Source: Deltaproteobacteria bacterium | GTDB taxonomy: Bacteria; Myxococcota_A; Polyangia; Polyangiales; Sandaracinaceae | NCBI GenBank assembly: GCA_017303575.1 | Contig: JAFLCL010000002.1 | Span: 1-64,000 of the forward strand | Reading direction: 5' to 3' | Length of the DNA stretch: 64,000 nt | Position numbers and translations under genes: made by a program | Shown: positions 1 through 64,000 of the stretch, piece by piece | Layout: every line of letters begins with the position of its first letter | Position numbering within the stretch: position 1 is the first letter of the stretch | The notes under the pieces: model-generated | Databases searched by the model: none | Told to the model about the DNA's origin: nothing | What the model saw: the letters and a program-made list of their open reading frames with translations, nothing else

Positions 1-774
1 TGTGCGGCCGTCGGCGCCGCAGCTCGCGCCGTCGCAGTCCATGTCCGCGCAGTCGATCTCGCCGTCGCAGTCCTGATCGGTCGCGTCGCCGCACATCGAC
101 TCGGTCGCACCGCCGGGGCACACGCACGCGCCGCTCGCGCACTCGCGGCCGAGCGCGTCGCACGCCACGCCCTCGGCGCAGTCGGAGTCCGCGCAGTCGA
201 CGTCCATGTCGCAGTCCTGATCGACACCGTCGTCGCACGCCTCCGGATCGGACTCGTCGACGGTGCCGTCGCAGTCGTCGTCGATCGTGTTGCAGAGGTC
301 GGGCACGCCCGGGTTGCGATCGTCGTTCGCGTCGTCGCAGTCACGTCCCATGCAGCCGACGCCTTGGCCGTATCCGTCGGCGTCCTCGTCGACGCAGCAC
401 GGGCCGCCGACGGGCTCGCACACCGTGTCGGTGGAGACCGCGACGTCCACGATGCAGTTGAACGCGCGCGGGCACTCGGGGAGATCGGAACCGCACGTCG
501 GGACGCACGCACGACCTCCGACCGTCAGCGGCGCGCAGTGCTGGGAGTCGCCGCAGTCCGAGTCGTCCGCGCACGAGTCGCAGATCTGTCCGGTGCGCAT
601 GCCCGCGTCGCTGCCCGTGTCGGGTGTCGAGGGCGCGTCGGGCGTCACGAGCGCGTCGATCGTTGCGGGCGAGTCCGCCGTCGCATCGGCGCGCGTGCCG
701 GTCGACCCGTCCGCGCAGGCCATCACCACGACCATCGACATCGAAGCCAAGAGGACGAACCACGTTGCGCGCAT
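1..774 (-). CDS. Cys-rich lipoprotein with MopE-type metal-binding motifs (partial, C-terminus outside window)
   Basis: The reading frame runs from an ATG at 774 off the left edge (258 residues seen). Residues 1-20 form a lipoprotein signal peptide ending VVMAC with Cys20. A Thr/Asp/Pro-rich linker follows, then a Cys-rich region. Residues 128-173 carry the DxDxDG...DCDD...CNTIDDDCDG pattern of the 'putative metal-binding motif' (MopE-type) family common in myxobacteria. Further DQDCDxxxDCAD repeats run to the edge. It is probably a surface lipoprotein binding Ca2+ or another metal; no enzymatic role is visible. It is a structural relative of the gene at 42684-43811. Confidence 0.85.
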   Translation of the reverse strand, partial: MRATWFVLLASMSMVVVMACADGSTGTRADATADSPATIDALVTPDAPSTPDTGSDAGMRTGQICDSCADDSDCGDSQHCAPLTVGGRACVPTCGSDLPECPRAFNCIVDVAVSTDTVCEPVGGPCCVDEDADGYGQGVGCMGRDCDDANDDRNPGVPDLCNTIDDDCDGTVDESDPEACDDGVDQDCDMDVDCADSDCAEGVACDALGRECASGACVCPGGATESMCGDATDQDCDGEIDCADMDCDGASCGADGRT

Positions 775-844
775 CTGCGAGACCTCCGCGGGGTTCAGGC
801 TCTCACGAACCGAGCCGGACGGGCCACAGCTGGCCGCGTCGGTC

Positions 845-1381
845 ATGGTGCACGGGTCGATGACCTCGCAGCGCCCGTCCGCGCCTCCGCCTCCGCTTCG
901 AACGGCCGTGCCTCGCCCACCGTTCGATCGATGGCCCGTGCAGGCCTACGACCCGTCGTTCGGCTTCGCCTGGTACACGCAGCCAGCCACGTTCGTCACG
1001 CAGCTGACGGTCGAGCACGGCACGCTGGCGTGCGCGCGCTTCATCCAGGATCACATCGACCTCGTGCTCGAGCAGCGGAGCGAGGATGTCGCGAGCGCGG
1101 GCGGGCTCCTCATCCTGCACGACTGGCGCGCCGCCGCGTCCTACGACCTCGAGGCACGCCGCGAGTTCATCGAGCGCATGCGCGCCCGTCCGCGGAGCTA
1201 TTCGCGACATGCGGTCACGTGCATGGCGTTCTCTCCGATGCTCCGCATGGTCGTCGAGGCGGGCAACCTCGTGCTCACGCTCGTGACCGGCACCAAGGGC
1301 GAGATCGCGAGCGATCCTGCGCCGGTGATCGCCAAGCACCGCATCGAGGTGCCGCGGGCGGCGCGGTTCCCAGGCCGCTGA
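845..1381 (+). CDS. Hypothetical protein, 178 aa
   Basis: I do not recognise the family. From residue ~30 the protein reads as a compact alpha/beta domain (hydrophobic strands such as GGLLILHDW and NLVLTLVTG, and an amphipathic helix around EARREFIERMRARP). It has no signal peptide or membrane segment, so it is likely cytoplasmic. The frame stays open upstream to 263, but that part lies antisense to the lipoprotein gene and has no protein-like character, so I start at the ATG at 845; the ATG at 860 is an alternative. It is convergent with the CPBP protease gene, with only 13 bases between the stops. Confidence 0.6.
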   Translation: MVHGSMTSQRPSAPPPPLRTAVPRPPFDRWPVQAYDPSFGFAWYTQPATFVTQLTVEHGTLACARFIQDHIDLVLEQRSEDVASAGGLLILHDWRAAASYDLEARREFIERMRARPRSYSRHAVTCMAFSPMLRMVVEAGNLVLTLVTGTKGEIASDPAPVIAKHRIEVPRAARFPGR

Positions 1382-1394
1382 GCTCCGCGACGGA

Positions 1395-2195
1395 TCAGGT
1401 GTTGCCGAACACGAAGAACACGAGGAGGTCGTAGATCGTGTGCGTGTAGACGGCGACCGCGAGGCCGCGGAAACGGTAGAGCGCTGCGAACGCCAGGCCC
1501 ATGAAGAAGCGGAACAGGAAGCTCGCGATCGTGAAGCCATCGCCGAGCGCGCCGACGTAGTGCACGGCGCTGAACAGCAGCGAGCTCACGAGCGCGGCGA
1601 TGAGTGCCGCGCGCGTCGTCGAGAGCTTGGCCAGGCGCTCGAGCGCGAGCGCGCCGCCTCCGAAGAGACCCACGCGGAACACGAGCTCTTCGTGAAAGCC
1701 TGCACCTGCCGACATCACGATCCGCTCGAGGGGACCGAGCGTGCGAGGCCCGAGCTGGAGCAGCGGCGCGTGGTCCATCGACAGCCACACACCCACGATC
1801 TGCGCCGTGAGCCAGCCCACCGAGACGAGCATCACGAACGACCACACGGTGCTCTCGGCGATCACCGGAACGAGGGCCTTGGGCTCGAGCGCGTGGTGAT
1901 CGCGCTTGCGGAGGTGGCGCCCCGCGAGGGCGACGCCGACGGCGACGGAGAGCGTGAGCGCGACGTAGCCGAGCAGGGAACGATCGAGCACCTGGACCAT
2001 CAGGCCCGTCACGAGATCGGCGCCGTTGCGCAGATCCGTGAGGAGCAGTCCGAGGTGATAGACGAGAAAGACCGGCATCGTGAGCACGAGGCTCGTCAGC
2101 GGGTCGTACGGCACGGTGAGACGTCGCCAGCCCGTCGGCTGTGCGCTCTTCTTGATCTCCGCGCGCGGAGACCGCGCTTTCTCACGCTCGGCCAT
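1395..2195 (-). CDS. CPBP-family intramembrane glutamic protease
   Basis: A polytopic membrane protein of 266 aa with about seven hydrophobic segments. It shows the CPBP (CAAX/Rce1-like) motifs: EExxxR at residues 169-174 (EELVFR), FxxxH at 208-212 (FSAVH), and a third motif with H252 and D256. Family members cleave prenylated or other membrane substrates inside the bilayer, or act in bacteriocin immunity; the substrate here is unknown. The N-terminal 25 residues are charged and cytosolic. The sigma-54 activator gene lies just upstream on the same strand (33-base gap), so the two may be co-transcribed. Confidence 0.85.
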   Translation of the reverse strand: MAEREKARSPRAEIKKSAQPTGWRRLTVPYDPLTSLVLTMPVFLVYHLGLLLTDLRNGADLVTGLMVQVLDRSLLGYVALTLSVAVGVALAGRHLRKRDHHALEPKALVPVIAESTVWSFVMLVSVGWLTAQIVGVWLSMDHAPLLQLGPRTLGPLERIVMSAGAGFHEELVFRVGLFGGGALALERLAKLSTTRAALIAALVSSLLFSAVHYVGALGDGFTIASFLFRFFMGLAFAALYRFRGLAVAVYTHTIYDLLVFFVFGNT

Positions 2196-2228
2196 GGACG
2201 TCGGTACGCACGAGAACGACCGGATCCT

Positions 2229-3587
<1,359 letters not shown>

Positions 3588-3679
3588 AGGACCGCTCAGT
3601 CTACAGAAAATGGGACACCGCGGGCTGCCTGGCGATCCCTGACATCCTGCTGACATCGCGTGATCGCAGCGTCTGTCCG

Positions 3680-4576
3680 ATGCACACCGACAGCACTCGG
3701 CCCGCGCTGGCGTCTCACTGCGTCCACCTCGCGATCCCGCCCGGTTTCGTGTTCGCGCACACGCTGAGCTTCGTCGCGTCGTTCCCTGCGACCCGCGGCG
3801 AGCAAGAAGTCCGCGCTGGCGCGCTGACGAAGTGCCTCTCGCTCGACGGACGCGCCGTGCTCGTGTCGCTCTCCTCCGCGCGCGGGAGCCTTCGTCTCGA
3901 GGTCCGGTCGAATCGAGCGCTCACCGATGCCGCGATGGCAGAGCTGAGCGCGCGCGTTCGGTTCTGGCTCTCGCTGGACGACGATCTCGGCCCGTTCCGC
4001 GCGCTCGCCGCCGCCGATGCGCCGTATGCGCCGATCGCGGAGCGCTGGGCAGGTCACCACCACGTGAAGTTCCCGTCCGCGTTCGAGGTCGCGGTGTGGG
4101 CAGTGCTCGGTCAGCGCAGCATGCGCGCGGGCCGCCCGATGAAGCGCGCGCTGGTCGAGGCGCTCGGTCCGACGATCACGATCGACGGAACGACCCATTG
4201 CGCGTTCCCCGAGGCGAGCAGGCTCACGGACGTGCGTGTCGTGGCGTCGCGGGTGCCTGACCGTGCGCGCGCCGAGGCCATCGTGTCGATCGCTCACGCG
4301 TTCTCGGACCCGAGCTTCGAGCGATCGCTCCTGACGATGCCGATCGATGCCGCCGAGTCCGAGCTGCGAAGGCTGCCTTTCCTCGGTCCGTGGTCCTCCG
4401 CGTTCGTGCTCTTCCGCGGCCTCGGCCGCATGGAGAGGCTCGCCAGCGCGAGCGATCCCATCCTCGATGCGGCGCGTCGCGTGTACGGAGCCAAGAGCGA
4501 GCGTGAGCTCCGAGCCCACGCCGCGAGCTACGGCGCGTGGTGCGGGTACTGGGCGCTCTACCTGCGTCGCGGCTGA
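3680..4576 (+). CDS. AlkA-like DNA-3-methyladenine glycosylase
   Basis: 298 aa of the HhH-GPD superfamily (base excision repair of alkylated bases). After an N-terminal beta domain (about 15-100), the helical core has VLGQRS near 142-147, the hairpin LPFLGPWSSAF at 232-242, and the catalytic Asp in SASDP (D259), matching the AlkA SDL position. No iron-sulfur cysteines are visible, consistent with AlkA rather than Nth/MutY. It is divergent from the sigma-54 regulator gene (92-base gap). No partner methyltransferase (Ada) is seen. Confidence 0.85.
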   Translation: MHTDSTRPALASHCVHLAIPPGFVFAHTLSFVASFPATRGEQEVRAGALTKCLSLDGRAVLVSLSSARGSLRLEVRSNRALTDAAMAELSARVRFWLSLDDDLGPFRALAAADAPYAPIAERWAGHHHVKFPSAFEVAVWAVLGQRSMRAGRPMKRALVEALGPTITIDGTTHCAFPEASRLTDVRVVASRVPDRARAEAIVSIAHAFSDPSFERSLLTMPIDAAESELRRLPFLGPWSSAFVLFRGLGRMERLASASDPILDAARRVYGAKSERELRAHAASYGAWCGYWALYLRRG

Positions 4577-4681
4577 CGCATGCGCGGCAGCGCCGCCTCG
4601 TTTTGCGGGTGTGCGCTCGCGTGATCGCCACACCTGGGCGCCACGGCCTCGCGCTGGGGCCCGCACATGGGGCGTTCGCGG

Positions 4682-4697
4682 TGGCACGACGCTCGCT
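4682..4697 (+). promoter_or_regulatory. Predicted sigma-54 promoter
   Basis: TGGCACG-N4-TCGCT, with GG and GC separated by exactly 10 bases. It differs from the consensus TGGCACG-N4-TTGCT at one position. The predicted start of transcription is near 4708, 45 bases before the OmpA-like lipoprotein ATG. Confidence 0.6.
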
Positions 4698-4752
4698 CTA
4701 TCCGGTCCCGCTGGGCGGACGAACCGCCGGCGCAGAACACGGAGAGAGACCC

Positions 4753-5217
4753 ATGTCCAAGCTCACGCTCACCTTCTTCACTGTCGTCACGGCGCTCGCG
4801 GGAATCGGCTGCTCGCACAACGATCGCTCGACGGCGTCCAGCTCCGAGACCGTCGCGACCACGCCGTCATCGGGTGACGAGTCGGTGTGCGGCGAGTCGC
4901 AGGTGTTCTTCGCCTCTGGCTCGGCCGAGCTCGATGATGCCGCGCGCGCGCGCCTCGCTCGTTTCGCGACGTGCCTCACGAACCACGAGATCGACACGAT
5001 CTACGTGGCCGGCATGACGGATCCGGCTGGCGACGAGGAGACGAACCTGTCGCTCGGCCGAACGCGTGCCCGCGCCGTCGCCGATTACCTGCGTGAGCAG
5101 GGCTGCACCACGCAGTTCGTGATCCGCAGCTATGGCGAGGAGGGCTCGCTCCAGAGCCAGCCGCTCTGGCCGCTCGAGCGCAGCGCGACCGTGACCGCCG
5201 TGGCGGAGTCGAGCTGA
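4753..5217 (+). CDS. OmpA-C-like domain lipoprotein
   Basis: 154 aa. The signal peptide ends ALAGIGC with Cys20 as the likely lipidated residue (Gly at -3 is slightly atypical). Residues ~48-150 form an OmpA/MotB-type peptidoglycan-binding domain: VFFASGSAELDDAARARL, then TDPAGDEETNLSLGRTRARAVADYL and a C-terminal RSYGEEG-like stretch. The domain binds diaminopimelate in the cell wall, so this is a Pal-like outer-membrane to peptidoglycan tether. A disulfide between the extra cysteines near 38 and 74 is possible. The start is preceded by GGAGAG. A good sigma-54 promoter lies 56-71 bases upstream. Confidence 0.85.
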   Translation: MSKLTLTFFTVVTALAGIGCSHNDRSTASSSETVATTPSSGDESVCGESQVFFASGSAELDDAARARLARFATCLTNHEIDTIYVAGMTDPAGDEETNLSLGRTRARAVADYLREQGCTTQFVIRSYGEEGSLQSQPLWPLERSATVTAVAESS

Positions 5218-5288
5218 GCTCACCCACCGGATCGATCATCTGCGGCGCTCCGCGAGACGGGGCGCCGCGAGTCACGAGGAGCCCCCCA

Positions 5289-6161
5289 ATGATGTCCGTC
5301 ATACGAGGCGACCAGACGCTTCCGACCCTGCGCGGCGACAGCTCGCCTCCCACCGTGGAGTCGCGCACGACGCTCGATGCGGCCGGGCGCACGGATGTCG
5401 GTCTCGTGCGCTCGCGCAACGAAGACCAGTTCCTCATCGCGCGGCTCGGTCGCTGGATGACGATCGAAGGGGCGAGCATCCCGCACGCGACGCGGGAGCT
5501 CTGGACGCCGCAGGGCACGCTCCTCGTCGTCGCGGACGGAATGGGAGGGCAGGGCGCTGGCGACGTGGCCAGCGCCGTCGTGCTCGACACGTTCGCTGCG
5601 CACTCGCTCGCGGAGATGCCGTGGCTGACGTTCGGCACGCCCGAGGGCGACGCGCTCTTGGCCCGCGACCTGACCGAGATCGCGGCGCGCTGCCAGGACC
5701 GCCTCCACGAGGTGGCCGAGCGCAAGGATCTGCCTCGACGTCTGGGCACCACGTTCACCGCCGTCTATGTGCACGACATGCGCGGCGTCGTCGCGCACGT
5801 CGGCGACACGAGGGCGTACCTCGTGCGCGACGGATCGGTGCAGCGACTCACGCGCGACCACACGCTGGCCGCGGATCTCGAGGCCCTCGGTCATCCGGCC
5901 GCTCACCAGAACGTCCTCACGAACGCGATCGGCGGCACCAACGAGAAGCCCGTCGTGGACCTCGTCTCCATGCAGCTCGCGTCGGGAGACCGGATCCTGC
6001 TCTCGAGCGATGGCCTCCACGGCGTCGTCGACGAGGTCACGATCGCGCGGCTGGTCTGGGGCGCCAAGGATCCGCGCGAGGCCAGCGACGCGCTCGTGCA
6101 GGCCGCGATCGAGCGCGGCGCGCCCGACAACGTGACTGCGGTGGTCGCCAGCATTCGCTGA
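5289..6161 (+). CDS. PP2C-family Ser/Thr protein phosphatase
   Basis: 290 aa soluble phosphatase with all the PPM metal motifs: TDVGLVRSRNEDQF (35-48), VADGMGG (81-87, D83/G84), GTTFTAV, VAHVGDTRAYLVRDG, SSDGLHGVVDE and APDNVTAVV at the C-terminus. It dephosphorylates Ser/Thr on protein targets using two metal ions. The GGAG ahead of the tandem ATGs fits the start; ATG 5292 is an equal alternative. It sits in a same-strand run with an OmpA-like lipoprotein and a Ser/Thr kinase (6849), its likely opposing enzyme. Confidence 0.9.
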   Translation: MMSVIRGDQTLPTLRGDSSPPTVESRTTLDAAGRTDVGLVRSRNEDQFLIARLGRWMTIEGASIPHATRELWTPQGTLLVVADGMGGQGAGDVASAVVLDTFAAHSLAEMPWLTFGTPEGDALLARDLTEIAARCQDRLHEVAERKDLPRRLGTTFTAVYVHDMRGVVAHVGDTRAYLVRDGSVQRLTRDHTLAADLEALGHPAAHQNVLTNAIGGTNEKPVVDLVSMQLASGDRILLSSDGLHGVVDEVTIARLVWGAKDPREASDALVQAAIERGAPDNVTAVVASIR

Positions 6162-6228
6162 CCGATCGCCCGACATGGCGCGGGGCCGGAGCCCTTCGCC
6201 CGAGACGAGACCCTCGACGGAGAGACCC

Positions 6229-6672
6229 ATGCCGAACACGCAGAAGCGCGACTCGAAGAACAAGAAGGACCGTGGCGGCTCGGAGCGCGCGCGGCCTGAC
6301 GCGAAGGCGAGCACGCCCGAGACCAAGCGCGACCAGGCGACGAGCGCCGCGCCGGTCACGACGCTCGAGGGCGCCAAGGAGAAGATCACGCACGCAGCTG
6401 GTGAGGTGCGTGCATCGATCGAGTCGGCGGCGCGTCGCGCGGGCGACGCGGCCAAGGACGCGGCCGAGACCGCGCAGGCCAAGGTCCAAGACGCTCGCGC
6501 CGAGGTGCAGAACAAGATGGCCGAGGCGCAGTCCAAGGTGCAGAACGCCGCGAGCGACGTGCAGGCCAAGGTCGCGGAGGTGCGCACCGACGTCGAGAAG
6601 CGCATCGGCGCCGAGCTCGAGGCTGCGGGCAAGACCCTCGAAGAGGCGGGCAAGAAGCTGTCGCACGCGTGA
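6229..6672 (+). CDS. Ala/Lys/Glu-rich amphipathic-helix protein (LEA/apolipoprotein-like)
   Basis: 147 aa. A charged, disordered N-terminus of about 45 residues is followed by almost 100 residues of 11-residue-type helical repeats (AKEKITHAAGEVRASIESAA..., AEVQNKMAEAQSKVQNAASDVQAKVAEV). This is the pattern of late-embryogenesis-abundant or apolipoprotein-like stress proteins. It has no signal peptide. A role in desiccation or osmotic protection is inferred from composition only. The ATG at 6229 follows GGAGAGACCC. A strong hairpin lies 63 bases after the stop. Confidence 0.65.
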   Translation: MPNTQKRDSKNKKDRGGSERARPDAKASTPETKRDQATSAAPVTTLEGAKEKITHAAGEVRASIESAARRAGDAAKDAAETAQAKVQDARAEVQNKMAEAQSKVQNAASDVQAKVAEVRTDVEKRIGAELEAAGKTLEEAGKKLSHA

Positions 6673-6734
6673 GCGCGTGAGCCGACGACTGCGCGGGGTC
6701 GTGCATCCCCACGTGCACGGTCTCGCGCCCACGT

Positions 6735-6769
6735 GCGGCGCGCCGAGTCGGTTCGGCTCGGCGCGCCGC
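6735..6769 (+). terminator. Hairpin, likely terminator
   Basis: A 13-bp perfect inverted repeat (arms 6735-6747 and 6757-6769, 9-base loop) between the helical-repeat gene and the kinase gene. No T-run follows, so it may act as a Rho-dependent or pausing hairpin. Confidence 0.55.
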
Positions 6770-6848
6770 GCGGGGCGAACTCGCCGACCGCGAGCTCGCC
6801 GCCGAGCCGCCGATCGATCCTGCTCGTGCCTGGTAGCTCCGGAGACGC

Positions 6849-7724
6849 ATGGCTCGCATGAACGGCGTGAAGGACACGGCTCGCGGGCGCCCCACGCGTC
6901 CGGAGCGTTGTGTGCCCGAGGCGGATGGCTCTTGGTTACCCAAGAGCGGTCGCTTCGTCGGGACGACTCACCGCCTCGATTCGCTGGTGGGCGAGGGCGG
7001 GGTCTCGCGCGTCTACGCGGCGTTCGACCTGACCCTCTCGCGCCGCGTCGCGATCAAGATGTTGCGGCCCGAGCTCTCGGAACGCGAGGACCTCCGCACG
7101 GCGCTCGTGGCGGAGGCGCGTGCGTTGGCCGCGTTCCACCATCCACGCATCGTCGGCATCCACGGCTGTGACACGCACCGCGGCGAGCCGTTCGTCGTGA
7201 TGGAGCTCGTCGACGGGGCGGATCTGAGCGTCCGGATCAAGGAGTCCGGTGGCTACCTGCCGCTGGTGTTCGCGCGCGAGGTGATCGCAGGCATGGCCGA
7301 GGGCGTCGCCGCGATGCACGACGCCGGCACGCCGCACGGTGATCTCAAGCCCTCGAACGTGCTCGTGGACGCGCGCGGTTGCGTGAAGCTCATCGACGTC
7401 GGGTGCCTCGCCAGCGGGCTCGGCATCGAGGGAACGCCCGCGTACATGGCGCCCGAGCGACGCAACGGGGGCGGTCCGTCGGCGGCGGACGACCTCTACG
7501 CGTTCGCCGTCACTGCGCACGAGATCCTCACGGGGTCGCGGGCGCACGACAAGCCGATCGCCTCACGGTCCGGTCCCACCTTCGAGCCGATGGTCGCGGC
7601 GCACCGCGGCGTGTCGCCAGACGTCGACGTCCTGCTCGCCCTCGCGTTGTCGGTCGAGCCGGGCGCGCGTCCCCGTGGCATCACGCCGTTCGCGTCGGCG
7701 CTGCTGCGCGCGCTCGTGCGCTGA
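6849..7724 (+). CDS. Ser/Thr protein kinase, soluble, non-RD type
   Basis: 291 aa Hanks-type kinase with no membrane segment. Gly-loop GEGGVSRVY (48-56), ATP-binding K70 in VAIK, E89 in the C-helix, catalytic loop HGDLKPSN (163-170, D165) and DVG (183-185) in place of DFG. The Arg that usually precedes the catalytic Asp is Gly, so it is a non-RD kinase and probably does not need activation-loop phosphorylation. GTPAYMAPE (195-203) marks the P+1 loop. The lobe ends near residue 285 with no extra domain. With the PP2C gene upstream it forms a phosphorylation switch pair; targets are unknown. Confidence 0.9.
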   Translation: MARMNGVKDTARGRPTRPERCVPEADGSWLPKSGRFVGTTHRLDSLVGEGGVSRVYAAFDLTLSRRVAIKMLRPELSEREDLRTALVAEARALAAFHHPRIVGIHGCDTHRGEPFVVMELVDGADLSVRIKESGGYLPLVFAREVIAGMAEGVAAMHDAGTPHGDLKPSNVLVDARGCVKLIDVGCLASGLGIEGTPAYMAPERRNGGGPSAADDLYAFAVTAHEILTGSRAHDKPIASRSGPTFEPMVAAHRGVSPDVDVLLALALSVEPGARPRGITPFASALLRALVR

Positions 7725-7794
7725 ATCGCGACGCTGGCGTCGAGCGCGATGTGCGCTGGCGGTCGAATGCCATCGCGGGGCGACGGAACGAGCG

Positions 7795-7833
7795 CGACGC
7801 GAGCACGAGCCTCTCGGGCCCGTGCTCGCGTCG
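7795..7833. terminator. Bidirectional terminator-like hairpin
   Basis: A 13-bp perfect stem (7795-7807 with 7821-7833, 13-base loop) lying between the convergent kinase and DUF1328 genes. Confidence 0.6.
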
Positions 7834-7852
7834 GGTTCTCGTTCGAGGTCGG

Positions 7853-8023
7853 TCAGCCTTCGATCGGCGGCTTGCGGCCCGCCACGAGCGAGACGACCGC
7901 GATCACGAGGAAGCCGACGAACAGCACCTTGCCGATGGTCGCGGCGCCGGCGGCGATGCCGCCGAAGCCGAAGAGCGCGGCGACGAGGGCGAGCACGAAG
8001 AACACGATGGCGTAGTAGAGCAT
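7853..8023 (-). CDS. DUF1328 (YtjA-like) small membrane protein
   Basis: 56 aa with two hydrophobic helices (about 2-21 and 25-47) joined by a Gly-rich turn ([11 protein letters not shown]), the pattern of the DUF1328/YtjA family. The molecular function is unknown; members are small inner-membrane proteins often found with stress genes. It has a clear AGGAG 7 bases before the ATG. It lies 44 bases after the small Cys-rich lipoprotein gene, so the pair probably forms one transcript from the sigma-54 promoter at 8451-8466. Confidence 0.85.
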
Positions 8024-8067
8024 GACGATCTCCTGTGATTCGTTGAGGGTCTGGATGCGTGGGGCGC

Positions 8068-8343
8068 TCAGGGGAGGAGGCCGAAGCACTCGTCCGAGCA
8101 CGCGAAGTTCTCGGTGCACGCGCGGTCGTCGAGGCACGTGTCGCAGTCGTTCGCGGCGCGCTCGTCGTTGTCGACGAACTCGTTGCAGCGGTCGCGGCAG
8201 GCGCCGCGGTCGTAGCTGGAGTCGTAACAGTCGGCGTAGCGGCCACACAGGTTGGCGCAGTCCACGGCCTGGTCGATCTCCTGGACGCAGCCGGCGCCGC
8301 CGAGCGAGGCGAGCAGGAAGAACGTCATCGTTGCGCGAGTCAT
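8068..8343 (-). CDS. Small Cys-rich lipoprotein
   Basis: 91 aa. Signal peptide [19 protein letters not shown] with lipobox Cys19. The mature part has about ten further cysteines in paired spacing ([41 protein letters not shown]), suggesting several disulfides, like many myxobacterial surface proteins. The function is unknown. An AGGA lies 7 bases before the ATG at 8343; the in-frame ATG at 8349 overlaps that ribosome site and is less likely. Confidence 0.75.
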
Positions 8344-8450
8344 GGTCATTTCCTCTTTCGTGGGTGGAAGACACGCAGCCGTGCCCGTGGCGCACGCGTT
8401 CGTGCGACCGGCGGCTCGGGCCTTCCAATCGAGCCTTCGCCGAGGAGTAG

Positions 8451-8466
8451 AGCAGTCGTCGTGCCA
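8451..8466 (-). promoter_or_regulatory. Predicted sigma-54 promoter
   Basis: Reads TGGCACG-N4-CTGCT on the minus strand, GG-N10-GC. The predicted transcript starts near 8440 and would carry a ~97-base leader into the Cys-rich lipoprotein and DUF1328 genes. Confidence 0.55.
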
Positions 8467-8477
8467 AGCTCGTCGCG

Positions 8478-8759
8478 TCACTCCCGCGCGAAGTCCTCGA
8501 GCCACTCGCCCGCGGCCTGCGTTCCGTCCTCCCGCGTCTCTCGACGTCGCTGCCGGATGCCCGAGCCGGCAGGAGGTGCCTCGGCGGGCTCGCGCCGATC
8601 GCGCCGATCGCCCACGGAATCAGGCGTTTCGTGCGTCGACTCGCGAGCCGGTGATGGCGCGCGTGAAGCCTCGCACTCGCAGCCGAGGCCAGCGACTGCG
8701 AGGACGAGGAGCACGATGCTCCTCGCGGGAAGAGAACGACGGGCGCGGACGTGTTGCAT
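8478..8759 (-). CDS. Small Arg/Glu-rich lipoprotein
   Basis: 93 aa. A positively charged N-terminus, a short hydrophobic core and LAVAGLGC (Cys27) form a lipoprotein signal. The rest is hydrophilic and disordered (Arg, Glu, Pro). I do not recognise the family. The ATG at 8759 has no ribosome site and lies where transcription from the sigma-54 site at 8771-8786 should begin. A GTG at 8714 has AGGAG in front of it but would leave a very short signal peptide, so the start is uncertain. Confidence 0.55.
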
Positions 8760-8770
8760 ACGACCGACGT

Positions 8771-8786
8771 CGCAGCGGGCGTGCCA
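8771..8786 (-). promoter_or_regulatory. Predicted sigma-54 promoter, leaderless spacing
   Basis: Minus strand TGGCACG-N4-CTGCG, GG-N10-GC. The expected transcription start is near 8760, right at the ATG of the small lipoprotein gene. Confidence 0.5.
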
Positions 8787-8947
8787 CGCGGATCGTGCGT
8801 CGACGACACGTTGCCTGCGCTCAGCGAGCGCTCACGCGACGCGTGTGCGGACTTGCCTCACTCGCGCGCCCACGCACGTTCGCTTCACGCGAGTCACCGT
8901 CCCTGCGTGATGACGAGCACGGCACGTCTTCTGCTCGCTGCGGCCCG

Positions 8948-10999
8948 ATGGAGCCCTCTTCGACGATCGCCGCCCCGGCCGCAGCCCTTCGCTACGACCA
9001 CGTCCTTCGCCGCGCGCTCGACGCGCACATCGAGGCGCTCGCGGCGGAGGGCCGACGCGACGACGATGGAATGCTTCCGTCGCTCGAGCCGCTCGCGCGC
9101 ATCGTCCGCGCGCTGCGGGCTGCACCTGCACGACGACGGGAGCACGTCGCCTCCATGTTCCTCGCGTCCATCGCCGAGGACCCCGTCCGCGCCGAGGCGA
9201 TCCGTCGCTACGTCGCGCGCATCGCCGCGTCGGCGTACGTGAGCGGCGCGCTCGCGGAGCTCGGTGTGCTCGCAGATCACGGGATCTTCGAGGAGCTGCG
9301 GGCGAGGCTCGTCGCGCGCATCCTGCCCTCCGAGCATCCACCCCACGACCTGCGCGAGATCTTCGCCGAGCTCTTCGAGCCGGCCGACGCGAAGTGGGTC
9401 ACCGAGATCGATCCGGCATTGCTGCTCGACCTCGTGAAGGCGCTCGCTCCTCTGGACCCTCGACGTCCCCTCCTCTTCGGGACGTTGCGTGCGCTCGAGC
9501 TCGTGGGTCACCGCATCGCGGCCGCGGGTGAAGAGCCCGAGCTCGGCCGGTTCGATCCGGAGGCCCGCGATCACGAGTCACCGTTCCTCGCGCTCGCCTC
9601 GGAGATCTCGCTCTCGTCGCGCACGATCCGCGAGGCGTTCGTGAACGATGCCGACGCACCGAGCCCAGACGTCTCGCACGCGTTCGTGATGCTGTCGCAG
9701 TGTCGCGACGCGATCGGGCGCCTCCGACGTCGCGCGCCGCGCACTGGCGTGACGTTGAGCATGACCTACCAGCTCGAGCGCTTGGACGACCTGTTCGATC
9801 GCGCCTCGGCGTTGCTCTCCTGCCTCGTCGAGAACGAAGGCGTGTGGACCGCGCGCGCAGAGCTCGTTCGGCGGTTGGTCGTCGCGCAGGCCGAGCGAGA
9901 GCGCATCGCGCCGCTCCTTCTCCGCGGCTCGAGGCTGGTGAGCACCGAGATCGCCTCGCGCTCCGCGCGCACGGGCGAGCACTACATCGCGCGCACCCGC
10001 GGCGAGTGGGCCAGGATGTGGATCGCTGCGGGCGGTGCGGGTCTGGTCGTCGCGTGCATGGCGGCGACCAAGGTGTCGATCGCAGCGCTCCACGCGCCGC
10101 CGCTGCTCGAGGCGCTCGGCTACTCGCTGAACTACGCAGGTGGTTTCGTGATCGTCGGCGCGTTGGGGATGACCATCGCGACGAAACAACCCGCGATGAC
10201 CGCGGCCGCGCTCGCGAGCTCGATCGATGCCACCAAGCCGCGCGAGGCGCGTCGTCTGATCGAGACGATCCAGGCTCTGTCCCGCAGTCAGCTCGCGGCC
10301 ATCCTCGGCAATTGTCTCGTGGCCGCGCCCGCCGCCTTCGGGCTCGCGTGGCTCTTCCACGCGGGCGACGTGGCGCTCGTGACCGAGGAGAAAGCACGCC
10401 ATCTCGTGGCCGAGCTCGATCCGCTCGCGAGCCTGGCCATTCCTCACGCGGTGCTTACGGGGATCTACCTCTCGCTCTCCGGCCTCGTCGCCGGATACGT
10501 CGGTACATCGCTCAGCGCGCGCCATGCGGCGATACGCATCGCGCGCAGCAGCGCGCTCGAGCGGCTTCTCGGGGCCGAGCGCCTCCAGAGGTTCGGACGC
10601 TCCATCGAGCGCTCGGGCGGCACGGTCGCGGGCTCCGTGGTGCTCGGCTTCCTCCTCGGGATGACCGGCACGTTGGGCGCGCTCGTGGGACTGCCGATCG
10701 ACATCCGGCACGTGAGCTTCGCGTCGGCCAACCTCGGCCTCGCGATGGCCACGCTCGGACCCGACGGCATCGACCTCGCGCGTACGCTCGCGGGCATCGG
10801 GCTGATCGGTGCGTGCAACCTCGCCGTCAGCTTCGGGATCTCGCTCGGCTTCGCCCTCTCGGCGCGTCGCTGCTCGCTGCGAGACGTGCCCACGCTGACG
10901 CGCGGTCTCGTGCGCGCGCTCGCCCTCGAGCTTCCCGCATGGCTCGTGCCCGTCGGGTCGAGCGCGCTGCCGAGCGCGGAGACGAGCAGCGAGCACTGA
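8948..10999 (+). CDS. Gcr-family membrane protein (annotated elsewhere as 'site-specific recombinase')
   Basis: 683 aa matching the family called site-specific recombinase (PF10136, Gcr type). The N-terminal ~350 residues are soluble and helical. The C-terminal half has about six membrane segments (near 360-385, 395-415, 450-470, 500-520, 575-600, 625-650). The family hallmark GMTIATKQPAMTAAALA and the C-terminal NLGLAMATLG...GACNLAVSFGISLGFAL are present. With so many membrane helices and no recombinase catalytic motif, the family name is doubtful; a membrane role is more likely. It begins at the ATG at 8948 because earlier codons are antisense to other genes. Confidence 0.75.
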   Translation: MEPSSTIAAPAAALRYDHVLRRALDAHIEALAAEGRRDDDGMLPSLEPLARIVRALRAAPARRREHVASMFLASIAEDPVRAEAIRRYVARIAASAYVSGALAELGVLADHGIFEELRARLVARILPSEHPPHDLREIFAELFEPADAKWVTEIDPALLLDLVKALAPLDPRRPLLFGTLRALELVGHRIAAAGEEPELGRFDPEARDHESPFLALASEISLSSRTIREAFVNDADAPSPDVSHAFVMLSQCRDAIGRLRRRAPRTGVTLSMTYQLERLDDLFDRASALLSCLVENEGVWTARAELVRRLVVAQAERERIAPLLLRGSRLVSTEIASRSARTGEHYIARTRGEWARMWIAAGGAGLVVACMAATKVSIAALHAPPLLEALGYSLNYAGGFVIVGALGMTIATKQPAMTAAALASSIDATKPREARRLIETIQALSRSQLAAILGNCLVAAPAAFGLAWLFHAGDVALVTEEKARHLVAELDPLASLAIPHAVLTGIYLSLSGLVAGYVGTSLSARHAAIRIARSSALERLLGAERLQRFGRSIERSGGTVAGSVVLGFLLGMTGTLGALVGLPIDIRHVSFASANLGLAMATLGPDGIDLARTLAGIGLIGACNLAVSFGISLGFALSARRCSLRDVPTLTRGLVRALALELPAWLVPVGSSALPSAETSSEH

Positions 11000-11093
11000 A
11001 CGACGCGTCGCGTCGCGTCACGCGCGTGGAAGCTGCGGAACGGCGTCGCAGTCGAGCGGCCGTGACGTGTGAGGCGTGTCGTCATCGACGAGC

Positions 11094-11768
11094 TCAGCGT
11101 CCACGCGCGGCGTGGGAACGCGCTCGCGCGAGATCGTCGAGCATCCTCGAGCGGGCGTCGGCGAGCGCCCGCGGCGTGCGGGCTCGGAGCAGCGCGCTCG
11201 GGTGCAACGTCGCGATCACCACGGGCGCGATCGTCGTCGAGAACGTCGCGCCCGAGGCCTGCGTCACGCGCACGTCCTTGCCGAGGATCGCGCGGGTCGC
11301 GATCGCGCCCAGGCACACCAAGACCGGCGGCTTGGTGCGCGCGAGCTCCTCTTCGAGCCACGGTCGACACGCAGCGACCATGGCGCCGTGGGGTCGACGA
11401 TGAACGCGGCGTCGACCGTGGCTCTCGACGTACACGTGCTTGACGACGTTGGTGAGGAACACGTCCTCGACATCGATGTCCGCTGCGATCAAGAGCTCTC
11501 GCAGCACGCGACCCGAGGGCCCGACGAAGGGGAGGCCTTCACGGTCTTCCTGTTCTCCTGGCTGCTCACCCAAGAGCACCATCGAGGGCTGCGGTCGGCC
11601 CGCGCCGAACACAGCCTGGGTTGCCTTGCGATGGAGGGGACACCCACGACACTGCTGCACTGCGCTTGCGAGCACGGGCAGCGCCGCCCCGCGCGGAACG
11701 AAGCTCTCGGCCCCCGGCGTGTCCTCGTGGATCACCACGAAGCCATCCGCTCGAAAGACGCATGCCAC
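11094..11768 (-). CDS. udgX: UdgX-type uracil-DNA glycosylase (covalent-adduct family)
   Basis: 224 aa. Iron-sulfur cysteines C40, C43, C134 and C152. Motif A reads GEQPGEQED (67-75), as in UdgX, not the GEAPG of family-4 enzymes. A basic loop RRRVHRRP (119-126) fits the UdgX-specific KRRIH insertion; H123 corresponds to the histidine that forms a covalent bond with the abasic site after uracil removal. Motif B is HPSALLR. Family knowledge: UdgX excises uracil and stays covalently bound, later removed by RecA-dependent repair. No partner gene is adjacent. It is convergent with the Gcr-family gene. Confidence 0.88.
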   Translation of the reverse strand: MACVFRADGFVVIHEDTPGAESFVPRGAALPVLASAVQQCRGCPLHRKATQAVFGAGRPQPSMVLLGEQPGEQEDREGLPFVGPSGRVLRELLIAADIDVEDVFLTNVVKHVYVESHGRRRVHRRPHGAMVAACRPWLEEELARTKPPVLVCLGAIATRAILGKDVRVTQASGATFSTTIAPVVIATLHPSALLRARTPRALADARSRMLDDLARARSHAARGR

Positions 11769-11805
11769 GGACGCGCCCGCATCGAGCGCGAGTGGGGCGG
11801 GAGAG

Positions 11806-13695
<1,890 letters not shown>

Positions 13696-13750
13696 GCGGG
13701 GGGACTGTGCACAGGTCGGTCCGGGGGTGAGCGCAGGTGCCACGGGGCGA

Positions 13751-13764
13751 ATTTCGGTCGAAAT
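13751..13764. promoter_or_regulatory. Inverted repeat upstream of the two-receiver activator gene
   Basis: ATTTCG-GT-CGAAAT, an AT-richer palindrome in GC-rich surroundings, 56-69 bases before the activator start codon. A possible operator; no known regulator is assigned. Confidence 0.3.
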
Positions 13765-13852
13765 CGGTGTGATCTCGGGATGTCGCTGCCAGCGGACGTG
13801 GTGCTACGTGCCACGGGTCGCCGCGCGTCCGTGGCATGTTGCCACAGCGCGC

Positions 13853-14347
13853 TCACAGGCCGTAACGGGCGTGGACCACCAGCCGGTCGCGCTGGAAGGC
13901 CGCGGCGGCGAACGACGGAGGTCCGAACGGCTCGCGGGCGTCGTTCGAGAAGGCGTATCCCTCCTGCGGCAGTCCGAGCGCGTCGCGATCGAGCTCCCGG
14001 TCGGAGTCCTCGTCGTGCATACCCGCGAACGCGAAGCGTGGGGTGGTCACGTTCTCGAACACGCACTCCGCGCGACCGGCGCGGATCGGCGCGGTGCAGT
14101 CCGCAGCGGCGTGACCTTCCCGCAGCCACACCCGCGGGTTGGTGTAGAGGCCGCCGAGCACCTGTCCGCGTCCGCTGCGGAGATTCTCGATCACGACCAC
14201 CACGCGTCGACCCGTTTGCGCGGTCACGGGCACCGCGGACACGTCCTGCGCGACAGCCGTCGTGATCGCCGCCGGACCGCTCGCGAGCGGCAGAGCGAGG
14301 GCGACGACGAGCGCGAAGAGTGCGGACCAGGTGAGCGAGCGGGCCAT
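13853..14347 (-). CDS. DUF2141 secreted protein
   Basis: 164 aa. A cleavable signal peptide (1-33, ending TTAVAQ) precedes a beta-rich DUF2141 domain: VVVVIENLRSGRGQVLGGLY, CVFENVTTPRFAFAGMHDEDSDRELDRD, LPQEGYAFSNDA, PPSFAAAAF. The family is periplasmic or extracellular and of unknown function. The acidic DEDSDxExDRD stretch resembles a metal site. AGGAGG is placed correctly before the ATG, and a good sigma-54 promoter lies 24-39 bases upstream. Confidence 0.85.
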   Translation of the reverse strand: MARSLTWSALFALVVALALPLASGPAAITTAVAQDVSAVPVTAQTGRRVVVVIENLRSGRGQVLGGLYTNPRVWLREGHAAADCTAPIRAGRAECVFENVTTPRFAFAGMHDEDSDRELDRDALGLPQEGYAFSNDAREPFGPPSFAAAAFQRDRLVVHARYGL

Positions 14348-14370
14348 GACGAACCTCCTGCACGATGCTG

Positions 14371-14386
14371 AGCGAACGACGTGCCA
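14371..14386 (-). promoter_or_regulatory. Predicted sigma-54 promoter
   Basis: Minus strand TGGCACG-N4-TCGCT, GG-N10-GC, the same halves as the site at 4682. The predicted start is near 14360, leaving a 13-base leader that contains the AGGAGG of the DUF2141 gene. Confidence 0.65.
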
Positions 14387-14560
14387 GGGAAGGACGGCGC
14401 AATCGGGCCCGTTGGCGTGTGCCCGGCCGCCTCACGCGGGGCGAAGCAGGCGGACACTGCCCCGACGGTTCACCGATCGACGTCGCGAAGGCGGAATGGC
14501 CCTCTCGCTTGCCATGGCGACATCCGACACCCTGTTCCGCGTCCGACCTCCTCCGCTGCG

Positions 14561-16060
14561 ATGACCGAGCCCAACGCCCCCGACATCTCTCCCTCCTACC
14601 GCCCGAAGATCGCGGCCCTCGTGGTGATCGCGCTCATGGTCGCGATGATGACGGGCACCGCGCGCTACTTCGATGGCGCGCGCGCCGCCGCCGCGGGCGA
14701 GGTCCAGGCGTCGTACGACACATCGATCACCCTCCAGCTGCTGCTCACCGCGATGGTGGACAGCGAGACGGGCGAGCGCGGCTACTTGATCACGCGGGAC
14801 CCGAGCTACCTCGAGCCCTACGACCAGTCACACGAGGCCCTCGAGCTGACGCTGGGGACCCTCCGCGATCGCTTCGAGGCCGAGGATCTGTCCGCGCTCG
14901 ACCGCGACGTGGCCCACGCCATCCAGCTGCTCGATGACGCGATCGAGCATGCGAACGCCGATCGTTTCGGCGAGGCCCGCGCGCTGATGGCAGGGAACAA
15001 AGTGGCGATGGATCGCGTGCGCGAAGACGTGGCCGCCCTCGAGGTGATCGAGCGTCTGCGCCGCCGCACTGCAGAGCAGGTGCGCCTCGAGTCCGCCGAG
15101 CGCGCGCTGTTGGTCAACGTGATCGGGTCGGTCGTGATCGTGGCGTTCATCCTCTTGCTCGCCGCGGGCATTCGGAACGACATCGTCCTCATCGCCGCGC
15201 AGAACGAGCGCCTCACTGCGCAGGGCACGGAGCTGAGTCAGCGCAAGGAACGCCTCGAGGCGCTGACGCGCGCGCTCGCGGGCCAGAACGAGCAGCTCGC
15301 CGAGACCAACACGGCGCTCGCGGGCGCGAACCGCGAGCGGGCGCTCGCGATGACCGCGCTCGAGCGTCGCAACCGCGACCTCGATCAGTTCGCGTACGTC
15401 ACGTCGCACGATCTCAAGGCACCACTGCGCGCGATCAGCAACCTCGCAGGATGGATCGAGGAGGATCTGGGCGCCGACGCGCCCAAGTCCGTGATGGAGC
15501 ACGTCCAGCTCCTCAAGCAGCGCACCGAGCGCATGAACACGCTCATCGAGGGAATCCTCGTCTACTCGCGCGCGGGCCGGAGCGCGACGACCGACAGCGT
15601 CTCGCTGTCGCGCATCGTCGACGAGGTCCGCGGCCTCCTCGGCGTCGCGCCCGAGCGGGTCGTCCACCGAGGCGAGGATCTCTTGCTCCGTACCGACCGG
15701 ACGCAGATCACGCAGGTGCTCCAGAACCTCGTGAGCAACGCGCTCAAGCACGCGGGCGAGACACCAGAGCCGGTCGAGGTGTCGTGGCGGCCCTCCGATC
15801 CAGGCTTCGTGGAGGTGCGTGTGCGTGATCACGGGCCGGGCATCGAGCCCCGATTCCACGACAAGATCTTCGAGATCTTCCAGACGCTGAACCCTCGCGA
15901 CAAGGTGGAGAGCACGGGCATCGGGCTCGCCATCGTGAAGAAGATCGTGTTGGGACAAGGCGGGAACGTCCGCGTAGAGTCCGAGCCCGGTCAGGGAGCG
16001 ACCTTCGTCTTCACCTGGCCTGCGCTCTCGGTGCCGGCGCCCCACTCTCCAGACAACTAG
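14561..16060 (+). CDS. CHASE3-domain sensor histidine kinase
   Basis: 499 aa. Membrane helices at about 17-34 and 185-203 flank a periplasmic CHASE3 sensor (VDSETGERGYLITRDPSYLEPYD around 66-88). A coiled coil (210-275) leads to a HisKA domain with phospho-acceptor H283 (SHDLKAPLR) and a HATPase with N-box NLVSNALKHAG, DHGPGIEPR and GIGLAIVKKI. The layout is that of phytochrome-like kinases that pair with small single-domain regulators; the next gene is exactly that. The stop codon lies inside a 13-bp tandem repeat. Confidence 0.92.
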   Translation: MTEPNAPDISPSYRPKIAALVVIALMVAMMTGTARYFDGARAAAAGEVQASYDTSITLQLLLTAMVDSETGERGYLITRDPSYLEPYDQSHEALELTLGTLRDRFEAEDLSALDRDVAHAIQLLDDAIEHANADRFGEARALMAGNKVAMDRVREDVAALEVIERLRRRTAEQVRLESAERALLVNVIGSVVIVAFILLLAAGIRNDIVLIAAQNERLTAQGTELSQRKERLEALTRALAGQNEQLAETNTALAGANRERALAMTALERRNRDLDQFAYVTSHDLKAPLRAISNLAGWIEEDLGADAPKSVMEHVQLLKQRTERMNTLIEGILVYSRAGRSATTDSVSLSRIVDEVRGLLGVAPERVVHRGEDLLLRTDRTQITQVLQNLVSNALKHAGETPEPVEVSWRPSDPGFVEVRVRDHGPGIEPRFHDKIFEIFQTLNPRDKVESTGIGLAIVKKIVLGQGGNVRVESEPGQGATFVFTWPALSVPAPHSPDN

Positions 16061-16089
16061 GCCAGACAACTAGGCCAGACAACTAGGCC
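16051..16089 (+). repeat. Three 13-bp tandem repeats spanning the kinase stop codon
   Basis: Unit agacaactaggcc, three exact copies at 16051, 16064 and 16077, then a degenerate fourth (agacactcggcc). Copy 1 supplies the TAG stop of the sensor kinase. The other copies lie between it and the response regulator gene. Probably a replication-slippage array. Confidence 0.9.
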
Positions 16090-16128
16090 AGACACTCGGC
16101 CCGACAGAGGGCCCGAAGGAGCGACATC

Positions 16129-16548
16129 GTGACGACCGACCGCCTCACGCACATCCTCGTGGTCGAGGATGACGTCGTCGACGTGAAGAACATCCAGCGC
16201 GCGTTCGAGCGCGGTCGCATCGCGAACCAGCTGTTCTTTGCGGGCGACGGCATCGAGGGCCTCGCGATGCTCCGCGGCGACACGATGCCGAAGGAGCGCC
16301 GCCTCGTGCTCCTCGACATCAACATGCCCCGCATGAACGGGCTCGAGATGCTCGCCGAGATGCGAAAGGATCCGCTGCTGAAGGCGACGCCCGTCGTCGT
16401 GCTCACGACGTCCAACGACGACCGTGATCGCGTGGAGGCCTACGACCTCGGGGTCGCGGGCTACCTGCTCAAGCCCGTGTCCTTCAATGGCTTCGTCGAT
16501 CTGATGAGCGCGATGAACCGCTACTGGGCGCTCGTCGAGATGCCCTGA
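16129..16548 (+). CDS. Single-domain response regulator (Rcp1-like)
   Basis: 139 aa receiver with no output domain. VEDDVVDVKN, phospho-acceptor D63 in LLDINMPRMNG, T/S switch in VVLTTSNDD, and GYLLKPVSF. This resembles the Rcp1 type that accepts phosphate from phytochrome-like kinases. It starts with GTG after AAGGAG and follows the CHASE3 kinase by 68 bases, so they are very likely a cognate pair. Its last 28 bases overlap the 3' end of the opposing hybrid kinase gene. Confidence 0.92.
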   Translation: MTTDRLTHILVVEDDVVDVKNIQRAFERGRIANQLFFAGDGIEGLAMLRGDTMPKERRLVLLDINMPRMNGLEMLAEMRKDPLLKATPVVVLTTSNDDRDRVEAYDLGVAGYLLKPVSFNGFVDLMSAMNRYWALVEMP

Positions 16549-17993
16549 GCGGTGCTCGCCTCGGTCGGTAGCTCGAGGAAGAAGCAGCTGCCCTTGCCCA
16601 CGGTGCTCTCGACGCCTGCGCGTCCACCGTGGGCTTCTGCGATGCCGCGCACGATGTAGAGACCGAGGCCGAGCGCGCCTGACTTCGAGCTCGAGGTGTC
16701 CTGATAGAGGCGCTCGAACAGACGCTGCTGCACTTCGGGCGCGATGCCGGGGCCCGTGTCTTCGACCTCGACACGCACGACCGAGCCACGCGTTCGTGCA
16801 CGCAACACGATGCCGCCGGTGCTGGTGTGACGGAGGGCGTTGGACACGAGGTTGGTGAGCGCTTGCCCGATGCGCTGCGCATCGATGGGCAGCCTCAGAC
16901 CCGAAGGCTCCACACGCAGCGTCAGTCCCTTGGACTCTGCGATCGGGAGGTGGACGTCCTTGACCTCGTTGAGCGTCGGGTCGAGCTCGGTGGGTCGCGG
17001 CTGCACGCGCAGCGCACGATCGTGGATGCGGCTCACGTCGAGGAGGTCGCCGAGCAGGCGCGCCATCGAGCCGACCGAGCGGCGCATGCGCTCGGTGGTC
17101 GACACGAGATCGCTCGGGTTGCGCCCGTTCGAGAGGCCGAGCTTCAGCGTGTCGATGCCGAGCGAGAGGCTCTGGAGCGGCGTGCGGAGATCGTGCGAGA
17201 CGACGGCGACGATGTCCTGTCGATCGCGCGCGGCGGCCTGCGCCTCGCGCATGAGCGCGACGGTCCTCACGTTGCCCACCGCGATCCGTGCGAGCTCGGT
17301 GGCGAGCAGACGCTCGTCGGGTTGGAGGCTGCGTCCGAGCTGCAGCTCGACGTGAGCGCCCATCTGTTCGGCGCGCACGCTCTCCGACACCGAGAGCGGC
17401 TCGGCGGACGAGAGCGTGTGGTGGATCGACTCGATCCCGGTGACGACCGCGTCGACTCGCGCGTCGGTCTCGAACATCGTGCGCGCCGCGGCGAGCGTTC
17501 GCTCGGCCGTGTGCTCGATCGTGCTCACCGACGCGATGCCGACACTCGCCTCCACGAGCTGCTCGAGCTGTCGTGAGCGTCGCTCGGACGCGCGCTGCAT
17601 CGTCGCGGCGGTGCGTTCCGCGATGGTCACACGTGAGCCGCTGAGGAGCGCCTGCTCGAGGCGCGTGATGTCGAGCGCCGACTTGGGCACGTACTTCATA
17701 GCGCCCGCGGCGATCGCGTCCGCAACACGCTCCGGATCCGTCGTACCCGTGAGGAGGATGATCGCTGCGTCCACGCCCGCGCGCCGCAGCTCACGAACCG
17801 TCTCTTCACCGGACGCGGCGCCGATGTTCATGTCGAGCAGGATCACGTGCGGAGGCGAGGCAATCGCGGCCGCCAGACCCTCCTCCGCCGTTCCCGAGGT
17901 GCGAATGCGGAGGGGAAGCCGCGTGCGCTTGGCCAGTCGCTCCGCCTGGAGGCGGTCGACCTCGTCGTCGTCGATCACCAGAACGTCGATCAT
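16521..17993 (-). CDS. Receiver-histidine kinase fusion (REC-GAF-like-HisKA-HATPase)
   Basis: 490 aa soluble protein with the receiver at the N-terminus (1-115; D54, K104). A helical and GAF-like region follows (about 140-250), then HisKA with H267 in SHDLRTPLQ and a HATPase (NLVSNALRHT, DTGPGIAPE, GLGLYIVRGIAEAHGG). It has no membrane segment. Such REC-HK proteins take phosphate on the receiver to control kinase activity, so it may act downstream of the neighbouring CHASE3 kinase. The ATG at 17993 begins the receiver; upstream codons do not look like protein. Confidence 0.88.
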   Translation of the reverse strand: MIDVLVIDDDEVDRLQAERLAKRTRLPLRIRTSGTAEEGLAAAIASPPHVILLDMNIGAASGEETVRELRRAGVDAAIILLTGTTDPERVADAIAAGAMKYVPKSALDITRLEQALLSGSRVTIAERTAATMQRASERRSRQLEQLVEASVGIASVSTIEHTAERTLAAARTMFETDARVDAVVTGIESIHHTLSSAEPLSVSESVRAEQMGAHVELQLGRSLQPDERLLATELARIAVGNVRTVALMREAQAAARDRQDIVAVVSHDLRTPLQSLSLGIDTLKLGLSNGRNPSDLVSTTERMRRSVGSMARLLGDLLDVSRIHDRALRVQPRPTELDPTLNEVKDVHLPIAESKGLTLRVEPSGLRLPIDAQRIGQALTNLVSNALRHTSTGGIVLRARTRGSVVRVEVEDTGPGIAPEVQQRLFERLYQDTSSSKSGALGLGLYIVRGIAEAHGGRAGVESTVGKGSCFFLELPTEASTAQGISTSAQ

Positions 17994-18296
17994 GAGCGTT
18001 CGCAGTCTGCGTGAGCGGCCGAGGAACGCCACGACCATTTCGTGCGTCTGGCCACACCGAGCGACCAGCACACGATGTGCCGCGCACGGCACGTGCGCAC
18101 CGAGCGACGCTTCTTTGCCGCAGGCGTGGCCAAGTGCACCAGGTCGGCCGAAACCCTCGCGCCTCGCGCCCAGCCCTCGGGGGCTGCCTGCGCACGCGAT
18201 CCACCGTTCGCGCGTCGTGAACGCCCCCTCGCATCCGCGCCTGGCATGGCCGCTGCTCAATCCACCTCGTCCCTCACACCCACTCGGAGAAAGCCC
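17994..18296. other. 303-base intergenic region
   Basis: A divergent spacer between the receiver-kinase gene and the small acidic lipoprotein gene. It holds an inverted repeat GTGCCG-CGCA-CGGCAC at 18077-18092 and the sigma-54 site at 18242-18257. No convincing gene is present. Confidence 0.6.
18242..18257 (+). promoter_or_regulatory. Predicted sigma-54 promoter
   Basis: TGGCATG-N4-CTGCT, GG-N10-GC. The predicted start is near 18268, 29 bases before the ATG of the small acidic lipoprotein. Confidence 0.5.
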
Positions 18297-18497
18297 ATGT
18301 CCCCCCTTCGCACTCTCTCGACTCTGGCCTTCGCCTCCCTCTTCGTCTCTTCGTCGGCGCTCGTCGTCGGCTGCGAGGAGCGCCGAGAGCCGCAGGGCAT
18401 CGAGCGCATCGGTCACGAGATCGACGACACCGTCGAAGACATCGACGACTCGGTCGAGGACCTCGGCGAAGACATCGACGAGTCGACCGAGCGCTGA
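18297..18497 (+). CDS. Small acidic lipoprotein with 'DID' repeats
   Basis: 66 aa. Signal peptide ending SALVVGC (Cys26). The mature 40 residues repeat a short acidic unit (HEIDDTVEDIDDSVEDLGEDIDEST) and should form an acidic amphipathic helix. No known family. A clear relative is encoded at 22774 with the same ending (EDIDEST), and both genes have sigma-54-like promoters. GGAGAAAG precedes the start. The GlsB gene follows by 60 bases and may be co-transcribed. Confidence 0.75.
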   Translation: MSPLRTLSTLAFASLFVSSSALVVGCEERREPQGIERIGHEIDDTVEDIDDSVEDLGEDIDESTER

Positions 18498-18557
18498 CCG
18501 CAGATCGTCGCGCGCCCTCGCCGTGAACAGGAAACGAAGCACCGAAGGAAGTGACGC

Positions 18558-18827
18558 ATGCTCATCGTGACCATCCTCTCCTGGATCGTGTTCGGCCTCG
18601 TCGTCGGTCTCTGCGCGCGCCTGCTCGTGCCTGGTCGTCAGTCGATGTCGATCACCGCCACGACGGTCCTCGGGGTCGCCGGCTCCGTCGTGGGCGGCCT
18701 CCTCGCGAGCCTGCTCACCGGCCATCCGTTGGGCTCCGCTCATCCGGCGAGCTTCCTCGGGAGCCTCGTGGGCGCGGTGCTCTGTCTGGGCCTCATCGTG
18801 GGCATGGGCCGGCCCGCACGCGCGTGA
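18558..18827 (+). CDS. GlsB/YeaQ/YmgE-family stress membrane protein
   Basis: 89 aa with three hydrophobic helices (about 2-22, 32-52, 62-82) and the family pattern GLVVGLCARLLVPG...TTVLGVAGSVVGGLL. It is often named transglycosylase-associated protein. The function is unknown but members are induced by envelope or acid stress. The ATG follows GAAGGAAG. Neighbours are other small stress-type envelope genes. Confidence 0.88.
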   Translation: MLIVTILSWIVFGLVVGLCARLLVPGRQSMSITATTVLGVAGSVVGGLLASLLTGHPLGSAHPASFLGSLVGAVLCLGLIVGMGRPARA

Positions 18828-18850
18828 GGTAGCCGGGCCGATCCTCACGG

Positions 18851-18881
18851 GCGGGCTGCGCGCGACTCGCGTGCAGCCCGC
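18851..18881 (+). terminator. Hairpin after the GlsB gene
   Basis: A 9-bp perfect stem (GCGGGCTGC / GCAGCCCGC) with a 13-base loop, 24 bases after the GlsB stop. A likely terminator without a T-run. Confidence 0.5.
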
Positions 18882-18918
18882 GACTCTCCTCGCTCACCCT
18901 TCCAAATCGAGAGCACTC

Positions 18919-19317
18919 ATGTACGAGCCCACGGAGTCACTGCGCGGCCTTCGCCTCCTCATCCTCGAAGACGATCCGGATCTTCGCGAGGCGCTCGGCG
19001 AGATGTTCCGTGCTCGAGGTGCGAGCGTGATGTCCGCGCACGATCTCCAGACCGCACGAGAGATCGTCGACGATCACGGCGCGCCCGATCTCCTGCTCGC
19101 CGACTTCGATCTACCCGACGGTCACGGTGCCGAGTTCGCCGAGGACCTGCGCTCTCTCGCGCCGGGGTTGCGCGCCATCGCACTCACGGGTCATCGCGAG
19201 CCCGAGTCGATGGATCGCTCTCACGCAGCAGGATTCGCCGCGCACCTCGTGAAGCCGCTCGAGCCCTCGACGCTCGTCGCGATGGTGCACGCGGTGACGG
19301 CAGACGTTCGTCGTTGA
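18919..19317 (+). CDS. Single-domain response regulator
   Basis: 132 aa receiver only: LILEDDPDLREAL, phospho-acceptor D62 in LLADFDLPDGHG, ALTGH, and HLVKPLEP. No DNA-binding or enzymatic output. It may act by protein contact or as a phosphate sink for one of the orphan kinases nearby. The start at ATG 18919 has a weak ribosome site (GAGAGCACTC). A hairpin follows the stop. Confidence 0.88.
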   Translation: MYEPTESLRGLRLLILEDDPDLREALGEMFRARGASVMSAHDLQTAREIVDDHGAPDLLLADFDLPDGHGAEFAEDLRSLAPGLRAIALTGHREPESMDRSHAAGFAAHLVKPLEPSTLVAMVHAVTADVRR

Positions 19318-19322
19318 GCGAT

Positions 19323-19361
19323 CGTGCGTGATCGCCACGCGTGCACGCCGCGTGACGCACG
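19323..19361 (+). terminator. Hairpin after the response regulator gene
   Basis: Outer stem CGTGCGT/ACGCACG with inner stem CACGCG/CGCGTG, starting six bases after the stop codon. Confidence 0.45.
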
Positions 19362-19478
19362 GACGCCACGAACCACGCTTCGAGAGGGCGAAGCGAGCGC
19401 GCAACGGCCCGGCACGGAGGTTGAAAACGACGAGGCGAACAACACGACGCGGGCACGACCCGCTCAAGGAGAATCGTC

Positions 19479-20087
19479 ATGCTCGCTCGTCCTCACCCCG
19501 TCGCCGCCTCGTCCAAGCGCTCGCTCCTCGCGATGTCGACGCTCGCAGGTCTGCTCGCGCTCGGCACGCTCGCTGCGCCCAGCGATGCGGAAGCACAGCA
19601 CCGTTGGCTCGCCCCGCGTCTCCGCTTCGGCGTGAGCGGTGTGGGTGGTGGCTTCGTCGGTGACCTCGAGGGCGGCGTCGGCGGCGTCTCGCCGCGCGTG
19701 GGCGTCCAGCTCAGCGAGCACGTCGCGCTGATGGTCCAGGGTCAGTACCTCGTCGGCCGCTACATCGACGGTACCGGCGAGTTCGCCGGCGTTGCGTTCC
19801 ACGCCGCGATGGTCGAGTTCACCGCGGCCAGCGTCTTCCAGTTCGGCGTCGGTCCCTCGCTCGACTTCTGGTGGGGCTGCGACTCCGACCCGGGTCAGGT
19901 CGCGTGCTCGCGGTCGGGTCCCTACCTCGGCGCGGATTTCCGCATGGCGATCGTGCTCGGTGGCGCCTACGACCGAACTCGGTCGCGCACTGGCTTCGGC
20001 ATCTCGCTCGACGTCCACCCGACGCTGCTCGACGCGGACCGCTGGGGCGTCGTGGGTCTGCTCGGGTTCGGTGGCGAGATCTACTGA
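19479..20087 (+). CDS. Secreted or outer-membrane beta-barrel-like protein
   Basis: 202 aa. The signal peptide ends near residue 40 (PSDAEAQ). The mature part alternates Gly and aromatic residues in beta-strand fashion (LRFGVSGVGGGFVGD, GVQLSEHVALMVQGQYLVGRY, VFQFGVGPSLDFWWG, MAIVLGGAYDRTRS) and ends WGVVGLLGFGGEIY with a terminal aromatic. This suggests a small 8-strand outer-membrane barrel. No specific family is recognised. AAGGAGAATCGTC precedes the ATG. A weak sigma-54-like site (CGGCACG-N4-TTGAA, 19410-19425) lacks the -12 GC. Confidence 0.7.
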   Translation: MLARPHPVAASSKRSLLAMSTLAGLLALGTLAAPSDAEAQHRWLAPRLRFGVSGVGGGFVGDLEGGVGGVSPRVGVQLSEHVALMVQGQYLVGRYIDGTGEFAGVAFHAAMVEFTAASVFQFGVGPSLDFWWGCDSDPGQVACSRSGPYLGADFRMAIVLGGAYDRTRSRTGFGISLDVHPTLLDADRWGVVGLLGFGGEIY

Positions 20088-20117
20088 CCACGCCGGGATC
20101 GGCTGATCACGCCGTTG

Positions 20118-21014
20118 CTATCGCGTGGACGGCGGGCCGAAGGAGCCCGCCGTCAGCGCATCGCGCTCTTCGTCGGTCAGCACGAACGGATGACCGCTTC
20201 GGCGCACGAGCACGGGCTCACCCCGCGCCGTGGTCGCGAGCAACACGCGCGTGCCCGAAGGATCGAGGAAGATCGGCGGATCGTGTGCGGGCGTCACGAG
20301 ATCGAGGCGCGGGGAGCGCGCATCGATCACGCGCGCCTCGCTCGATGCGTCGTGCGACCGATACGTGTCGTGCGACTCGCGGACGCGACGCTCGAGCGCG
20401 AGCACGAGGCGCAGCTCACCCGTGGGCTCGCCGCGCGAGTCGAACGAGCGCTCCATCGACACGACGGTCCCGCTCGCAGCGTCCAGGCGACGCGAGGCAT
20501 CGCGCGCATGACGCAGCCCGCGTGAGACACGCGCGAGCGCCCACCCCGCGAGCGCGAGGAACGCGACGCCCACAGCCGCGAGGAGCGCCACCGCCGCGTG
20601 CTGCGCGCGGACGTTCTGGTGTGCGAAGCCCACCGAGATGCGCGACGGATCGCGCGCGTCGTACCGGACGTCGGGCGGGCCCGTGACGACGAGCGGCGCG
20701 ATCGAGACATCGTGCTCGCGTACACGCGCCCGATGCGCCTCTCCGTGCGCATCCTCGAACGCAACCTCGTAGCGACGGGCGCGGAACACGAACAACGACA
20801 CGTCCCGCTCGATGTCGACGCGCGCATGCTCCGCGCGGACACCGTCGCGGCGGATGGCGTCCTGCATCGAGAGGCGGGCGAGGTCTTCGGCGCTCAATGC
20901 CAGCGCGGCGCCTCCCAGCGTCGCGAGCACGAGGAAGGGAATCGCCGTGGCCGTCGCGTGCGCGAGGACGAAGCGTCGATCGAGCACGAGCGGGCGATCG
21001 GGGAGCGACGGCAT
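20118..21014 (-). CDS. Membrane protein with two helices, unknown function
   Basis: 298 aa. A hydrophobic segment near 17-42 and a second near 135-160 enclose a ~90-residue extracytoplasmic domain; the C-terminal ~140 residues are cytoplasmic. The loop between the helices reads like a DUF3592-type beta domain (RYEVAFEDAHGEAHRARV...VRYDARDPSRISVG), but I am not certain. I start at ATG 21014; the frame stays open to an ATG at 21050. A perfect 18-bp palindrome lies 9 bases before the chosen start. Confidence 0.6.
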   Translation of the reverse strand: MPSLPDRPLVLDRRFVLAHATATAIPFLVLATLGGAALALSAEDLARLSMQDAIRRDGVRAEHARVDIERDVSLFVFRARRYEVAFEDAHGEAHRARVREHDVSIAPLVVTGPPDVRYDARDPSRISVGFAHQNVRAQHAAVALLAAVGVAFLALAGWALARVSRGLRHARDASRRLDAASGTVVSMERSFDSRGEPTGELRLVLALERRVRESHDTYRSHDASSEARVIDARSPRLDLVTPAHDPPIFLDPSGTRVLLATTARGEPVLVRRSGHPFVLTDEERDALTAGSFGPPSTR

Positions 21015-21022
21015 TCGTCGAG

Positions 21023-21040
21023 GATGGGTTCGAACCCATC
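21023..21040. promoter_or_regulatory. Perfect 18-bp palindrome before the membrane protein gene
   Basis: GATGGGTTC-GAACCCATC, 9-26 bases ahead of ATG 21014. It resembles a tRNA T-arm but cannot form one. A possible operator. Confidence 0.35.
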
Positions 21041-21073
21041 GGCTCCGCAAGCGCCCGCGCGCTCACTCCGAGA

Positions 21074-21478
21074 TCACTTCGCGGGGAAGTAGCGCGTGCC
21101 GCGGCGCTGGCCCTTGCGCGTGATCGTCTTGTCCGCGAGCAGCTTCGTGATCGGGAGCGTGATCTCCTTGGAGGAGACGCCCATGTGCTTCGAGATGGCC
21201 TCGACGCCCTCGCCCGGGTGCAGGCTGATGTGCGCCTTCACGGCGTCGACGAGCTTGGCGAGCGCGTTCGGGTCGCGCTTGCCGCCCTTCTTGGCGGCGC
21301 GGGGCGCCGACGAGGCCTTGGCTGCGGGCGCGGCCGCCTTCTTCGAGGGGCTCGACGTGCGGGGCGTCGCGCCGCCGCCGAGCGCCGACTGCACCGCTTC
21401 GAGCGCGGCCTTTCGGACGAGGGCGTCGAGGTCGGCGACGAAGGAGGCGACACGAGCTTCGATCTCACGAGTGGTCAT
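21074..21478 (-). CDS. Histone-H1-like DNA-binding protein (host copy)
   Basis: 134 aa. An N-terminal helix (EIEARVASFVADLDALVRKAALEAVQSALG) suited to dimerisation is followed by a Lys/Ala/Pro-rich tail-like linker (40-65), then a basic KKGGKRDP and a winged-helix-like C-terminal domain (LAKLVDAVKAHISLHPGEGVEAISKHMGVSSKEITLPITKLLADKTITRKGQRRGTRYF). It probably binds DNA as a nucleoid protein or regulator. The ATG at 21478 is supported by the near-identical start of the prophage homologue at 60944. The overall order matches between the two. Confidence 0.75.
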   Translation of the reverse strand: MTTREIEARVASFVADLDALVRKAALEAVQSALGGGATPRTSSPSKKAAAPAAKASSAPRAAKKGGKRDPNALAKLVDAVKAHISLHPGEGVEAISKHMGVSSKEITLPITKLLADKTITRKGQRRGTRYFPAK

Positions 21479-21638
21479 GCGCCGGGTTCTCGCAAAGCGC
21501 GCGACGGACGTCAACGAGGGATCGTGTGGAAAAACGCCCCTTACCCTGGTTGGCCTCCACGTGAGTCCGACGGGCCCACGTGTGACGGCACGAACCGCCG
21601 AGCTCCTCGCGTTTCCAATGGATCGCGGGATCGCGGCG

Positions 21639-21654
21639 CGGCCTGATCGTTGCC
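21639..21654 (+). promoter_or_regulatory. Possible sigma-54 promoter, leaderless spacing
   Basis: CGGCCTG-N4-TTGCC, GG-N10-GC. The expected transcription start (about 21665) is three bases before the SDR ATG. A weaker -24 half than most others. Confidence 0.35.
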
Positions 21655-21667
21655 CCCCGCTCCGTCC

Positions 21668-22582
21668 ATGGCGAAGACACGCGACACAAGAAGCCCCACG
21701 ACCCGCACGCGCGCGACGTCGCGGAAGCCCAAACCTCCTTTTCCCGCGCAGCACCAGGCCAAACCAGGTCTCGAGTCTGCCCTCGATCCTCGACCCGCCT
21801 ACCTCGCGCCGCACTACCACGCCGCCGGCAAGCTCGAAGGCAAGGTGGCGTTGATCACGGGCGGGGACTCCGGGATTGGTCGCGCAGTGGCCGTCCTGTT
21901 CGCCCGCGAGGGCGCCGACGTCGCCATCGTTCACCTGCCGCAGGAGGCCTCGGACGCGCTCGAGACCGCGCAGGTGGTCACGGCCCTCGGTCGTCGCTGC
22001 CTGAGCCTGCCGGGCGACGTCTCCAAACCTCGATTCTGTCAGTCCGTGGTGGCGCGTTGTGTGGCGGAGTTGGGAAAGCTCGACATCCTCGTCAACAACG
22101 CCGCCTACCAACAGCACCAGGAGTCGCTCGAAGAGCTTCCCCGTGAGCAGGTGGTGAAGACCTTCGAGGTGAACATCCTGGCGTATTTCGAGATGGCGCG
22201 GGCGGCGCTGGTGCATCTGCCGCGTGGCGGTGTGATCCTCAATACCGGATCGATCACGGGCCTCGAGGGCAGCAAAGAGCTCCTGGACTACTCGTCGACG
22301 AAGGGCGCCATTCACACGTTCACGAAGTCCCTCGCGAAGAACCTCGTGCCTCGCGGCATCCGCGTGAACTGCGTCGCTCCGGGCCCGGTGTGGACTCCGC
22401 TCAATCCCTCGGACCGACCCGCCAAGGAGGTCGCGACCTTCGGCGCCAAGACTCCGATGAAGCGTCCCGCGCAGCCCGAGGAGATCGCGCCGGCCTTCGT
22501 GTTCTTCGCCTCCAACGCCGACTCGAGCTTCATCACGGGTGAGGTGCTCTCGATCCTCGGCGGCGACACCACGGCAGGCTGA
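21668..22582 (+). CDS. YghA-like short-chain dehydrogenase/reductase
   Basis: 304 aa. A basic, Pro-rich N-terminal extension (1-40) precedes a classic SDR: cofactor loop TGGDSGIGR (66-74), NNAA, catalytic Ser in NTGSITG, YSSTKGA (Tyr-x3-Lys) and PGPVWTPL. The long N-terminus and the ALDPRPAYLAPHY stretch are typical of the YghA/GsiB glucose-ribitol-dehydrogenase-like group linked to general stress. The cofactor is probably NADP(H); the substrate is unknown. There is little ribosome-site signal before the ATG. Confidence 0.88.
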   Translation: MAKTRDTRSPTTRTRATSRKPKPPFPAQHQAKPGLESALDPRPAYLAPHYHAAGKLEGKVALITGGDSGIGRAVAVLFAREGADVAIVHLPQEASDALETAQVVTALGRRCLSLPGDVSKPRFCQSVVARCVAELGKLDILVNNAAYQQHQESLEELPREQVVKTFEVNILAYFEMARAALVHLPRGGVILNTGSITGLEGSKELLDYSSTKGAIHTFTKSLAKNLVPRGIRVNCVAPGPVWTPLNPSDRPAKEVATFGAKTPMKRPAQPEEIAPAFVFFASNADSSFITGEVLSILGGDTTAG

Positions 22583-22709
22583 CGACGTCTGGTCCCGCAG
22601 GGAGCGAGCTCGCCCCAGTGGTTCGAAACCGCGCACCAGTGCGTTGCGACGCAGTCGGCGAGAGAGACCAAAACCCTGCAATCGAGGGAGAGCTCGCTGT
22701 GCGCCCGGT

Positions 22710-22725
22710 GGGCATGCGCTTCGCT
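22710..22725 (+). promoter_or_regulatory. Predicted sigma-54 promoter
   Basis: GGGCATG-N4-TCGCT, GG-N10-GC. The predicted start is near 22736, 38 bases before the small acidic lipoprotein ATG. Confidence 0.5.
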
Positions 22726-22773
22726 ATGCGCCCCTCCGCGGTGACGAGCGTCATCGCGAAAAAGGAGACACCG

Positions 22774-23007
22774 ATGACCTCGAAGAGTGGAATGAGCCTC
22801 GCCGTCCTCATGACGGTTCTCGGGCTGATGACGACGGCCTGCGAGCGTGAGCGTGCCCCGGAGCGAGGGCCGCTGGAGCGGGCAGGGCACGACATCGATC
22901 GTGAGGCACGTCGTGCAGGGCACGACATCGACATGGCCGCCGACGAGGCGGGTGAAGCCGTCGACGAGGCCGCCGAGGACATCGACGAGAGCACCGACAT
23001 GCACTGA
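22774..23007 (+). CDS. Small lipoprotein, paralogue of the 18297 gene
   Basis: 77 aa. Signal peptide ending GLMTTAC (Cys24). The mature chain repeats an 'AGHDID' unit (ERAGHDIDREARRAGHDIDMAADEAGEAVDEAAEDIDEST) and should be a charged helix. It shares the CxRExxPxG start and the EDIDEST end with the gene at 18297. AAAGGAG precedes the ATG. A 42-base palindrome lies between it and the convergent BON gene. Confidence 0.75.
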   Translation: MTSKSGMSLAVLMTVLGLMTTACERERAPERGPLERAGHDIDREARRAGHDIDMAADEAGEAVDEAAEDIDESTDMH

Positions 23008-23060
23008 TCCCGATCACCCCGGCGCGAACGCTGGAGCGGGCGCAGCGCCACATGGCGGCG

Positions 23061-23102
23061 CGCCCGCACGCGTCGAAGGAGCTCCTTCGATGCGTGCGGG
23101 CG
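23061..23102. terminator. 42-base palindrome, bidirectional terminator
   Basis: Arms 23061-23081 and 23082-23102 pair over all 21 positions with one G-T wobble and no spacer at the centre. It sits between convergent genes (22774 and 23124). Confidence 0.7.
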
Positions 23103-23123
23103 AACGCGGCCGCGCACGTGTGA

Positions 23124-24197
23124 TCAGGACGTGCGGCGACGCGAGCCGTTGTTGTCCGCCGTGGTGCTGCTGCTGTCCTTGCTGGAGCTCGCGCTCGCGC
23201 GCGACGCGCTGTCGTCCGCGCGCTTGATCTTCAGCTGGTTCGTGACCTCGTTCACGCCACGAACGCGATCGGCGAGGTGCTCGGCCTGGAGCTTCTCGCT
23301 GCGATCCGCGACGGTGCCAGTGAGCGTGACCTCGCCGTTGCTCACGGTGACGTCGACGTCGCTCCAGTCGTGGCCACTCTGGGCGAGGGAGTCACAGACC
23401 TCCTCGCGCACACGCTCATCCGAGCGCGTGTAGTTCTTCGGCGCCTTGCCCGACTTCTCCTGGCTCCGCGCGCCGTAGCCGCCATCGAAGCTGCCGATGC
23501 CGTAGCTCTGCGAGCCCTGACGGCTCCCGTTCCACTGCTGTGTCCCGTAGCCGTAGCCGTCGTTGACGCTGCCCGTGCGGCTCATGCCGTCTCCCGTGCC
23601 CATGCCCATGCGCGAGTCGTCGCGGTCGCGGCCGATGCCGTTGCCAGGGAGATCGCGGTCGTCGCGGCTCCGGCCGTAGTCCTGGTTCGGTCCGTACGAG
23701 CTGGGGCCGTGGTTGCCCGGCCAGTACGACGCCTGTCGGTCCTGCGTGAAGTAGCGGTCCGAGTCATTCCGGCCGTAGCCGCGCGAACCGCGTTCGCTTC
23801 GATCGCGGTCATGCGATGCGCTGTCGGGATCGAAGCGGCGCGGGGACCGATCGAAGTCGCGATCGTTGCGCGAGTCGAAGTTGCGCGATTCCATGTTGCT
23901 GCGCGGGCCCATCTCGAGTCTGTCGTCGTCGCGCTCGTGGCCACGACCGCTGGACTCGTAGCTGCGTCCCTGGTTGCGATCGCCCTGGCCGTAGCTCTGG
24001 CTCTCGCCGTCCCAGCTGCGACCGCCACGGGGCTGTCCCCCTTCGCTCTCCCAGCGGCTCGACTCTCTCGTGGTCGGGCTCATCGTGCGCTGGTCGTCCA
24101 TCCCGCTGCGGCGCGTGCTGTGAGTGTCGCGATCTCGATCGCTCCCGTTGCGGCCGTAGCCGCGATCCTCGTGCTGAATGCCGTTGCGCTGATTCAT
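23124..24197 (-). CDS. BON-domain protein with long Gly/Asn/Arg/Asp/Ser-rich N-terminus
   Basis: 357 aa. The first ~245 residues are low-complexity and hydrophilic (RDR, GYGRN, SYGQG repeats), likely disordered, with no signal peptide. A conserved module begins KSGKAPKNYTRSDERVREEVCD and leads into one BON domain (about 257-325: VDVTVSNGEVTLTGTVADRSEKLQAEHLADRVRGVNEVTNQL). BON domains, as in OsmY, bind membranes or proteins under osmotic stress. A basic Ser-rich tail ends GSRRRTS. The ATG at 24197 is chosen because the 31211 paralogue begins with the same MN-RNG. A strong sigma-54 site lies 62-77 bases upstream. Confidence 0.85.
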   Translation of the reverse strand: MNQRNGIQHEDRGYGRNGSDRDRDTHSTRRSGMDDQRTMSPTTRESSRWESEGGQPRGGRSWDGESQSYGQGDRNQGRSYESSGRGHERDDDRLEMGPRSNMESRNFDSRNDRDFDRSPRRFDPDSASHDRDRSERGSRGYGRNDSDRYFTQDRQASYWPGNHGPSSYGPNQDYGRSRDDRDLPGNGIGRDRDDSRMGMGTGDGMSRTGSVNDGYGYGTQQWNGSRQGSQSYGIGSFDGGYGARSQEKSGKAPKNYTRSDERVREEVCDSLAQSGHDWSDVDVTVSNGEVTLTGTVADRSEKLQAEHLADRVRGVNEVTNQLKIKRADDSASRASASSSKDSSSTTADNNGSRRRTS

Positions 24198-24258
24198 GTC
24201 GTCGATCTCCGTGCGTGCTTGAGGCCGCACCTCCGTGGTGCGGAGCGGCCGGCCTCAG

Positions 24259-24274
24259 CGCAACGCGCGTGCCC
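24259..24274 (-). promoter_or_regulatory. Predicted sigma-54 promoter
   Basis: Minus strand GGGCACG-N4-TTGCG, GG-N10-GC; one of the best matches in the window. The predicted start is near 24248. A CCGCAC/GTGCGG hairpin (about 24223-24241) would form in the leader of the BON gene. Confidence 0.62.
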
Positions 24275-24390
24275 GGTCACGGCTCGGTCACTGCCCCCCG
24301 ATCGACCTCGGAAAGGCGGGGGTGGCGTCGCCCCCGATCGCGCGATCGTGCCTCGGTGCGGGGCATCGAGGCGCGCACGGCGCGATCCTT

Positions 24391-24597
24391 TCATCGCATC
24401 GAACGAGCCAACACGAGTGCCCCGAGCATCGCGATGCTCATCGGATAGAGGGCCTCGAGACGCCATGCCGAGACGGTCGCGACGAGGACTTCCCAGTCCG
24501 ATAGCGACAACGTGTGCGCGGCGTAGGCGTGCGCCGACGAAGCGTGCAGGCAGAGGGCCGCGGTCGAGACGACGAAGACGATCGAGTGACGGAGCAT
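24391..24597 (-). CDS. Small membrane or secreted protein
   Basis: 68 aa. Two hydrophobic segments: a signal-peptide-like start (MLRHSIVFVVSTAALCLHASSAHA) and a C-terminal helix (LYPMSIAMLGALVLAR). No known family. The ATG at 24597 follows GAGGC, and a good sigma-54 site lies 26-41 bases upstream, divergent from that of the SDR gene. Confidence 0.55.
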   Translation of the reverse strand: MLRHSIVFVVSTAALCLHASSAHAYAAHTLSLSDWEVLVATVSAWRLEALYPMSIAMLGALVLARSMR

Positions 24598-24622
24598 GGG
24601 GTGCCTCTGGAGAGCACGGTTG

Positions 24623-24638
24623 AGCAAGGCACACGCCA
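24623..24638 (-). promoter_or_regulatory. Predicted sigma-54 promoter
   Basis: Minus strand TGGCGTG-N4-TTGCT, GG-N10-GC. It drives the 68-aa gene and lies back to back with the next site. Confidence 0.55.
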
Positions 24639-24650
24639 GGAGCCAAGGCA

Positions 24651-24666
24651 GGGCATGAGGGTTGCT
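24651..24666 (+). promoter_or_regulatory. Predicted sigma-54 promoter
   Basis: GGGCATG-N4-TTGCT, GG-N10-GC. The predicted start is near 24677, 24 bases before the SDR ATG. It is divergent from 24623-24638 with only 12 bases between them. Confidence 0.58.
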
Positions 24667-24700
24667 CGTTCGGCGCCTCACCCACCTGAAGGAGACCCGC

Positions 24701-25525
24701 ATGACGAACGGAAAGACCCAGACCGGAGCGACGACGAAGCACGAGGGCGAGCGCCAACTGGCCGTGATCACCGGCGCCTCGTCGGGCATCGGTCGCGCGC
24801 TCGCGCTGCTCTGCGCGGAGGCCGGCTACGACTGTGTGATCGCCGCCGACGACGCGTCGATCGACGCGGTCGGTGGGGAGCTCTTGCGCAAGGGCGGGCG
24901 CGTGGACGTGGTGCTCTGCGACCTGGCCACCACCGAGGGCAACGACAGCGTGATCGATGCGGTGCGAGGTCGACGCGTCGAGCTCTTGCTGGCGAACGCC
25001 GGCCACGGTCTGGGGCACGCGTTCCTCGATCAGACGTTCCGCGAGGTGAGGCACGTGATCGACACGAACGTGACGGGGACGCTCTACCTCATCCATTCCC
25101 TCGCGCGGCGCATGCGTCAGGCGGGGCGCGGCAAGATTCTCATCACGGGCTCGATCGCGGGGTACATGCCCGGCTCCTTCCAGGCCGTCTACAACGGCAG
25201 CAAGGCGATGATCGACTCGTTCTCGTACGCGCTCGGCAACGAGCTCAAGGACACCGGCGTGACGGTGACGTGCCTGATGCCGGGAGCCACGGAGACGGAG
25301 TTCTTCGCGCGCGCGGGCCTGCTGGACACGAAGGTCGGACAGTCCAAGAAGGACGACCCCGACGATGTCGCGAAGCAAGGGTTCGACGCGATGATGCGCG
25401 GCGACCACGAGGTGATCACGGGCTTCACCAACAAGCTCCGGGCGATGATGAGCAAGATCGCACCGGGCGAGCTCGCCGCAGAGCTCCACCGCAGCATGGC
25501 GGAGCCAGGGTCGGCAACGCGCTGA
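24701..25525 (+). CDS. Short-chain dehydrogenase/reductase
   Basis: 274 aa. Cofactor loop TGASSGIGR (24-32), NAGHG, catalytic Ser in TGSIAG, and YNGSKAM with the Tyr-x3-Lys pair (Y164, K168), then PGATETEFF. The C-terminus (EVITGFTNKLRAMMSKIAPG) is typical of the DltE-like SDR group. The first 18 residues are polar. AAGGAG precedes the ATG. An internally deleted relative lies at 35570. Confidence 0.88.
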   Translation: MTNGKTQTGATTKHEGERQLAVITGASSGIGRALALLCAEAGYDCVIAADDASIDAVGGELLRKGGRVDVVLCDLATTEGNDSVIDAVRGRRVELLLANAGHGLGHAFLDQTFREVRHVIDTNVTGTLYLIHSLARRMRQAGRGKILITGSIAGYMPGSFQAVYNGSKAMIDSFSYALGNELKDTGVTVTCLMPGATETEFFARAGLLDTKVGQSKKDDPDDVAKQGFDAMMRGDHEVITGFTNKLRAMMSKIAPGELAAELHRSMAEPGSATR

Positions 25526-25629
25526 GCGCCAGAGGTCCGTTCGGTCGGTCTCGGTCGGTGGCACGCGCCATGTAGGGGGCGTGCCGCCGCGTGCAGTCCT
25601 CGCGGTCCTCCCACCAGCGAGCCCCCCCC

Positions 25630-26799
25630 ATGAAAGCTCTCGTATTCCACGGCCCGAAGATGGTCGCCGTCGACGATGCGCCCGACCCGAAGATCGAGCA
25701 TCCGCGCGACGCCATCCTCAAGGTCACGGCGACCGCCATCTGCGGCTCCGATCTCCACATCTACAACGGCGCGATCCCGCAGCTGAAGCCTCTCATCCTC
25801 GGCCACGAGTTCATGGGCGAGGTGGTCGAGGTGGGCCCCGAGGTGAAGAACCTCGCCCGCGGCGATCGGGTCGTCATTCCCTTCCCGATCGCGTGCGGTC
25901 GGTGTTGGTTCTGCTCTCACGCACTGCCCACTCACTGCGAGTCGTCGAACCCCGACCACTACGGGCCCGAGGGCGGGCTCTTGGATCAGAAGGGCGGCGC
26001 GCTCTTCGGCTACACCGATCTCTACGGTCCCTACCAAGGCGGACAGGCACAGTACGTGCGCGTGCCCTACGCGGACTACGGCCCCCGCAAGGTGCCCGCG
26101 CAGCTCCAGAACGAAGAGGTGCTGTTCCTGTCCGACATCATCCCCACTGCGTACTCCGGACTGAAGTGGGCAGAGGTGCAGCCGGGAGAGACGGTCGCCG
26201 TGTTCGGCTGCGGGCCCGTCGGGCTCATGGCGCTGAAGCTCGCGAAGATCATGGGCGCGGCCAAGGTCATCGGCGTCGACATGCTCCCCTACCGCCTGGA
26301 AAAGGCGCGACTGGTCGCAGGCTGCGAGATCATCGACGGCAAGGAGCATGATCCCGTGGAGGTGATCCGCTCGATGACGGGCGGACGCGGCGCGGACGTG
26401 TGCATCGAGGCCGTCGGCATGGAGCCGGATCGATCGGTGATCGAGAAGATCTCGAACGTGCTCCACCTGCAGCGCGGCAGCATCACCGCCGTCGAGCTCG
26501 CGTTCAGCGCGGTGCGGCGCGGCGGCCGCGTCAGCATCATGGGCGTGTACGTCACGAAGTACGACAATTTTCCCCTCGGTCAGTGGCTCGACAAGGGCCT
26601 GCGCGTGCAGAGCGGCCAAGCGACGGTGCACAACTACATCGACGCGCTGATGGAGATGATCGTGCGCGGCGATCTCGTCGCTTCCGACATCATCACGCAC
26701 CGGCTCCCGCTCGCGCAGGCACCGCACGGCTACTCGATCTTCAACAAGAAGGAAGAAGACTGCGTGAAGGTGGTTCTCGACCCCTGGGCCGCGACCTGA
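25630..26799 (+). CDS. Zinc-dependent alcohol dehydrogenase (formaldehyde dehydrogenase-like)
   Basis: 389 aa medium-chain dehydrogenase. Catalytic zinc ligands lie in ICGSDLHIYNG and GHEFMGEVVEVG (GHE). A structural-zinc-like loop has cysteines near 91-99 (IACGRCWFCSHALPTHC). The Rossmann motif is GCGPVG with ADK-type VDMLPYR. The length and the long GGLLDQKGGALFGYTDLYGPYQGGQAQYVRVPYAD insertion place it with the glutathione-independent formaldehyde dehydrogenase-like group; the substrate is not certain. A near sigma-54 -24 element (25559) lacks a proper -12. Confidence 0.88.
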   Translation: MKALVFHGPKMVAVDDAPDPKIEHPRDAILKVTATAICGSDLHIYNGAIPQLKPLILGHEFMGEVVEVGPEVKNLARGDRVVIPFPIACGRCWFCSHALPTHCESSNPDHYGPEGGLLDQKGGALFGYTDLYGPYQGGQAQYVRVPYADYGPRKVPAQLQNEEVLFLSDIIPTAYSGLKWAEVQPGETVAVFGCGPVGLMALKLAKIMGAAKVIGVDMLPYRLEKARLVAGCEIIDGKEHDPVEVIRSMTGGRGADVCIEAVGMEPDRSVIEKISNVLHLQRGSITAVELAFSAVRRGGRVSIMGVYVTKYDNFPLGQWLDKGLRVQSGQATVHNYIDALMEMIVRGDLVASDIITHRLPLAQAPHGYSIFNKKEEDCVKVVLDPWAAT

Positions 26800-26831
26800 C
26801 TCGTGCTTCGTCGCTCCGCCCCCGAGGCTTT

Positions 26832-26847
26832 TGGCACCGCCCCTGCA
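26832..26847 (+). promoter_or_regulatory. Predicted sigma-54 promoter, near-leaderless spacing
   Basis: TGGCACC-N4-CTGCA, GG-N10-GC. The transcription start is expected about 26858, three bases before the chosen hemerythrin ATG. Confidence 0.5.
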
Positions 26848-26860
26848 ATGCAATCACGAC

Positions 26861-27421
26861 ATGCCCAACACCGCATCGACCACGAACGCCAAGACCCGCA
26901 ACACCAAGCCCGCCTCCAAGGCGACCCCGAAGGACGCCATCGCGATGCTCAAGGTCGAGCACGCCGAGGCGCGCGATGCGCTCCGCGAGTTGAAGGAGTC
27001 CACCGAGCGCGCGACGGCCAAGCGGGAGAAGATCCTCGCGAAGGTCGCGCCCGCCCTGTGGGTGCACATGCAGATCGAAGAAGAGATCTTCTATCCCGCG
27101 TTCGAAGAAGCACTGAAGACGTCGGACGACGAGGTGAAGAGCATCGAGGCTCGCGCAGAGCACCAGTCTGCGAAGGCTGCGCTGAGCGCGCTCGAGGCGG
27201 CAGACGCGGGTAGCACCGAGTTCCGCGCCTACGCGAAGGTGGTCTTCGACCTCGTCGATCATCACGCGAGCGAGGAAGAGGACGAGATGTTCCCGCGCGT
27301 GCGCAAGCTCATCGGGAAGGACGAGCTCGTCGCGCTCGGCGAGCGGATGGCGGCCCGGAGGGACGAGCTCATGGCCTCGGGTGACTTTCGTCGTGACGAT
27401 GAGGAGCGAGAGCCCAACTGA
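26861..27421 (+). CDS. Hemerythrin-like HHE-domain protein
   Basis: 186 aa. After a Lys/Thr-rich N-terminus (1-28), the HHE four-helix domain shows LKVEHAEARDAL, HMQIEEEIFYPAF, EHQSAKAAL and DLVDHHASEEEDEMFPRV, giving the His/Glu ligands of a di-iron site. Such proteins bind O2, NO or respond to oxidative stress. No ribosome site is obvious at ATG 26861, which lies next to the predicted sigma-54 start. The ATG at 26945, just before the domain, is a possible alternative. Confidence 0.85.
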   Translation: MPNTASTTNAKTRNTKPASKATPKDAIAMLKVEHAEARDALRELKESTERATAKREKILAKVAPALWVHMQIEEEIFYPAFEEALKTSDDEVKSIEARAEHQSAKAALSALEAADAGSTEFRAYAKVVFDLVDHHASEEEDEMFPRVRKLIGKDELVALGERMAARRDELMASGDFRRDDEEREPN

Positions 27422-27426
27422 CGAGG

Positions 27427-27463
27427 CGCCCCGGGCGGAGACCGCGAGTCTCCGCTCGGGGCG
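27427..27463. terminator. Bidirectional terminator hairpin
   Basis: A 16-bp stem with one G-T wobble and a 5-base loop (cgcga), between the convergent hemerythrin and SemiSWEET genes. Confidence 0.7.
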
Positions 27464-27540
27464 AGTCGCGTTCGGCCGAATCCCCAGCGTCGATGGGGGG
27501 TGCGGCGTTCGTCGAGACGGGCGCGACTCGAACGGTCGAT

Positions 27541-27957
27541 TCACTGCACCTGGCGCGATCGGCTGCTCGTCCGAGCACTGCTCCGGAGCTCGCGGCGCGT
27601 GTGCGCTCGGTGACCGTCGGGCGCGAGCCCGCTGCTCGCCCGTCGTCGGTCCTGAGCGAGCGGTGAGCTCGGATCGACGCGGACGCCCAGCCTCGCCCGC
27701 AGCCTCTCCGGTACGAGCAGCATCGACAGGATGAACGCCGAGAGGACGAGGCAGAGCGAGTTGGTCACGATGATCGGCCACGAGCCGAGCGCGACGCCGT
27801 AGCTGGTCCACAGGGCGAAGCCTCCCACCGTGAGGACGTACATCTTCCAGCTCAGCGCGCTGACGTCGCGCGTGGTGACGACGCGCCACGCCTGAGGCGC
27901 AAAGCTCGCCACTGACGCACACGATGCGAGGCCGCCGATCACGTCGGCGACGGTCAC
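27541..27957 (-). CDS. SemiSWEET-type sugar transporter
   Basis: 138 aa. Residues 1-85 form one triple-helix bundle of the MtN3/SWEET family (GGLASCASVASFAPQAWRVVTTRDVSALSWKMYVLTVGGFALWTSYGV...PIIVTNSLCLVLSAFIL) with the PQ motif. Semi-SWEETs work as dimers moving sugars across the inner membrane. The last ~50 residues are basic and disordered, longer than usual. It starts at GTG with GGAGGGG in front. A sigma-54-like site lies 51-66 bases upstream. Confidence 0.82.
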   Translation of the reverse strand: MTVADVIGGLASCASVASFAPQAWRVVTTRDVSALSWKMYVLTVGGFALWTSYGVALGSWPIIVTNSLCLVLSAFILSMLLVPERLRARLGVRVDPSSPLAQDRRRASSGLAPDGHRAHTRRELRSSARTSSRSRQVQ

Positions 27958-28007
27958 GGGCCCCTCCGCGGCTTCGGTCTGTTCGTCTCACGCATGTGAT
28001 CCGGCGG

Positions 28008-28023
28008 AGCAAGTGAAGTGCCG
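28008..28023 (-). promoter_or_regulatory. Predicted sigma-54 promoter
   Basis: Minus strand CGGCACT-N4-TTGCT, GG-N10-GC. The predicted start is near 27997, ahead of the SemiSWEET gene. Confidence 0.5.
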
Positions 28024-28368
28024 TGCTGGCGCCTCGGAGCCGCGCAGCGCCGACACGCGCTCCCGTCGGAGGGCCACGCCGACTGCCAGGCGCCAAGCGT
28101 GTGTCCGTTGCTTCGAGCCGGCACGACCGTCGAGGTCTCGATCACCGTCTCGCCGATCGTCGCGCCGGACGGATCCGTGGTGGGTGTCTCCGAGGTCCGA
28201 CGTCGCGAGTCCGGCACGGGGCGCCGCACACCCGCGATCGCGTTGACGGCGTTCGCCCGACCGGAGGACCGGACACGATCGTTGCGAGCGGGATTCCAGA
28301 GCCACATGGCCGAGCCCGTGAACGTCGACGAGCTGGTCGCGCTTCTCGACTCGCTCGTTCAACGTTGA
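28018..28368 (+). pseudogene. Remnant of a PAS hybrid histidine kinase (PAS end fused to receiver end)
   Basis: An open frame of 116 codons. Residues ~35-60 match the last strands of a PAS domain (GTTVEVSITVSPIVAPDGSVVGVSEV). From ~69 they match the C-terminal third of a receiver (TPAIALTAFARPEDRTRSLRAGFQSHM-EPVNVDELVALLDSL). The kinase core, receiver phospho-Asp and N-terminus are missing, and the conserved receiver Lys is Glu. The simplest reading is an in-frame internal deletion of a hybrid kinase. No clear ribosome site is seen. Confidence 0.65.
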
Positions 28369-28408
28369 ACGGGACAAGCTCGCTCCCCCGAGACGCGGAG
28401 TTGACCGC

Positions 28409-28843
28409 ATGAAGCTGTTCACGATCGGATTCACCCGGACGTCGGCCGAGCGATTCTTCGATCGCTTGCGACGCGCGAAGATCGGCTCGCTCGTGGATGT
28501 GCGCCTGAACAACGTCTCGCAGCTCGCGGGGTTCGCAAAGCGGGACGACCTCCGCTACTTCACCCGCGAGCTCGTCCACGTTCCGTACGTCCATCGCCCC
28601 GAGCTCGCACCCACCCAGGAGCTCCTCGACGCGTTCAAGAAGAACGCAGGCGGCTGGGACGAGTACGAACGCGCGTTCCTCGACCTCATGGCTGCGCGCC
28701 GCGTCCACGAGGCGCTGAGCCGAGACCAGCTCGACGGCGCCTGCCTCCTCTGCAGCGAAGCGGAGCCCCACCACTGCCATCGCCGCCTCGTGGCGGAGCA
28801 CTTGCGGAGAGCGTGGGACGACGTGGACATCGTTCACCTCTGA
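28409..28843 (+). CDS. DUF488 protein
   Basis: 144 aa, complete DUF488: TIGFTRTSAERFFDRLRRAKIGSLVDVRLNN at the start, DLRYFTRELVHVPYVHRPELAPT, and the C-terminal CLLCSEAEPHHCHRRLVAEHL with the conserved Cys and His residues. The function is unknown; family members are cytoplasmic and have a rhodanese-like look. It follows the kinase remnant by 40 bases. Confidence 0.88.
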   Translation: MKLFTIGFTRTSAERFFDRLRRAKIGSLVDVRLNNVSQLAGFAKRDDLRYFTRELVHVPYVHRPELAPTQELLDAFKKNAGGWDEYERAFLDLMAARRVHEALSRDQLDGACLLCSEAEPHHCHRRLVAEHLRRAWDDVDIVHL

Positions 28844-29032
28844 GGCCCCGGCCAGCGCGACATGCCGCCCATGCGTCTGGCCGTCTTCATCGCGATCACC
28901 GGTGCAGCAATCGCCGGGACGCTCCTCGAGCGACTCGAGGATGCGCGCCACCGCCGCCCACGGATCGACTAGCCTCGTCGCGTCCAGCACCGCGACCGCG
29001 GTCCGTCGAGACTTCCTCATGCGACGACGAAT

Positions 29033-29048
29033 TGGCCCGTACTTCGCA
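29033..29048 (+). promoter_or_regulatory. Predicted sigma-54 promoter, leaderless spacing
   Basis: TGGCCCG-N4-TCGCA, GG-N10-GC. The expected start (29059) abuts the ATG of the SOUL gene. Confidence 0.45.
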
Positions 29049-29059
29049 ACGGCGTGGGC

Positions 29060-29692
29060 ATGACCAACTCCACGCTCCACCTCCCGTTCAAGGAGATCCT
29101 CAAGAGCATCCCGGGCTTCTTCGGCATTCGGCTCGAAGAGGAACCTCGCTTCGAGGTCGTCGAGTCGTCGGGCGACGTCGAGGTGCGGCGCTACGCGCCC
29201 GCCTTGCTCGCCGAGGTCACGCTCGCCGCGCCCCACGACGAAGCCATCGACGAGGGCTTCGACATCCTCGCCAAGTACATCTTCGGCGAGAACGCGCCCA
29301 AAGGTCGCCTCCCTAGGTCGTCTGCCCGCTCGAGCGATCCAGGGGTCACCATGGAGATGACGACGCCCGTGCTGCAGAGGCCCAGCGGAAAGGGCTGGAC
29401 GGTGAGCTTCTTCCTCGGGAACGACATGAAGGTGTCCGAGGCGCCCGCTCCCAAGGACCCTCGGGTCGAGCTCCGCATCGAGCCGGCGCACACGGTCGCG
29501 GTCAAGCGGTACAGCGGAAACAACGATGCCGACAAGCGGGCTACCACGAAGCAAGAGCTCACGGCGTGGGTGAATGCCAGTGCGCAATGGCATCGAGACA
29601 GCAAGGTCTTCTGGGCCCAGTACGACGCTCCGTTCGTCATCCCGTTCCTGAAGCGGAACGAGGCGATGATCCAGGTCGTGTCGACCGCCTGA
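29060..29692 (+). CDS. SOUL-family heme-binding protein
   Basis: 210 aa. SOUL domain from about 25 to the end: FEVVESSGDVEVRRYAPALLAEVTL, FDILAKYIFGEN, MEMTTPV, WTVSFFLGNDM, VELRIEPAHTVAVKRYSG, and the C-terminal VFWAQYDAPFVIPFLKRNEAMI. Family members bind heme or tetrapyrroles. No signal peptide, so cytoplasmic. A GTG at 29054 is two codons upstream in the same frame. No ribosome site is visible before either start. Confidence 0.88.
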   Translation: MTNSTLHLPFKEILKSIPGFFGIRLEEEPRFEVVESSGDVEVRRYAPALLAEVTLAAPHDEAIDEGFDILAKYIFGENAPKGRLPRSSARSSDPGVTMEMTTPVLQRPSGKGWTVSFFLGNDMKVSEAPAPKDPRVELRIEPAHTVAVKRYSGNNDADKRATTKQELTAWVNASAQWHRDSKVFWAQYDAPFVIPFLKRNEAMIQVVSTA

Positions 29693-29790
29693 CGCCGCAC
29701 CGCAGCGCCACGGCTGGGGTGCAGCGGGCGCGCCCGCACACTGGAGCTCACGCCGGGGGCAGCGTCGCGAGGGTTCGAGGCGGATCCTGC

Positions 29791-30051
29791 TCAGCGCGCC
29801 TCTGGCGGCCAGGGCTCGTGCTCGACGCGGCCGTCGTGGTGGACGCGCTCGACGAGCACCCCGTGGTGCGTGATCTCCGCGCACCCCGGACCACAACCGC
29901 CATGGATCTCTCCGGCCAGTGCTTCCCGCACGCGGGCGCGCAGGTCGGCGCGGAACTCGGTGCGCGCGGAGAAGTCGACCGCGAACCAACAAAGCCATTG
30001 ATGGGCGGTGAGCTCAATTCGCACCACCTGTGCGTCGTTCGATCGAGTCAC
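29791..30051 (-). CDS. Hypothetical protein, 86 aa
   Basis: From a GTG at 30051: an N-terminal stretch with TAHQWLCWFAVDFSARTEFRADLRARVREALAGE, then HGGCGPGCAEITHHGVLVERVHHDGRVEHEPWP. The CGPGC with nearby His residues could bind metal. No family is recognised. The start is uncertain (a GTG at 30027 is also possible) and the ribosome site is weak. Confidence 0.5.
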   Translation of the reverse strand: MTRSNDAQVVRIELTAHQWLCWFAVDFSARTEFRADLRARVREALAGEIHGGCGPGCAEITHHGVLVERVHHDGRVEHEPWPPEAR

Positions 30052-30203
30052 GCGTCGGACATCCCCGCTGGAGCGCGCGTCACAGACCGCAGGCGCGCGG
30101 TTCACTCTACCGCGCGGCACTTCAGGGCGTGAGGGACCTTTGTGGGAGGGCGTCGTCGTGGCCGCCCCCCTCCCTGGTGACCGTAGCGACATGCTATAGG
30201 CTC

Positions 30204-30719
30204 TCAGACCGCCGACGAACGAGTCAGCACCGGCACGCGACCGACGCGGTGGTGGTGCGCCATGCGGAAGCCGATGGCACCCGAGACCACCGTGATCGCC
30301 AACACGATGCCTGTGAGCGTGAGCGAGGCGCTCGCCTCGAAGCGCAGGAGCACGTCCCGCTGATTGCGCAGCGCGGCGGCGACGAACGGCTCGTGCATCA
30401 CGAGATTGCCGATCAAGAGAGCGATCGAGGCGGAGTTGAGGGTGGCGTGCGCCACCGCGAGCGTCCGGGCCGGATGTCTCGCCGGAATCCCGCGGAAGTC
30501 GAGCAGCCCCAATGCGCCCGCACCCACCGCAGCGAGGATCGCCGCGATGTTGGTCATGAAGGCCGCGCGCAGCCAGCCCCCGTCGTGCTCGAGCGCGTAC
30601 ACGCCGAAGAAGGCAAACGTGAGCGTGAAGAACAGCACCGGAAAGCCGACGACCCAGCGGTGCAGCGAGCGTCCGCCCAAGGAGTGACGCGTGGACATGG
30701 GCGATGGACTCATCAACAT
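30204..30719 (-). CDS. DUF2231-like membrane protein
   Basis: 171 aa with four hydrophobic helices (about 22-43, 52-74, 88-108, 128-150). LHRWVVGFPVLFFTLTFAFFGVYAL, RAAFMTNIAAILAAVGAGALGLLDFRGIPARHPARTLAVAHATLN follow the DUF2231 pattern of paired His and Asp residues facing the membrane. The function is unknown. AGGAG lies 7 bases before ATG 30719. Confidence 0.8.
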   Translation of the reverse strand: MLMSPSPMSTRHSLGGRSLHRWVVGFPVLFFTLTFAFFGVYALEHDGGWLRAAFMTNIAAILAAVGAGALGLLDFRGIPARHPARTLAVAHATLNSASIALLIGNLVMHEPFVAAALRNQRDVLLRFEASASLTLTGIVLAITVVSGAIGFRMAHHHRVGRVPVLTRSSAV

Positions 30720-31210
30720 GGGGCTCTCCTGGAACAAGGCGTTCGGCGGCGCGACGATGCAGCGAGACGCGGTTGCGCGAGACGGTGACACCCTCCGAGC
30801 ACAGCATCCGCCGAGCCAGCGTGTGGAGAAGTCGCGCGCAAGCCGTGGGAGTACCTCGGTGGTTTCCCGTGCGTCCGATGCATGAGCCTGCGGGGCTCTG
30901 AGGGTGCTCTCTCGCGACCTTTGACATCCAAGCGCGGCGCAAGTGCCACGCGGGGTGCGGAGCCACGCCTCGCTGGTTCTCGTAGGCAACGGTCTCCGTC
31001 TTGCGTCTGGGCGGAGGAGACGAGCGCATCCGCGGTGGCCGAATGTCGCGGAGCGAGGCGGGCGATCCCGATCGCGATCCGTTCCCTCGTGCGAAACGTG
31101 GTTCGTAGGCGCGTTCCCCTCTTCGTGATCATCGGTACACGCGTTGCGTAGCGGGCGGGCTCCTCACCGCCCGGTGCGGACGACGACACGAACGCAGGGA
31201 GAACGACCAC
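30720..31210. other. 491-base intergenic region
   Basis: Divergent spacer between the DUF2231 and BON genes. It holds the sigma-54-like site at 31133-31148. Only a poor match is seen on the other strand (CGGCGGA-N4-GTGCT, 30798-30813). No coding frame with protein-like character was found. Confidence 0.55.
31133..31148 (+). promoter_or_regulatory. Possible sigma-54 promoter
   Basis: CGGTACA-N4-TTGCG, GG-N10-GC. A perfect -12 but weak -24 half. The predicted start is near 31159, 52 bases before the BON ATG. Confidence 0.42.
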
Positions 31211-32236
31211 ATGAACGAGCGCAACGGGAACCAGAACGAGAGCCGCAGCGACGGACGGAACGGACACGATCGCGACGGCAACCGCAGCATGCAGAGCGCC
31301 GGCCTGGATCAGCCGCGCTGGGGCAGCGATCGGAACCAGTCTGGCGCCGAGCGTGGCCAGAGCGGCCGCACCCTCGGCGAGCGTCCCGCGATGGGTCAGC
31401 GCGGTGGCTACGAGCAGCGCGACTTCGGCGGGCGCGGCAACGAGCGCGACGGCGAGTACAGCGGTCATGGGCAGGCGGGCTCCGAGCGCGAGGCCGACCA
31501 GCGCAGCCCGGATCATCGAAGCAACCTGCGCGACTTGGACGGGCGCAGCTACGGCAGCGGGGGTGGCGAGACCGATCGCAACAACCGCATGCAAGCCCGT
31601 GGTCACTACGCGGGCGAGGGCAACGACGGAATGAGTGGTGGCGTGAGCGGCGGCATGGACGGCATGGGCCGTCCGCGCAGCGGCCGCGACGGCTTCAGCG
31701 TTGGGGGCGGCCAGCAGGAGAATGGCAGTCGTCAGGGCTCGGGCTGGGGCGGCTCCGAGAGCGGTTTCGGCTCACAGCAGGGCTACGGCGCTCAGAGCTC
31801 GCAGGGCTATGGCATGGGCGGCTTCACGTCGCAGGGCTACGGTGCTCCCCAGAGCTCACAGGGCCGAGGCATGAGTGGCTTCGAGGGCGGCGCCCATGCC
31901 CAGAAGTCGGGGAAGGCCCCCAAGAACTACACGCGCTCCGACGAGCGCCTGCGTGAGGAAATCTGCGATGCCCTCGCGAACAGCGGCCACGACTGGAGTG
32001 AGGTCGAGGTCCAGGTGAGCAGCGGCGAGGTGACCCTCACTGGCACGGTCGCGGATCGCAGCGAGAAGCTTCACGCGGAGCACATGGCTGACGCCGTGCG
32101 GGGCGTGAACGAGGTCACCAACCAGCTCAAGATCAAGCGCCCAGAGGCTGGCGACTCGCGCAGTGCGTCGAAGTCGTCGTCGATGAAGGACGAGGTCGCG
32201 AGCGAGACCGCTGGGTCGCGCCGACGTACGGCCTGA
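31211..32236 (+). CDS. BON-domain protein, paralogue of the 23124 gene
   Basis: 341 aa, same architecture as 23124-24197. A disordered Gly/Ser/Gln/Asn/Arg-rich region (1-230; repeats such as SSQGYGMGGF, QGYGAQSS) is followed by KSGKAPKNYTRSDERLREEICDAL and one BON domain (about 243-311), and the tail ends GSRRRTA. The C-terminal 110 residues are nearly the same as in the paralogue, while the N-terminal regions differ in composition. GGGAGAACGACC precedes the ATG. A strong hairpin follows the stop. Confidence 0.85.
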   Translation: MNERNGNQNESRSDGRNGHDRDGNRSMQSAGLDQPRWGSDRNQSGAERGQSGRTLGERPAMGQRGGYEQRDFGGRGNERDGEYSGHGQAGSEREADQRSPDHRSNLRDLDGRSYGSGGGETDRNNRMQARGHYAGEGNDGMSGGVSGGMDGMGRPRSGRDGFSVGGGQQENGSRQGSGWGGSESGFGSQQGYGAQSSQGYGMGGFTSQGYGAPQSSQGRGMSGFEGGAHAQKSGKAPKNYTRSDERLREEICDALANSGHDWSEVEVQVSSGEVTLTGTVADRSEKLHAEHMADAVRGVNEVTNQLKIKRPEAGDSRSASKSSSMKDEVASETAGSRRRTA

Positions 32237-32247
32237 TTCTTCGTGAG

Positions 32248-32289
32248 CGCCCACACCGAGAGGGCCAATGGCCCGAGTCGGTGTGGGCG
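32248..32289 (+). terminator. Terminator hairpin after the BON gene
   Basis: A 12-bp perfect stem (32248-32259 with 32278-32289) enclosing a smaller gggcc/ggccc stem, 11 bases after the stop. Confidence 0.65.
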
Positions 32290-32449
32290 ACGCCTCATTC
32301 GCCGGGGAGCGCTCCGTGGACGTCGCGGCGATGGCTCGATCACGCCACGCCGCGGGACACGCGTCGTCATCGGGAGCACCTCGATGCCCTTCGAGCGTCA
32401 GTGGAGAACCTCCCTCCGTTCTGGGGTCCGAGTGTCTTGACCCCCAGAG

Positions 32450-35380
32450 GTGGGTGCTCGAACCTCGCGCACCGTGGCTGACACCCAAGCGTCCGACCCC
32501 TCGAGACAGGGCCCGCCCCGACAGGGCCCGTCGAGACAGGGCCCGTCGAGACAGGCCGCGTCGCGCCGAGAGTTCGACGTGGCTCGCGGCGTCGCGGTGG
32601 GCCTCGTGCTCGTCGCGCTCCTCACCGGACTGAAGCTCGGCCTGTCGGAATCCATCGGGTACCCGACGCCCTACCTCCTCTACTTCACGGCAGCGCTCCT
32701 CGCCGGCTGGTATGGCGGGGTGAGCGCGGGCCTCGCCACGTCGGTCATCGCCGTCGTCGCCGGCTACGTGACCTTCGTGCGTGGCACCGAGCTCCCGACG
32801 GACATGGCGCTCCTCGGCGCGTCGATCGCGTTCGTGGAGTGTGCGGCCATCAGTGTCGTCACCACTCGCCTCCGCGAGGCGACGCTCGAGAGTGAACGCC
32901 GCGCAGACGACGCCAAGGCCGCGAGCGAGCAACTTCGCGCCGTGCTCGAGGGCTCCGGACAAGGGGTCACGATGCTGGATGCATCGGGCGAGCTCGTCTT
33001 CGCCAACGAGCGCGCGGCAGAGCTCGTCGGGCTCTCCGATCCCCGAGCGATGCTGCATGCGCCTCGTGCGACGTTCGAGGATCGCCTGCGCTTCTTCCGC
33101 GAGGACGGCACACCACTGGCGTCCGAGCACATGCCGTCGCAAGTCGTGCTCCGCAGCGGCGAGGCGAGCGAGAGGCTGATGCGCTCGGTCGTGCGTGCGA
33201 GCGGCGCGGAACGCTGGATCCTCGTTCGCGCCAACCCCGTGAAGGTGGATGGCGTTCTCCGGGCTGTCGTCATCGTGTTCCACGACGTCACCGAACAGCG
33301 AAAGCACGACGCCGAGCTCCACGTCAGCCGCGAGTGGCTGGCGACTGCGCTGAGGAGCATCGGCGACGCCGTCATCACGACCGACGATCGAGGTCGCGTT
33401 CGCTACCTCAACCCCATCGCCGAGACGCTGACTGGCTGGGGACGGGTGGAGGCCGAAGGACAACCGCTGGACGAGGTGTTCCGCATCGTCGACGAGACGG
33501 AGCGCCAGACCATCGAGAGCCCGGTCGCGCGCGTGCTGCGCGAGGGCGTCATCGTGGGGCTCGCAAACCACACGCTCTTGCTCCGTCGCGACGGGACCGA
33601 GATCTCCATCGACGACAGCGCGGCGCCGATCCGCGATCAGGACGGCGTGCTCGTGGGCGTGGTCCTCGTGTTCCGCGACGTCTCGATGGAGCGTCGGGCG
33701 GAGCTCCGCGCCAGCTTCCTCGCGCGCGCAGCCTCGGAGCTCACGTCTTCGCTCGATTACAAGACGACGCTCGCGAGCGTCGCGCGCCTGGCCGTACCGA
33801 CCATGGCCGACTGGTGCGCGGTCGACATGCGGGGCGCGACGGAGGGCTCCCGGGAGCGCGTCGCCGTCGCGCACGTCGACCCGGAGAAGATCGCGCTCGT
33901 GGCCGACATCGAGCGACGCTACCCGCCCGATCCTCATGCGGCCTCGGGTGTCCCCAACGTGCTGCGGACCGGCCGAGCGGAGATGCTGCCGCTGATCCCC
34001 GCGGCGATGCTCGACGCCGCCGCGCGAGACGACGAGCACCTCCGACTGATCCGTCAGCTCGCGCTTCGTTCGTACATCGCGGTGCCGATTCGACGCGGCG
34101 AGCGAACGCTGGGCGTCATCACGCTCGTCATGGCGGAGTCGGGGCGGACCTACGACGACCCCGATCTGGCCATGGCCGAGGCCCTCGGCGAGCGCGCCTC
34201 GATCGCGATCGAGAACGCATCGCTCTACCGCGAGGCTGAGCGGCTTCGCGTCGAGGCCGAGTCGGCGAGCCGCGCGAAGGACGAGTTCCTCGCGATGCTC
34301 GGTCACGAGCTCCGCAATCCGCTCGCGCCCATCACCACGGCGCTGCACCTCATGGACGCGCGCGCTGGCGCAGCGTTCGAGCGCGAGCGCGCGGTCATCC
34401 GGCGACAGCTCACGCACGTCGTGCGGCTCGTCGACGACCTCCTCGATGTCTCGCGCATCACGCGCGGCAAGGTCGAGCTCGAGCAGGAGCACCTCGATGT
34501 GGTGACCGTCCTCGAGGCTGCGATCGAGGGGGCACGACCGGCGATCGAGGAGCGTCGACACGAGCTCCAGGTCGAGGTGCCCTTCGGTCTCGTCGTGCGC
34601 GGCGATCGACTGAGGCTCACCCAGATCTTCCTCAACCTCCTGACGAACGCGGCGAAGTACACGCCGCCGGGTGGTCACGTCAGGGTCAGCGCGCGTGAGG
34701 AGGCGGGCCTGGTCGCTGTGCGGGTGGCCGACGACGGCATCGGCATCGAGCCCGACCTCCTGCCCCACGTCTTCGAGGTGTTCACGCAGGGCGCGCAGGA
34801 CGCATCGCGCGCGTCGGGCGGCCTCGGCCTCGGCCTCGCGATCGTGAAGAACCTCGCGTCGCTGCACGGCGGCTCGGTGGAAGCGCGGAGCGAGGGACGA
34901 GGGCGCGGGGCCGAGGTGACCGTGCGTCTGCCCCGCTCGAGCCAGCCCGCCGACGGATCCTCCGCTGCGACCGCGACGCGCGCGCCCCGCGACACGTCTG
35001 GAGGCGACGACTGCGTGATGGTGGTCGACGACAACGAAGACGCTCGCGAGATGCTCGCGATGGCGCTCGATGCGACGGGACACCGTGTGGTGACCGCCGG
35101 TGATGGCCCCAAGGCCATCGAGATCGCGCGCCGTGAGCGGCCGTCGATCGCGCTCCTCGATCTCGGGCTGCCGGGGATGGACGGCTTCGCGCTCGTCGCA
35201 CGTCTCCGCGAGATGCCCGAGCTGCGGGGCACCCGGTTCGTCGCGCTCACCGGGTACGGTCAGCCAGGCGACATCGCGCGCACGCGCGCTGCGGGATTCC
35301 ACGAGCACCTGACCAAGCCCATCGAGCTCGCGGTGCTGCTCGAGACGCTGGAGCTGCTGCGTCGCGCGCCCGCGGTCTGA
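32450..35380 (+). CDS. Hybrid sensor kinase: DUF4118-PAS-PAS-GAF-HisKA-HATPase-REC
   Basis: 976 aa from GTG 32450 (GTG 32474 is possible). After RQGPS repeats, residues ~45-125 are the DUF4118 membrane sensor of KdpD-like kinases (TPYLLYFTAALLAGWYGGVSAG). Two PAS domains (about 160-280 and 290-410) and a GAF domain (about 425-590) follow. HisKA has GHELRNPLAP, and the HATPase has NLLTNAAKYTPPGG and GLGLGLAIVKNL. The C-terminal receiver (about 855-970) has VVDDNEDARE, LLDLGLPGMDG and LTKPIE. The receiver regulator at 35799 may receive its signal. Neighbouring genes are stress-type. Confidence 0.9.
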   Translation: MGARTSRTVADTQASDPSRQGPPRQGPSRQGPSRQAASRREFDVARGVAVGLVLVALLTGLKLGLSESIGYPTPYLLYFTAALLAGWYGGVSAGLATSVIAVVAGYVTFVRGTELPTDMALLGASIAFVECAAISVVTTRLREATLESERRADDAKAASEQLRAVLEGSGQGVTMLDASGELVFANERAAELVGLSDPRAMLHAPRATFEDRLRFFREDGTPLASEHMPSQVVLRSGEASERLMRSVVRASGAERWILVRANPVKVDGVLRAVVIVFHDVTEQRKHDAELHVSREWLATALRSIGDAVITTDDRGRVRYLNPIAETLTGWGRVEAEGQPLDEVFRIVDETERQTIESPVARVLREGVIVGLANHTLLLRRDGTEISIDDSAAPIRDQDGVLVGVVLVFRDVSMERRAELRASFLARAASELTSSLDYKTTLASVARLAVPTMADWCAVDMRGATEGSRERVAVAHVDPEKIALVADIERRYPPDPHAASGVPNVLRTGRAEMLPLIPAAMLDAAARDDEHLRLIRQLALRSYIAVPIRRGERTLGVITLVMAESGRTYDDPDLAMAEALGERASIAIENASLYREAERLRVEAESASRAKDEFLAMLGHELRNPLAPITTALHLMDARAGAAFERERAVIRRQLTHVVRLVDDLLDVSRITRGKVELEQEHLDVVTVLEAAIEGARPAIEERRHELQVEVPFGLVVRGDRLRLTQIFLNLLTNAAKYTPPGGHVRVSAREEAGLVAVRVADDGIGIEPDLLPHVFEVFTQGAQDASRASGGLGLGLAIVKNLASLHGGSVEARSEGRGRGAEVTVRLPRSSQPADGSSAATATRAPRDTSGGDDCVMVVDDNEDAREMLAMALDATGHRVVTAGDGPKAIEIARRERPSIALLDLGLPGMDGFALVARLREMPELRGTRFVALTGYGQPGDIARTRAAGFHEHLTKPIELAVLLETLELLRRAPAV
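32501..32560 (+). repeat. Four 15-bp in-frame repeats
   Basis: Unit tcgagacagggcccg with minor changes in copies 2 and 4, encoding the SRQGP repeats at the N-terminus of the hybrid kinase. Length variation here would keep the frame. Confidence 0.85.
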
Positions 35381-35496
35381 ACGAGGCTCTCGCTGTCAGG
35401 GTGGGAGTGTGGCGGATCGCGTCATCGAGAGGCATCGTGGCTCACTCTCCGACTCGCCCTCGGCGCGAAAGCGTGTGGAAGCCCTCGAAGCGGCGA

Positions 35497-35512
35497 CGGC
35501 ACGTCGCGTGCT
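35497..35512 (+). promoter_or_regulatory. Predicted sigma-54 promoter
   Basis: CGGCACG-N4-GTGCT, GG-N10-GC. The predicted start is near 35523, ahead of the SDR remnant. Confidence 0.45.
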
Positions 35513-35569
35513 GACGGGTCGGCGCGCTGGACGAGGTCATGGAGACCCGCCGCGTCGAGGGATCGGACG

Positions 35570-35785
35570 ATGACGAAGAGGACGGAGCAGGGCGCGCGAC
35601 CGCTGGCGGTGATCACCGGCAGCAAGGCGATGATCGACGCGTTCTCGCACGCGCTGGGAAGCCAGCTCGAGGACGCGGGCATGAGCGTGACGCGTGTCGT
35701 CAGCGACGCGGCCACGGATCTGCGCGTGCTGATCCTCCCCGCGGGTCAGGTCTCGGCGTACCTCGACTCGCACCAGGCCGCCTGA
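35570..35785 (+). pseudogene. Internally deleted short-chain dehydrogenase remnant
   Basis: 71 codons. RPLAVITG matches the N-terminus of the SDR at 24701 (residues 19-25), and without a break GSKAMIDAFSHALGSQLEDAGMSVT matches its residues 166-189. The fusion removes the equivalent of about 141 codons, including the glycine loop and the catalytic Ser and Tyr, so it cannot be an SDR enzyme. The last 25 residues diverge. GAGGGA before the ATG and a sigma-54-like promoter remain, so it may still be expressed. Confidence 0.75.
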
Positions 35786-35798
35786 GGTTGCGCGTTGG

Positions 35799-36161
35799 TC
35801 ACGCGGCGCTGTTCGCGTGACGCGTCACGCGTGCGAGCGCCTCGTCGAGCGCGACCATGGTGAACGGCTTGAGCAGGGTCTCGAACGTCGCGCCTTCTGG
35901 GTGCGCGACGCGATCCGCGCCCGTCATCACGATCAGCGCAGGGCGGCGCCGGTCGGCTGCGAAGGGCTGCAGGACGTCGACGCCCTTTCCATCGGGCAGG
36001 TTCAGATCGGTGAGCACCGCGTCGAAGTCTTCGTCTTCGGCCAGGCGCTCGCGCGCGCGCCTCATCGTACCGACCGTGACCACCACCGCCCCGCGCCTCG
36101 TCAGGTGTCGCTCGAGCAGCCGACGGAACACTTCTTCGTCCTCCACCACGAGCACCCGCAT
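35799..36161 (-). CDS. Single-domain response regulator
   Basis: 120 aa receiver only: VLVVEDEEVFRRLL, phospho-acceptor D52 in VLTDLNLPDGKG, VMTGAD, LLKPFTM. No output domain. It starts at the ATG at 36161, where the receiver begins. With the hybrid kinase at 32450 it could form part of a phosphorelay. Confidence 0.9.
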   Translation of the reverse strand: MRVLVVEDEEVFRRLLERHLTRRGAVVVTVGTMRRARERLAEDEDFDAVLTDLNLPDGKGVDVLQPFAADRRRPALIVMTGADRVAHPEGATFETLLKPFTMVALDEALARVTRHANSAA

Positions 36162-36225
36162 TCGGCGAGCGTAGGCAGTGGAGGAATGGATCACAAGCCG
36201 GACGCGGCGTCCCCCCGGCGCGAGG

Positions 36226-36873
36226 TCAGAAGAGCAGCGCTGTGTTCACCGCTTCGAGCACCGTGAGCGCACCACCGAGCACCAGGTGCGCCGTGGCGAG
36301 GCTCTGGAGGGTCGTGAAGTGTCGATCTGGGTGCGCCCACCCGAGGTCGACGGCATTCGCGCCGATGAACCCTATGGCGCCCTGCAGGAGAAAGAGCGCC
36401 AGCGCGGCCCACCGCGTCACTTCGTAGATGCGCCAGTCGGAGTCGATGCGCGACGCGCGGTCGAAGTCCACTTGTGTGGACGCGAGCAGGGCGCCGATGC
36501 CCAGCACAGCAGCTGTGCCGCCGAGCAGCGCGTGAGGCCAAGGCGTCTCACCACCGCAGTCGTTCAGGACCGCGCTGTTGTTGGCACACGCGGTTTCCGC
36601 ACGGCCGCCGTGGAACCCATACTCGTCGCCGAACTGGATGCCGCCCAACACCGTGGCGCCACCGAGCGTCACCGCCGCGCCGAGATGCAGCGCGCGCGTC
36701 CACTCCATGATCGTGCGCGTGTCCGCGTCGGCGCGCGCTGCCTCTTCGTCGAGCGTCCGCGAGGCCGACTCGGCCGCGAAGGTCTCGGGCGCGAGCACGG
36801 GCGACACGTCGGGTGCCCGCAGCGACAGACCGAAGAGAGGAGTCGCGAGAAGCAAGGTGAGGAGGGCAGGCAT
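36226..36873 (-). CDS. Multi-pass membrane protein, unknown
   Basis: 215 aa. A signal-like first helix (MPALLTLLLATPLFGLSL), then four membrane segments (around 62-80, 110-130, 147-167, 185-210) and an insert with two cysteines (ACANNSAVLNDCGG). His residues near helix ends (ALHLGAA, PWPHALLGG, LATAHLVLGG) give it a cytochrome-b561-like feel, but the family is not certain. GGAGA precedes ATG 36873. A weak sigma-54-like site (CGGCATC-N4-TTGCT) is at 36987-37002. Confidence 0.65.
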   Translation of the reverse strand: MPALLTLLLATPLFGLSLRAPDVSPVLAPETFAAESASRTLDEEAARADADTRTIMEWTRALHLGAAVTLGGATVLGGIQFGDEYGFHGGRAETACANNSAVLNDCGGETPWPHALLGGTAAVLGIGALLASTQVDFDRASRIDSDWRIYEVTRWAALALFLLQGAIGFIGANAVDLGWAHPDRHFTTLQSLATAHLVLGGALTVLEAVNTALLF

Positions 36874-37087
36874 GGACGTCTCCGTTTCCGAACGAGCGTT
36901 CGCGTCGCCCGCACGCCAAGACGGCGCGCGATCGAATGGCGCCTCTCGCGACTGCTGATGCTGTCGCCGGGCTCGCATCGGTCGAGAGCAAGGCCGATGC
37001 CGCGCGCGCCGCGGCGAGCGTGCGCCACGTTGGCCTCGATCGTGCGCAGGCAGCGTCCTCGAGACGAGGACACCCGGAGGTCGTGCG

Positions 37088-37477
37088 ATGCAAGACGAGG
37101 TCATTCAGTCCGCGCTGGGTCACGGCGAGATTGCGGTCCGCATCGTGTGCCTCTACGTGGCGTCCCTTCTCGCGCTGCGGTTCGCCGGGCGTAGCGTCCA
37201 GTCACACGTGCGGCCGATCGATCTCACCGCCCTCCTCCTCATGCTGGGCGTGATGGGCCGCTCGCTACACCTGGATGACAAGGGCCTCGCCTCCGAGCTC
37301 GTGGTGATCGTCACGATGAGCGTGTGTGCGAGAGCGACATCGTGGGTCGCCGCGGCGCGCCGAGGCTTCGAGCAAGTGCGCGGCACCCAGCCAGGGCTGG
37401 CGCTCGACCACGCGCTGTCCGCGCCGCAGCCGGGCGATTCGCCGCCGCGATGGCAGCCATCGCTCGCGCCGACCTGA
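37088..37477 (+). CDS. YetF/DUF421-like membrane protein, N-terminal domain only
   Basis: 129 aa. VRIVCLYVASLLALRFAGRSVQSHVRPIDLTALLLMLGVMGRSL matches the N-terminal three-helix membrane part of DUF421 (YetF) proteins. The usual soluble C-terminal half (about 100 residues) is absent and replaced by a Pro-rich tail, so it is a truncated or single-domain form. GGAGG stands 7 bases before the ATG. Confidence 0.75.
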   Translation: MQDEVIQSALGHGEIAVRIVCLYVASLLALRFAGRSVQSHVRPIDLTALLLMLGVMGRSLHLDDKGLASELVVIVTMSVCARATSWVAAARRGFEQVRGTQPGLALDHALSAPQPGDSPPRWQPSLAPT

Positions 37478-37605
37478 GCTCTTGGAGCCCCGCGACCGGC
37501 GCCTCCCCGTGCGCGTCGACGCCGCACGCGGGGCATGGGCGCGCGATCGCGCCGGTCAAGGGCGGTGAAAGCCCCGACGATTCGCGACGATTGGTGGTCG
37601 CCCGC

Positions 37606-37621
37606 GGGCACGTGCGTTGCG
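37606..37621 (+). promoter_or_regulatory. Predicted sigma-54 promoter
   Basis: GGGCACG-N4-TTGCG, GG-N10-GC, among the best in the window. The predicted start is near 37632, 29 bases before an ATG with AGAGGAG. Confidence 0.6.
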
Positions 37622-37660
37622 ACCTCGCGCGGGCCGCTGACGGCCAGAGGAGCCACACCG

Positions 37661-37876
37661 ATGCCGATGCACCGAATGACCATGCTCCGGACCGAGCCCT
37701 TCGATCCGATCGTCGCGCCGCCGAGCGCACGGCGTCGACGCAGCACGCTCGAGCGCGAGGCGGTACGACCCGAGACGCTGCGTCGAGCGCCGACAGCGAG
37801 CGAGATTCCCCGCGATGAGCGCCAGCCCGGGCCAGACGACGACGCTCCTCGCGGTGGCGAACCGCGCCGCACCTGA
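37661..37876 (+). CDS. Small basic protein, 71 aa
   Basis: MPMHRMTMLRTEPFDPIVAPP followed by an Arg-rich, disordered chain. No known family. It is supported by a good ribosome site (AGAGGAG) and a strong sigma-54-like promoter at correct distance rather than by homology. The N-terminal TMLRTEPFDP faintly recalls small heat-shock protein starts, but nothing more. Confidence 0.5.
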   Translation: MPMHRMTMLRTEPFDPIVAPPSARRRRSTLEREAVRPETLRRAPTASEIPRDERQPGPDDDAPRGGEPRRT

Positions 37877-37890
37877 CCTCGAGGTTCGGC

Positions 37891-38655
37891 GTGTGCGCGG
37901 TCGCGCTCAAGGTGCTCACGTGGAACGTGAACGGCATCCGCGCGCGATCGGCGCAGGTGCTGGCGTTGCTCGCGGACGAGCGGCCCGATGTCGTCTGTCT
38001 CCAAGAGATCAAGGCCTCGCCCGAGAAGGTGCCAGGCGATCTCTTCGTCGCCGCCGACTACCACGCCCACTGGCACGGTCAGGGGGGCTACTCGGGCGTC
38101 GCGCTCTTGCTGCGTCGCGAGCGCTTCGCGGAGACACCCCGCTTCACGCATCCACCCTTCGATCTCGAGCACCGCATCGTGGTCGCGGAAGTCGGTACGA
38201 CCGTCTTCGCATCCGTCTACGTGCCCAATGGCGGCAAGGACTTCGCGGCCAAGATGAGCTTTCTCCGAGAGCTCGATGCGTGGGCCGCGGAGCTCGCGGC
38301 CAGAGAACGTCGTCTCGTCCTGTCGGGCGATCTCAACGTGGCGCGCACCGACAGCGACGTTCATCCAGTCTTTCGCGCAGAGATGATCGGACAGCTGCCC
38401 GAAGAACGAGCCCTGCTCGAGAGTCTCTTCGCGCGCGGGCTCGTCGACGTGGGTCGCAGCGTCGCCCCCGACGACGACCGGCTCTTCACCTGGTGGGCGC
38501 CGTGGCGCAACGCGCGAGCGCGCAATCTCGGATGGCGGCTCGATTACGTCGTGGCGAGCCGCGCGCTCGTCGGCGAAGGCACGACGTGTGTTTCTCGTCG
38601 TGACGTCGGCACCAGCGATCACGGGCCCGTGATCGCGCTCTTGCGAGGCCCGTGA
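37891..38655 (+). CDS. xth: Exodeoxyribonuclease III (AP endonuclease)
   Basis: 254 aa of the EEP nuclease family. WNVNGIRAR (11-19), metal ligand E39 in CLQEIK, GYSGVALL, GDLNVARTDSDVH (146-158), LGWRLDYVVAS and the terminal SDHGPV with the catalytic His. It cleaves at abasic sites and removes 3' blocks in base excision repair, complementing the AlkA-like and UdgX genes of this window. It starts at GTG 37891 with GAGG in front. Confidence 0.93.
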   Translation: MCAVALKVLTWNVNGIRARSAQVLALLADERPDVVCLQEIKASPEKVPGDLFVAADYHAHWHGQGGYSGVALLLRRERFAETPRFTHPPFDLEHRIVVAEVGTTVFASVYVPNGGKDFAAKMSFLRELDAWAAELAARERRLVLSGDLNVARTDSDVHPVFRAEMIGQLPEERALLESLFARGLVDVGRSVAPDDDRLFTWWAPWRNARARNLGWRLDYVVASRALVGEGTTCVSRRDVGTSDHGPVIALLRGP

Positions 38656-38677
38656 GCCGCCGTCCGCGTGGGTCGCG

Positions 38678-39853
38678 TCAGTCGACGGGTGGCGGGGAGC
38701 GATCCGGTCGCCAGGACGAGGGACCTCGCTCGAGGCCGTGCTCGAAGGCCTCGATGAACGTGTTGCGGAGGACACCCACGACGGCCTGAAGCGCGCTCAC
38801 GCCGGGCTGATCGAACGACCCCGACACGTTCACGCGCGTGGCGAATCGATCGGTCCCGTGGTTCTCGAAGAGATCCACGACGAGCTGCACCACGAGATCC
38901 GCGATCACGTTCACGACGTCGCCGTGCTCGCCCCACTCGACGAGGTCGAGGTGCTCGACCATCGGCTTCACGTAGCCTTGGAAGTTGCCGCGGCGCGACG
39001 AGATCTCGCTGTAGCAGAAGAAGTCTCCGCCCTCGGCGTCCACCCACGCGTACGCGCGGAGGAACCGGTTGAGCTCCCGGGCGGGAAGGCGCTCGAGCGC
39101 GAGCGCCAGGTCGAAGGTGGGCCGCTCCTGCCAAGGATCGAGATCGATCGTCGCCCGCAGACGACCGCTGCGCTGCACGCGCGCGCTCACCTCGACGTGC
39201 GCCGGCAGCCGGCGGCCGGTCTCTTCCTGCTGCGTGCTGAGGCCGGTCGCCTCGACCTCGAGATCGGCCGCGACGAGGTCGACCGTCGGGCGCGATCCGA
39301 AGTCGCGGTAGTGCACCTCGCCGTCGTGCACCGCGAAGTGGTTGATGGTGATGGGCACGAGGTCATCGACGGTGTCGCGCCAGTCGTTGCCTTCACCGTT
39401 CTGCCCGCTCGCGCCGTTCACGAAGTTGAGCACCGGGTGCTCGGCCACGATCTCCGCCACCACGCTCCCTTGGAACAACGCGAGCCACTCGAGCGAGACG
39501 TCGATGCGCTCGGCCTCGACGAAGGGCACCCTGACGTCCTCGTCCACGCGCTCGATGCGGAGATCGTCGAGCACGTACGCGCCGCGCAGGAGGGACACGT
39601 CCACGTCGAGCACACGGCCGGTGTAGCCGTCCATGTTGGCGAGGCGATCGTTGATGACCGACTTGAGGATCCACGGGAGCGCGAGGCGGCCGAGAACGAG
39701 CAGGCCGACGATGCCGAGGAGCACCTTGGCCTTGCCCGTCCAGAGGAACGTGCGCAATCGCTGCCAGCGAGTCCCACCGTGCGTCGGCACGAACGAAGGG
39801 CTCGTGGCCCGACGTACGCGGCGGTCTGCGTCCCCTGCCGTCTCGTGGCTCAT
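38678..39853 (-). CDS. DUF748-family membrane-anchored protein
   Basis: 391 aa. A single N-terminal membrane helix (about 35-55: KAKVLLGIVGLLVLGRLALPW) anchors a large periplasmic beta-rich DUF748/AsmA-like domain (YTGRVLDVDVSLLRGAYVLDDLRIE, DDLVPITINHFAVHDGEVHYRDFGSRPTVDLVAADLEVEATGL). Such proteins are thought to bridge the envelope, possibly moving lipids. ATG 39853 has AGGAG and overlaps the stop of the YihY gene (ATGA), so translation is coupled. Confidence 0.85.
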   Translation of the reverse strand: MSHETAGDADRRVRRATSPSFVPTHGGTRWQRLRTFLWTGKAKVLLGIVGLLVLGRLALPWILKSVINDRLANMDGYTGRVLDVDVSLLRGAYVLDDLRIERVDEDVRVPFVEAERIDVSLEWLALFQGSVVAEIVAEHPVLNFVNGASGQNGEGNDWRDTVDDLVPITINHFAVHDGEVHYRDFGSRPTVDLVAADLEVEATGLSTQQEETGRRLPAHVEVSARVQRSGRLRATIDLDPWQERPTFDLALALERLPARELNRFLRAYAWVDAEGGDFFCYSEISSRRGNFQGYVKPMVEHLDLVEWGEHGDVVNVIADLVVQLVVDLFENHGTDRFATRVNVSGSFDQPGVSALQAVVGVLRNTFIEAFEHGLERGPSSWRPDRSPPPVD

Positions 39854-40899
39854 GTCGTCTCCTGTCGTGAAGCCTCGAGGGCGCGCGGTGCGACGCGCTT
39901 GGGACATCCGTCGCGGGACGAGCGCACCTTCAAGCCCGAGCGTGAAGAGAGCTCGGCCGTCAGCTCGGCGCCGTAGAGGAAGAGCTCGCCCACGAGGAAG
40001 AGGGTCACGAGCACGCCCACCACAGCGCCGGCAGTGCCGTACGCGGCGCCGAAGTCGAAGAAGCTCGCACCCAGTCGCAGCACGATCAGCGTCGCCTCGA
40101 CGAGCAGCGCGGACACGAAGGCGCCTTGCAGGATGTCCGAAGGTCGAAGGCGAACGGGGGGAAGTGCCCAGTAGACCAAGGCGAGGGCGCCCATCCACAC
40201 GAGGAACGAGACGAGCTCGCGTCCGACGATCCACAGCGCCTCGACGAAGACGCTGTCGATCCCTCCGAACACGGACTCGCCGATCGCGCGCAGCACGAGC
40301 GAAGCGACCATCAAGAGCCCCGCGCCCAACGTGACGGCGACCGTCTTGGCCTGCGTGCCGAGGTAGGTCCGCACCTGCCGGAGGAGCGACGTGGAGGCGG
40401 GTCGCGGCTCGACGTCGAACACCATGCGGAACGCGCCTGCGACGAGGCCCACGAGCCGCGCGGATCCCACGACGAACATCAGGAGGCCGACGATCGTGGC
40501 GGTGCCGCTCCAGGCGCGCGCCTGCGTGACCCACTCACCGATCATCTCCACCGCCGGTGGGCCGAGCGACTCGCCCACGAGCCGATCGAGCTGCGCGCGC
40601 GACTCGTCATGGCCGAGGACCGCGCTCGAGATCGCCAGCACCACGAGCAGCAGCGGCGCGATGGAGAGCAGGGCGCCGAACGCGAGGCCCGCGGCGAGGC
40701 CGTCCCCGTTGTCGTGGTCGAGCCGATCGTAAGCCGCGCGGAAGAGCTCGAGCGACCATCGCCTGCCTACGGTCCCGGACGCGCTCGAGGGCTCGGTCGA
40801 CGAGGCGGACGAGCCTGTCGACACGGTGGCGAGCTCTCGAACGGACACGATCCGCCGACGACCGATCGCGGGCGGGGGTGCGAGGTGCTGGTGCGCCAT
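39850..40899 (-). CDS. YihY/BrkB-family membrane protein
   Basis: 349 aa. After a variable ~57-residue N-terminus, LFRAAYDRLDHDNGDGLAAGLAFGALLSIAPLLLVVLAI begins the six-helix YihY domain (GTATIVGLLMFVVGSARLVGLVAGAFRMVFDVE, YWALPPVRLRPSDILQGAF, FGAAYGTAGAVVGVLVTLFLVGELFLYGAELTA). It was once misnamed RNase BN; it is a membrane protein of uncertain role. It shares an ATGA overlap with the DUF748 gene. The ATG at 40899 lies 3 bases after the predicted sigma-54 start, so the true start could be downstream. Confidence 0.87.
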   Translation of the reverse strand: MAHQHLAPPPAIGRRRIVSVRELATVSTGSSASSTEPSSASGTVGRRWSLELFRAAYDRLDHDNGDGLAAGLAFGALLSIAPLLLVVLAISSAVLGHDESRAQLDRLVGESLGPPAVEMIGEWVTQARAWSGTATIVGLLMFVVGSARLVGLVAGAFRMVFDVEPRPASTSLLRQVRTYLGTQAKTVAVTLGAGLLMVASLVLRAIGESVFGGIDSVFVEALWIVGRELVSFLVWMGALALVYWALPPVRLRPSDILQGAFVSALLVEATLIVLRLGASFFDFGAAYGTAGAVVGVLVTLFLVGELFLYGAELTAELSSRSGLKVRSSRDGCPKRVAPRALEASRQETT

Positions 40900-40912
40900 G
40901 ACGCGGCTGGAA

Positions 40913-40928
40913 AGCGAGTCGCGTGCCC
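40913..40928 (-). promoter_or_regulatory. Predicted sigma-54 promoter, near-leaderless spacing
   Basis: Minus strand GGGCACG-N4-TCGCT, GG-N10-GC. The expected start (about 40902) is three bases before the annotated YihY ATG. Confidence 0.55.
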
Positions 40929-41027
40929 GACTCAAACCGCGCTTCGTCTCGCGCGTGAGTGCGCAAGGAGGACACGGCTGTGGCGTTCGGTCCCGCGCGC
41001 CGCGCATCAGGTGGCTCGCGGCGATGG

Positions 41028-41075
41028 CATCACGGGTGCACCACATCAGCGGTGCACGACATCAGCGGTGCACTA
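41028..41075 (+). repeat. Three 16-bp tandem repeats upstream of the DUF6496 gene
   Basis: Unit catcagcggtgcacga, copies at 41028 (diverged), 41044 and 41060. They lie in the 5' region of the DUF6496 gene. A weak sigma-54-like site (TGGCATC-N4-GTGCA, 41025-41040) overlaps the first copy. Confidence 0.85.
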
Positions 41076-41135
41076 CGGAAGGACGAACTGTCCGTTCGGT
41101 ACTCGCCCGAGAGGTGCGATCACGGAGGAGCAGCC

Positions 41136-41369
41136 ATGGCCACGAAGCGCGCGAAGGAAAAGGCAGCCGAGAAGGTCGGCGAGGTGATGCACGAGTTCAA
41201 GCGCGGCACGCTCCGCAGCGGTCGTGGTGGGCGCAAGGTCACCTCACGCAAACAGGCGATCGCGATCGGCCTCTCGGAAGCGCGGGCCGCGGGGGGCTCG
41301 GTGCCGCGCGCGAAGGCGACATCGAAGCGCTCGACCGCGAAACCGCGGACGAAGCGCACGAGCGCCTGA
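41136..41369 (+). CDS. DUF6496 small basic protein
   Basis: 77 aa. MHEFKRGTLRSGRGGRKVTSRKQAIAIGLSEARAAG is the complete DUF6496 core, flanked by Lys/Ala-rich ends. Very basic, probably nucleic-acid associated. Excellent ribosome site (CGGAGGAG, 5-base spacing). Confidence 0.85.
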   Translation: MATKRAKEKAAEKVGEVMHEFKRGTLRSGRGGRKVTSRKQAIAIGLSEARAAGGSVPRAKATSKRSTAKPRTKRTSA

Positions 41370-41405
41370 CCGCATGTGACTCGGGTCTCGTGGGCTCACC
41401 TCCTT

Positions 41406-41421
41406 GGGCTCACGTCTTGCC
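41406..41421 (+). promoter_or_regulatory. Possible sigma-54 promoter
   Basis: GGGCTCA-N4-TTGCC, GG-N10-GC. The predicted start is near 41432, 24 bases before the next ATG. Confidence 0.42.
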
Positions 41422-41455
41422 AATCGGTTCGCGGTCCACTCACGAGGAGAACGCA

Positions 41456-41695
41456 ATGCCCCGCCAGCGACGCGACACACGCATCGATCGACCCGAGCCA
41501 CGCCCCGCGGGCGGGCACGGCCCGCTCGTCACCGAGTCACCCAGCGCGTCACCCAGCGCCGAGCCGCACGGCGCGAAGCCCGCGACGCACATCGTCACCG
41601 ACGGCCCGAACGCGGGCGACCGCCGGCCCGCCGAGGAGACGAGTGACGTGGAAGACGGCGTCCCCACGTTGCCTCGTCACCCCGCGGCAGCTTGA
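41456..41695 (+). CDS. Small disordered protein, 79 aa
   Basis: A Pro/Ser/Arg-rich, hydrophilic chain (TRIDRPEPRPAGGHGP, SPSASPSAEPHGAKPATHIVTDGPNAGDRRPAEETSD). No family recognised. It is supported by GAGGAGAACGCA before the ATG and by its place next to other sigma-54-linked small genes. Cytoplasmic. Confidence 0.55.
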   Translation: MPRQRRDTRIDRPEPRPAGGHGPLVTESPSASPSAEPHGAKPATHIVTDGPNAGDRRPAEETSDVEDGVPTLPRHPAAA

Positions 41696-41708
41696 TCGAT
41701 CGAGCGCG

Positions 41709-42596
41709 CTACTGCGCGTTCAGGCCCTGCAGTCGCTCGGACACCCGATCGGTGTCCGCCTGCCGACCGCGCACGAGGCCTCGGTAGATGCGGTAGATGC
41801 GCACAGCGTCTTCGCGTCGATTGGTCTGCTCGTAGCAGAAGCCGAGATCGAACAGCGGGCCCGGATCGCTGGGCGCGGGCACGAGGCGGTACCAGGCCTC
41901 GTACTCGCGCGCCGCGTCGGGGTAGCGCTGGATGGAGCGGTACGCGATCGCCAGGTTGAGGTGCACGTCCGGTGAGTCGGGGTGACGTGCCTGCGCGCCT
42001 TCGAGCGCGGCGATGGCTTCTTCGGGGCGGCCCGCTTGCCTCAGCGCGACCGCGTAGTTGTTCAGGATGTCGGGCTCGTCGGGGATCTGCACGAGCGCGA
42101 GCTCGTACGCGTGGATCGCCTCGTCCACACGACGAAGGCGACGAAGGCAGGCGCCGAGGTTGCCCCAGCTCGCCGCGTCTTGGCCGTTGATCTCGACCGC
42201 GCGTCGCAGCGAGGTGACTGCCTCTTCGCAGCGGTTCAGCCGTCCGAGCACGGCGCCCATCATCGCGTGCGCTTCCTGGCTGTTGGGCTCGAGCTCGACG
42301 ACGCGACGGAACGACGCGAGCGAGTCGTCGAGACGGTTCTGCTGTCGGCGCACCGCGCCGAGCGTGAAGTGCGCGGCGGCGTGGGTCGGTCGAAGGCGGA
42401 TCGCCTCCTCGGCTGCAGCCGCGGCCTCTTCCCAATTGCCTGCGCGACGATGGGCCACGGCGAGTCGGTAGGCCGCTTCAGCTTGCTCACCCGCCGCGCG
42501 ATCCTGTGCAGCGCCGGGCGCGGCGTCGAAGGTGCTCGACACCACGGGGCCCGACAGCGCGATCAGCAACAAGGCCCAACGAGCACCCTTCGACAT
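41709..42596 (-). CDS. Secreted TPR-repeat protein
   Basis: 295 aa. The signal peptide ends around residue 30 (PGAAQ). About six tetratricopeptide repeats follow (GNWEEAAAAAEEAIRLRPTHAAAHFTLGAV, NRLDDSLASFRRVVELEPNSQEAHAMMGAV, RCEEAVTSLRRAVEINGQDAASWGNLGAC, and so on) with a capping helix. Likely a periplasmic scaffold. The partner is unknown. Confidence 0.85.
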   Translation of the reverse strand: MSKGARWALLLIALSGPVVSSTFDAAPGAAQDRAAGEQAEAAYRLAVAHRRAGNWEEAAAAAEEAIRLRPTHAAAHFTLGAVRRQQNRLDDSLASFRRVVELEPNSQEAHAMMGAVLGRLNRCEEAVTSLRRAVEINGQDAASWGNLGACLRRLRRVDEAIHAYELALVQIPDEPDILNNYAVALRQAGRPEEAIAALEGAQARHPDSPDVHLNLAIAYRSIQRYPDAAREYEAWYRLVPAPSDPGPLFDLGFCYEQTNRREDAVRIYRIYRGLVRGRQADTDRVSERLQGLNAQ

Positions 42597-42683
42597 GAGA
42601 CCTCCACGAGTCGCGTCGGACGCGGCGGACGAGGCGCGGATTCTACGCCGGCGCCCGCTGCCACCGCGGAGACGTCTTCGGCG

Positions 42684-43811
42684 TCAATCCACGCCGTTCG
42701 TCAGCGTCAGCGTGTACGACGAGCACGCGCGCGGCGCGCCATCGCGACGACGCACCCGAACCGAGATCACGGTCGAGTTGTCCTCGCACGGGCTGACGTT
42801 GTCGACGGGCGTGCCCGTCCAGCACGGGCACTGACCCGTGAGCGTGCCGCCGCGGTCTTCGCGGAAGTCCATCGCGAAGTTGTAGTCGGTGTACGTGCCC
42901 GCGGTGCACGTTGTGCCGGTGTCGCACGCGCCGCGCACGACCCAGATCTCGTGCTCCGCAGCAGCGCCGGTGAGGTGGATCCCGACGTTGAACTGATCGC
43001 AGGTCGTGTCGGCGGTGTCGACGGCGCGGAAGCGGTACCAGACCTCGCGATCGATCGCGTTGCCGGTGACGGTCATCGTGCCGCCCGTGTCCGCGATGTC
43101 CCCGAGATCGATGGCGCCGCCGCAGCTCGTGCCCTGCGTCGCGCCGGGCATGGCCACGCACTCGCAGCCGGGCGCGGAGCGATCGATGTCGTAGCTGCCC
43201 GGATCGCACGCGCACACACCGCCCGCGCGACACGTGCCGCCAGTGGGAGAGTCCTCGCACATCGCCGAAGGGTCGCCGTCGTCCGCCGCGCCGTTGCAGT
43301 TGTTGTCGATCGTGTCGCAGATCTCGGGGAGGCGAGAGCTGCGGAGGGGATTCGTCTCGTCGCAGTCCGTCGCGGCAGGATCGCCGTCGCCGTCGATGTC
43401 GGTGCCGCCTGGCACGCAGCGCCTGCTCCGGCACACGTCGCCCGGCGTCGGGCAGGTGCCATCGCCGCGGCAGTTCGGGTAGTCGACGCACGCGCCCGCC
43501 TCGCAGCGCTGGAACGCCATGCACGTCACGCCGCCGCACACGTCGGGCGCGTCGCGGCCTGCGTCGGCGGGCGCGAAGGCATCGCGACCTGCATCGGATC
43601 CGCCCGGCGCGTCCGGCAGCGGGCCTGTGTCGACGGGGCCCACGTCGTTGCGAACGGGGTTCGTGTCCATCTGCGGGCCCGAGTCTCGGCGCGGGCCCCC
43701 ACCCGAATCCGAGCCCGTGCCATCTCCGCCAGAGGCACACGCAGCCAGGCCGACGAGCGCGGCCGCCGCGATCGACCAACTCGATACTGCCAAGCGTGCG
43801 ATCGACGACAT
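42684..43811 (-). CDS. Lipoprotein with MopE-type metal-binding motif
   Basis: 375 aa. Signal peptide ending VGLAAC (Cys25) and a Gly/Asp/Pro linker. Cys-rich EGF-like stretches (CGGVTCMAFQRCEAGACVDYPNC) come next, then the motif DIDGDGDPAATDCDETNPLRSSRLPEICDTIDNNCNGAADDGD around 140-180. The C-terminal 170 residues look like a beta-sandwich (DREVWYRFRAVDTADTTCDQFNVGIHL). Probably a surface protein related to the one at the left edge. Start at ATG 43811, where the lipoprotein signal begins. Confidence 0.85.
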   Translation of the reverse strand: MSSIARLAVSSWSIAAAALVGLAACASGGDGTGSDSGGGPRRDSGPQMDTNPVRNDVGPVDTGPLPDAPGGSDAGRDAFAPADAGRDAPDVCGGVTCMAFQRCEAGACVDYPNCRGDGTCPTPGDVCRSRRCVPGGTDIDGDGDPAATDCDETNPLRSSRLPEICDTIDNNCNGAADDGDPSAMCEDSPTGGTCRAGGVCACDPGSYDIDRSAPGCECVAMPGATQGTSCGGAIDLGDIADTGGTMTVTGNAIDREVWYRFRAVDTADTTCDQFNVGIHLTGAAAEHEIWVVRGACDTGTTCTAGTYTDYNFAMDFREDRGGTLTGQCPCWTGTPVDNVSPCEDNSTVISVRVRRRDGAPRACSSYTLTLTNGVD

Positions 43812-43836
43812 ACGCAGAGAAGCGTAAGGGAACGAC

Positions 43837-44886
43837 GTGCGCGATCGCAAGCACCCGGCGGCGGACGCTCCGCCGCGCTCCTTCTTCCTGCGTGTTCGCG
43901 GTCCTGCGCCTGTGACGTTTCGCGTGGATCCCGCAGGCCTTCCCAAGGCGATGGCGCTGGGCCCTCATGCATCCATCACCCACCTCGAGCGTGGGGTGCC
44001 CGAGCGCGTACGCCCTGCGCTCGCGCCGATCGCGCATGCGATCGCGGAGGCGTCCTCGCACCTCGAGGCAGGGAGGGCGAGCGTCGAGGTGCTCGCATCG
44101 CACGGCCTCGAGGTCGATCGACGCGACGAGCCACGTGTCTCGATCCGCAGGCACCCGGCGGGGCGATTGCGAGAAGGGTCGGTGCATCGGCTGATCGACC
44201 ACGAGCTCGTGGGGCTCTCCTCGGGTGTGCGTGCGGTGGCCAAGCGCATGTGCCCGCCGGGGGGTGCGGCCGATCGTGCGTCGCGCTTCGAGTCGATGGG
44301 ATTCGCGGCGACGTGGTTCGGCGTCACCACGCACGGCGCGCACGCGGCCGAGCGCGAGGTCATCCTCGTGGCGCGGGATCGGAACACGCTCGAGCACGCG
44401 GCGCGCGTCGAGCGGGCTCTCGTCGACGCGTCGCGTGATCGCACCGACGACGCCGAGATCGTGCGAGAGATGGGCGACTTGCTCGGCTACCCGCGCTGCT
44501 GCGTCGAGCGGTTCGTCTCGCTTCGTGCGCGTGACGACGCGTCGCTCGCGGGGGCGCTGCTCGGCGCGCTCGAGGCACCGAGCCCGTTCGCGACGTCGTT
44601 CACAGTGCCGCCGTTCGTGCTGATCTCCCACGCACCCTGCTCGCCCGAATGCGGCGCGACGGTCGCGCTCGTCGAGGGGATCCTCGCCTCCACGGACTCT
44701 GCGACGCGCGAGGCGTACGCATCCCTCGCGCGCTTCGCGTGGGGCGTGGACGAGCAGGGCTGGCTCGTGCGCACTCGTGACGGCGCGAGCGAGCGCATCG
44801 ATCCTTCCGACCCGGAGCTCTTGGCGCAGCCCATCGAGACGCCAGATCCAGCGAGCCTCCACTGGCGCCTCACGCCGCGCGCGTGA
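43837..44886 (+). CDS. DUF483 protein
   Basis: 349 aa from GTG with AAGGG in front. The C-terminal part has the DUF483 core: LLGYPRCCVERF (215-226, C221/C222) and HAPCSPECGATVAL (C268, C272), four cysteines suited to a metal or Fe-S site. The N-terminal half is unlike known domains. Family function is unknown. The last 17 bases overlap the 3' end of the radical SAM gene on the other strand, and the two may work together. Divergent from the lipoprotein gene by only 25 bases. Confidence 0.8.
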   Translation: MRDRKHPAADAPPRSFFLRVRGPAPVTFRVDPAGLPKAMALGPHASITHLERGVPERVRPALAPIAHAIAEASSHLEAGRASVEVLASHGLEVDRRDEPRVSIRRHPAGRLREGSVHRLIDHELVGLSSGVRAVAKRMCPPGGAADRASRFESMGFAATWFGVTTHGAHAAEREVILVARDRNTLEHAARVERALVDASRDRTDDAEIVREMGDLLGYPRCCVERFVSLRARDDASLAGALLGALEAPSPFATSFTVPPFVLISHAPCSPECGATVALVEGILASTDSATREAYASLARFAWGVDEQGWLVRTRDGASERIDPSDPELLAQPIETPDPASLHWRLTPRA

Positions 44887-47065
44887 CCGTTCGCCGCTGG
44901 ACGCAGCGTGCGCGCCACGTGGGTCCCGCCGCGAGCGGGCTCGCTTCGAGCGCGAGCTCGCGCGACTTGGCCGCGCGCGCGAGGCGGTCGATCGCCGCGC
45001 ACGCGTCGTCGAGCCGTGAGAGCGCGATCGCATCGATCGGGACGACCATCCGCAGCACGTCGGGCGCGAGCGATCGGGCCATCGATCCCACGAGCCCCTC
45101 GAGATCGTGATCGAGGAGCGCGTCGTTCAGCAGCAGGCGGACCTCGCGGGCTCCCTCGAACACGAAGGCGTCGAGCGACGACACGAGTCGTGACACGTCC
45201 TCGGGCGCGCCCACGTCCATGGAGAGCGCATCGCACGCGAACAGGCGCGAGGCGGGGGAGGGGAGGGCGATGCACACCTTGCTCCCACGGCCTCGCACGC
45301 GCGCCACGAGCGCTTCGATCTCGGGGTGCGTCGTCGCGTCGCCTCCCGCGATCACGACGGTCGACGGGGAGGTCTCGAGCAACGCATCGAGCCTCGCGCG
45401 AGCCCACGTAGGTTCCACGAACGCGTCGCGCTCGGCACACCACGGGCGTCCACAAGCGCACGCCGCGCCCACGTCGAGCACCTCGGCTCGCACGAACGCG
45501 CCGCGCGCAGGATCGGTCGCGGCGCGCGCGCCCGAGAGCCAGCGGGCCAGCGCTCGATCGAGGCGATCGACGCCGTCGCTCACCTCGCGCACGAGGCGCG
45601 ACGCGTCCTCGTCTCCTCGTCCCCGCGCGAATGCGATCGCTGCGCGCAGCTGGGCGAGCTCGGTGTCGCGCCCGAGGCGCTCACGGAGATCGCTCGCCAC
45701 GCGGTGCGCGAGGGCGGTCTCGCGATCGAGGAAGCGCCACGGACGCTCGGATGCGTAGCCCTTGCCGCGCGCGGCGCCGTCGTCGCCTTCGTCCCAACGA
45801 TCCACGATGGCGCCGTCGCGCTCGGCCGCGCGGGTGATCGGCAGCTCGTGGGTGAGGCGCAGTCGGTTGCGACCCAGATCCCAGAAGAGCTCGCGGAGGC
45901 CGTGCGCGCGCATCGTCTCGGTGCTCTGCCCGAGGTCGTCGAGGCTCGTCCACGGGCTCCACAGGATCAGGCTGTGACCGCGGTCCTCCCCGTAGCGGAA
46001 CGCGTCTCGGTGCTCACGTGCCAGCGCACGCATCGTGTCCACTGCCCGCACGAGCTCCGCGGACGTCGTACCCTTCACGTAGCGCTCGAGCTCCCGATCC
46101 GAGAACGACTCGAAGCCCGTCAGGTAGAGCGAGATCGTGTGACCCGCCGCTCGCGCGCGCTCGATCGTGCGCTCGAGGCGAGCTCGGTCGCGCACGATCA
46201 CGTCGGCGCGCATCGCGACGAGCCAACGCACCGAGGGCAGCGACGCCGTCGCGTCGATCAAGCGCGAGAGGTACGAGAGGGGCGCCTGATCGGAGAGCAC
46301 GAAGCCGTCCGTATCCGGCGCGGCCTCGCGGATCGCGCGCGCCTGCGCCGCGACCCACGCGACGAGCGCACCTTCGTCCGCGCGCTGGTAGTCGCCGCCC
46401 ATGGGACAGAACGCGCAGCCCAGCAGCGAGAGAGAGTCGTCGGAGGGATCGTCGAGGAGCGGAAGACCTGCGTAGAACGCGCTCTTGCGCGGATCGCCGG
46501 CGTAAGGACAGCCCACGCTCGCGAACAAGGTGCGGAGGCGCGGCGTCGGGATGCGCGCGTCGTCGAGCGCGATCACCTCGTGCGCGAGATCGAGCTCCAC
46601 GCGCGGCAACGACGCGCCTGCGTCGTCGTCGGTGTCGCCCAGCCACGCGTCGTGCTCGCGCACGATGTCGGCGATGGTGGGCGTGCGACGCGTGCGCCCC
46701 TTGTGTCGCCCCGGCGCGCGTCCGATCCAGCCGTCGAGGCGTGGGTCGGGATCGAAGCCATCGCCGCGGCACACCATGACCAGCTTCGCGCCGCGTCGTG
46801 CGCGCACCTCGAGCAGCGGCGCGAGATCGAAGACGCGCTCGACGAGCACGTCGGTGGGCGCGAACCGATCGAGCGCCTCGACGAGGCGCGCGCGCACGGC
46901 CTCGTCACGCGCGGGATCGCGGCCGTCGTAGTACACACGAAAGACTCGGCTCTCGTGCCCGTGGCGGCGGGCCCGTGCCGAGAGCCAGGAGAGCAACGTG
47001 TCGGGGAAGAAGCTCTCGCTCGCCTCGCCGTAGGGCACCACGAGCGCGACGCGCCGCGGGCTCAC
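44870..47065 (-). CDS. Large radical-SAM-like protein with atypical cysteine spacing
   Basis: 731 aa. An N-terminal B12-binding-like alpha/beta fold (RRVALVVPYGEASESFFPDTLLSWLSARA...; no DxHxxG) precedes a radical SAM-type core with ASVGCPY (C186) and GCAFCPMGGDY (C217, C220), that is C-x30-C-x2-C instead of C-x3-C-x2-C. DGFVLSDQAPLSYL, AMRADVI and LYLTGFESF follow as in TIM-barrel strands. A second cysteine cluster CACGRPWC (536-543) is followed by VVIAGGDATTHPEI (570-583), resembling a second, incomplete radical SAM half. The GTG start overlaps the kinase stop (GTGA). Substrate unknown. Confidence 0.75.
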   Translation of the reverse strand: MSPRRVALVVPYGEASESFFPDTLLSWLSARARRHGHESRVFRVYYDGRDPARDEAVRARLVEALDRFAPTDVLVERVFDLAPLLEVRARRGAKLVMVCRGDGFDPDPRLDGWIGRAPGRHKGRTRRTPTIADIVREHDAWLGDTDDDAGASLPRVELDLAHEVIALDDARIPTPRLRTLFASVGCPYAGDPRKSAFYAGLPLLDDPSDDSLSLLGCAFCPMGGDYQRADEGALVAWVAAQARAIREAAPDTDGFVLSDQAPLSYLSRLIDATASLPSVRWLVAMRADVIVRDRARLERTIERARAAGHTISLYLTGFESFSDRELERYVKGTTSAELVRAVDTMRALAREHRDAFRYGEDRGHSLILWSPWTSLDDLGQSTETMRAHGLRELFWDLGRNRLRLTHELPITRAAERDGAIVDRWDEGDDGAARGKGYASERPWRFLDRETALAHRVASDLRERLGRDTELAQLRAAIAFARGRGDEDASRLVREVSDGVDRLDRALARWLSGARAATDPARGAFVRAEVLDVGAACACGRPWCAERDAFVEPTWARARLDALLETSPSTVVIAGGDATTHPEIEALVARVRGRGSKVCIALPSPASRLFACDALSMDVGAPEDVSRLVSSLDAFVFEGAREVRLLLNDALLDHDLEGLVGSMARSLAPDVLRMVVPIDAIALSRLDDACAAIDRLARAAKSRELALEASPLAAGPTWRARCVQRRTVTRAA

Positions 47066-49611
47066 TGCATGTCGCCGACCGGCGCCTCGAAGAGGGCGCC
47101 CTCGTCGACGGTGGGACGGTCGGACGCTGGCGCTTCGTGCTCGGGCGGCGCGGCGCTCTCCTCTTCGGAGGGTGTCGTCGTGTCCCGCGGCGCCTGTCGC
47201 GTCTGTCGCACACGATCGCGCAAGCTCGACACACGCTCGCGCAGCCGCGCGATGCGGGCCTCGAGCTCGGCGCGATCGCCATCGTCCGAGGACAGCCGCG
47301 TCTCGAGCTCGCGAACGCGCTCGGCGTGTCGATCGCGCTCGTCGCGCGCGGCGGCCAGATCGGAGGACGCACGCTCGGCGCGCTCGCGGGCGCTCGCGAT
47401 CTCCGCGGTCAGCTCGTCACGCTCGTGCTGTCGCTCGTCGCGCACGCGCCGCAGCCTCGCCTCGAGCTCCTCGGAGCGCGCGGTCTCGTGTGCCACCGTC
47501 AGGCCCAGCTGACGCGCGCTCGTCTCCGCGCTGGTGACGCGCTCGTTGAGGGCCTCGCGCTCGGCGGTGAGATCGTCGCGCGCCGAGAGCGAGGTCGCGA
47601 GCTGACGCCCGAGGATGTCGATCTGGCTCTGCGCCGTCGCGAGCTGGTTCGCGAGCTCTTCGCTGGAGAGGCTCTCGGCCTCGTAGCGACGCAGCAGCTC
47701 CGCGTGATCGGAGTCCAGAGCCTGACGACGCGAGGCCTCGACCAAGAGGTCCGCGCGAGCCGCCGCGATCTCCTGGTGTGCCGCGCGGATCTCGCGCCGC
47801 TGGAGATCGGTGTTGCGCTGGTACACCCAGATCACCGCGCCGAACACGGCGGCGAGCGCCATCAAGAGCGGGGCGAGCCACGACATCGTGCGCCGACGCA
47901 GCTTCTTCGTCTTCTCCGGCTCGGTCAGGATCGCGAGCTCGCGCACCAGCTCTTCCGCCGTCGGACGTTTGCTCGGGTCGGCGTTGAGCCAGCGATCGAA
48001 CGAGCCGCGGAGGTAGCGGAGGTCCTTGCGCGTCGGCGGGCTCGGCGGCTCCTCCGCGCGTCGCTCGATGAACGCCTCGATCGCACCCGCGGGCACGTCT
48101 TCTTCCGTCTCGGGCTCGAGCGCGTTGCGCAGAGAGAGCGCGAGCGCGAACACATCCGCCGCAGGACCGACCTCGCGGCTCTCCTCGCGCTGCGCGTAGT
48201 GCCCGGCCACCTCGGGCGCGAAGTAGACGGGCGTGCCTCCGATCAGCGCCTCGTGCTCCTTGGCCGCGACGCCGAGGTCGATGAGGATGGGCAGCACCTC
48301 GGAGCTCCCGTCGATGCCCCGCACGAAGCCGCGGATGCGCGCGAGCAGCACGTTGTCGGGCTTGATGTCCTGGTGCCGGATGCCGTTCGCGTGGAGCGTC
48401 GCGAGCGCACGTGCGAGTGGCTCGAAGATCGAACGTGCCTCGGCGCGCGTGATGCCGCCGGTCTCGCGCACGCGCTTGTCGAGCGTCACGCCTTCATACC
48501 AAGGCATCACGAACCACAGCCGATCCTCGAACCAGCCGTGGTCCTTGAAGAGCACGACCGAGGGGTGGAACACCGCGGCGATCAGCTTGAGCTCGCGGAG
48601 CGCCTCGTCGCGGGCGGACTGCGAGAGCGCGGGCTCACGGAGCAGCTTCAGCGCCACGCGATGACCGGGAACGTCCTGATCGTCGGCCTTGTAGACGTCG
48701 CCGAACGCGCCCACGCCCACGCGGCTGAGCAGACGGTAGCGTCCGCCGATCGAGGTGCCGGGCTCGAGGCCGCGGCCGTCGCTCTCGCGCACCGAGGCTT
48801 CGTCGCGCTGCGGCTGGAGCGCGAACGTCGCGACGAAGATCTCGCTCTCCTCGCGTCGCTCGATGGCGCGGCGCGTGGAGTCCGACGCGCTCGGCGCGAT
48901 CAGGGTGCGCGCTGCCGCGAGCGCTGCGTTCAGCCGGTGCTCGATGGGCGCGAGGTCGACGGTGCTCGGATCGTCCCAGCTGCCCTCGTGCGTCCCGAGC
49001 ACGCATGCGAGCTCGAGCGGCAAGAGCTCACGCGCGAAGCGGAGCTCGAGGATCTCCGCGTGCTTCGCGTCGAGCTTGCTGCGGAGGATCTCGACCGCGC
49101 TGGCGTGCACGTCGGCGATGCGGTGCGGAACGTCGCGTCGGGGCGAGGGGGGGCCTGCACGCAGCTTCTCGAGCGCGATCCGCCGCGCGAGCCGATAGAC
49201 GTGAGCCTTGGCGCCGGGCTCGCGGATGAGCTCCGACGTGGGCGTCGCGAGCACGAGCCGCTTGAGCTCGGTGAACGCCGCAGCGCCCCGCCGCTGATCG
49301 CCGAGCTGGAGCGTGAGGTACTGCCGCAGGCCCTCCGCCCACGGGCCGATCAACCGACGGCGCAGCGCCTCGGGTGACGTCGCGTGCAGGCCGGAGAGTG
49401 CGATCGACGCGCGACCTCGGTTGCCCACCGTCTTGTGCACCGGCGCCACCAGCGGGATCGCCGCGGTCTCGTTCGCGGCCTGCCCGGCCAGCACGCTGCT
49501 CAGACCAGGCCGCACGCCGCTGACGAACGTCTCGTCGTCCGAGGACGTCTGCTCCGCGGCCGCATCGCGGGTCGCGTCGAGATCGTCCTTCTGGCTGCCG
49601 GCCGCGGTCAC
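47062..49611 (-). CDS. Membrane Ser/Thr kinase with N-terminal ECF-sigma-like domain and C-terminal coiled coil
   Basis: 849 aa. Residues ~82-152 (WAEGLRQYLTLQLGDQRRG...AKAHVYRLARRIALEKLRAG) resemble sigma-70 region 2 and ~176-238 (LDAKHAEILELRFARELLPLELACVLG...HRLNAALAAARTLI) region 4 of ECF factors, though the recognition helix looks altered. The kinase domain follows (290-565): GVGAFGDVY, K322, HQDIKPDN (D415; Arg replaced by Gln) and DLGVA (D445). A membrane helix at 577-597 leads to a long coiled coil (600-815) and a Pro/Glu tail. It is translationally coupled to the radical SAM gene and divergent from a PP2C gene. Confidence 0.85.
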   Translation of the reverse strand: MTAAGSQKDDLDATRDAAAEQTSSDDETFVSGVRPGLSSVLAGQAANETAAIPLVAPVHKTVGNRGRASIALSGLHATSPEALRRRLIGPWAEGLRQYLTLQLGDQRRGAAAFTELKRLVLATPTSELIREPGAKAHVYRLARRIALEKLRAGPPSPRRDVPHRIADVHASAVEILRSKLDAKHAEILELRFARELLPLELACVLGTHEGSWDDPSTVDLAPIEHRLNAALAAARTLIAPSASDSTRRAIERREESEIFVATFALQPQRDEASVRESDGRGLEPGTSIGGRYRLLSRVGVGAFGDVYKADDQDVPGHRVALKLLREPALSQSARDEALRELKLIAAVFHPSVVLFKDHGWFEDRLWFVMPWYEGVTLDKRVRETGGITRAEARSIFEPLARALATLHANGIRHQDIKPDNVLLARIRGFVRGIDGSSEVLPILIDLGVAAKEHEALIGGTPVYFAPEVAGHYAQREESREVGPAADVFALALSLRNALEPETEEDVPAGAIEAFIERRAEEPPSPPTRKDLRYLRGSFDRWLNADPSKRPTAEELVRELAILTEPEKTKKLRRRTMSWLAPLLMALAAVFGAVIWVYQRNTDLQRREIRAAHQEIAAARADLLVEASRRQALDSDHAELLRRYEAESLSSEELANQLATAQSQIDILGRQLATSLSARDDLTAEREALNERVTSAETSARQLGLTVAHETARSEELEARLRRVRDERQHERDELTAEIASARERAERASSDLAAARDERDRHAERVRELETRLSSDDGDRAELEARIARLRERVSSLRDRVRQTRQAPRDTTTPSEEESAAPPEHEAPASDRPTVDEGALFEAPVGDMQ

Positions 49612-49796
49612 GTGTCCTCCGCGTGGTTCGTCGAGGTTCTGGCCGGGCGGAGCCCAGCGGGCGTCGGACGAGCGTTGCTTGTCAGCCCTCGCGACGCAAG
49701 AAACGAGCGTTTGAACGCGAATCGTGCGCTCTCGCTCACTCCGCGCGTTTCCCTATCGAGTGCCTCGACGGCTTCGGATACCATCCCGCGTCAGCG

Positions 49797-51212
49797 ATGC
49801 TCGTCTCCGCGATCCTGATCGCGATCCTCCTCGCCGGGGGCTATGCGCTCTACCTCTGGCTGAGGCAGCAGCGCGGGGGCCGCGATCCGATGCCAGGACG
49901 CCGATCGCTCACGCCCGAGCGTGACAAGAACATCCAGCCGATCGAGCTCACCTCGAAGCGGAAGAACAACCGCCCGATCGATCCGCTCGCCTCGCTCCCC
50001 GGCGGCAGCGACGAGCTCTTGCAGCCTCGCTCGAGCCGGCCCGACCCGAGCGGTCGGCACGATCCGATGCGCACCGAGCAGATGACTGCGCCGCCCGCGA
50101 TGACGGGCGCCGTGCCGGCGGTGGGTCAGCGCACGGCGTCCTCCGCGTCGCACCCGCGGCCGGTGCCCGAGATGACCGCGGCCCTCGGTGAGCAGGTCCT
50201 GCGCGAGCGCGCCAAGACCCAGCCCGAGGTGGTGGTCGGCACCGGCGCGCCGCAGCGTCGCGTGCGTCGTCGTGATCCGACGATGCAGATCAGTGCAGAC
50301 GAGCTCGCCACGATCACGATCGACGACGAGGGCACGACGCTCGGCGTCGAGCTCCGCGCCGATCGTGACAATCGCGGCCGGGTCTCGATGCAGTCCGAGT
50401 TCGATCTCTCGATCGAGGTCGCCCTCCCGGGCGATGGCGACGACGAGCCCTCCGGACCGTTCATCCCCGTAGCCGTCGCCGCCGCGGGGGCCACCGACGT
50501 GGGCAAGAAGCGCAAGCACAACGAGGACGCGATCGCGATCGATCACGAGCGCTCGGTCTACGTGCTCGCCGACGGCATGGGTGGCTACGCCGCGGGCGAG
50601 GTCGCGAGCCAGATGTGCGTGGACACCATCCTCCGCGCCTACCAGACCAACGCGTTCGGCGGCGAGGCGATCGCCGGCCTCCCGCCGCGGGGTGACGAGC
50701 TGGTGCGCGCGATCCAGACGGCGAACCACGACATCCTCACCGAGTCGCGCGCGAACGAAGCCCGCGCCGGCATGGGCACCACGGTCGTCGCCGTCCGCAT
50801 GGTCCCGGGCAAGCAACGCGCGTACATCGCGCATGTCGGCGACAGCCGGCTCTACCGCCTGCGCAAGGACGAGCTCGTCCAGATGACCGCCGATCACACG
50901 CTCGGTGCGCAAGGCGTGACCGGGCCGGCCGCGCAGAAGCTCTCGCGGGCGGTCGGTGTGTTCGACGAGGTGGAGGTCGATCTCAACATCGACGTCCCCG
51001 AGCCCGGCGACGTCTACCTCATCTGCTCGGACGGCCTCTTCAAGATGGTCCACGAGCAGCGCATCGTGGAGATCCTCTCCGAGCAGCGTGATCCGCAGGC
51101 TGCGGGCAACATGCTCGTCGCCGAGGCGAACGGCCGCGGCGGCAAGGACAACATCTCGGTCATCGTGCTGCGCATCAGCGATCCTGCGCTGCGTCCGCGC
51201 CGCCCGAATTGA
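49797..51212 (+). CDS. Membrane-anchored PP2C phosphatase
   Basis: 471 aa. One N-terminal helix (about 2-22), a ~200-residue disordered cytoplasmic linker (Pro/Arg/Thr-rich), then a PP2C domain from ~228: TDVGKKRKHNEDAI, VLADGMGGYAAGEVAS, GTTVVAV, AHVGDSRLYRLRKDE, TADHTL, ICSDGLFKMV, GKDNISVIVL. It starts at ATG 49797, where the membrane helix begins; ribosome site weak. Probably opposes the divergent membrane kinase at 47062; both enzymes face the cytoplasm. Confidence 0.9.
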   Translation: MLVSAILIAILLAGGYALYLWLRQQRGGRDPMPGRRSLTPERDKNIQPIELTSKRKNNRPIDPLASLPGGSDELLQPRSSRPDPSGRHDPMRTEQMTAPPAMTGAVPAVGQRTASSASHPRPVPEMTAALGEQVLRERAKTQPEVVVGTGAPQRRVRRRDPTMQISADELATITIDDEGTTLGVELRADRDNRGRVSMQSEFDLSIEVALPGDGDDEPSGPFIPVAVAAAGATDVGKKRKHNEDAIAIDHERSVYVLADGMGGYAAGEVASQMCVDTILRAYQTNAFGGEAIAGLPPRGDELVRAIQTANHDILTESRANEARAGMGTTVVAVRMVPGKQRAYIAHVGDSRLYRLRKDELVQMTADHTLGAQGVTGPAAQKLSRAVGVFDEVEVDLNIDVPEPGDVYLICSDGLFKMVHEQRIVEILSEQRDPQAAGNMLVAEANGRGGKDNISVIVLRISDPALRPRRPN

Positions 51213-51231
51213 CGGATTCGGCGAGGGCACG

Positions 51232-51753
51232 ATGGCACGAACGCACGCGGCCTTCCTTCGCGGCGTCATGCCGACGAACTGCAAGATGCCCGAGCTCGCG
51301 AAGGCCTTCGAGGCCGCGGGGTTCACGGACGTGCTCACCGTGCTGGGCAGCGGCAACGTGGTGTTCTCGACGCGCGTGAAGGATCTCGATGCGATCACGA
51401 AGAAGGCCGACGCCGCCATGACCAAGGCGCTCGGCCGCACGTTCACGCCGTACGTGCGCACGCTCGATCACCTCGAGTCGCTCGTGAAGCGCGATCCGTA
51501 CGCGCGCTTCCACGTTCCCGCCGAGGCCAAGCGCGACGTCACGTTCCTCCCGAGGAGCGCCGCGCGACCGACGATCCCCGCGGCGATCCCGAGCGCTGCC
51601 ATCCTCGCCATCGAGGGCGACGAGGCCTTCTCGTTCCATGTCCCCCGCCACCCCGACGGGCCGCGCTTCATGAAGATGTTCCTCGACACGTTCGGCGAGG
51701 GCTGCACCACGCGCACGTGGGAGACGGTCCAGAAGGTCCTCGCCAAGCGCTGA
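51232..51753 (+). CDS. DUF1697 protein
   Basis: 173 aa. THAAFLRGVMPTNCKMPELAKAFEAAGFTDVLTVLGSGNVVFST is the start of DUF1697, and the C-terminal FMKMFLDTFGEGCTTRTWETVQKVL completes it. Small soluble protein of unknown role found in many bacteria. It lies 19 bases after the PP2C gene and may be co-transcribed. Confidence 0.88.
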   Translation: MARTHAAFLRGVMPTNCKMPELAKAFEAAGFTDVLTVLGSGNVVFSTRVKDLDAITKKADAAMTKALGRTFTPYVRTLDHLESLVKRDPYARFHVPAEAKRDVTFLPRSAARPTIPAAIPSAAILAIEGDEAFSFHVPRHPDGPRFMKMFLDTFGEGCTTRTWETVQKVLAKR

Positions 51754-51809
51754 GGGGCCAAGAGAGGAACGATGTCGCGTGGACACCGCGTTGGTGCACG
51801 ATCCGAATC

Positions 51810-52754
51810 ATGAACGTGCGCTCCGCCTCCGCGCTGCTCGCCTCACTCGCCCTCCTCGGCTGTGACCCATCGACGCCCGAGCCCGACGCGGCGCTGAGCC
51901 TCGATGCCTCGCGCCTCGAGACGGGCCCGCTGCTCGACGCGGACACCACCGATCGCGACGCACCGCCCACCGAGGCCGACGATGCGTTCTCTCCTCTCAC
52001 ACCCGATGCCACCTCGGCGCGTCGCGGTGCCGCTGCGTGGATCCGCGCGCACTTCGAGGGCGACGCGCACCTCACCGGGACCTTCGATGCGCGCACGCGC
52101 GTCGAGACGCCCGCGCTCGTCCACGACGCAACCGCCTGCTGCGCGAAGTACGCGTTCGACGTGCGCGAGGAGGCGGCCCCCGATCGACGCGAGGTCGGCT
52201 TCGTCGAGGTGGAGATCACGAACCTCGAGAGCACCGACGCGTTCGGCGGCGGCGTGCAGGTCTCGGGCGCCGAGGGCGCCACGCTCTTCCTCGCGAACGT
52301 CACCGTCGATCCGGGATGGCCCACGTGGGTGAGCTACGCCGAGACGAACTACGACGGTCTCGTGCTCGACGGTGCCGCGGCGATCTACGCAGAGGACCTC
52401 ACGATCCGCGACTGGAACGCGGACGGCGGCATCGACGACAAGGCACCGCTCTCGCAGTTCGTGCGCCTCGTGGTCGAAGGCGCAGGCAACCGTGCGCTGC
52501 GTCTCTGGGGTCCGGGCCCGCACTACCTCGTCGAGTCACGTCTCGAGAACGAGGGCACGCTCGGCGAGGGGAGCCTCTTGTGGTTCTCCGACTGCGACAC
52601 CGTGGAGGTCCGCATCTACCGCTCGACGTTCAACGGCAGCGAGACGGTCCCCGCCGCCGCGATCAGCTGCGACGCGGGAAGCGATCCGAACCTGGTCTAC
52701 CTCGAGGTCGATCCCCGCACGACCGGCGAGATGCACGAGATGTTCTCCTACTGA
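51810..52754 (+). CDS. Lipoprotein with repeated beta-rich domain
   Basis: 314 aa. The signal peptide ends ASLALLGC (Cys18). After an Asp/Thr/Pro linker, the 210-residue domain alternates short strands and turns (VEITNLESTDAFGGGVQVSGAEGATLFLANVTVD, GAAAIYAEDLTIRDWNADGGIDDKAPLSQFVRLVVEGAGNRALRLWGPG, VEVRIYRSTFNGS), resembling a right-handed beta helix. Possibly a surface carbohydrate-binding or lyase-like protein, but no catalytic residues can be named. It abuts the convergent DUF2200 gene with no spacer. Confidence 0.65.
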   Translation: MNVRSASALLASLALLGCDPSTPEPDAALSLDASRLETGPLLDADTTDRDAPPTEADDAFSPLTPDATSARRGAAAWIRAHFEGDAHLTGTFDARTRVETPALVHDATACCAKYAFDVREEAAPDRREVGFVEVEITNLESTDAFGGGVQVSGAEGATLFLANVTVDPGWPTWVSYAETNYDGLVLDGAAAIYAEDLTIRDWNADGGIDDKAPLSQFVRLVVEGAGNRALRLWGPGPHYLVESRLENEGTLGEGSLLWFSDCDTVEVRIYRSTFNGSETVPAAAISCDAGSDPNLVYLEVDPRTTGEMHEMFSY

Positions 52755-53159
52755 TCACGACTCTCGCCGCAGGATGCTGGCCATCGTCTTGCCCTTCGCG
52801 AGCTCGTCGACGAGCTTGTCGAGCTGACGGATCTTGCGCATCAGCGGGTCCTCGACCTCCTCCACGCGCACGCCACACACGACGCCCGTGACGAGCTTCG
52901 CGTTCGGGTTCATCCGCGGCGCGTGATCGAAGAAGCGCTCGAGATCGTCCTTCTCGGCGATGACTCGCTCGAGCGTCGCTCCCTCGTAGCCGGTCAGCCA
53001 CGCGATCACCTCGTCCAGCTCCGCGCGCGTGCGGCCCTTGCTCTCCACCTTCTTCACGTAGAGCGGATAGAGGCTCGCGAACGAGATGCCGAACACGCGG
53101 TGTCGCTTGGCCGGTGCTGGCGTCTTCTTCTGGGCCGTCTTCTTCTGGGCAGCCGCCAT
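52755..53159 (-). CDS. DUF2200 protein
   Basis: 134 aa. A short Lys/Ala-rich N-terminus, then the DUF2200 domain ([104 protein letters not shown]). Cytoplasmic, of unknown function. The start at ATG 53159 is before the conserved part. Confidence 0.88.
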
Positions 53160-53237
53160 GGGCCGAGGATAGTCGCGGGTGACGTTCGCGGGTCGCAGCA
53201 AAGATCTTCCCTCTGCTGGCGTACGAAGAGCACCCCC

Positions 53238-54119
53238 ATGCGGTCCACACCTCTTGCCCTCGTCGTCGCGCTCGTCGTCACCGTGGGTCAGCCTGCGCTC
53301 GCCGACTCCACGGATGGCCTCTATCTCCTCGCGAGCGAGCACACGAGCCCCGTGCCCGCCGCGCTCGCGACCCACACGCCGCAAGGGCCCCGCTACGTCG
53401 TGCCGGGGGCGCGCCTTCCTTCCCCCGAGGTGTTCATCAGCGCGCAGGACAACGCGAACACGACGTTCGCGGTGGGCGTGCAGTACGCGCATCCGCCAGG
53501 GGTGACGACGGGCGATCAGTGCACCCGCGCCATCCTCCGATTCGGTCGCGAGACGCTCGTCTCGCACGGCTGGGGCGGCGACTCCGACAGCTGCGACACC
53601 AGCTTCATCGTCGACGCTGCGACAGCCTCACGCATCGCGACAGCGCTCCACGTCACGCGCCTCGATCGCCACCCCATCGGCGAGAACGTCGTCGGCACGT
53701 TCGCGACCGTGCGGCGCAGCTACCGTGTGGGCGAGCCGATCGAGGTCGTGCTCACCATGGACAACCCCGCAGGCTCGCCTTCGGTCGCGTGGGTCCGAGG
53801 CGGCGCGAACCGCGGCCCCCGCGACGATCAGTTCGACTTCACCATCACGCGCGACGGTCGGCAGGTGGCCCGCCTCGAAGCGATGAACTTCGGTGGCCTC
53901 TCGCAGATGGACGAGCTCGCGCCCGGCGCGCGCGACGAGGCCCGCGCCTTTCTCGCGCCGTGGGCCGATCTCTCGCAGCCTGGCCACTACGAGGTGCGTT
54001 GCAGCTTCCGCACGATGTTCTCGCCCGCGGGCGTCGATCCCTACGACACCACGACCGGCCGCGCCGAGCACTGGGACCGCACCTTCACGGGCACGATCCG
54101 CTTCGACGTCACCCGCTGA
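53238..54119 (+). CDS. Secreted hypothetical protein, 293 aa
   Basis: The signal peptide is cleaved after PALA (residue 22). A beta-rich protein: the middle region ([25 protein letters not shown]...[16 protein letters not shown]) and C-terminal [14 protein letters not shown]...GTIRFDVTR look like an immunoglobulin-type domain. Cysteines at about 95, 116 and 253. No family is recognised. Probably periplasmic. Confidence 0.65.
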
Positions 54120-54210
54120 TGCGAACGAGCTCGGGTGCGCCGAGCCGGTCGCCAGTGTCGGACGTTCGTCCGACGGTCATGCGCGGGCGGGACGGCTACT
54201 GTCTCTGCGG

Positions 54211-55194
54211 ATGGCTCATCCCGTTGCTCGTGCCGCTGGCCGCTCCGCGCTCAGCACGCTGCTCGTGCTGGTGCTCGTGCCGGTCGTGCTCGCCGTCGTG
54301 CTCGGTGTCCCCGCGCTGCTCGTGCGGGTCCTGGGCCTCGAGGGTGACGCGCGCTTCGTTGCGTACCTGGTGGGGGCCCTGGCGCTCCTCTTCACCTTCG
54401 CGATCGGCGCGATCGGGTTCGCGTTCGCGCGTACGCGGGTGCTCGATCCGGGCTTCGCCACGATCGGGATGGTGGGTCACTCCGTGCTTCCCAACATTCG
54501 CCACTACACCGGTCAGCGAGAGGGCCGCGAGATGTTCGCGACGTACGCGCGTCGCGGCGGCATCCTCGATCTCGCGATCGTGCAGCCCACCGGCGCCACC
54601 GCGGCGTTCACGCGACAGCAGAGCGTCGGTCGCGTGCGCGAGCTGGTGGGGCTCTCCCCGCTCACGCCCTCGAGCGACCCGCAGCTCGCGGGGGTGATCA
54701 GTGCGGGCAGCGATGCCAGCTGGACGGCGTCGTTGCTCGCCGCGCCCGGCGTCGCGCCGGCCCTCGCCTCGCTGCTAGACGATCCGGGAGGTCGCGAGCT
54801 CCGCTGGGTCCTCGTCCGCCCCGGAAGCGTGCGGCTCACCTCTCGCTGGATTGACCCGAACGAAGCAGGCGCGCAGCTCGCGTCACAGGCTGCTTCGCTC
54901 GGAACGCTCGCGACGGCGTGCGCGCGGCTCGGCCCACCGGCCTCTCCGATCGAGGAGAACGCGATGGAGCGTCGCGCGCGAGAGAGCCCGATGGCGCTCG
55001 CGTTCGCGGTGGTCGGCTGTCTCCTGCTCGCGCTCGCGGGCCTCGGTGTCCTCGTGGGCGCGATCGTGTTCACCACCTCGCGCGCCACCCCGAGCGTGAC
55101 GCCCGCGCCTTCCGACCCGACGACGATCGATCCCGCACCGAGCGACCCAGGCCCGCGCGACCACGAGGGCCGTGGTCGCCGTCGCCGACGCTGA
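54211..55194 (+). CDS. Membrane protein, 327 aa, unknown
   Basis: Two N-terminal helices (about 12-36 and 42-67), a ~200-residue soluble region (SVGRVRELVGLSPLTPSSDPQLAGVISAGSDASWTASLLAAPGVAPALASLLDDPGGRELRWVLVRPGSVRLTSRW), and one more helix near 268-292. A Pro/Thr and basic tail follows. No known family. ATG 54211 begins the first hydrophobic segment; the ribosome site is weak. Ends flush against the VOC gene. Confidence 0.6.
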   Translation: MAHPVARAAGRSALSTLLVLVLVPVVLAVVLGVPALLVRVLGLEGDARFVAYLVGALALLFTFAIGAIGFAFARTRVLDPGFATIGMVGHSVLPNIRHYTGQREGREMFATYARRGGILDLAIVQPTGATAAFTRQQSVGRVRELVGLSPLTPSSDPQLAGVISAGSDASWTASLLAAPGVAPALASLLDDPGGRELRWVLVRPGSVRLTSRWIDPNEAGAQLASQAASLGTLATACARLGPPASPIEENAMERRARESPMALAFAVVGCLLLALAGLGVLVGAIVFTTSRATPSVTPAPSDPTTIDPAPSDPGPRDHEGRGRRRRR

Positions 55195-55596
55195 CTACTC
55201 GCCCTTCGACTCCTCGAACGGCAGCGGCTGCCAGAGCTCCACCTTGTTGCCCTCGAGATCGAGGATCCACGCGAAGTGTCCGTTCTCGTGGCTCTCGAGG
55301 GGCTTCACGATCGTCACGCCGTCCTTCTCCAGCTGCGTGAGCAGCGCGGCGAGATCGTCGACGCGGTAGTTGATCATGAAGCTCGCGTCGCTCGGACTGA
55401 ACCACTGGCTGTCGGCTGCTGCGACGTGCCACGCGGTCGCGCCGCCGTCGGGCGCCGCGCTGTCGGACCACTTCAGCGCAGCGCCGCCCCACGGCGCGAG
55501 CTCGAGCCCGAGGTGCTTCGCGTACCAAGCCGCGAGCGCCTTGTGATCGCCCTTGGACTTGAAGAAGACGCCACCAATTCCCGTGATCTTCGCCAT
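55195..55596 (-). CDS. Glyoxalase/VOC-family protein
   Basis: 133 aa, one vicinal-oxygen-chelate module: KITGIGGVFFKSKGDHKALAAWYAKHLGLELAPWG, FMINYRVDDLAALLTQLEKDGVTIV, and HFAWILDLEGNKVELWQP with the C-terminal Glu metal ligand. The usual first His ligand is not evident, so metal binding is uncertain. Likely a dimeric small-molecule-binding or lyase protein. Just before the tRNA on the host side of the attachment site. Confidence 0.87.
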   Translation of the reverse strand: MAKITGIGGVFFKSKGDHKALAAWYAKHLGLELAPWGGAALKWSDSAAPDGGATAWHVAAADSQWFSPSDASFMINYRVDDLAALLTQLEKDGVTIVKPLESHENGHFAWILDLEGNKVELWQPLPFEESKGE

Positions 55597-55757
55597 GCCC
55601 CGACGGTACTCGAAGCGCGTGGCATCGCGGTCGGCAACGTCGCCCTGCGTCCTCTGCCGACGCGGCCGGACCACGGGGGCACGGTCGTTCGTCGACGGCT
55701 CAGCGATCCCAGCCTTGACGTTTCGACGCGGTTCGCTAGAACGCGGCCCTCACTTAT

Positions 55758-55830
55758 TCCGGGATAGCTCAGTTGGTAGAGCGATCGGCTGTTAACCGGT
55801 TGGTCCCTGGTTCGAGTCCAGGTCCCGGAG
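55758..55830 (+). tRNA. tRNA-Asn (anticodon GTT)
   Basis: 73 bases. Acceptor TCCGGGA/TCCCGGA with discriminator G, D-arm GCTCAGTTGGTAGAGC, anticodon loop CTGTTAA, and T-arm TGGTTCGAGTCCA. No encoded CCA. The 3' part is the attachment site of the integrated element, and the integrase gene runs antisense through it. Confidence 0.97.
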
Positions 55831-57124
55831 CTAAAGAAAAACGGCCACTTACAGAGTCGGCCGAAAAAGCGTGAGTGGACCGGGGTGGACCCAGTGGCGA
55901 GAAGCCGGGTCCACCCCGCGTCTCTTTCATCGCCGCCGAGAGCGTGTCCATCGCGCGCCTCACGTAGCGCTCGGTGACGCGCTGATCCGAGTGCGCGAGC
56001 ATCGACTGGATCTCGTGCATCGACCACTTGCGGCCCCACGTGCCGAGCGCGAGATGCGTCGCTGTCGTGCCGCGCAGGTCGTGGAAGCGAACCTTCCGCT
56101 TCACTCCCGCGCGAGTCAGCGCTGACGGTCGCTCGTGCAGCTCGCGTGTGCCGTCCTCACGGAGCGCACCGGTGCGCCCGAGGTGTCGAGCCCATCCGAA
56201 GTCGTACGCCTTCGCGTAGCGCGACCGACCACCGTCGGCCGTGTTCGTGAACAGGTACTTCGCGCCCTTCGGCAGCGTCGCGAGGTGCGCGTCGAGCCAC
56301 GGGACGAGCCACGCCGGCACGGGGACGCGATGCCACTTCTCGGACTTCTGGATCCAGACGCGCACGTGCGGGCCGGGCTCGACGGCATCGAGCTGGATGT
56401 GCGCGACCTCGATCGCCTTGATGTCGTCGAGGCGCAACGCGAGGCCGATCGCGACCGCGAAGACCGTGCGGTCGAAGATGTCGATCGCCTCGCACGAGAG
56501 CAGCTTCTCGATCTCGTCCTCGCGGAGCCAGTCCTCGGAGAGATCCTTCGGACGCGGCCCACCAGGCGCGACGCACACGTCGTCGGCGGGGTTTGCTTCG
56601 ATCAGCTCCATCCGCATCGCCTCTTGGAGCGACCCGCGGACCAGCCTGAGCGCCTCGCGCTGCATCGCGGTCGAGAGAGGCTCGTTCGTCGGGCGCAGGA
56701 CCGTCTTCTTCGCCGAGCCTGAGCCCACGGTGATCGGCCGCACCTTCTTCCGGGCGCGAAGCCACAGCGCGAACTTCTCCACGTCGCGGATCCGGATCGT
56801 CGCGGGGTGCATCGAGGCAAGGCCCGAGGACGACACGTGCGTGCGCCACACGCTCCGCTCGCTCGACACGGACTTCACCACGGCGCGCTTCTTCGAGCCG
56901 TTGATCTCGCGCCCCGCGAGCCACGTCTTACCGAGGCGGTCGAGCGTGAGGCCCTCGGGGCTCGCGATGACGCCGGTCTCCAGATCGGCGTTCCACGCGT
57001 CCCGGTAGACGTCCGCGAGCGCTTCGGTCGCGTGCGTCGTGCCGATGGTCTTCTTCTTCCCGTCGACCTTCGCGCGCACCCGCCATCCGCCGTCGCACGG
57101 CTCTGTCCACGCCTGGCCCTTCAT
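55769..57124 (-). CDS. int: Tyrosine recombinase / phage integrase
   Basis: 451 aa. An N-terminal arm-binding-like region, a core-binding domain (about 60-180), and the catalytic domain with R231, H348-x2-R351 (HDLRG), H378 (LAHS) and Y387 (TERYV). The last ~20 residues (from 432: APGPGLEPGT...) are encoded by the antisense strand of tRNA-Asn, and the stop lies in the D-arm sequence. The ATG at 57124 overlaps the stop of the upstream gene (TGATG). It should catalyse integration into and excision from the tRNA gene. Confidence 0.95.
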   Translation of the reverse strand: MKGQAWTEPCDGGWRVRAKVDGKKKTIGTTHATEALADVYRDAWNADLETGVIASPEGLTLDRLGKTWLAGREINGSKKRAVVKSVSSERSVWRTHVSSSGLASMHPATIRIRDVEKFALWLRARKKVRPITVGSGSAKKTVLRPTNEPLSTAMQREALRLVRGSLQEAMRMELIEANPADDVCVAPGGPRPKDLSEDWLREDEIEKLLSCEAIDIFDRTVFAVAIGLALRLDDIKAIEVAHIQLDAVEPGPHVRVWIQKSEKWHRVPVPAWLVPWLDAHLATLPKGAKYLFTNTADGGRSRYAKAYDFGWARHLGRTGALREDGTRELHERPSALTRAGVKRKVRFHDLRGTTATHLALGTWGRKWSMHEIQSMLAHSDQRVTERYVRRAMDTLSAAMKETRGGPGFSPLGPPRSTHAFSADSVSGRFSLAPGPGLEPGTNRLTADRSTN

Positions 57125-57372
57125 CACGCGCCCTCCCGAACGATCATGCCGAGCCTGCGAGCGCTCTCGCGGACGACCTTCTGCGCGCGAGCGCGGTCCA
57201 GCTCGCTCACGTGGTGATCTCCGGGCGGTGCGGCAGGTGTTGCCTTCGCACGACGCGGAGTTCCGTGACTGCGCAGCGCGCTCGCGTGCTCGCGAAGCGC
57301 AGCGATCATCTCGCGTTCGTGAGTGACGAACGGGTCCGTCGATAGGTCGACGATGGACGGGAACCACTTCAT
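57124..57372 (-). CDS. Small early prophage protein, 82 aa
   Basis: A charged, helical protein (FPSIVDLSTDPFVTHEREMIAALREHASALR; ELDRARAQKVVRESARRLG). No family. Its ATG overlaps the stop of the upstream ribbon-helix-helix-like gene (ATGA) and its stop overlaps the integrase ATG, so all three are one operon. A role as excisionase or integrase accessory is possible from position only. Confidence 0.65.
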   Translation of the reverse strand: MKWFPSIVDLSTDPFVTHEREMIAALREHASALRSHGTPRRAKATPAAPPGDHHVSELDRARAQKVVRESARRLGMIVREGA

Positions 57373-57578
57373 GCCGACCTCCCCGCACGTTCCGCACGGC
57401 GCGCCATCCGTTCGAGACCGTCACGCGCGGCCTCCGCCATCGACTCCCCGAGCAGCTCCGCGGCTGCGAGGTACCGCGCGTGGTCGGCCTGCCTCATCCG
57501 CACGAGTACGGTCGCGCTACGCACCTCGTCTGGCGGAAGGGGCGGACGTCCGCCGAGGTTGATCGTCTTCTTTCCCAT
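57369..57578 (-). CDS. Ribbon-helix-helix-like small protein
   Basis: 69 aa. A Lys/Gly-rich start (MGKKTINLGGRPPLPPDEV), a predicted strand (RSATVLVRMR) and two helices (ADHARYLAAAELLGESMAEAARDGLERMARRAERAG), the pattern of CopG/Arc-type DNA-binding dimers. First gene of the integrase operon, so possibly its regulator. The ATG at 57578 lies about 9 bases after a -10-like TATACT and has no ribosome site, implying a leaderless message. Confidence 0.6.
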   Translation of the reverse strand: MGKKTINLGGRPPLPPDEVRSATVLVRMRQADHARYLAAAELLGESMAEAARDGLERMARRAERAGRSA

Positions 57579-57587
57579 CGTCGTTGA

Positions 57588-57615
57588 AGTATATCGGTAA
57601 ACATCCGCTCCACAA
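57588..57615 (-). promoter_or_regulatory. Sigma-70-type promoter for the integrase operon
   Basis: Minus strand TTGTGG, 16 bases, TATACT, in an AT-richer patch rare in this DNA. Transcription would begin within 0-3 bases of the ATG at 57578. Confidence 0.5.
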
Positions 57616-57789
57616 CCGTGCGATGACGCGGGCTCGCCGAACGGGCGGGGTCGACCCGCACGCATGCCCACCGTTCGCGCGCACGCACGCCACGCCTTGC
57701 TGAACGGCCGTCTGGGGGTGGAACGATGGACGCCTCCATGGGGTTCACTCCGCGTCCGGCCGGCCGCTTGCAGGAGAACCGCCACCATC

Positions 57790-58635
57790 ATGCTACGGTC
57801 CCTTCCCATGCTCAGCATCCCCTGGGGGAGCATCTTCTCTCGCATCGGAATCGGCCGCAGCACAGCCGACGACCGCGCGCGTCCAGTCGCACTGGAGCCG
57901 CCACCGCTGGCGAACGCTGATCGCGCGCAGCTTGAGGCGATGACCGAGAGGCTGAGCGGCATGCTGGCCGCGCGTGTTCTCGATGCGGACAGCGAGGAGA
58001 GCGCCCTCGCGGAGATCGATGCGGTGCTGCGCGCGGGCGGCATCGCGCAGTACATGCGCCCGGTGCTCGCGATTGCTTCACGCAGCGAGGGGTTCGCCGC
58101 GCTCGTCGAGCAGGCTCAGACACCCCCGGACATGTCTCACATCTCCCCTGAGGCGGCGCGCCTCGCGCTCGAAGCGTGGGAACTGCAGCGCCACAGCGCC
58201 GGACTCTTCTTCGAGGACCTCCGCGAGATGGCGAAGGACGCTGAGTTCGACGCGTTCTTGATGGAGCATCGACGCGACCCGATGGCTTTCCTGCATGAGC
58301 TTCCGGTTGAGATTGCGGAACTTGCCCTCGCCAGTGAGCGCGGGCGCGCAGCCGGCTTCACGCTCTACGCGCGGGGGCTCGCGTGGTTCGAGGTCCCGCT
58401 GTCGCGCGACCTGATGCTGGCACGCCTCTACTGGCAAGGCGCCTGGGCCGAAGCGCGGCTCTTCGCATCGCTGCTTCCTGACGAGTTTCCGACGTCGATG
58501 GTCCCGACTGCGGATCGCCTCGACCTGGTCGCGATTCGCGACGCGCATCGCGCGGCCGAGGCGCGCGCCGAAGCGCTGTTCGCCGAGGCGGAGGCTAGTG
58601 GGCTGGACGTCTACGAGCCGACCACCGATGCGTGA
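57790..58635 (+). CDS. Prophage hypothetical protein, 281 aa
   Basis: A largely helical soluble protein (LEAMTERLSGMLAARVLDADSEESALAEIDAVL, AARLALEAWELQRHSAGLFFEDLREMAKDAEFDAFLMEHRRDPMAFLHELPVEIAELALASERG, RDLMLARLYWQGAWAEARLFASLLPDEF). I do not recognise it. ATG 57790 and ATG 57808 are both possible; AGGAG is 13 bases before the first. Overlaps the next start by 8 bases. Confidence 0.6.
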   Translation: MLRSLPMLSIPWGSIFSRIGIGRSTADDRARPVALEPPPLANADRAQLEAMTERLSGMLAARVLDADSEESALAEIDAVLRAGGIAQYMRPVLAIASRSEGFAALVEQAQTPPDMSHISPEAARLALEAWELQRHSAGLFFEDLREMAKDAEFDAFLMEHRRDPMAFLHELPVEIAELALASERGRAAGFTLYARGLAWFEVPLSRDLMLARLYWQGAWAEARLFASLLPDEFPTSMVPTADRLDLVAIRDAHRAAEARAEALFAEAEASGLDVYEPTTDA

Positions 58636-58939
58636 GCAGGACGCCGGCTGGGTCACGCATCGTTCGGACGGCGACCCCTCCGAGGTGCTTGAGCATCCCG
58701 GAGTCGTCGTGCGCGTGATAAGCGACGGGCGAGGCATCGTCGCTCAGGGCACCGGCACAGAGCGTGACGAGCGCCACGTTCGGGTGGACCCTGCATCACC
58801 GGACGGACGGGCGCTGCGCCTCTCAAAGCCGACGTTCTTCTACACCAAGCCGCTCGTCGTCCGCCCGGAGTCGTTTCGAGCCACCGTCGTCTGCCCGCCC
58901 GACTTGTTCATCGCGCTCCGCAGGCTGGTGGGCTTCTAG
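58628..58939 (+). CDS. Prophage hypothetical protein, 103 aa
   Basis: Small, beta-rich in appearance (VLEHPGVVVRVISDGRGIVAQGTG, RATVVCPPDLFIALRRL). Unknown family. The ATG lies inside the end of the previous gene, so they are translationally coupled. Confidence 0.55.
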   Translation: MREQDAGWVTHRSDGDPSEVLEHPGVVVRVISDGRGIVAQGTGTERDERHVRVDPASPDGRALRLSKPTFFYTKPLVVRPESFRATVVCPPDLFIALRRLVGF

Positions 58940-58961
58940 TCCGGCAATCGATTGCAAGAAC

Positions 58962-59771
58962 CTACCGAGCTCGACCACGCACGAGCCCGGCGCCAGCGAA
59001 CGCTCCGCGGGCATCGAGCACGACGTCGAGCGGCTCCGTCGTCGACTCGCGCGGGAGCTGGAAGATCACCTCTCGCCGCACCCAGACGCCCGGCATCATC
59101 TGATCGCCGCCTCGCTCGATCCGCATGCCGCTCAAGAGCGCGTGCCGCATCGCTTCCTCGTCCGGCGTGAAGCGTCGTCCCTGAGCATCGCGCAGCGCGA
59201 CGACGACGCTCCCCATCGAGCTCTCGACGTTGTCGGAGTCGTTGCGCTCGCGGAACTCGACGACGACGTACGTGGCGCCCTCCGACGCGGTCACGCTGAT
59301 GAAGCTGTTGCCGATGCGTCGCCGGAGCCGAAGCCGATCGAAGCTGTACGAGTAGTCCGACCCCATGACGAACTCGTCGCCCAGGTCATGAGCCGTCTCC
59401 GCGGCCTCGGCCACCGGCGTCGTCTCCGGCGGCTCGGGTGGAGCCGTCGGTGGAGGTGCCGCTGCCTGAGCAGCAGTCGCCGCTGCAGCTCGCGCCTCGG
59501 CCTCTGCGACGCGTGCGCGATCTTCCGCCGCGATGACCTCGGGCGAGACGCACTCGTGGTCGGACGCGAGCGACGGCAGCCCTCCCTCGCGCAGTCGGAA
59601 GACACGCGGCGGGAGACACGCAGCACGATCTGCATCGAGCCTCGCCCGTTCCTGCGCCCGGTACTCGTCTCCGCTCGGCGCGGTCAGCATCGTCATGCAG
59701 CAGCACGAGCACGGCGCGAGGACGACAAGGGCAGCGAAGCTGGCGAGGAGGAGCTTGTTCCGCGTGGTCAC
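58962..59771 (-). CDS. Prophage-encoded exported protein with DUF4352-like domain
   Basis: 269 aa. An N-terminal signal (1-20) ends in a cysteine cluster (APCSCCC), possibly a lipoprotein. An Ala/Pro/Glu-rich linker leads to a C-terminal beta-sandwich domain (SYSFDRLRLRRRIGNSFISVTASEGATYVVVEFRERNDSD, SSMGSVVVALRDAQGRRFTPDEEAMRHAL, REVIFQLPRESTTEPLDVVLDA), matching DUF4352-type. Located in the periplasm or outer face. It could be a lysogenic-conversion or exclusion factor. Divergent from the XRE gene across a palindrome. Confidence 0.7.
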   Translation of the reverse strand: MTTRNKLLLASFAALVVLAPCSCCCMTMLTAPSGDEYRAQERARLDADRAACLPPRVFRLREGGLPSLASDHECVSPEVIAAEDRARVAEAEARAAAATAAQAAAPPPTAPPEPPETTPVAEAAETAHDLGDEFVMGSDYSYSFDRLRLRRRIGNSFISVTASEGATYVVVEFRERNDSDNVESSMGSVVVALRDAQGRRFTPDEEAMRHALLSGMRIERGGDQMMPGVWVRREVIFQLPRESTTEPLDVVLDARGAFAGAGLVRGRAR

Positions 59772-59788
59772 GACGCAAGGATAGGAGA

Positions 59789-59806
59789 GGTTCGGGATCC
59801 CGAACC
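59789..59806. promoter_or_regulatory. Perfect 18-bp palindrome, likely XRE operator
   Basis: GGTTCGGGA-TCCCGAACC in the 71-base divergent spacer between the exported protein gene and the XRE gene. Probably the binding site of the adjacent repressor. Confidence 0.6.
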
Positions 59807-59842
59807 AGCCCCCCTAGCTCGACCGATAGCGTCGCCGCCCTC

Positions 59843-60193
59843 ATGGCGCGGCCCCGGTCACCGAGCCCGAAGCACCGCACGACGCCCGATCCCCTCGCGG
59901 CGAAGATCGGCGCTCGCATCCGTGAGCTGCGGCAGGAGTCGAAGGTCTCGTTCGACGCCTTCGTCGAGGAGCTGGGAGCCGGACGCGGCTACGTGTCGGA
60001 GCTCGAACGCGGCCTCGTCATCCCGAGCGTGACGATCCTCGCGCGCGTCGCCGACATCCTCGACGTGACGATGGGCGACCTCGTGCTGCTTGGCGACTCG
60101 CCGCGCGAACAAGTGTTCGAAGCGACGCGTGCGATGCCGGTCGCCGTCGTGCGTCGGCTGGCTCGCGATCTCGGCAAGGCCGACGCGACCTGA
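59843..60193 (+). CDS. XRE-family transcriptional regulator
   Basis: 116 aa. HTH from about 20 to 78 (AAKIGARIRELRQESKVSFDAFVEELGAGRGYVSELERGLVIPSVTILARVADILDVTMGDLVLL). A short basic N-terminus and a C-terminal helix follow. No peptidase domain, so it is a small Cro/C1-like repressor rather than a LexA-type one. It should bind the palindrome just upstream and control the divergent gene and itself. Confidence 0.88.
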   Translation: MARPRSPSPKHRTTPDPLAAKIGARIRELRQESKVSFDAFVEELGAGRGYVSELERGLVIPSVTILARVADILDVTMGDLVLLGDSPREQVFEATRAMPVAVVRRLARDLGKADAT

Positions 60194-60310
60194 CCTCCTC
60201 GTTGGCGGTCCTCCTGCACGTGTACATGTCCTTGCCTCGGAGCGCACGGGGCTCTCCGGCTAAGCAAGCAACGGATGCTGGCTCCGGGGACACCACGCTA
60301 CCCTTCTGAG

Positions 60311-60814
60311 ATGGGTCGGCACACACGCCTCGACGCAGACGCTCCAGAGCCGAACGTCGTCGGTCACTTCACGCCTTGGTTCCGATGGTCAGATCGGCTG
60401 ACGATGCCGGACGGCCACGGCGGGCTGGTTCACGAGTACGGTGGGGTCTACATCCTCGCGCACTTCGCAAGCACCGCGCCCTCGGGCTCAGCCGACTTCC
60501 TGGACGACGCCGTGGTGTATGTCGGCGAGGGCGCTTCCCTGAAGCGCAGGTGGTACGACTTCGAGCGCTCGGCCAACCTCGGTTTGCCCGGGCACTCCGG
60601 GGGACACTCCCATCGAGCGTGGGCTGCGGAGTCCGGCGCGACCTGGCAAACCCTGCACGTCGCTTCCTATCCGATCTGGTTCGAGAGCGAGGGCGCGACG
60701 GACGCACCTGCGTCACTGGCTCGGCGCTTCCGGCTTCACGTCGAGCAGCTACTTCTCTGGAAGCTCGCCGCACACCGGCGGGGCAAGACCCTGCACCTGT
60801 TAAACGTGAAGTAG
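60311..60814 (+). CDS. GIY-YIG-like protein
   Basis: 167 aa. GVYILAHF (45-52) and VVYVGEGASLKRRW (68-81) match the GIY...YIG...R core. The later His of the SGGHSHR region and a C-terminal Glu and Asn (HVEQLL..., LLNVK) fit the remaining catalytic positions. GIY-YIG nucleases cut DNA. A complete but short phage version; target unknown. No HTH or extra DNA-binding domain. Start at ATG 60311. Confidence 0.65.
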   Translation: MGRHTRLDADAPEPNVVGHFTPWFRWSDRLTMPDGHGGLVHEYGGVYILAHFASTAPSGSADFLDDAVVYVGEGASLKRRWYDFERSANLGLPGHSGGHSHRAWAAESGATWQTLHVASYPIWFESEGATDAPASLARRFRLHVEQLLLWKLAAHRRGKTLHLLNVK

Positions 60815-60891
60815 TGCTTCGGGGCTTTAGTGCAGGTGTGTCGTCTCCCCCAAGTCGTCCGTCGGATTCATAGTTCCCTCCATCTTTCGCC

Positions 60892-60905
60892 GTGACTGTG
60901 GTCAC
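60892..60905. promoter_or_regulatory. Inverted repeat before the H1-like gene
   Basis: GTGAC-TGTG-GTCAC, 39-52 bases ahead of ATG 60944; possible operator. Confidence 0.3.
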
Positions 60906-60943
60906 CGTTGACGTCGGAGTGCACCTGCGCGACAAGGCGCCCG

Positions 60944-61375
60944 ATGAACATCACTCCCGAGATCGAACGCCGCATCGCTTCCTTCGTCGCTGACCTCGAC
61001 GGCCTCGTCCGCACCGCTGCCCTCGAAGCAGTGCGGGCCGCGCTTGGCGGCAAGGCTCCCGTCGCGAAGGCGCCCGCGGCAGCCACCACGAAGGCTCCGA
61101 AGGCGGCGCCGGCCGTGAAGTCCGCAAGCACCAAGGCGTCGGCGCCGAAGGCTCAGCGTAAGGGCGGGAAGCGCGATCCCCAGGACCTCGCTAAGCTCGT
61201 CGACGCGGTCGCCGCACACATCGCGAAGAACTCGGGTCAGGGCGTCGAGACGATCGCCAAGTACCTGGGCGTGTCGACGAAGGAGCTGGCGCTTCCGATC
61301 ATCAAGCTCCTCGACGCCAAGAAGATCACCCGCAAGGGTCAACGTCGCGGCACGCGCTACTTCCTCGCGAAATAG
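60944..61375 (+). CDS. Histone-H1-like DNA-binding protein (prophage copy)
   Basis: 143 aa. Same architecture as the host protein at 21074: an N-terminal helix (EIERRIASFVADLDGLVRTAALEAVRAALGG), an Ala/Lys/Pro-rich middle (48-72), KGGKRDP, then a winged-helix-like C-terminus (LAKLVDAVAAHIAKNSGQGVETIAKYLGVSTKELALPIIKLLDAKKITRKGQRRGTRYF). The end sections are nearly identical and the linker differs. It may let the phage alter host DNA packing or gene control. Its stop is immediately followed by the DUF4238 stop. Confidence 0.75.
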   Translation: MNITPEIERRIASFVADLDGLVRTAALEAVRAALGGKAPVAKAPAAATTKAPKAAPAVKSASTKASAPKAQRKGGKRDPQDLAKLVDAVAAHIAKNSGQGVETIAKYLGVSTKELALPIIKLLDAKKITRKGQRRGTRYFLAK

Positions 61376-62419
61376 TCAGCCGCGCGGCGGCGTGCGACCC
61401 GGCAGGGGGCTGGTTGCGAACGGCGCGTCGTCCGGATGGTGGAAGACCCAGCGATCCGCGGAGTGGGCGATGCTCTTGTTCAGAGCCGCCACCTGCTCGG
61501 CCGAGACATCCACGACGCCTTCCTTGTGGTCCTGCGCCGGATGCCGCATCGCCAACGCGCAGTAGCGATCTACTGGATACAGGATGACGTCCGCTGTCGC
61601 CAACCCCACTCCGACGCCCGTCCGGCGGGTCTCAGGCGCCTGGTACAAGACGATGGGACGATCGCAGGTCACGAAGGGACTCCGCGACCGAAGGATGGTC
61701 CAACGGCGCATGAAGAAGTAGCGAACGAACTCCTCTGCGGACTGGAACATGTTCCTGACGACCGACCCACGGTCGGGAACCACCCGCATGTTGTGATCGA
61801 CGCGAGCGAGAGCCTGACGCGCCTCCGCCACCGCCTCCGCAGTCGGTTCGTCTCCCATGTCCTTGACGAGCGCGCTGAGCGCCTCGTCATTGGCGGCGTA
61901 CACGTGAGCCGCCATCAGCGTGATCCGTGTGAGGATCTGCTCGCTGAAGCGCACCGAGTCGGGTCCGCGAACAAACTGGAGCGCCATGAACGCCGAAAGA
62001 TGGAAGCGGTCGATCTCATCTAGCAGCGACCGCTTTTGGCGATCAAGCGCTCGAAACGCAGGGCCGGCGGCCGTCTCGAAGACCCCCATCAGGTGCTCGC
62101 CGTCGTAGTCGTGCGCCGGGTCGGCGGCCTTCATCCTGTAGAAGTCCACCTCGGCCGCGACGTCTCGAACTCCCGCAGTCCGGCCGGTCGACTCAGAAGA
62201 AGTCCGGTCGATGACGTGTACGCGCGGCGTGGCTTTCGACGAAGACCGCTTGCCGAAGCGCTCCAAGTACATGACCGGCACGTAGTGATGGCGCCTGGCT
62301 GGGTTCTTGTGCGTGGGAGGCGGTCGCTTCGCTAGCTTCCGCTCCAGCTCCCGGAGCCACACGTCGAGGCGAGGATCCCAGTCGGGGGTCTCTGGCCTAC
62401 TGTCCGGATCCGGCTGCAC
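61376..62419 (-). CDS. DUF4238 protein (cargo at the end of the late operon)
   Basis: 347 aa from a GTG at 62419. The DUF4238 signature HHYVPVMYLERFG lies near 45-57; the middle contains ALQFVRGPDSVRF and the later SPFVTCDRPIVLYQ matches the family's 'TSDNPV' region. Function unknown; the family often occurs in mobile elements. It has no signal peptide. It lies 17 bases after the holin-like gene and converges without a gap on the H1-like gene. Confidence 0.75.
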   Translation of the reverse strand: MQPDPDSRPETPDWDPRLDVWLRELERKLAKRPPPTHKNPARRHHYVPVMYLERFGKRSSSKATPRVHVIDRTSSESTGRTAGVRDVAAEVDFYRMKAADPAHDYDGEHLMGVFETAAGPAFRALDRQKRSLLDEIDRFHLSAFMALQFVRGPDSVRFSEQILTRITLMAAHVYAANDEALSALVKDMGDEPTAEAVAEARQALARVDHNMRVVPDRGSVVRNMFQSAEEFVRYFFMRRWTILRSRSPFVTCDRPIVLYQAPETRRTGVGVGLATADVILYPVDRYCALAMRHPAQDHKEGVVDVSAEQVAALNKSIAHSADRWVFHHPDDAPFATSPLPGRTPPRG

Positions 62420-62436
62420 GCGTCCACGATACCAGA

Positions 62437-62823
62437 TCAACCGCCGTCCACCCCGAAGCGGCGCCCGTACCGCTCGATGACGCCCTTGATCGTCCCCACC
62501 AGCGACGCGTAGGCGACCATCGCGAGAGCGCCGTTCCCCGAGTACTGGAGCACCGCCCCTGCGACGCCGTCCGACTGCAACGCGGTGATCACGGGCACGC
62601 CTGGCACGAAGCCGAGCAGCGCGCCGACGGCGAGCGCATGAACCTTGTAAGTCGCCGCGTAGGCACCGCGCCACCCGCGGAACGCGAAGTGACCGTCAGC
62701 GTCCCTCGGCCAGCTCTTCTTCGGCCCGAGGATCAGCACCTTTGCGACCTCACCCATCGTCCCGATGATCAGCACCGTGATCCACGTGCTCGGGTGGCCC
62801 AGCCACGACATCAGCTCGTCCAT
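62437..62823 (-). CDS. Holin-like membrane protein
   Basis: 128 aa with three hydrophobic stretches (about 13-32, 60-83 and 90-112) and charged ends (GRRFGVDGG). The size and place in a phage late operon fit a holin, but there is no family match that I can name. A GGKR-type basic region (ILGPKKSWPRD) sits between helices. Confidence 0.55.
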   Translation of the reverse strand: MDELMSWLGHPSTWITVLIIGTMGEVAKVLILGPKKSWPRDADGHFAFRGWRGAYAATYKVHALAVGALLGFVPGVPVITALQSDGVAGAVLQYSGNGALAMVAYASLVGTIKGVIERYGRRFGVDGG

Positions 62824-62835
62824 CGTCGTCTCCTC

Positions 62836-63183
62836 TCAGCGTGCGTCGCCCATCGCCTTCACTTCGAGGTCGCGCATGCGGTCATCGAGGCGGCGGAGCT
62901 CGTCCTCGTGGTGTTCGACCCGCGCCCGCTCGGACCCGACCGTGACCGCGGCACCGACAACGGTGACGGCTACCGTCGCCGAGCCTGTGAGCACAGCGAT
63001 CACGAGGCGGACCATCCACGCCTTGGCGGTGTTGATCTCCGCTCGCACAGCTGCGACGTCGCGACGGATCGCGCGGATGGCGAACTGGTTCGAGAGGACC
63101 GCGAGCGGCAGCTCCTCCGGCGTCGGCGGAGTGAGCTTCGAGCTGTCGGGCACGTCGTCGAAGTCGAGAGCGGCGTTGCTCAT
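62836..63183 (-). CDS. Single-helix membrane protein with coiled coil
   Basis: 115 aa. A polar N-terminus (PPTPEELPLAVLSNQFAIRAIRRDVAAVRAEINTAKAW), one membrane helix (57-82) and a C-terminal coiled coil (ERARVEHHEDELRRLDDRMRDLEVKA). Looks like a phage spanin-, holin- or gp-type accessory. Its ATG overlaps the LamG gene stop (TGATG). Confidence 0.6.
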   Translation of the reverse strand: MSNAALDFDDVPDSSKLTPPTPEELPLAVLSNQFAIRAIRRDVAAVRAEINTAKAWMVRLVIAVLTGSATVAVTVVGAAVTVGSERARVEHHEDELRRLDDRMRDLEVKAMGDAR

Positions 63184-63950
63184 CAGAACCCCCACCTGTT
63201 CTTCGCGTAGTTCGTGAAGGCCGTGATCTGCGCGCCGGAAACGCTGCCGCCCGTCACGATCACGACCTCGCCGATGTACAGCGGGGAGCCCGAGACGGCG
63301 TTGTAGTACCAACTGCCGATCTCGTAGCCGGGCTGCACGACGTACGACGAGCCCGGTGCGTAGGTGCCATCCAGTGTGCCGTCGATGTAGCGACGCACGT
63401 TGGTGCCGTCGTAGGTCTTCGCGAGCACGTGAGGCGAGTTGTCCGACGACCCCGCGGAGAGGCTGTTCGCACTCGCGTCGCCAGCACCGCCACTCCAGTA
63501 CTTCGCGGAGTACACGCCGACGCAGCTCGTGTAGTAGCCGACCTGGTCCCAGCCGATGGCCGCCCAGCCGGTGTTGCTCGACCCGCTCACCATCTGACCG
63601 ACGGCGATCACACAGTGCGGGTTGTTGCCCGTGACCGTCGGGTGCGTCGTGTTCCCGAGAAGGCGGTAGAAGCTCGAATGGTGGAAGTGCATCGCGCCGC
63701 GACCACCGAAGGCAGCCGCTGCGTAGGTCGGTCGCGTCTGGAGCCCTTGGCCCACGGCGTTCCGTGAGCCCGGCCCGCGGTCGTACGCGTACTCGATGGC
63801 CTCGCCGTCGCTGATGGAGCCCGCCGCGTTGTCGCGAAGATGCACTCCGCCGAGCGCGTCGATCCAGATGACGCTGAGCCCCGCGAAGATGCTCAGCGGG
63901 TTCTGATTGCGGCGCTTCCTCGCGCCGTACACCGCGGACGCGACCGTCAC
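63183..63950 (-). CDS. LamG-like (concanavalin) phage structural protein
   Basis: 255 aa from a GTG that overlaps the upstream stop (GTGA). The beta-rich C-terminal ~200 residues are a LamG/jellyroll-type fold (AMHFHHSSFYRLLG, VIAVGQMVSGSSNTGWAAIGWDQ, LAKTYDGTNVRRYIDGTLDGTYA, YEIGSWYYNAVSGSPLYIGEVVIVTGGSVSGAQITAFTNYAKNRWGF). Typical of tail, fibre or capsid-decoration proteins that bind glycans. Confidence 0.75.
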   Translation of the reverse strand: MTVASAVYGARKRRNQNPLSIFAGLSVIWIDALGGVHLRDNAAGSISDGEAIEYAYDRGPGSRNAVGQGLQTRPTYAAAAFGGRGAMHFHHSSFYRLLGNTTHPTVTGNNPHCVIAVGQMVSGSSNTGWAAIGWDQVGYYTSCVGVYSAKYWSGGAGDASANSLSAGSSDNSPHVLAKTYDGTNVRRYIDGTLDGTYAPGSSYVVQPGYEIGSWYYNAVSGSPLYIGEVVIVTGGSVSGAQITAFTNYAKNRWGF

Positions 63951-64000
63951 AGCAGCCACCAGTTGCCGTCGAGGTCGCGGTACCACGTCCACGAGGGGCG
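63947..64000 (-). CDS. C-terminal end of an upstream late gene (partial)
   Basis: Only 17 codons and the stop are seen, Trp-rich (SWTWYRDLDGNWWLL). The stop overlaps the LamG start, so both belong to one operon. Too short to identify. Confidence 0.6.
   Translation of the reverse strand, partial: RPSWTWYRDLDGNWWLL

Follow-up and report, generated by a model that had tools for sequence, protein, structure and literature searches.

A 71-codon chimeric open reading frame, probably a remnant of a duplicated SDR gene

In the window, that is, the whole 64,000-nucleotide stretch of bacterial DNA analyzed here, a 71-codon open reading frame (ORF) joins the N-terminal end of a short-chain dehydrogenase/reductase (SDR) to a distant piece of the same protein and to an unrelated tail. 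With a probability of about 0.6, the ORF is a chimeric remnant of an SDR2 duplicate that underwent an internal deletion and a second break and has since been evolving without constraint. SDR2, the intact paralogue, sits approximately 10 kb from the ORF and is its nearest relative within the genome, a draft assembly of 540 contigs. The ORF is flanked by a hybrid histidine kinase gene (976 aa, 32450–35380, plus strand) and a receiver-domain gene, and it has no match in Pfam and NCBIfam (in Pfam, no family at E 0.1). The locus and the paralogue are as follows:

24701–25525, plus strand: SDR2, intact paralogue, 274 aa, adh_short (Pfam PF00106, E 1.8e-38)
35570–35785, plus strand: chimeric ORF of 71 codons with an ATG start (SDR2 N-terminal end, SDR2 residues 167–190, and unrelated tail)
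35799–36194, minus strand: short receiver-domain gene on the other flank of the ORF

The relationship to SDR2 is carried by two blocks, which meet at a single glycine codon:

35589–35620, plus strand: left block, 27/32 nt identical to SDR2 24744–24775, ungapped
35614–35692, plus strand: right block, 66/79 nt identical to SDR2 25192–25270, E 1.8e-16
35618–35620, plus strand: joint at the Gly codon ggc common to both sides (SDR2 G25/G166), placed by the difference in block offset

The left block is the top ungapped match within the window, the runner-up reaching 22/32, and both blocks are nearly equal in their identity to SDR2, at about 84%. The offset difference between them corresponds to 423 nt (141 codons) that are extra in SDR2 and in frame. 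The first-pass annotation had claimed that SDR2 residues 26–165 are absent from the ORF, and the two blocks with their 141-codon offset difference bear this out; the joint at the ggc codon, shared by SDR2 residues 25 and 166, is likewise confirmed, as is the preservation of the frame, with 141 codons lost and the ORF open. A profile search aligned the ORF to SDR2 residues 162–168, unlike the placement of the left block at the N-terminus. The corresponding candidate, one continuous SDR fragment (AV..GSK, SDR2 residues 162–168), is ruled out, since the N-terminus fits far better, at 27 of 32 positions.

The endpoints of the missing segment are marked in SDR2 by an imperfect direct repeat:

24760–24775, plus strand: left copy of the imperfect 16-bp direct repeat in SDR2, 12/16 in register
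25183–25198, plus strand: right copy of the same repeat in SDR2, 12/16 in register

The two copies coincide exactly with both deletion endpoints, and an agreement of 12/16 or better is found in 0.1% of the 93,875 in-frame 16-mer pairs within SDR2. Because such a repeat, in the top 0.1%, lies at the endpoints, slippage or annealing between short repeats is the likely route of the deletion, in line with the earlier proposal of a short direct-repeat deletion. The sequence thus gives good support to an internal deletion in an SDR2 duplicate, assisted by a short direct repeat.

The internal deletion is, in the SDR2-derived part, followed by a second loss. The right end of the ORF is formed by the following segment:

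35693–35785, plus strand: tail of 30 codons and stop, unrelated to SDR2, with gene-like codon usage (GC3 0.93 over 35699–35782)

To the right of 35692, the anchored DNA extension toward SDR2 stays at the level of chance (its score is matched by 76 of 385 random windows; shuffle P 0.32–0.64), and the tail protein compared with SDR2 gives a shuffle P of 0.36. No detectable SDR2 homology extends beyond 35692, and therefore SDR2 residues 191–274 (84 aa) are also gone and the tail is unrelated. Hence the annotation of an internal deletion holds for residues 26–165 and falls short at the C-terminal third, which is missing too and replaced by the unrelated tail. Two origins of the tail were rejected. 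Derivation from strand 4 or the last strand of an SDR, in scrambled form, is plausible by eye but has no support in the sequence, given the same shuffle value and the chance-level extension; as the end of a gene found elsewhere, the tail was compared with 27 relatives, and none matched it convincingly (the best, at E 0.148, lies in a frame with a stop).

The homology to SDR2 also continues to the left of the coding blocks, where the following features are located:

35480–35588, plus strand: upstream region and 5' portion, colinear with 24641–24743 and weakly homologous to it (anchored extension)
35541–35550, plus strand: decamer GGAGACCCGC, equal to the SDR2 Shine-Dalgarno (SD) stretch at 24691–24700, the longest word in common
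35557–35562, plus strand: GAGGGA, SD-like by sequence reading, 7 nt 5' of the ATG of the ORF, a possible new ribosome site

The leftward anchored extension reaches about 35480 with a score matched by 2 of 377 random windows; the upstream stretch alone, compared with SDR2 in an unanchored test, is not significant (P 0.14–0.15). Words of at least 10 nt in common occur in 1 of 300 random windows. In SDR2 the decamer directly abuts the ATG, and before the ORF the next triplet is CGC; the ATG of the ORF lies 19 nt beyond the decamer and is aligned with an inner SDR2 codon. The ribosome site described as retained is thus present as the SD decamer of SDR2, but the SDR2 start codon that it served has been replaced by CGC. 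The promoter, also described as kept, does not reappear: no sigma-70-like site is detected before the ORF or before SDR2, the search covering the sigma-70 type only.

The ancestry of the ORF can be narrowed by individual residues. Gly179 (SDR2 numbering) is common to the ORF and SDR2, and the orthologues carry Arg in 15 of 16 cases and Val in the remaining one; Met170, also common to both, is present in a single orthologue of the 16. These two shared derived residues show that the ORF is a copy from SDR2's own lineage. Over the right block the ORF agrees with SDR2 at 66 of 79 nt, and SDR2 agrees with any of six orthologues at 58 of 79 at most (eight loci were taken, and two in the wrong strand, L027 and L029, were left out). 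The relatives of SDR2 are scattered across Alphaproteobacteria and others, many of them on large plasmids. In two of eight plasmid regions (Rhizobium bangladeshense and Bradyrhizobium), a zinc-dependent alcohol dehydrogenase gene adjoins the SDR2 relative, and a dehydrogenase gene also comes after SDR2 in the window. SDR2 itself may have been acquired from elsewhere, because SDR2-like genes are found at E 1e-50 in only 3 of 55 relatives and are absent from the sole same-genus genome.

Searches for the ORF outside this genome gave no counterpart. No homologue appears in any of the 55 relatives or in any of 376 other genomes of the phylum sample (the two sets overlap), and the locus of the ORF is common to no genome searched; the kinase gene, at E 1e-150, is found in none of 11 other relatives, and the receiver gene and a membrane-protein gene, used as synteny markers, gave no useful matches. 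Among viral contigs, none of eight pattern matches to the ORF was confirmed. The matches in nine plasmid records span only 41–59% of the ORF at E 0.1 or worse, and a literature search on SDR-type small proteins listed a single paper, apparently not relevant.

Classical SDRs are marked by the glycine-rich cofactor motif TGxxxGxG and by a catalytic Ser and YxxxK. In the ORF, the TG of the cofactor motif is left and the deletion starts right after it, the catalytic Ser lies inside the deleted part, and Ile occupies the position of the Tyr, the Lys of YxxxK being kept. Because the cofactor motif, the catalytic Ser, and the Tyr are missing, the ORF cannot work as an SDR, and its predicted product cannot be an oxidoreductase. 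Common descent with the SDRs is evident from the DNA matches and from a profile match at E 4.4e-10 (one target; the profile was built from nine sequences, with L027 and L029 in the wrong strand). As in a pseudogene, a clear paralogue exists in SDR2 and parts essential for function are missing; the frame itself is unbroken, open over 71 codons.

The substitutions accumulated since the duplication give little sign of constraint. Between the ORF and SDR2, 10.5 of 17 differences are nonsynonymous (0.62, over only 34 codons), and the simulated neutral mean is 0.76 (5–95%: 0.57–0.93); the pairwise dN/dS is below 1 (0.152/0.311), calculated over few sites. The ORF has changed faster than SDR2: across the 24 residues compared, SDR2 is nearer than the ORF to 15 of the 16 orthologues and ties with it for the remaining one, and Glu181 (SDR2), which is Glu in all 16 orthologues, is Gln in the ORF. 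The open frame is weak evidence for a gene, because 57–84% of simulated copies are still stop-free after 10–40 substitutions. In codon usage, the ORF resembles a gene, with a codon signal of 0.59 bits per codon against 0.60 in SDR2 and a GC3 of 0.92; the codon score of the tail is matched by 0.5% of 2565 off-frame segments versus 42% of 513 in-frame segments. From the single sequence, AlphaFold2 predicts a compact beta-alpha-beta-beta-alpha model of the ORF with a mean pLDDT of 78.9 and a pTM of 0.65, the values being 58.3 and 0.13 for an overlapping out-of-frame ORF, a single control of poor composition. With this model, Foldseek finds no significant match (best E 0.22), and VIA gives a best Z of 5.2 (2guk_A, rmsd 2.6 over 58 residues), below the meaningful level of the tool, with no SDR among the matches listed. 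Codon usage and the compact model do not decide the matter, because two coding pieces that were fused and died recently would have this codon usage and could give this model.

From these observations we infer the order of events, the mechanism, the expression, and the lack of function of the ORF. SDR2 together with about 60 bp upstream would have been copied within the lineage to a site 3' of the gene for the hybrid histidine kinase. Slippage or annealing between the imperfect 16-bp repeats would then have removed the 423 nt and kept the frame open. A break after SDR2 residue 190 would have removed the C-terminal third, and what was left of the copy would have been fused, still in frame, with the final 30 codons of another coding sequence. 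Finally, the original start codon would have been lost, and a codon further inside would have turned into an ATG preceded by a new SD-like stretch. The remnant is perhaps still transcribed and translated, by accident.

Against a relic speak the gene-like codon usage, the dN/dS below 1, and the compact model, together with three changes that each preserve the frame: loss of the 423 nt, a net difference of 6 nt close to the N-terminal end, and fusion with the tail. This last regularity is to be read with the caveat that the ORF came to notice because it is open. The same three changes favor a working miniature gene, in which deletion and fusion yielded a small protein, folded in the order strand, helix, two strands, helix, and kept by selection. 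Such a gene would account for the gene-like codon usage from start to stop, for GAGGGA at 7 nt from the ATG, and for the compact predicted model, to which the tail contributes a strand and a helix. In addition, seven of the eight replacements in the 24-residue block fall on exposed positions by our own reading (post hoc one-sided P about 0.05, calculated by hand). However, the substitutions are indistinguishable from neutral and include a change at a position that is invariant among the 16 orthologues, the genomes and viral contigs searched hold no relative, neither fold comparison is significant, and a sigma-70-like promoter is not found, so that selection on the ORF appears unlikely, though it deserves to be weighed. 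As to its role, the SDR-derived helix could, in this reading, pair with SDR2 subunits, or the protein could do something unrelated to SDRs. The fuller version, a new, compact, translated 71-aa protein that combines the first Rossmann strand, a distant helix-strand block, and a strand and helix fused in frame from another gene, and that may bind SDR2 subunits, is improbable.

The tail, coding-like yet unrelated to SDR2, and the start codon, which is not that of SDR2, would also suit the copying of a short SDR2 patch, by conversion or by insertion of two pieces, into another small gene that already had its own start and tail. Against this, the colinear homology on the left continues through the SD stretch of SDR2, and the joint coincides with the SDR2 direct repeat, which is what a deletion would produce; such patching is quite improbable. 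A chance likeness or an assembly artefact, for which the fragmentation of the draft into 540 contigs might speak, is scarcely credible beside a 66/79 match at E 1.8e-16 and an independent 27/32 block in the correct order; furthermore, a divergence of about 16% from SDR2 argues against a misassembled SDR2 copy. The remnant of a duplicated SDR2 is accordingly the reading that we prefer.

Several other features of the window were recorded. The ORF 28018–28368, cited in the first-pass annotation as a similar case, joins a PAS-domain end to a receiver-domain end, an arrangement that loss of the central part of a hybrid histidine kinase would give; compared with the kinase at 32450, its shuffle P is 0.002 for the PAS part, and its receiver part is matched in 0 of 1000 shuffles. 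The likeness therefore stands as far as the PAS/receiver fusion is concerned, but the codon signal is weak (0.20 bits per codon) and an intact parent was not found. That the region yields in-frame miniature genes through internal deletion is a suggestion. The receiver protein of 35799–36194 is stand-alone, and its best relatives are receiver domains within frames of about 470–620 aa, among them L052 (53% identical), by sequence reading an NtrC-type regulator. The gene at 35799–36194 may be another truncated gene adjoining the ORF.

Related pairs also occur across the window. The paralogous proteins of 23124–24230 and 31211–32236, which we take to be BON-domain proteins, lie in opposite orientation; their conserved ends share 81.5% identity over a 260-bp stretch, and a degree of similarity is also present upstream. 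An inverted pair of related sequences, 21078–21473 and 60952–61371, is 71% identical over 426 bp, and a direct pair, 2424–3108 and 12511–13196, is 71% identical over 705 bp.

As a relic, the ORF would illustrate, clearly but in no unusual way, how duplicated bacterial genes shrink via short-repeat deletions. Should it instead be translated and retained, it would give a traceable instance of a new small protein put together out of parts of a common enzyme fold, and the parent gene, 10 kb away, would be there for comparison. Compared with classical SDRs (PF00106; SDR2 orthologues of Azospirillum, Skermanella, Caulobacter, and Rhizobium), the ORF has the N-terminal strand LAVITG and keeps the helix-strand block after YxxxK (SDR2 residues 167–190), but it lacks the cofactor motif, the catalytic Ser and Tyr, the C-terminal third, and a Pfam match. 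In Haloquadratum walsbyi, many inferred deletions are reported to be associated with direct repeats of 4–20 bp (PMC3119063). As in the gene remnants described there, the deletion endpoints of the ORF fall at a short direct repeat; unlike them, the ORF has an imperfect repeat (12/16), and its second break has fused a coding-like tail in frame.

Follow-up and report, generated by a model that had tools for sequence, protein, structure and literature searches.

An ECF-sigma-derived domain fused to a membrane Hanks-type kinase, a candidate sigma-mimic docking module

The window, which is the whole analysed stretch of 64,000 nucleotides, contains on its minus strand a gene for an 849-residue membrane protein with a sigma-like domain and a kinase domain (Table 1). 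The open frame begins with a GTG codon at 49611 and a GGAGG motif is present four bases upstream. The closest homologue, L001, aligned with residues 1-849 at 78% identity. A preliminary description of this DNA had given exactly these limits without stating the strand, and the order of domains proposed in it, a sigma-like domain followed by kinase, membrane helix and long coil, was borne out by Pfam, hydropathy and composition. From the N-terminus, the protein is composed of a variable tail, the sigma-like domain (residues 80-241, helical to 263), a linker, the kinase domain, the membrane helix and the coil. The tail is probably disordered. Thr78 is the sole invariant hydroxyl residue in the sigma-like domain among the 29 members aligned; it may serve as a helix N-cap or as a phosphosite, and may be only a helix cap. 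Two extra helices are positioned past the sigma4-like unit, and in the alignment most of the stand-alone ECFs stop short of this region (residues 244-263).

Table 1. Features of the sigma-like/kinase gene and of the adjacent phosphatase gene in the window
Feature	Position in window	Strand	Evidence
Whole gene, 849-aa sigma-like/kinase membrane protein	47062..49611	-	Open frame, GTG start, GGAGG upstream, full-length alignment with L001
N-terminal tail, residues 1-72, poorly conserved	49396..49611	-	17-35% identity outside closest relative; low pLDDT at model start
Thr78	49378..49380	-	Invariant in 29/29 aligned members, directly before first helix
Sigma2-like three-helix unit, residues 80-152	49156..49374	-	Model helices 80-103, 106-122, 134-152; fold search
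Sigma4-like unit, degenerate helix-turn-helix, residues 170-241	48889..49104	-	Profiles; model helices 170-179, 182-193, 198-205, 221-241
11-residue insert THEGSWDDPST (207-217), helix-turn-helix turn	48961..48993	-	Among aligned members, in window copy and L001 only
Two extra helices past sigma4, residues 244-251 and 256-263	48823..48882	-	Confident in model; overlap family motif LLEAFAL
Hanks-type Ser/Thr kinase domain, residues 292-557	47941..48738	-	Pfam Pkinase E 1.3e-30
Transmembrane helix, residues 578-597	47821..47880	-	Hydropathy; hydrophobic segment just past kinase in most members
Long coil, predicted extracytoplasmic, residues 601-810	47182..47811	-	Low proline/glycine (one proline only), weak 3.5-residue periodicity, coiled-coil profile matches
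Divergent gene, membrane-anchored PP2C phosphatase	49797..51212	+	Pfam PP2C_2 9e-13

The kinase part possesses the Pkinase domain together with the invariant Lys, HxD-K-N, DxG and APE of Hanks-type kinases. The catalytic residues (Gly-rich loop, Lys, Glu, HQD-K-N, DLG and APE) are kept in 29/29 aligned members, with HQD in place of HRD, and judged by these residues the domain looks catalytically active. Since KKLRRR directly precedes the hydrophobic stretch 578-597, the kinase should lie in the cytoplasm. A Pfam scan of the window protein found only kinase domains above the cut-off, with no receiver domain and no PASTA repeats. The gene for the PP2C phosphatase adjoins the kinase gene in all six of the six loci of the closest clade, in divergent or downstream position, and its product is likely the counter-enzyme of the kinase. 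A cytoplasmic kinase, one membrane helix, an extracytoplasmic part and a PP2C next door are also features of PknB-type kinases. Unlike these, the window protein has no PASTA repeats, has HQD for HRD and carries an N-terminal sigma-like domain.

A gene with a weak radical-SAM match (44870-47065, minus strand) shares 4 bases with the end of the kinase gene; the closest relative does not have it in this place. In the sister family, the gene immediately upstream of the kinase gene often encodes an SLC13-type anion transporter; an SLC13/CitMHS-type gene was observed in this position in L003, L010, L086, L103, L105 and L107, all of them members from beyond the closest clade of the window. A conserved ECF gene or other obvious partner gene was sought beside the family loci and none was found.

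The identity of the N-terminal domain was analysed with sequence profiles and a predicted structure. The preliminary description had considered residues 82-238 as sigma-like and had made this depend on a significant match to a sigma-70 profile. On its own, the window protein matches none of the Pfam sigma families up to E<=10. Among the NCBIfam models the BldN family scored best, at 0.077, and a sequence search of the domain alone against the PDB gave nothing useful. Measured on this single sequence the claim would fail, and it is the family which rescues it. The window protein returned 23 related loci, 18 of which carry the sigma-like domain and form, together with the window, a 19-row alignment. 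Pfam Sigma70_r4_2 matches 8 of these 19 members (best 4.7e-6), while one NCBIfam ECF model matches 12 of them (best 6.2e-7), and the top PDB matches of the family profile are ECF sigma factors. In 285 genomes of the phylum, the next matches of the family profile past the family itself were stand-alone ORFs of sigma size. The best E-value, calculated per genome, was 3.4e-12 (columns 21-168) and another was 4e-10 (columns 24-168), and the ORFs tested carry both Pfam sigma r2 and r4. In the reverse direction, a profile built from such ECFs with SigW and RpoE matched the family kinases at 7e-8, a value that carries the bias of some ECFs having been chosen for scoring well against the sigma-like family. 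The stand-alone ECFs nearest to the family (L059, L060, L061, L064, L066, L067, L071 and L072) make up a single group of their own in the phylum, with the motifs VQEVFIKAxRE and GTVMSRLSRA and with partly conserved neighbours.

Comparison by hhalign gave an E-value of 3.8e-6 over sigma4. When the two halves were compared separately, by sequence only, sigma4 was significant and sigma2 was not significant alone. Of the Pfam r2 and r4 pair expected of a functional ECF, neither was matched by the window domain; across the members r4 was matched in some and r2 was not listed. The sigma2 half is assigned from its colinear position and from the predicted fold. The AlphaFold model of residues 66-284 (pLDDT 86, pTM 0.82) is predicted to have a sigma2-sigma4 fold. 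A Foldseek search of the PDB placed SigW-RsiW and PhyR first, RpoE from the RpoE-NepR complex superposed best, so that the closest forms are PhyR or sigma factors bound to an anti-sigma, and the first 43 ranked matches were all sigma factors or PhyR. The E-values of this search are modest (best 2.6e-3) with a probability of 1.00, and the target-normalised TM reaches 0.71 over about 160 residues. The closed, anti-sigma-bound-like shape of the model may be the usual drawing of a lone sigma by AlphaFold, and the extra helices past sigma4 might fill the groove themselves. A convergent resemblance to sigma, in an unrelated all-helical domain with one helix-turn-helix-like unit, could account for the missing Pfam match of the single sequence and for the sigma2 half. 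It is close to excluded by the reciprocal significance of the family over sigma4, by the colinear order of sigma2 and sigma4, and by a TM over a length beyond the reach of sigma4 alone. Family profiles, the back-match from ECFs and the fold search agree on the sigma-like reading, although the sigma2 half lacks sequence significance of its own, and the origin of the domain from an ECF sigma factor is considered firm.

Residues which contact DNA and RNA polymerase were compared between 29 family members and 15 ECFs including SigW and RpoE, using SigW numbering. The roles of the compared positions in clamp, -10 and -35 contacts are general knowledge for ECF sigma factors. D47 is present in 14/15 ECFs and 4/29 family members, Q50 in 15/15 and 4/29, W72 in 14/15 and 0/29, and N79 in 15/15 and 0/29, and the equivalent of R175 is lost in the family. 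Altogether, the family has mostly lost the Asp that contacts the clamp and, in regions 2.2-2.4, the Gln, Phe, Trp and Asn. Arg residues of the recognition helix are lost as well, with the exception of R172, which is still Arg in 18/29 members. The mean net charge of the recognition helix changes from +3.5 in the ECFs to -1.8 in the family. The DAED clamp motif (PMC8103513) and the conserved -10 and -35 contacts of a functional ECF are mostly missing from the domain, while the scaffold residues L147, L153 and E157 are kept in 29/29 members. The changed recognition segments of the preliminary description, and the possible loss of DNA binding noted there, hold well in this comparison, where most of the contacting positions are replaced; this suggests that the domain has lost both DNA and RNA polymerase binding. 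It is nevertheless conserved. In comparison with L077, identity is 54% in the sigma-like domain, 22% in the tail and 38% in the coil. Codon mismatches with L001 number 25 at the second position and 74 at the third, and as third-codon changes are about three times the second-codon changes, the sigma-like domain is under purifying selection and is not decaying.

Connections between ECF sigma factors and kinases are known, and they involve separate proteins (PMC8999054, PMC8103513, PMC13147305). In ECF43 (EcfP/PknT and EcfK/PknS), an ECF sigma without DAED is tied to a Hanks-type kinase, and in its members a phosphothreonine restores the lost charge (PMC8103513, PMC8999054). The window protein could be imagined in the same way as a working, membrane-tethered sigma switched on by its own kinase, with DAED lost as in ECF43 and the kinase already attached. 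This is very improbable, as a conserved Ser/Thr is missing at the positions equivalent to SigW 44-47 (0-1 of 29 members). Further points against it are the loss of most -10 and -35 contacts, the acidic recognition helix and the 11-residue insert which the window copy has in the turn of its helix-turn-helix. ECF43 also differs in being made of two proteins with an active sigma, whereas here one polypeptide combines lost promoter contacts with a DAED region devoid of a conserved phosphorylatable residue. ECF41, ECF42 and ECF56 similarly have sigma2-sigma4 followed by another domain. They remain, however, soluble sigma factors, which are extended by SnoaL or TPR domains (PMC8999054), while the window protein is fused to a kinase, bound to the membrane and without the contact residues.

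The family belongs to a group of myxobacterial relatives and was found in 46/145 genomes of its order and in 9/9 genomes sampled from the window's own family, and many of the carrier genomes are only 3-4 Mb. Outside the order, the 285-genome phylum sample gave no match in the score range of the family, and in a scan beyond the phylum with the window protein, matches in other phyla cover the kinase part only. All complete members found are fused to the kinase. In the tree, a 100/100 branch separates the fused domains from the sampled ECFs, which is consistent with a single event; an ECF sigma factor and a membrane Hanks-type kinase apparently fused once, in the ancestor of the lineage. Two further diverged copies are present in the window's genome. 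L019 (5602-7833), which comes from the closest relative's genome, is a related kinase that has a coil but lacks the sigma-like domain.

The textbook example of a sigma mimic is PhyR. Like the window protein, it is a signalling protein with a degenerate ECF-sigma domain (sigma2-sigma4) lacking promoter-contact residues, and it is among the top fold matches. PhyR is an alphaproteobacterial anti-anti-sigma response regulator, which is soluble, has a receiver domain and binds NepR. In contrast, the window protein has a Hanks kinase, a membrane helix and a coil, no receiver domain was found by Pfam, and NepR (PF18557) is absent from its genome (94% complete assembly), with a positive Caulobacter control. 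By analogy with PhyR, we tentatively favour the reading that the sigma-like domain is a sigma-mimic docking module of a receptor kinase, with PhyR-like function in another architecture. The proposal builds on computed features, namely the sigma ancestry, the loss of contact residues, the conservation, the fusion to a kinase whose catalytic residues are intact and the PP2C neighbour in the window's own clade. A docking surface would best explain why a polymerase-dead sigma fold is retained under selection on a receptor kinase. Because the domain resembles a sigma, its partners would be those of sigma factors, just as NepR is the partner of PhyR. The term anti-sigma-type, used for the interaction module in the preliminary description, is imprecise on this point, as the domain would act as a sigma mimic or anti-anti-sigma.

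For the topology, the sensing, the partner and the way in which regulation runs, we infer the following. After fusion of the ECF sigma to the membrane kinase, the sigma part would have lost binding to DNA and polymerase and kept its fold. The coil outside the membrane may sense an envelope signal, which would switch the kinase on. The sigma-like domain would then recruit a cytoplasmic ECF-binding protein, most likely an anti-sigma factor, which could be either sequestered or presented to the kinase, and the neighbouring PP2C would reverse the phosphorylation.

The main rival to the docking module is an internal regulatory role, in which a sigma factor, once a substrate of the kinase to which it is now fused, would control autoinhibition or dimerisation without an outside sigma partner. 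Such an origin is ready-made, as some ECFs are known phosphorylation targets of a neighbouring kinase (EcfP/PknT and EcfK/PknS; PMC8999054, PMC13147305). The invariant fusion to the kinase among complete members, the invariant Thr78, the two extra helices between sigma4 and the kinase linker and the search for a conserved partner gene beside the loci, which found none, also speak for it. However, the joint model of the sigma-like domain and the kinase (pTM 0.63, linker poorly ordered) showed no confident joint packing, and a complete sigma fold is more than a simple inhibitor segment needs. We regard the internal role as rather improbable, though a serious contender.

A literature search found no report of a fusion of a sigma-like domain to a kinase, although an overlooked mention in ECF classification work is possible. 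If the docking reading is true, one protein would link ECF sigma factors with Hanks kinases, both of them major classes of bacterial signalling, and a conserved kinase family with a DNA-binding-dead ECF domain would mean that sigma mimicry arose more than once. That the family represents a second, independent sigma-mimicry system outside Alphaproteobacteria, with a receptor-kinase mimic through which an envelope signal would directly cause an anti-sigma or other sigma-binder to be released or phosphorylated, is conceivable and still doubtful. The sigma-like domain offers a concrete bait for partners in the window's genome, which encodes >50 proteins with sigma region 4. In the same genome, an ECF sigma gene adjoins a kinase-like ORF at L038 on contig C80, a possible kinase-regulated sigma pair. 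Near the window's left end, the plus strand carries two neighbouring ORFs (5097-6158 and 6837-7721), a further PP2C-like one and a kinase-like one.
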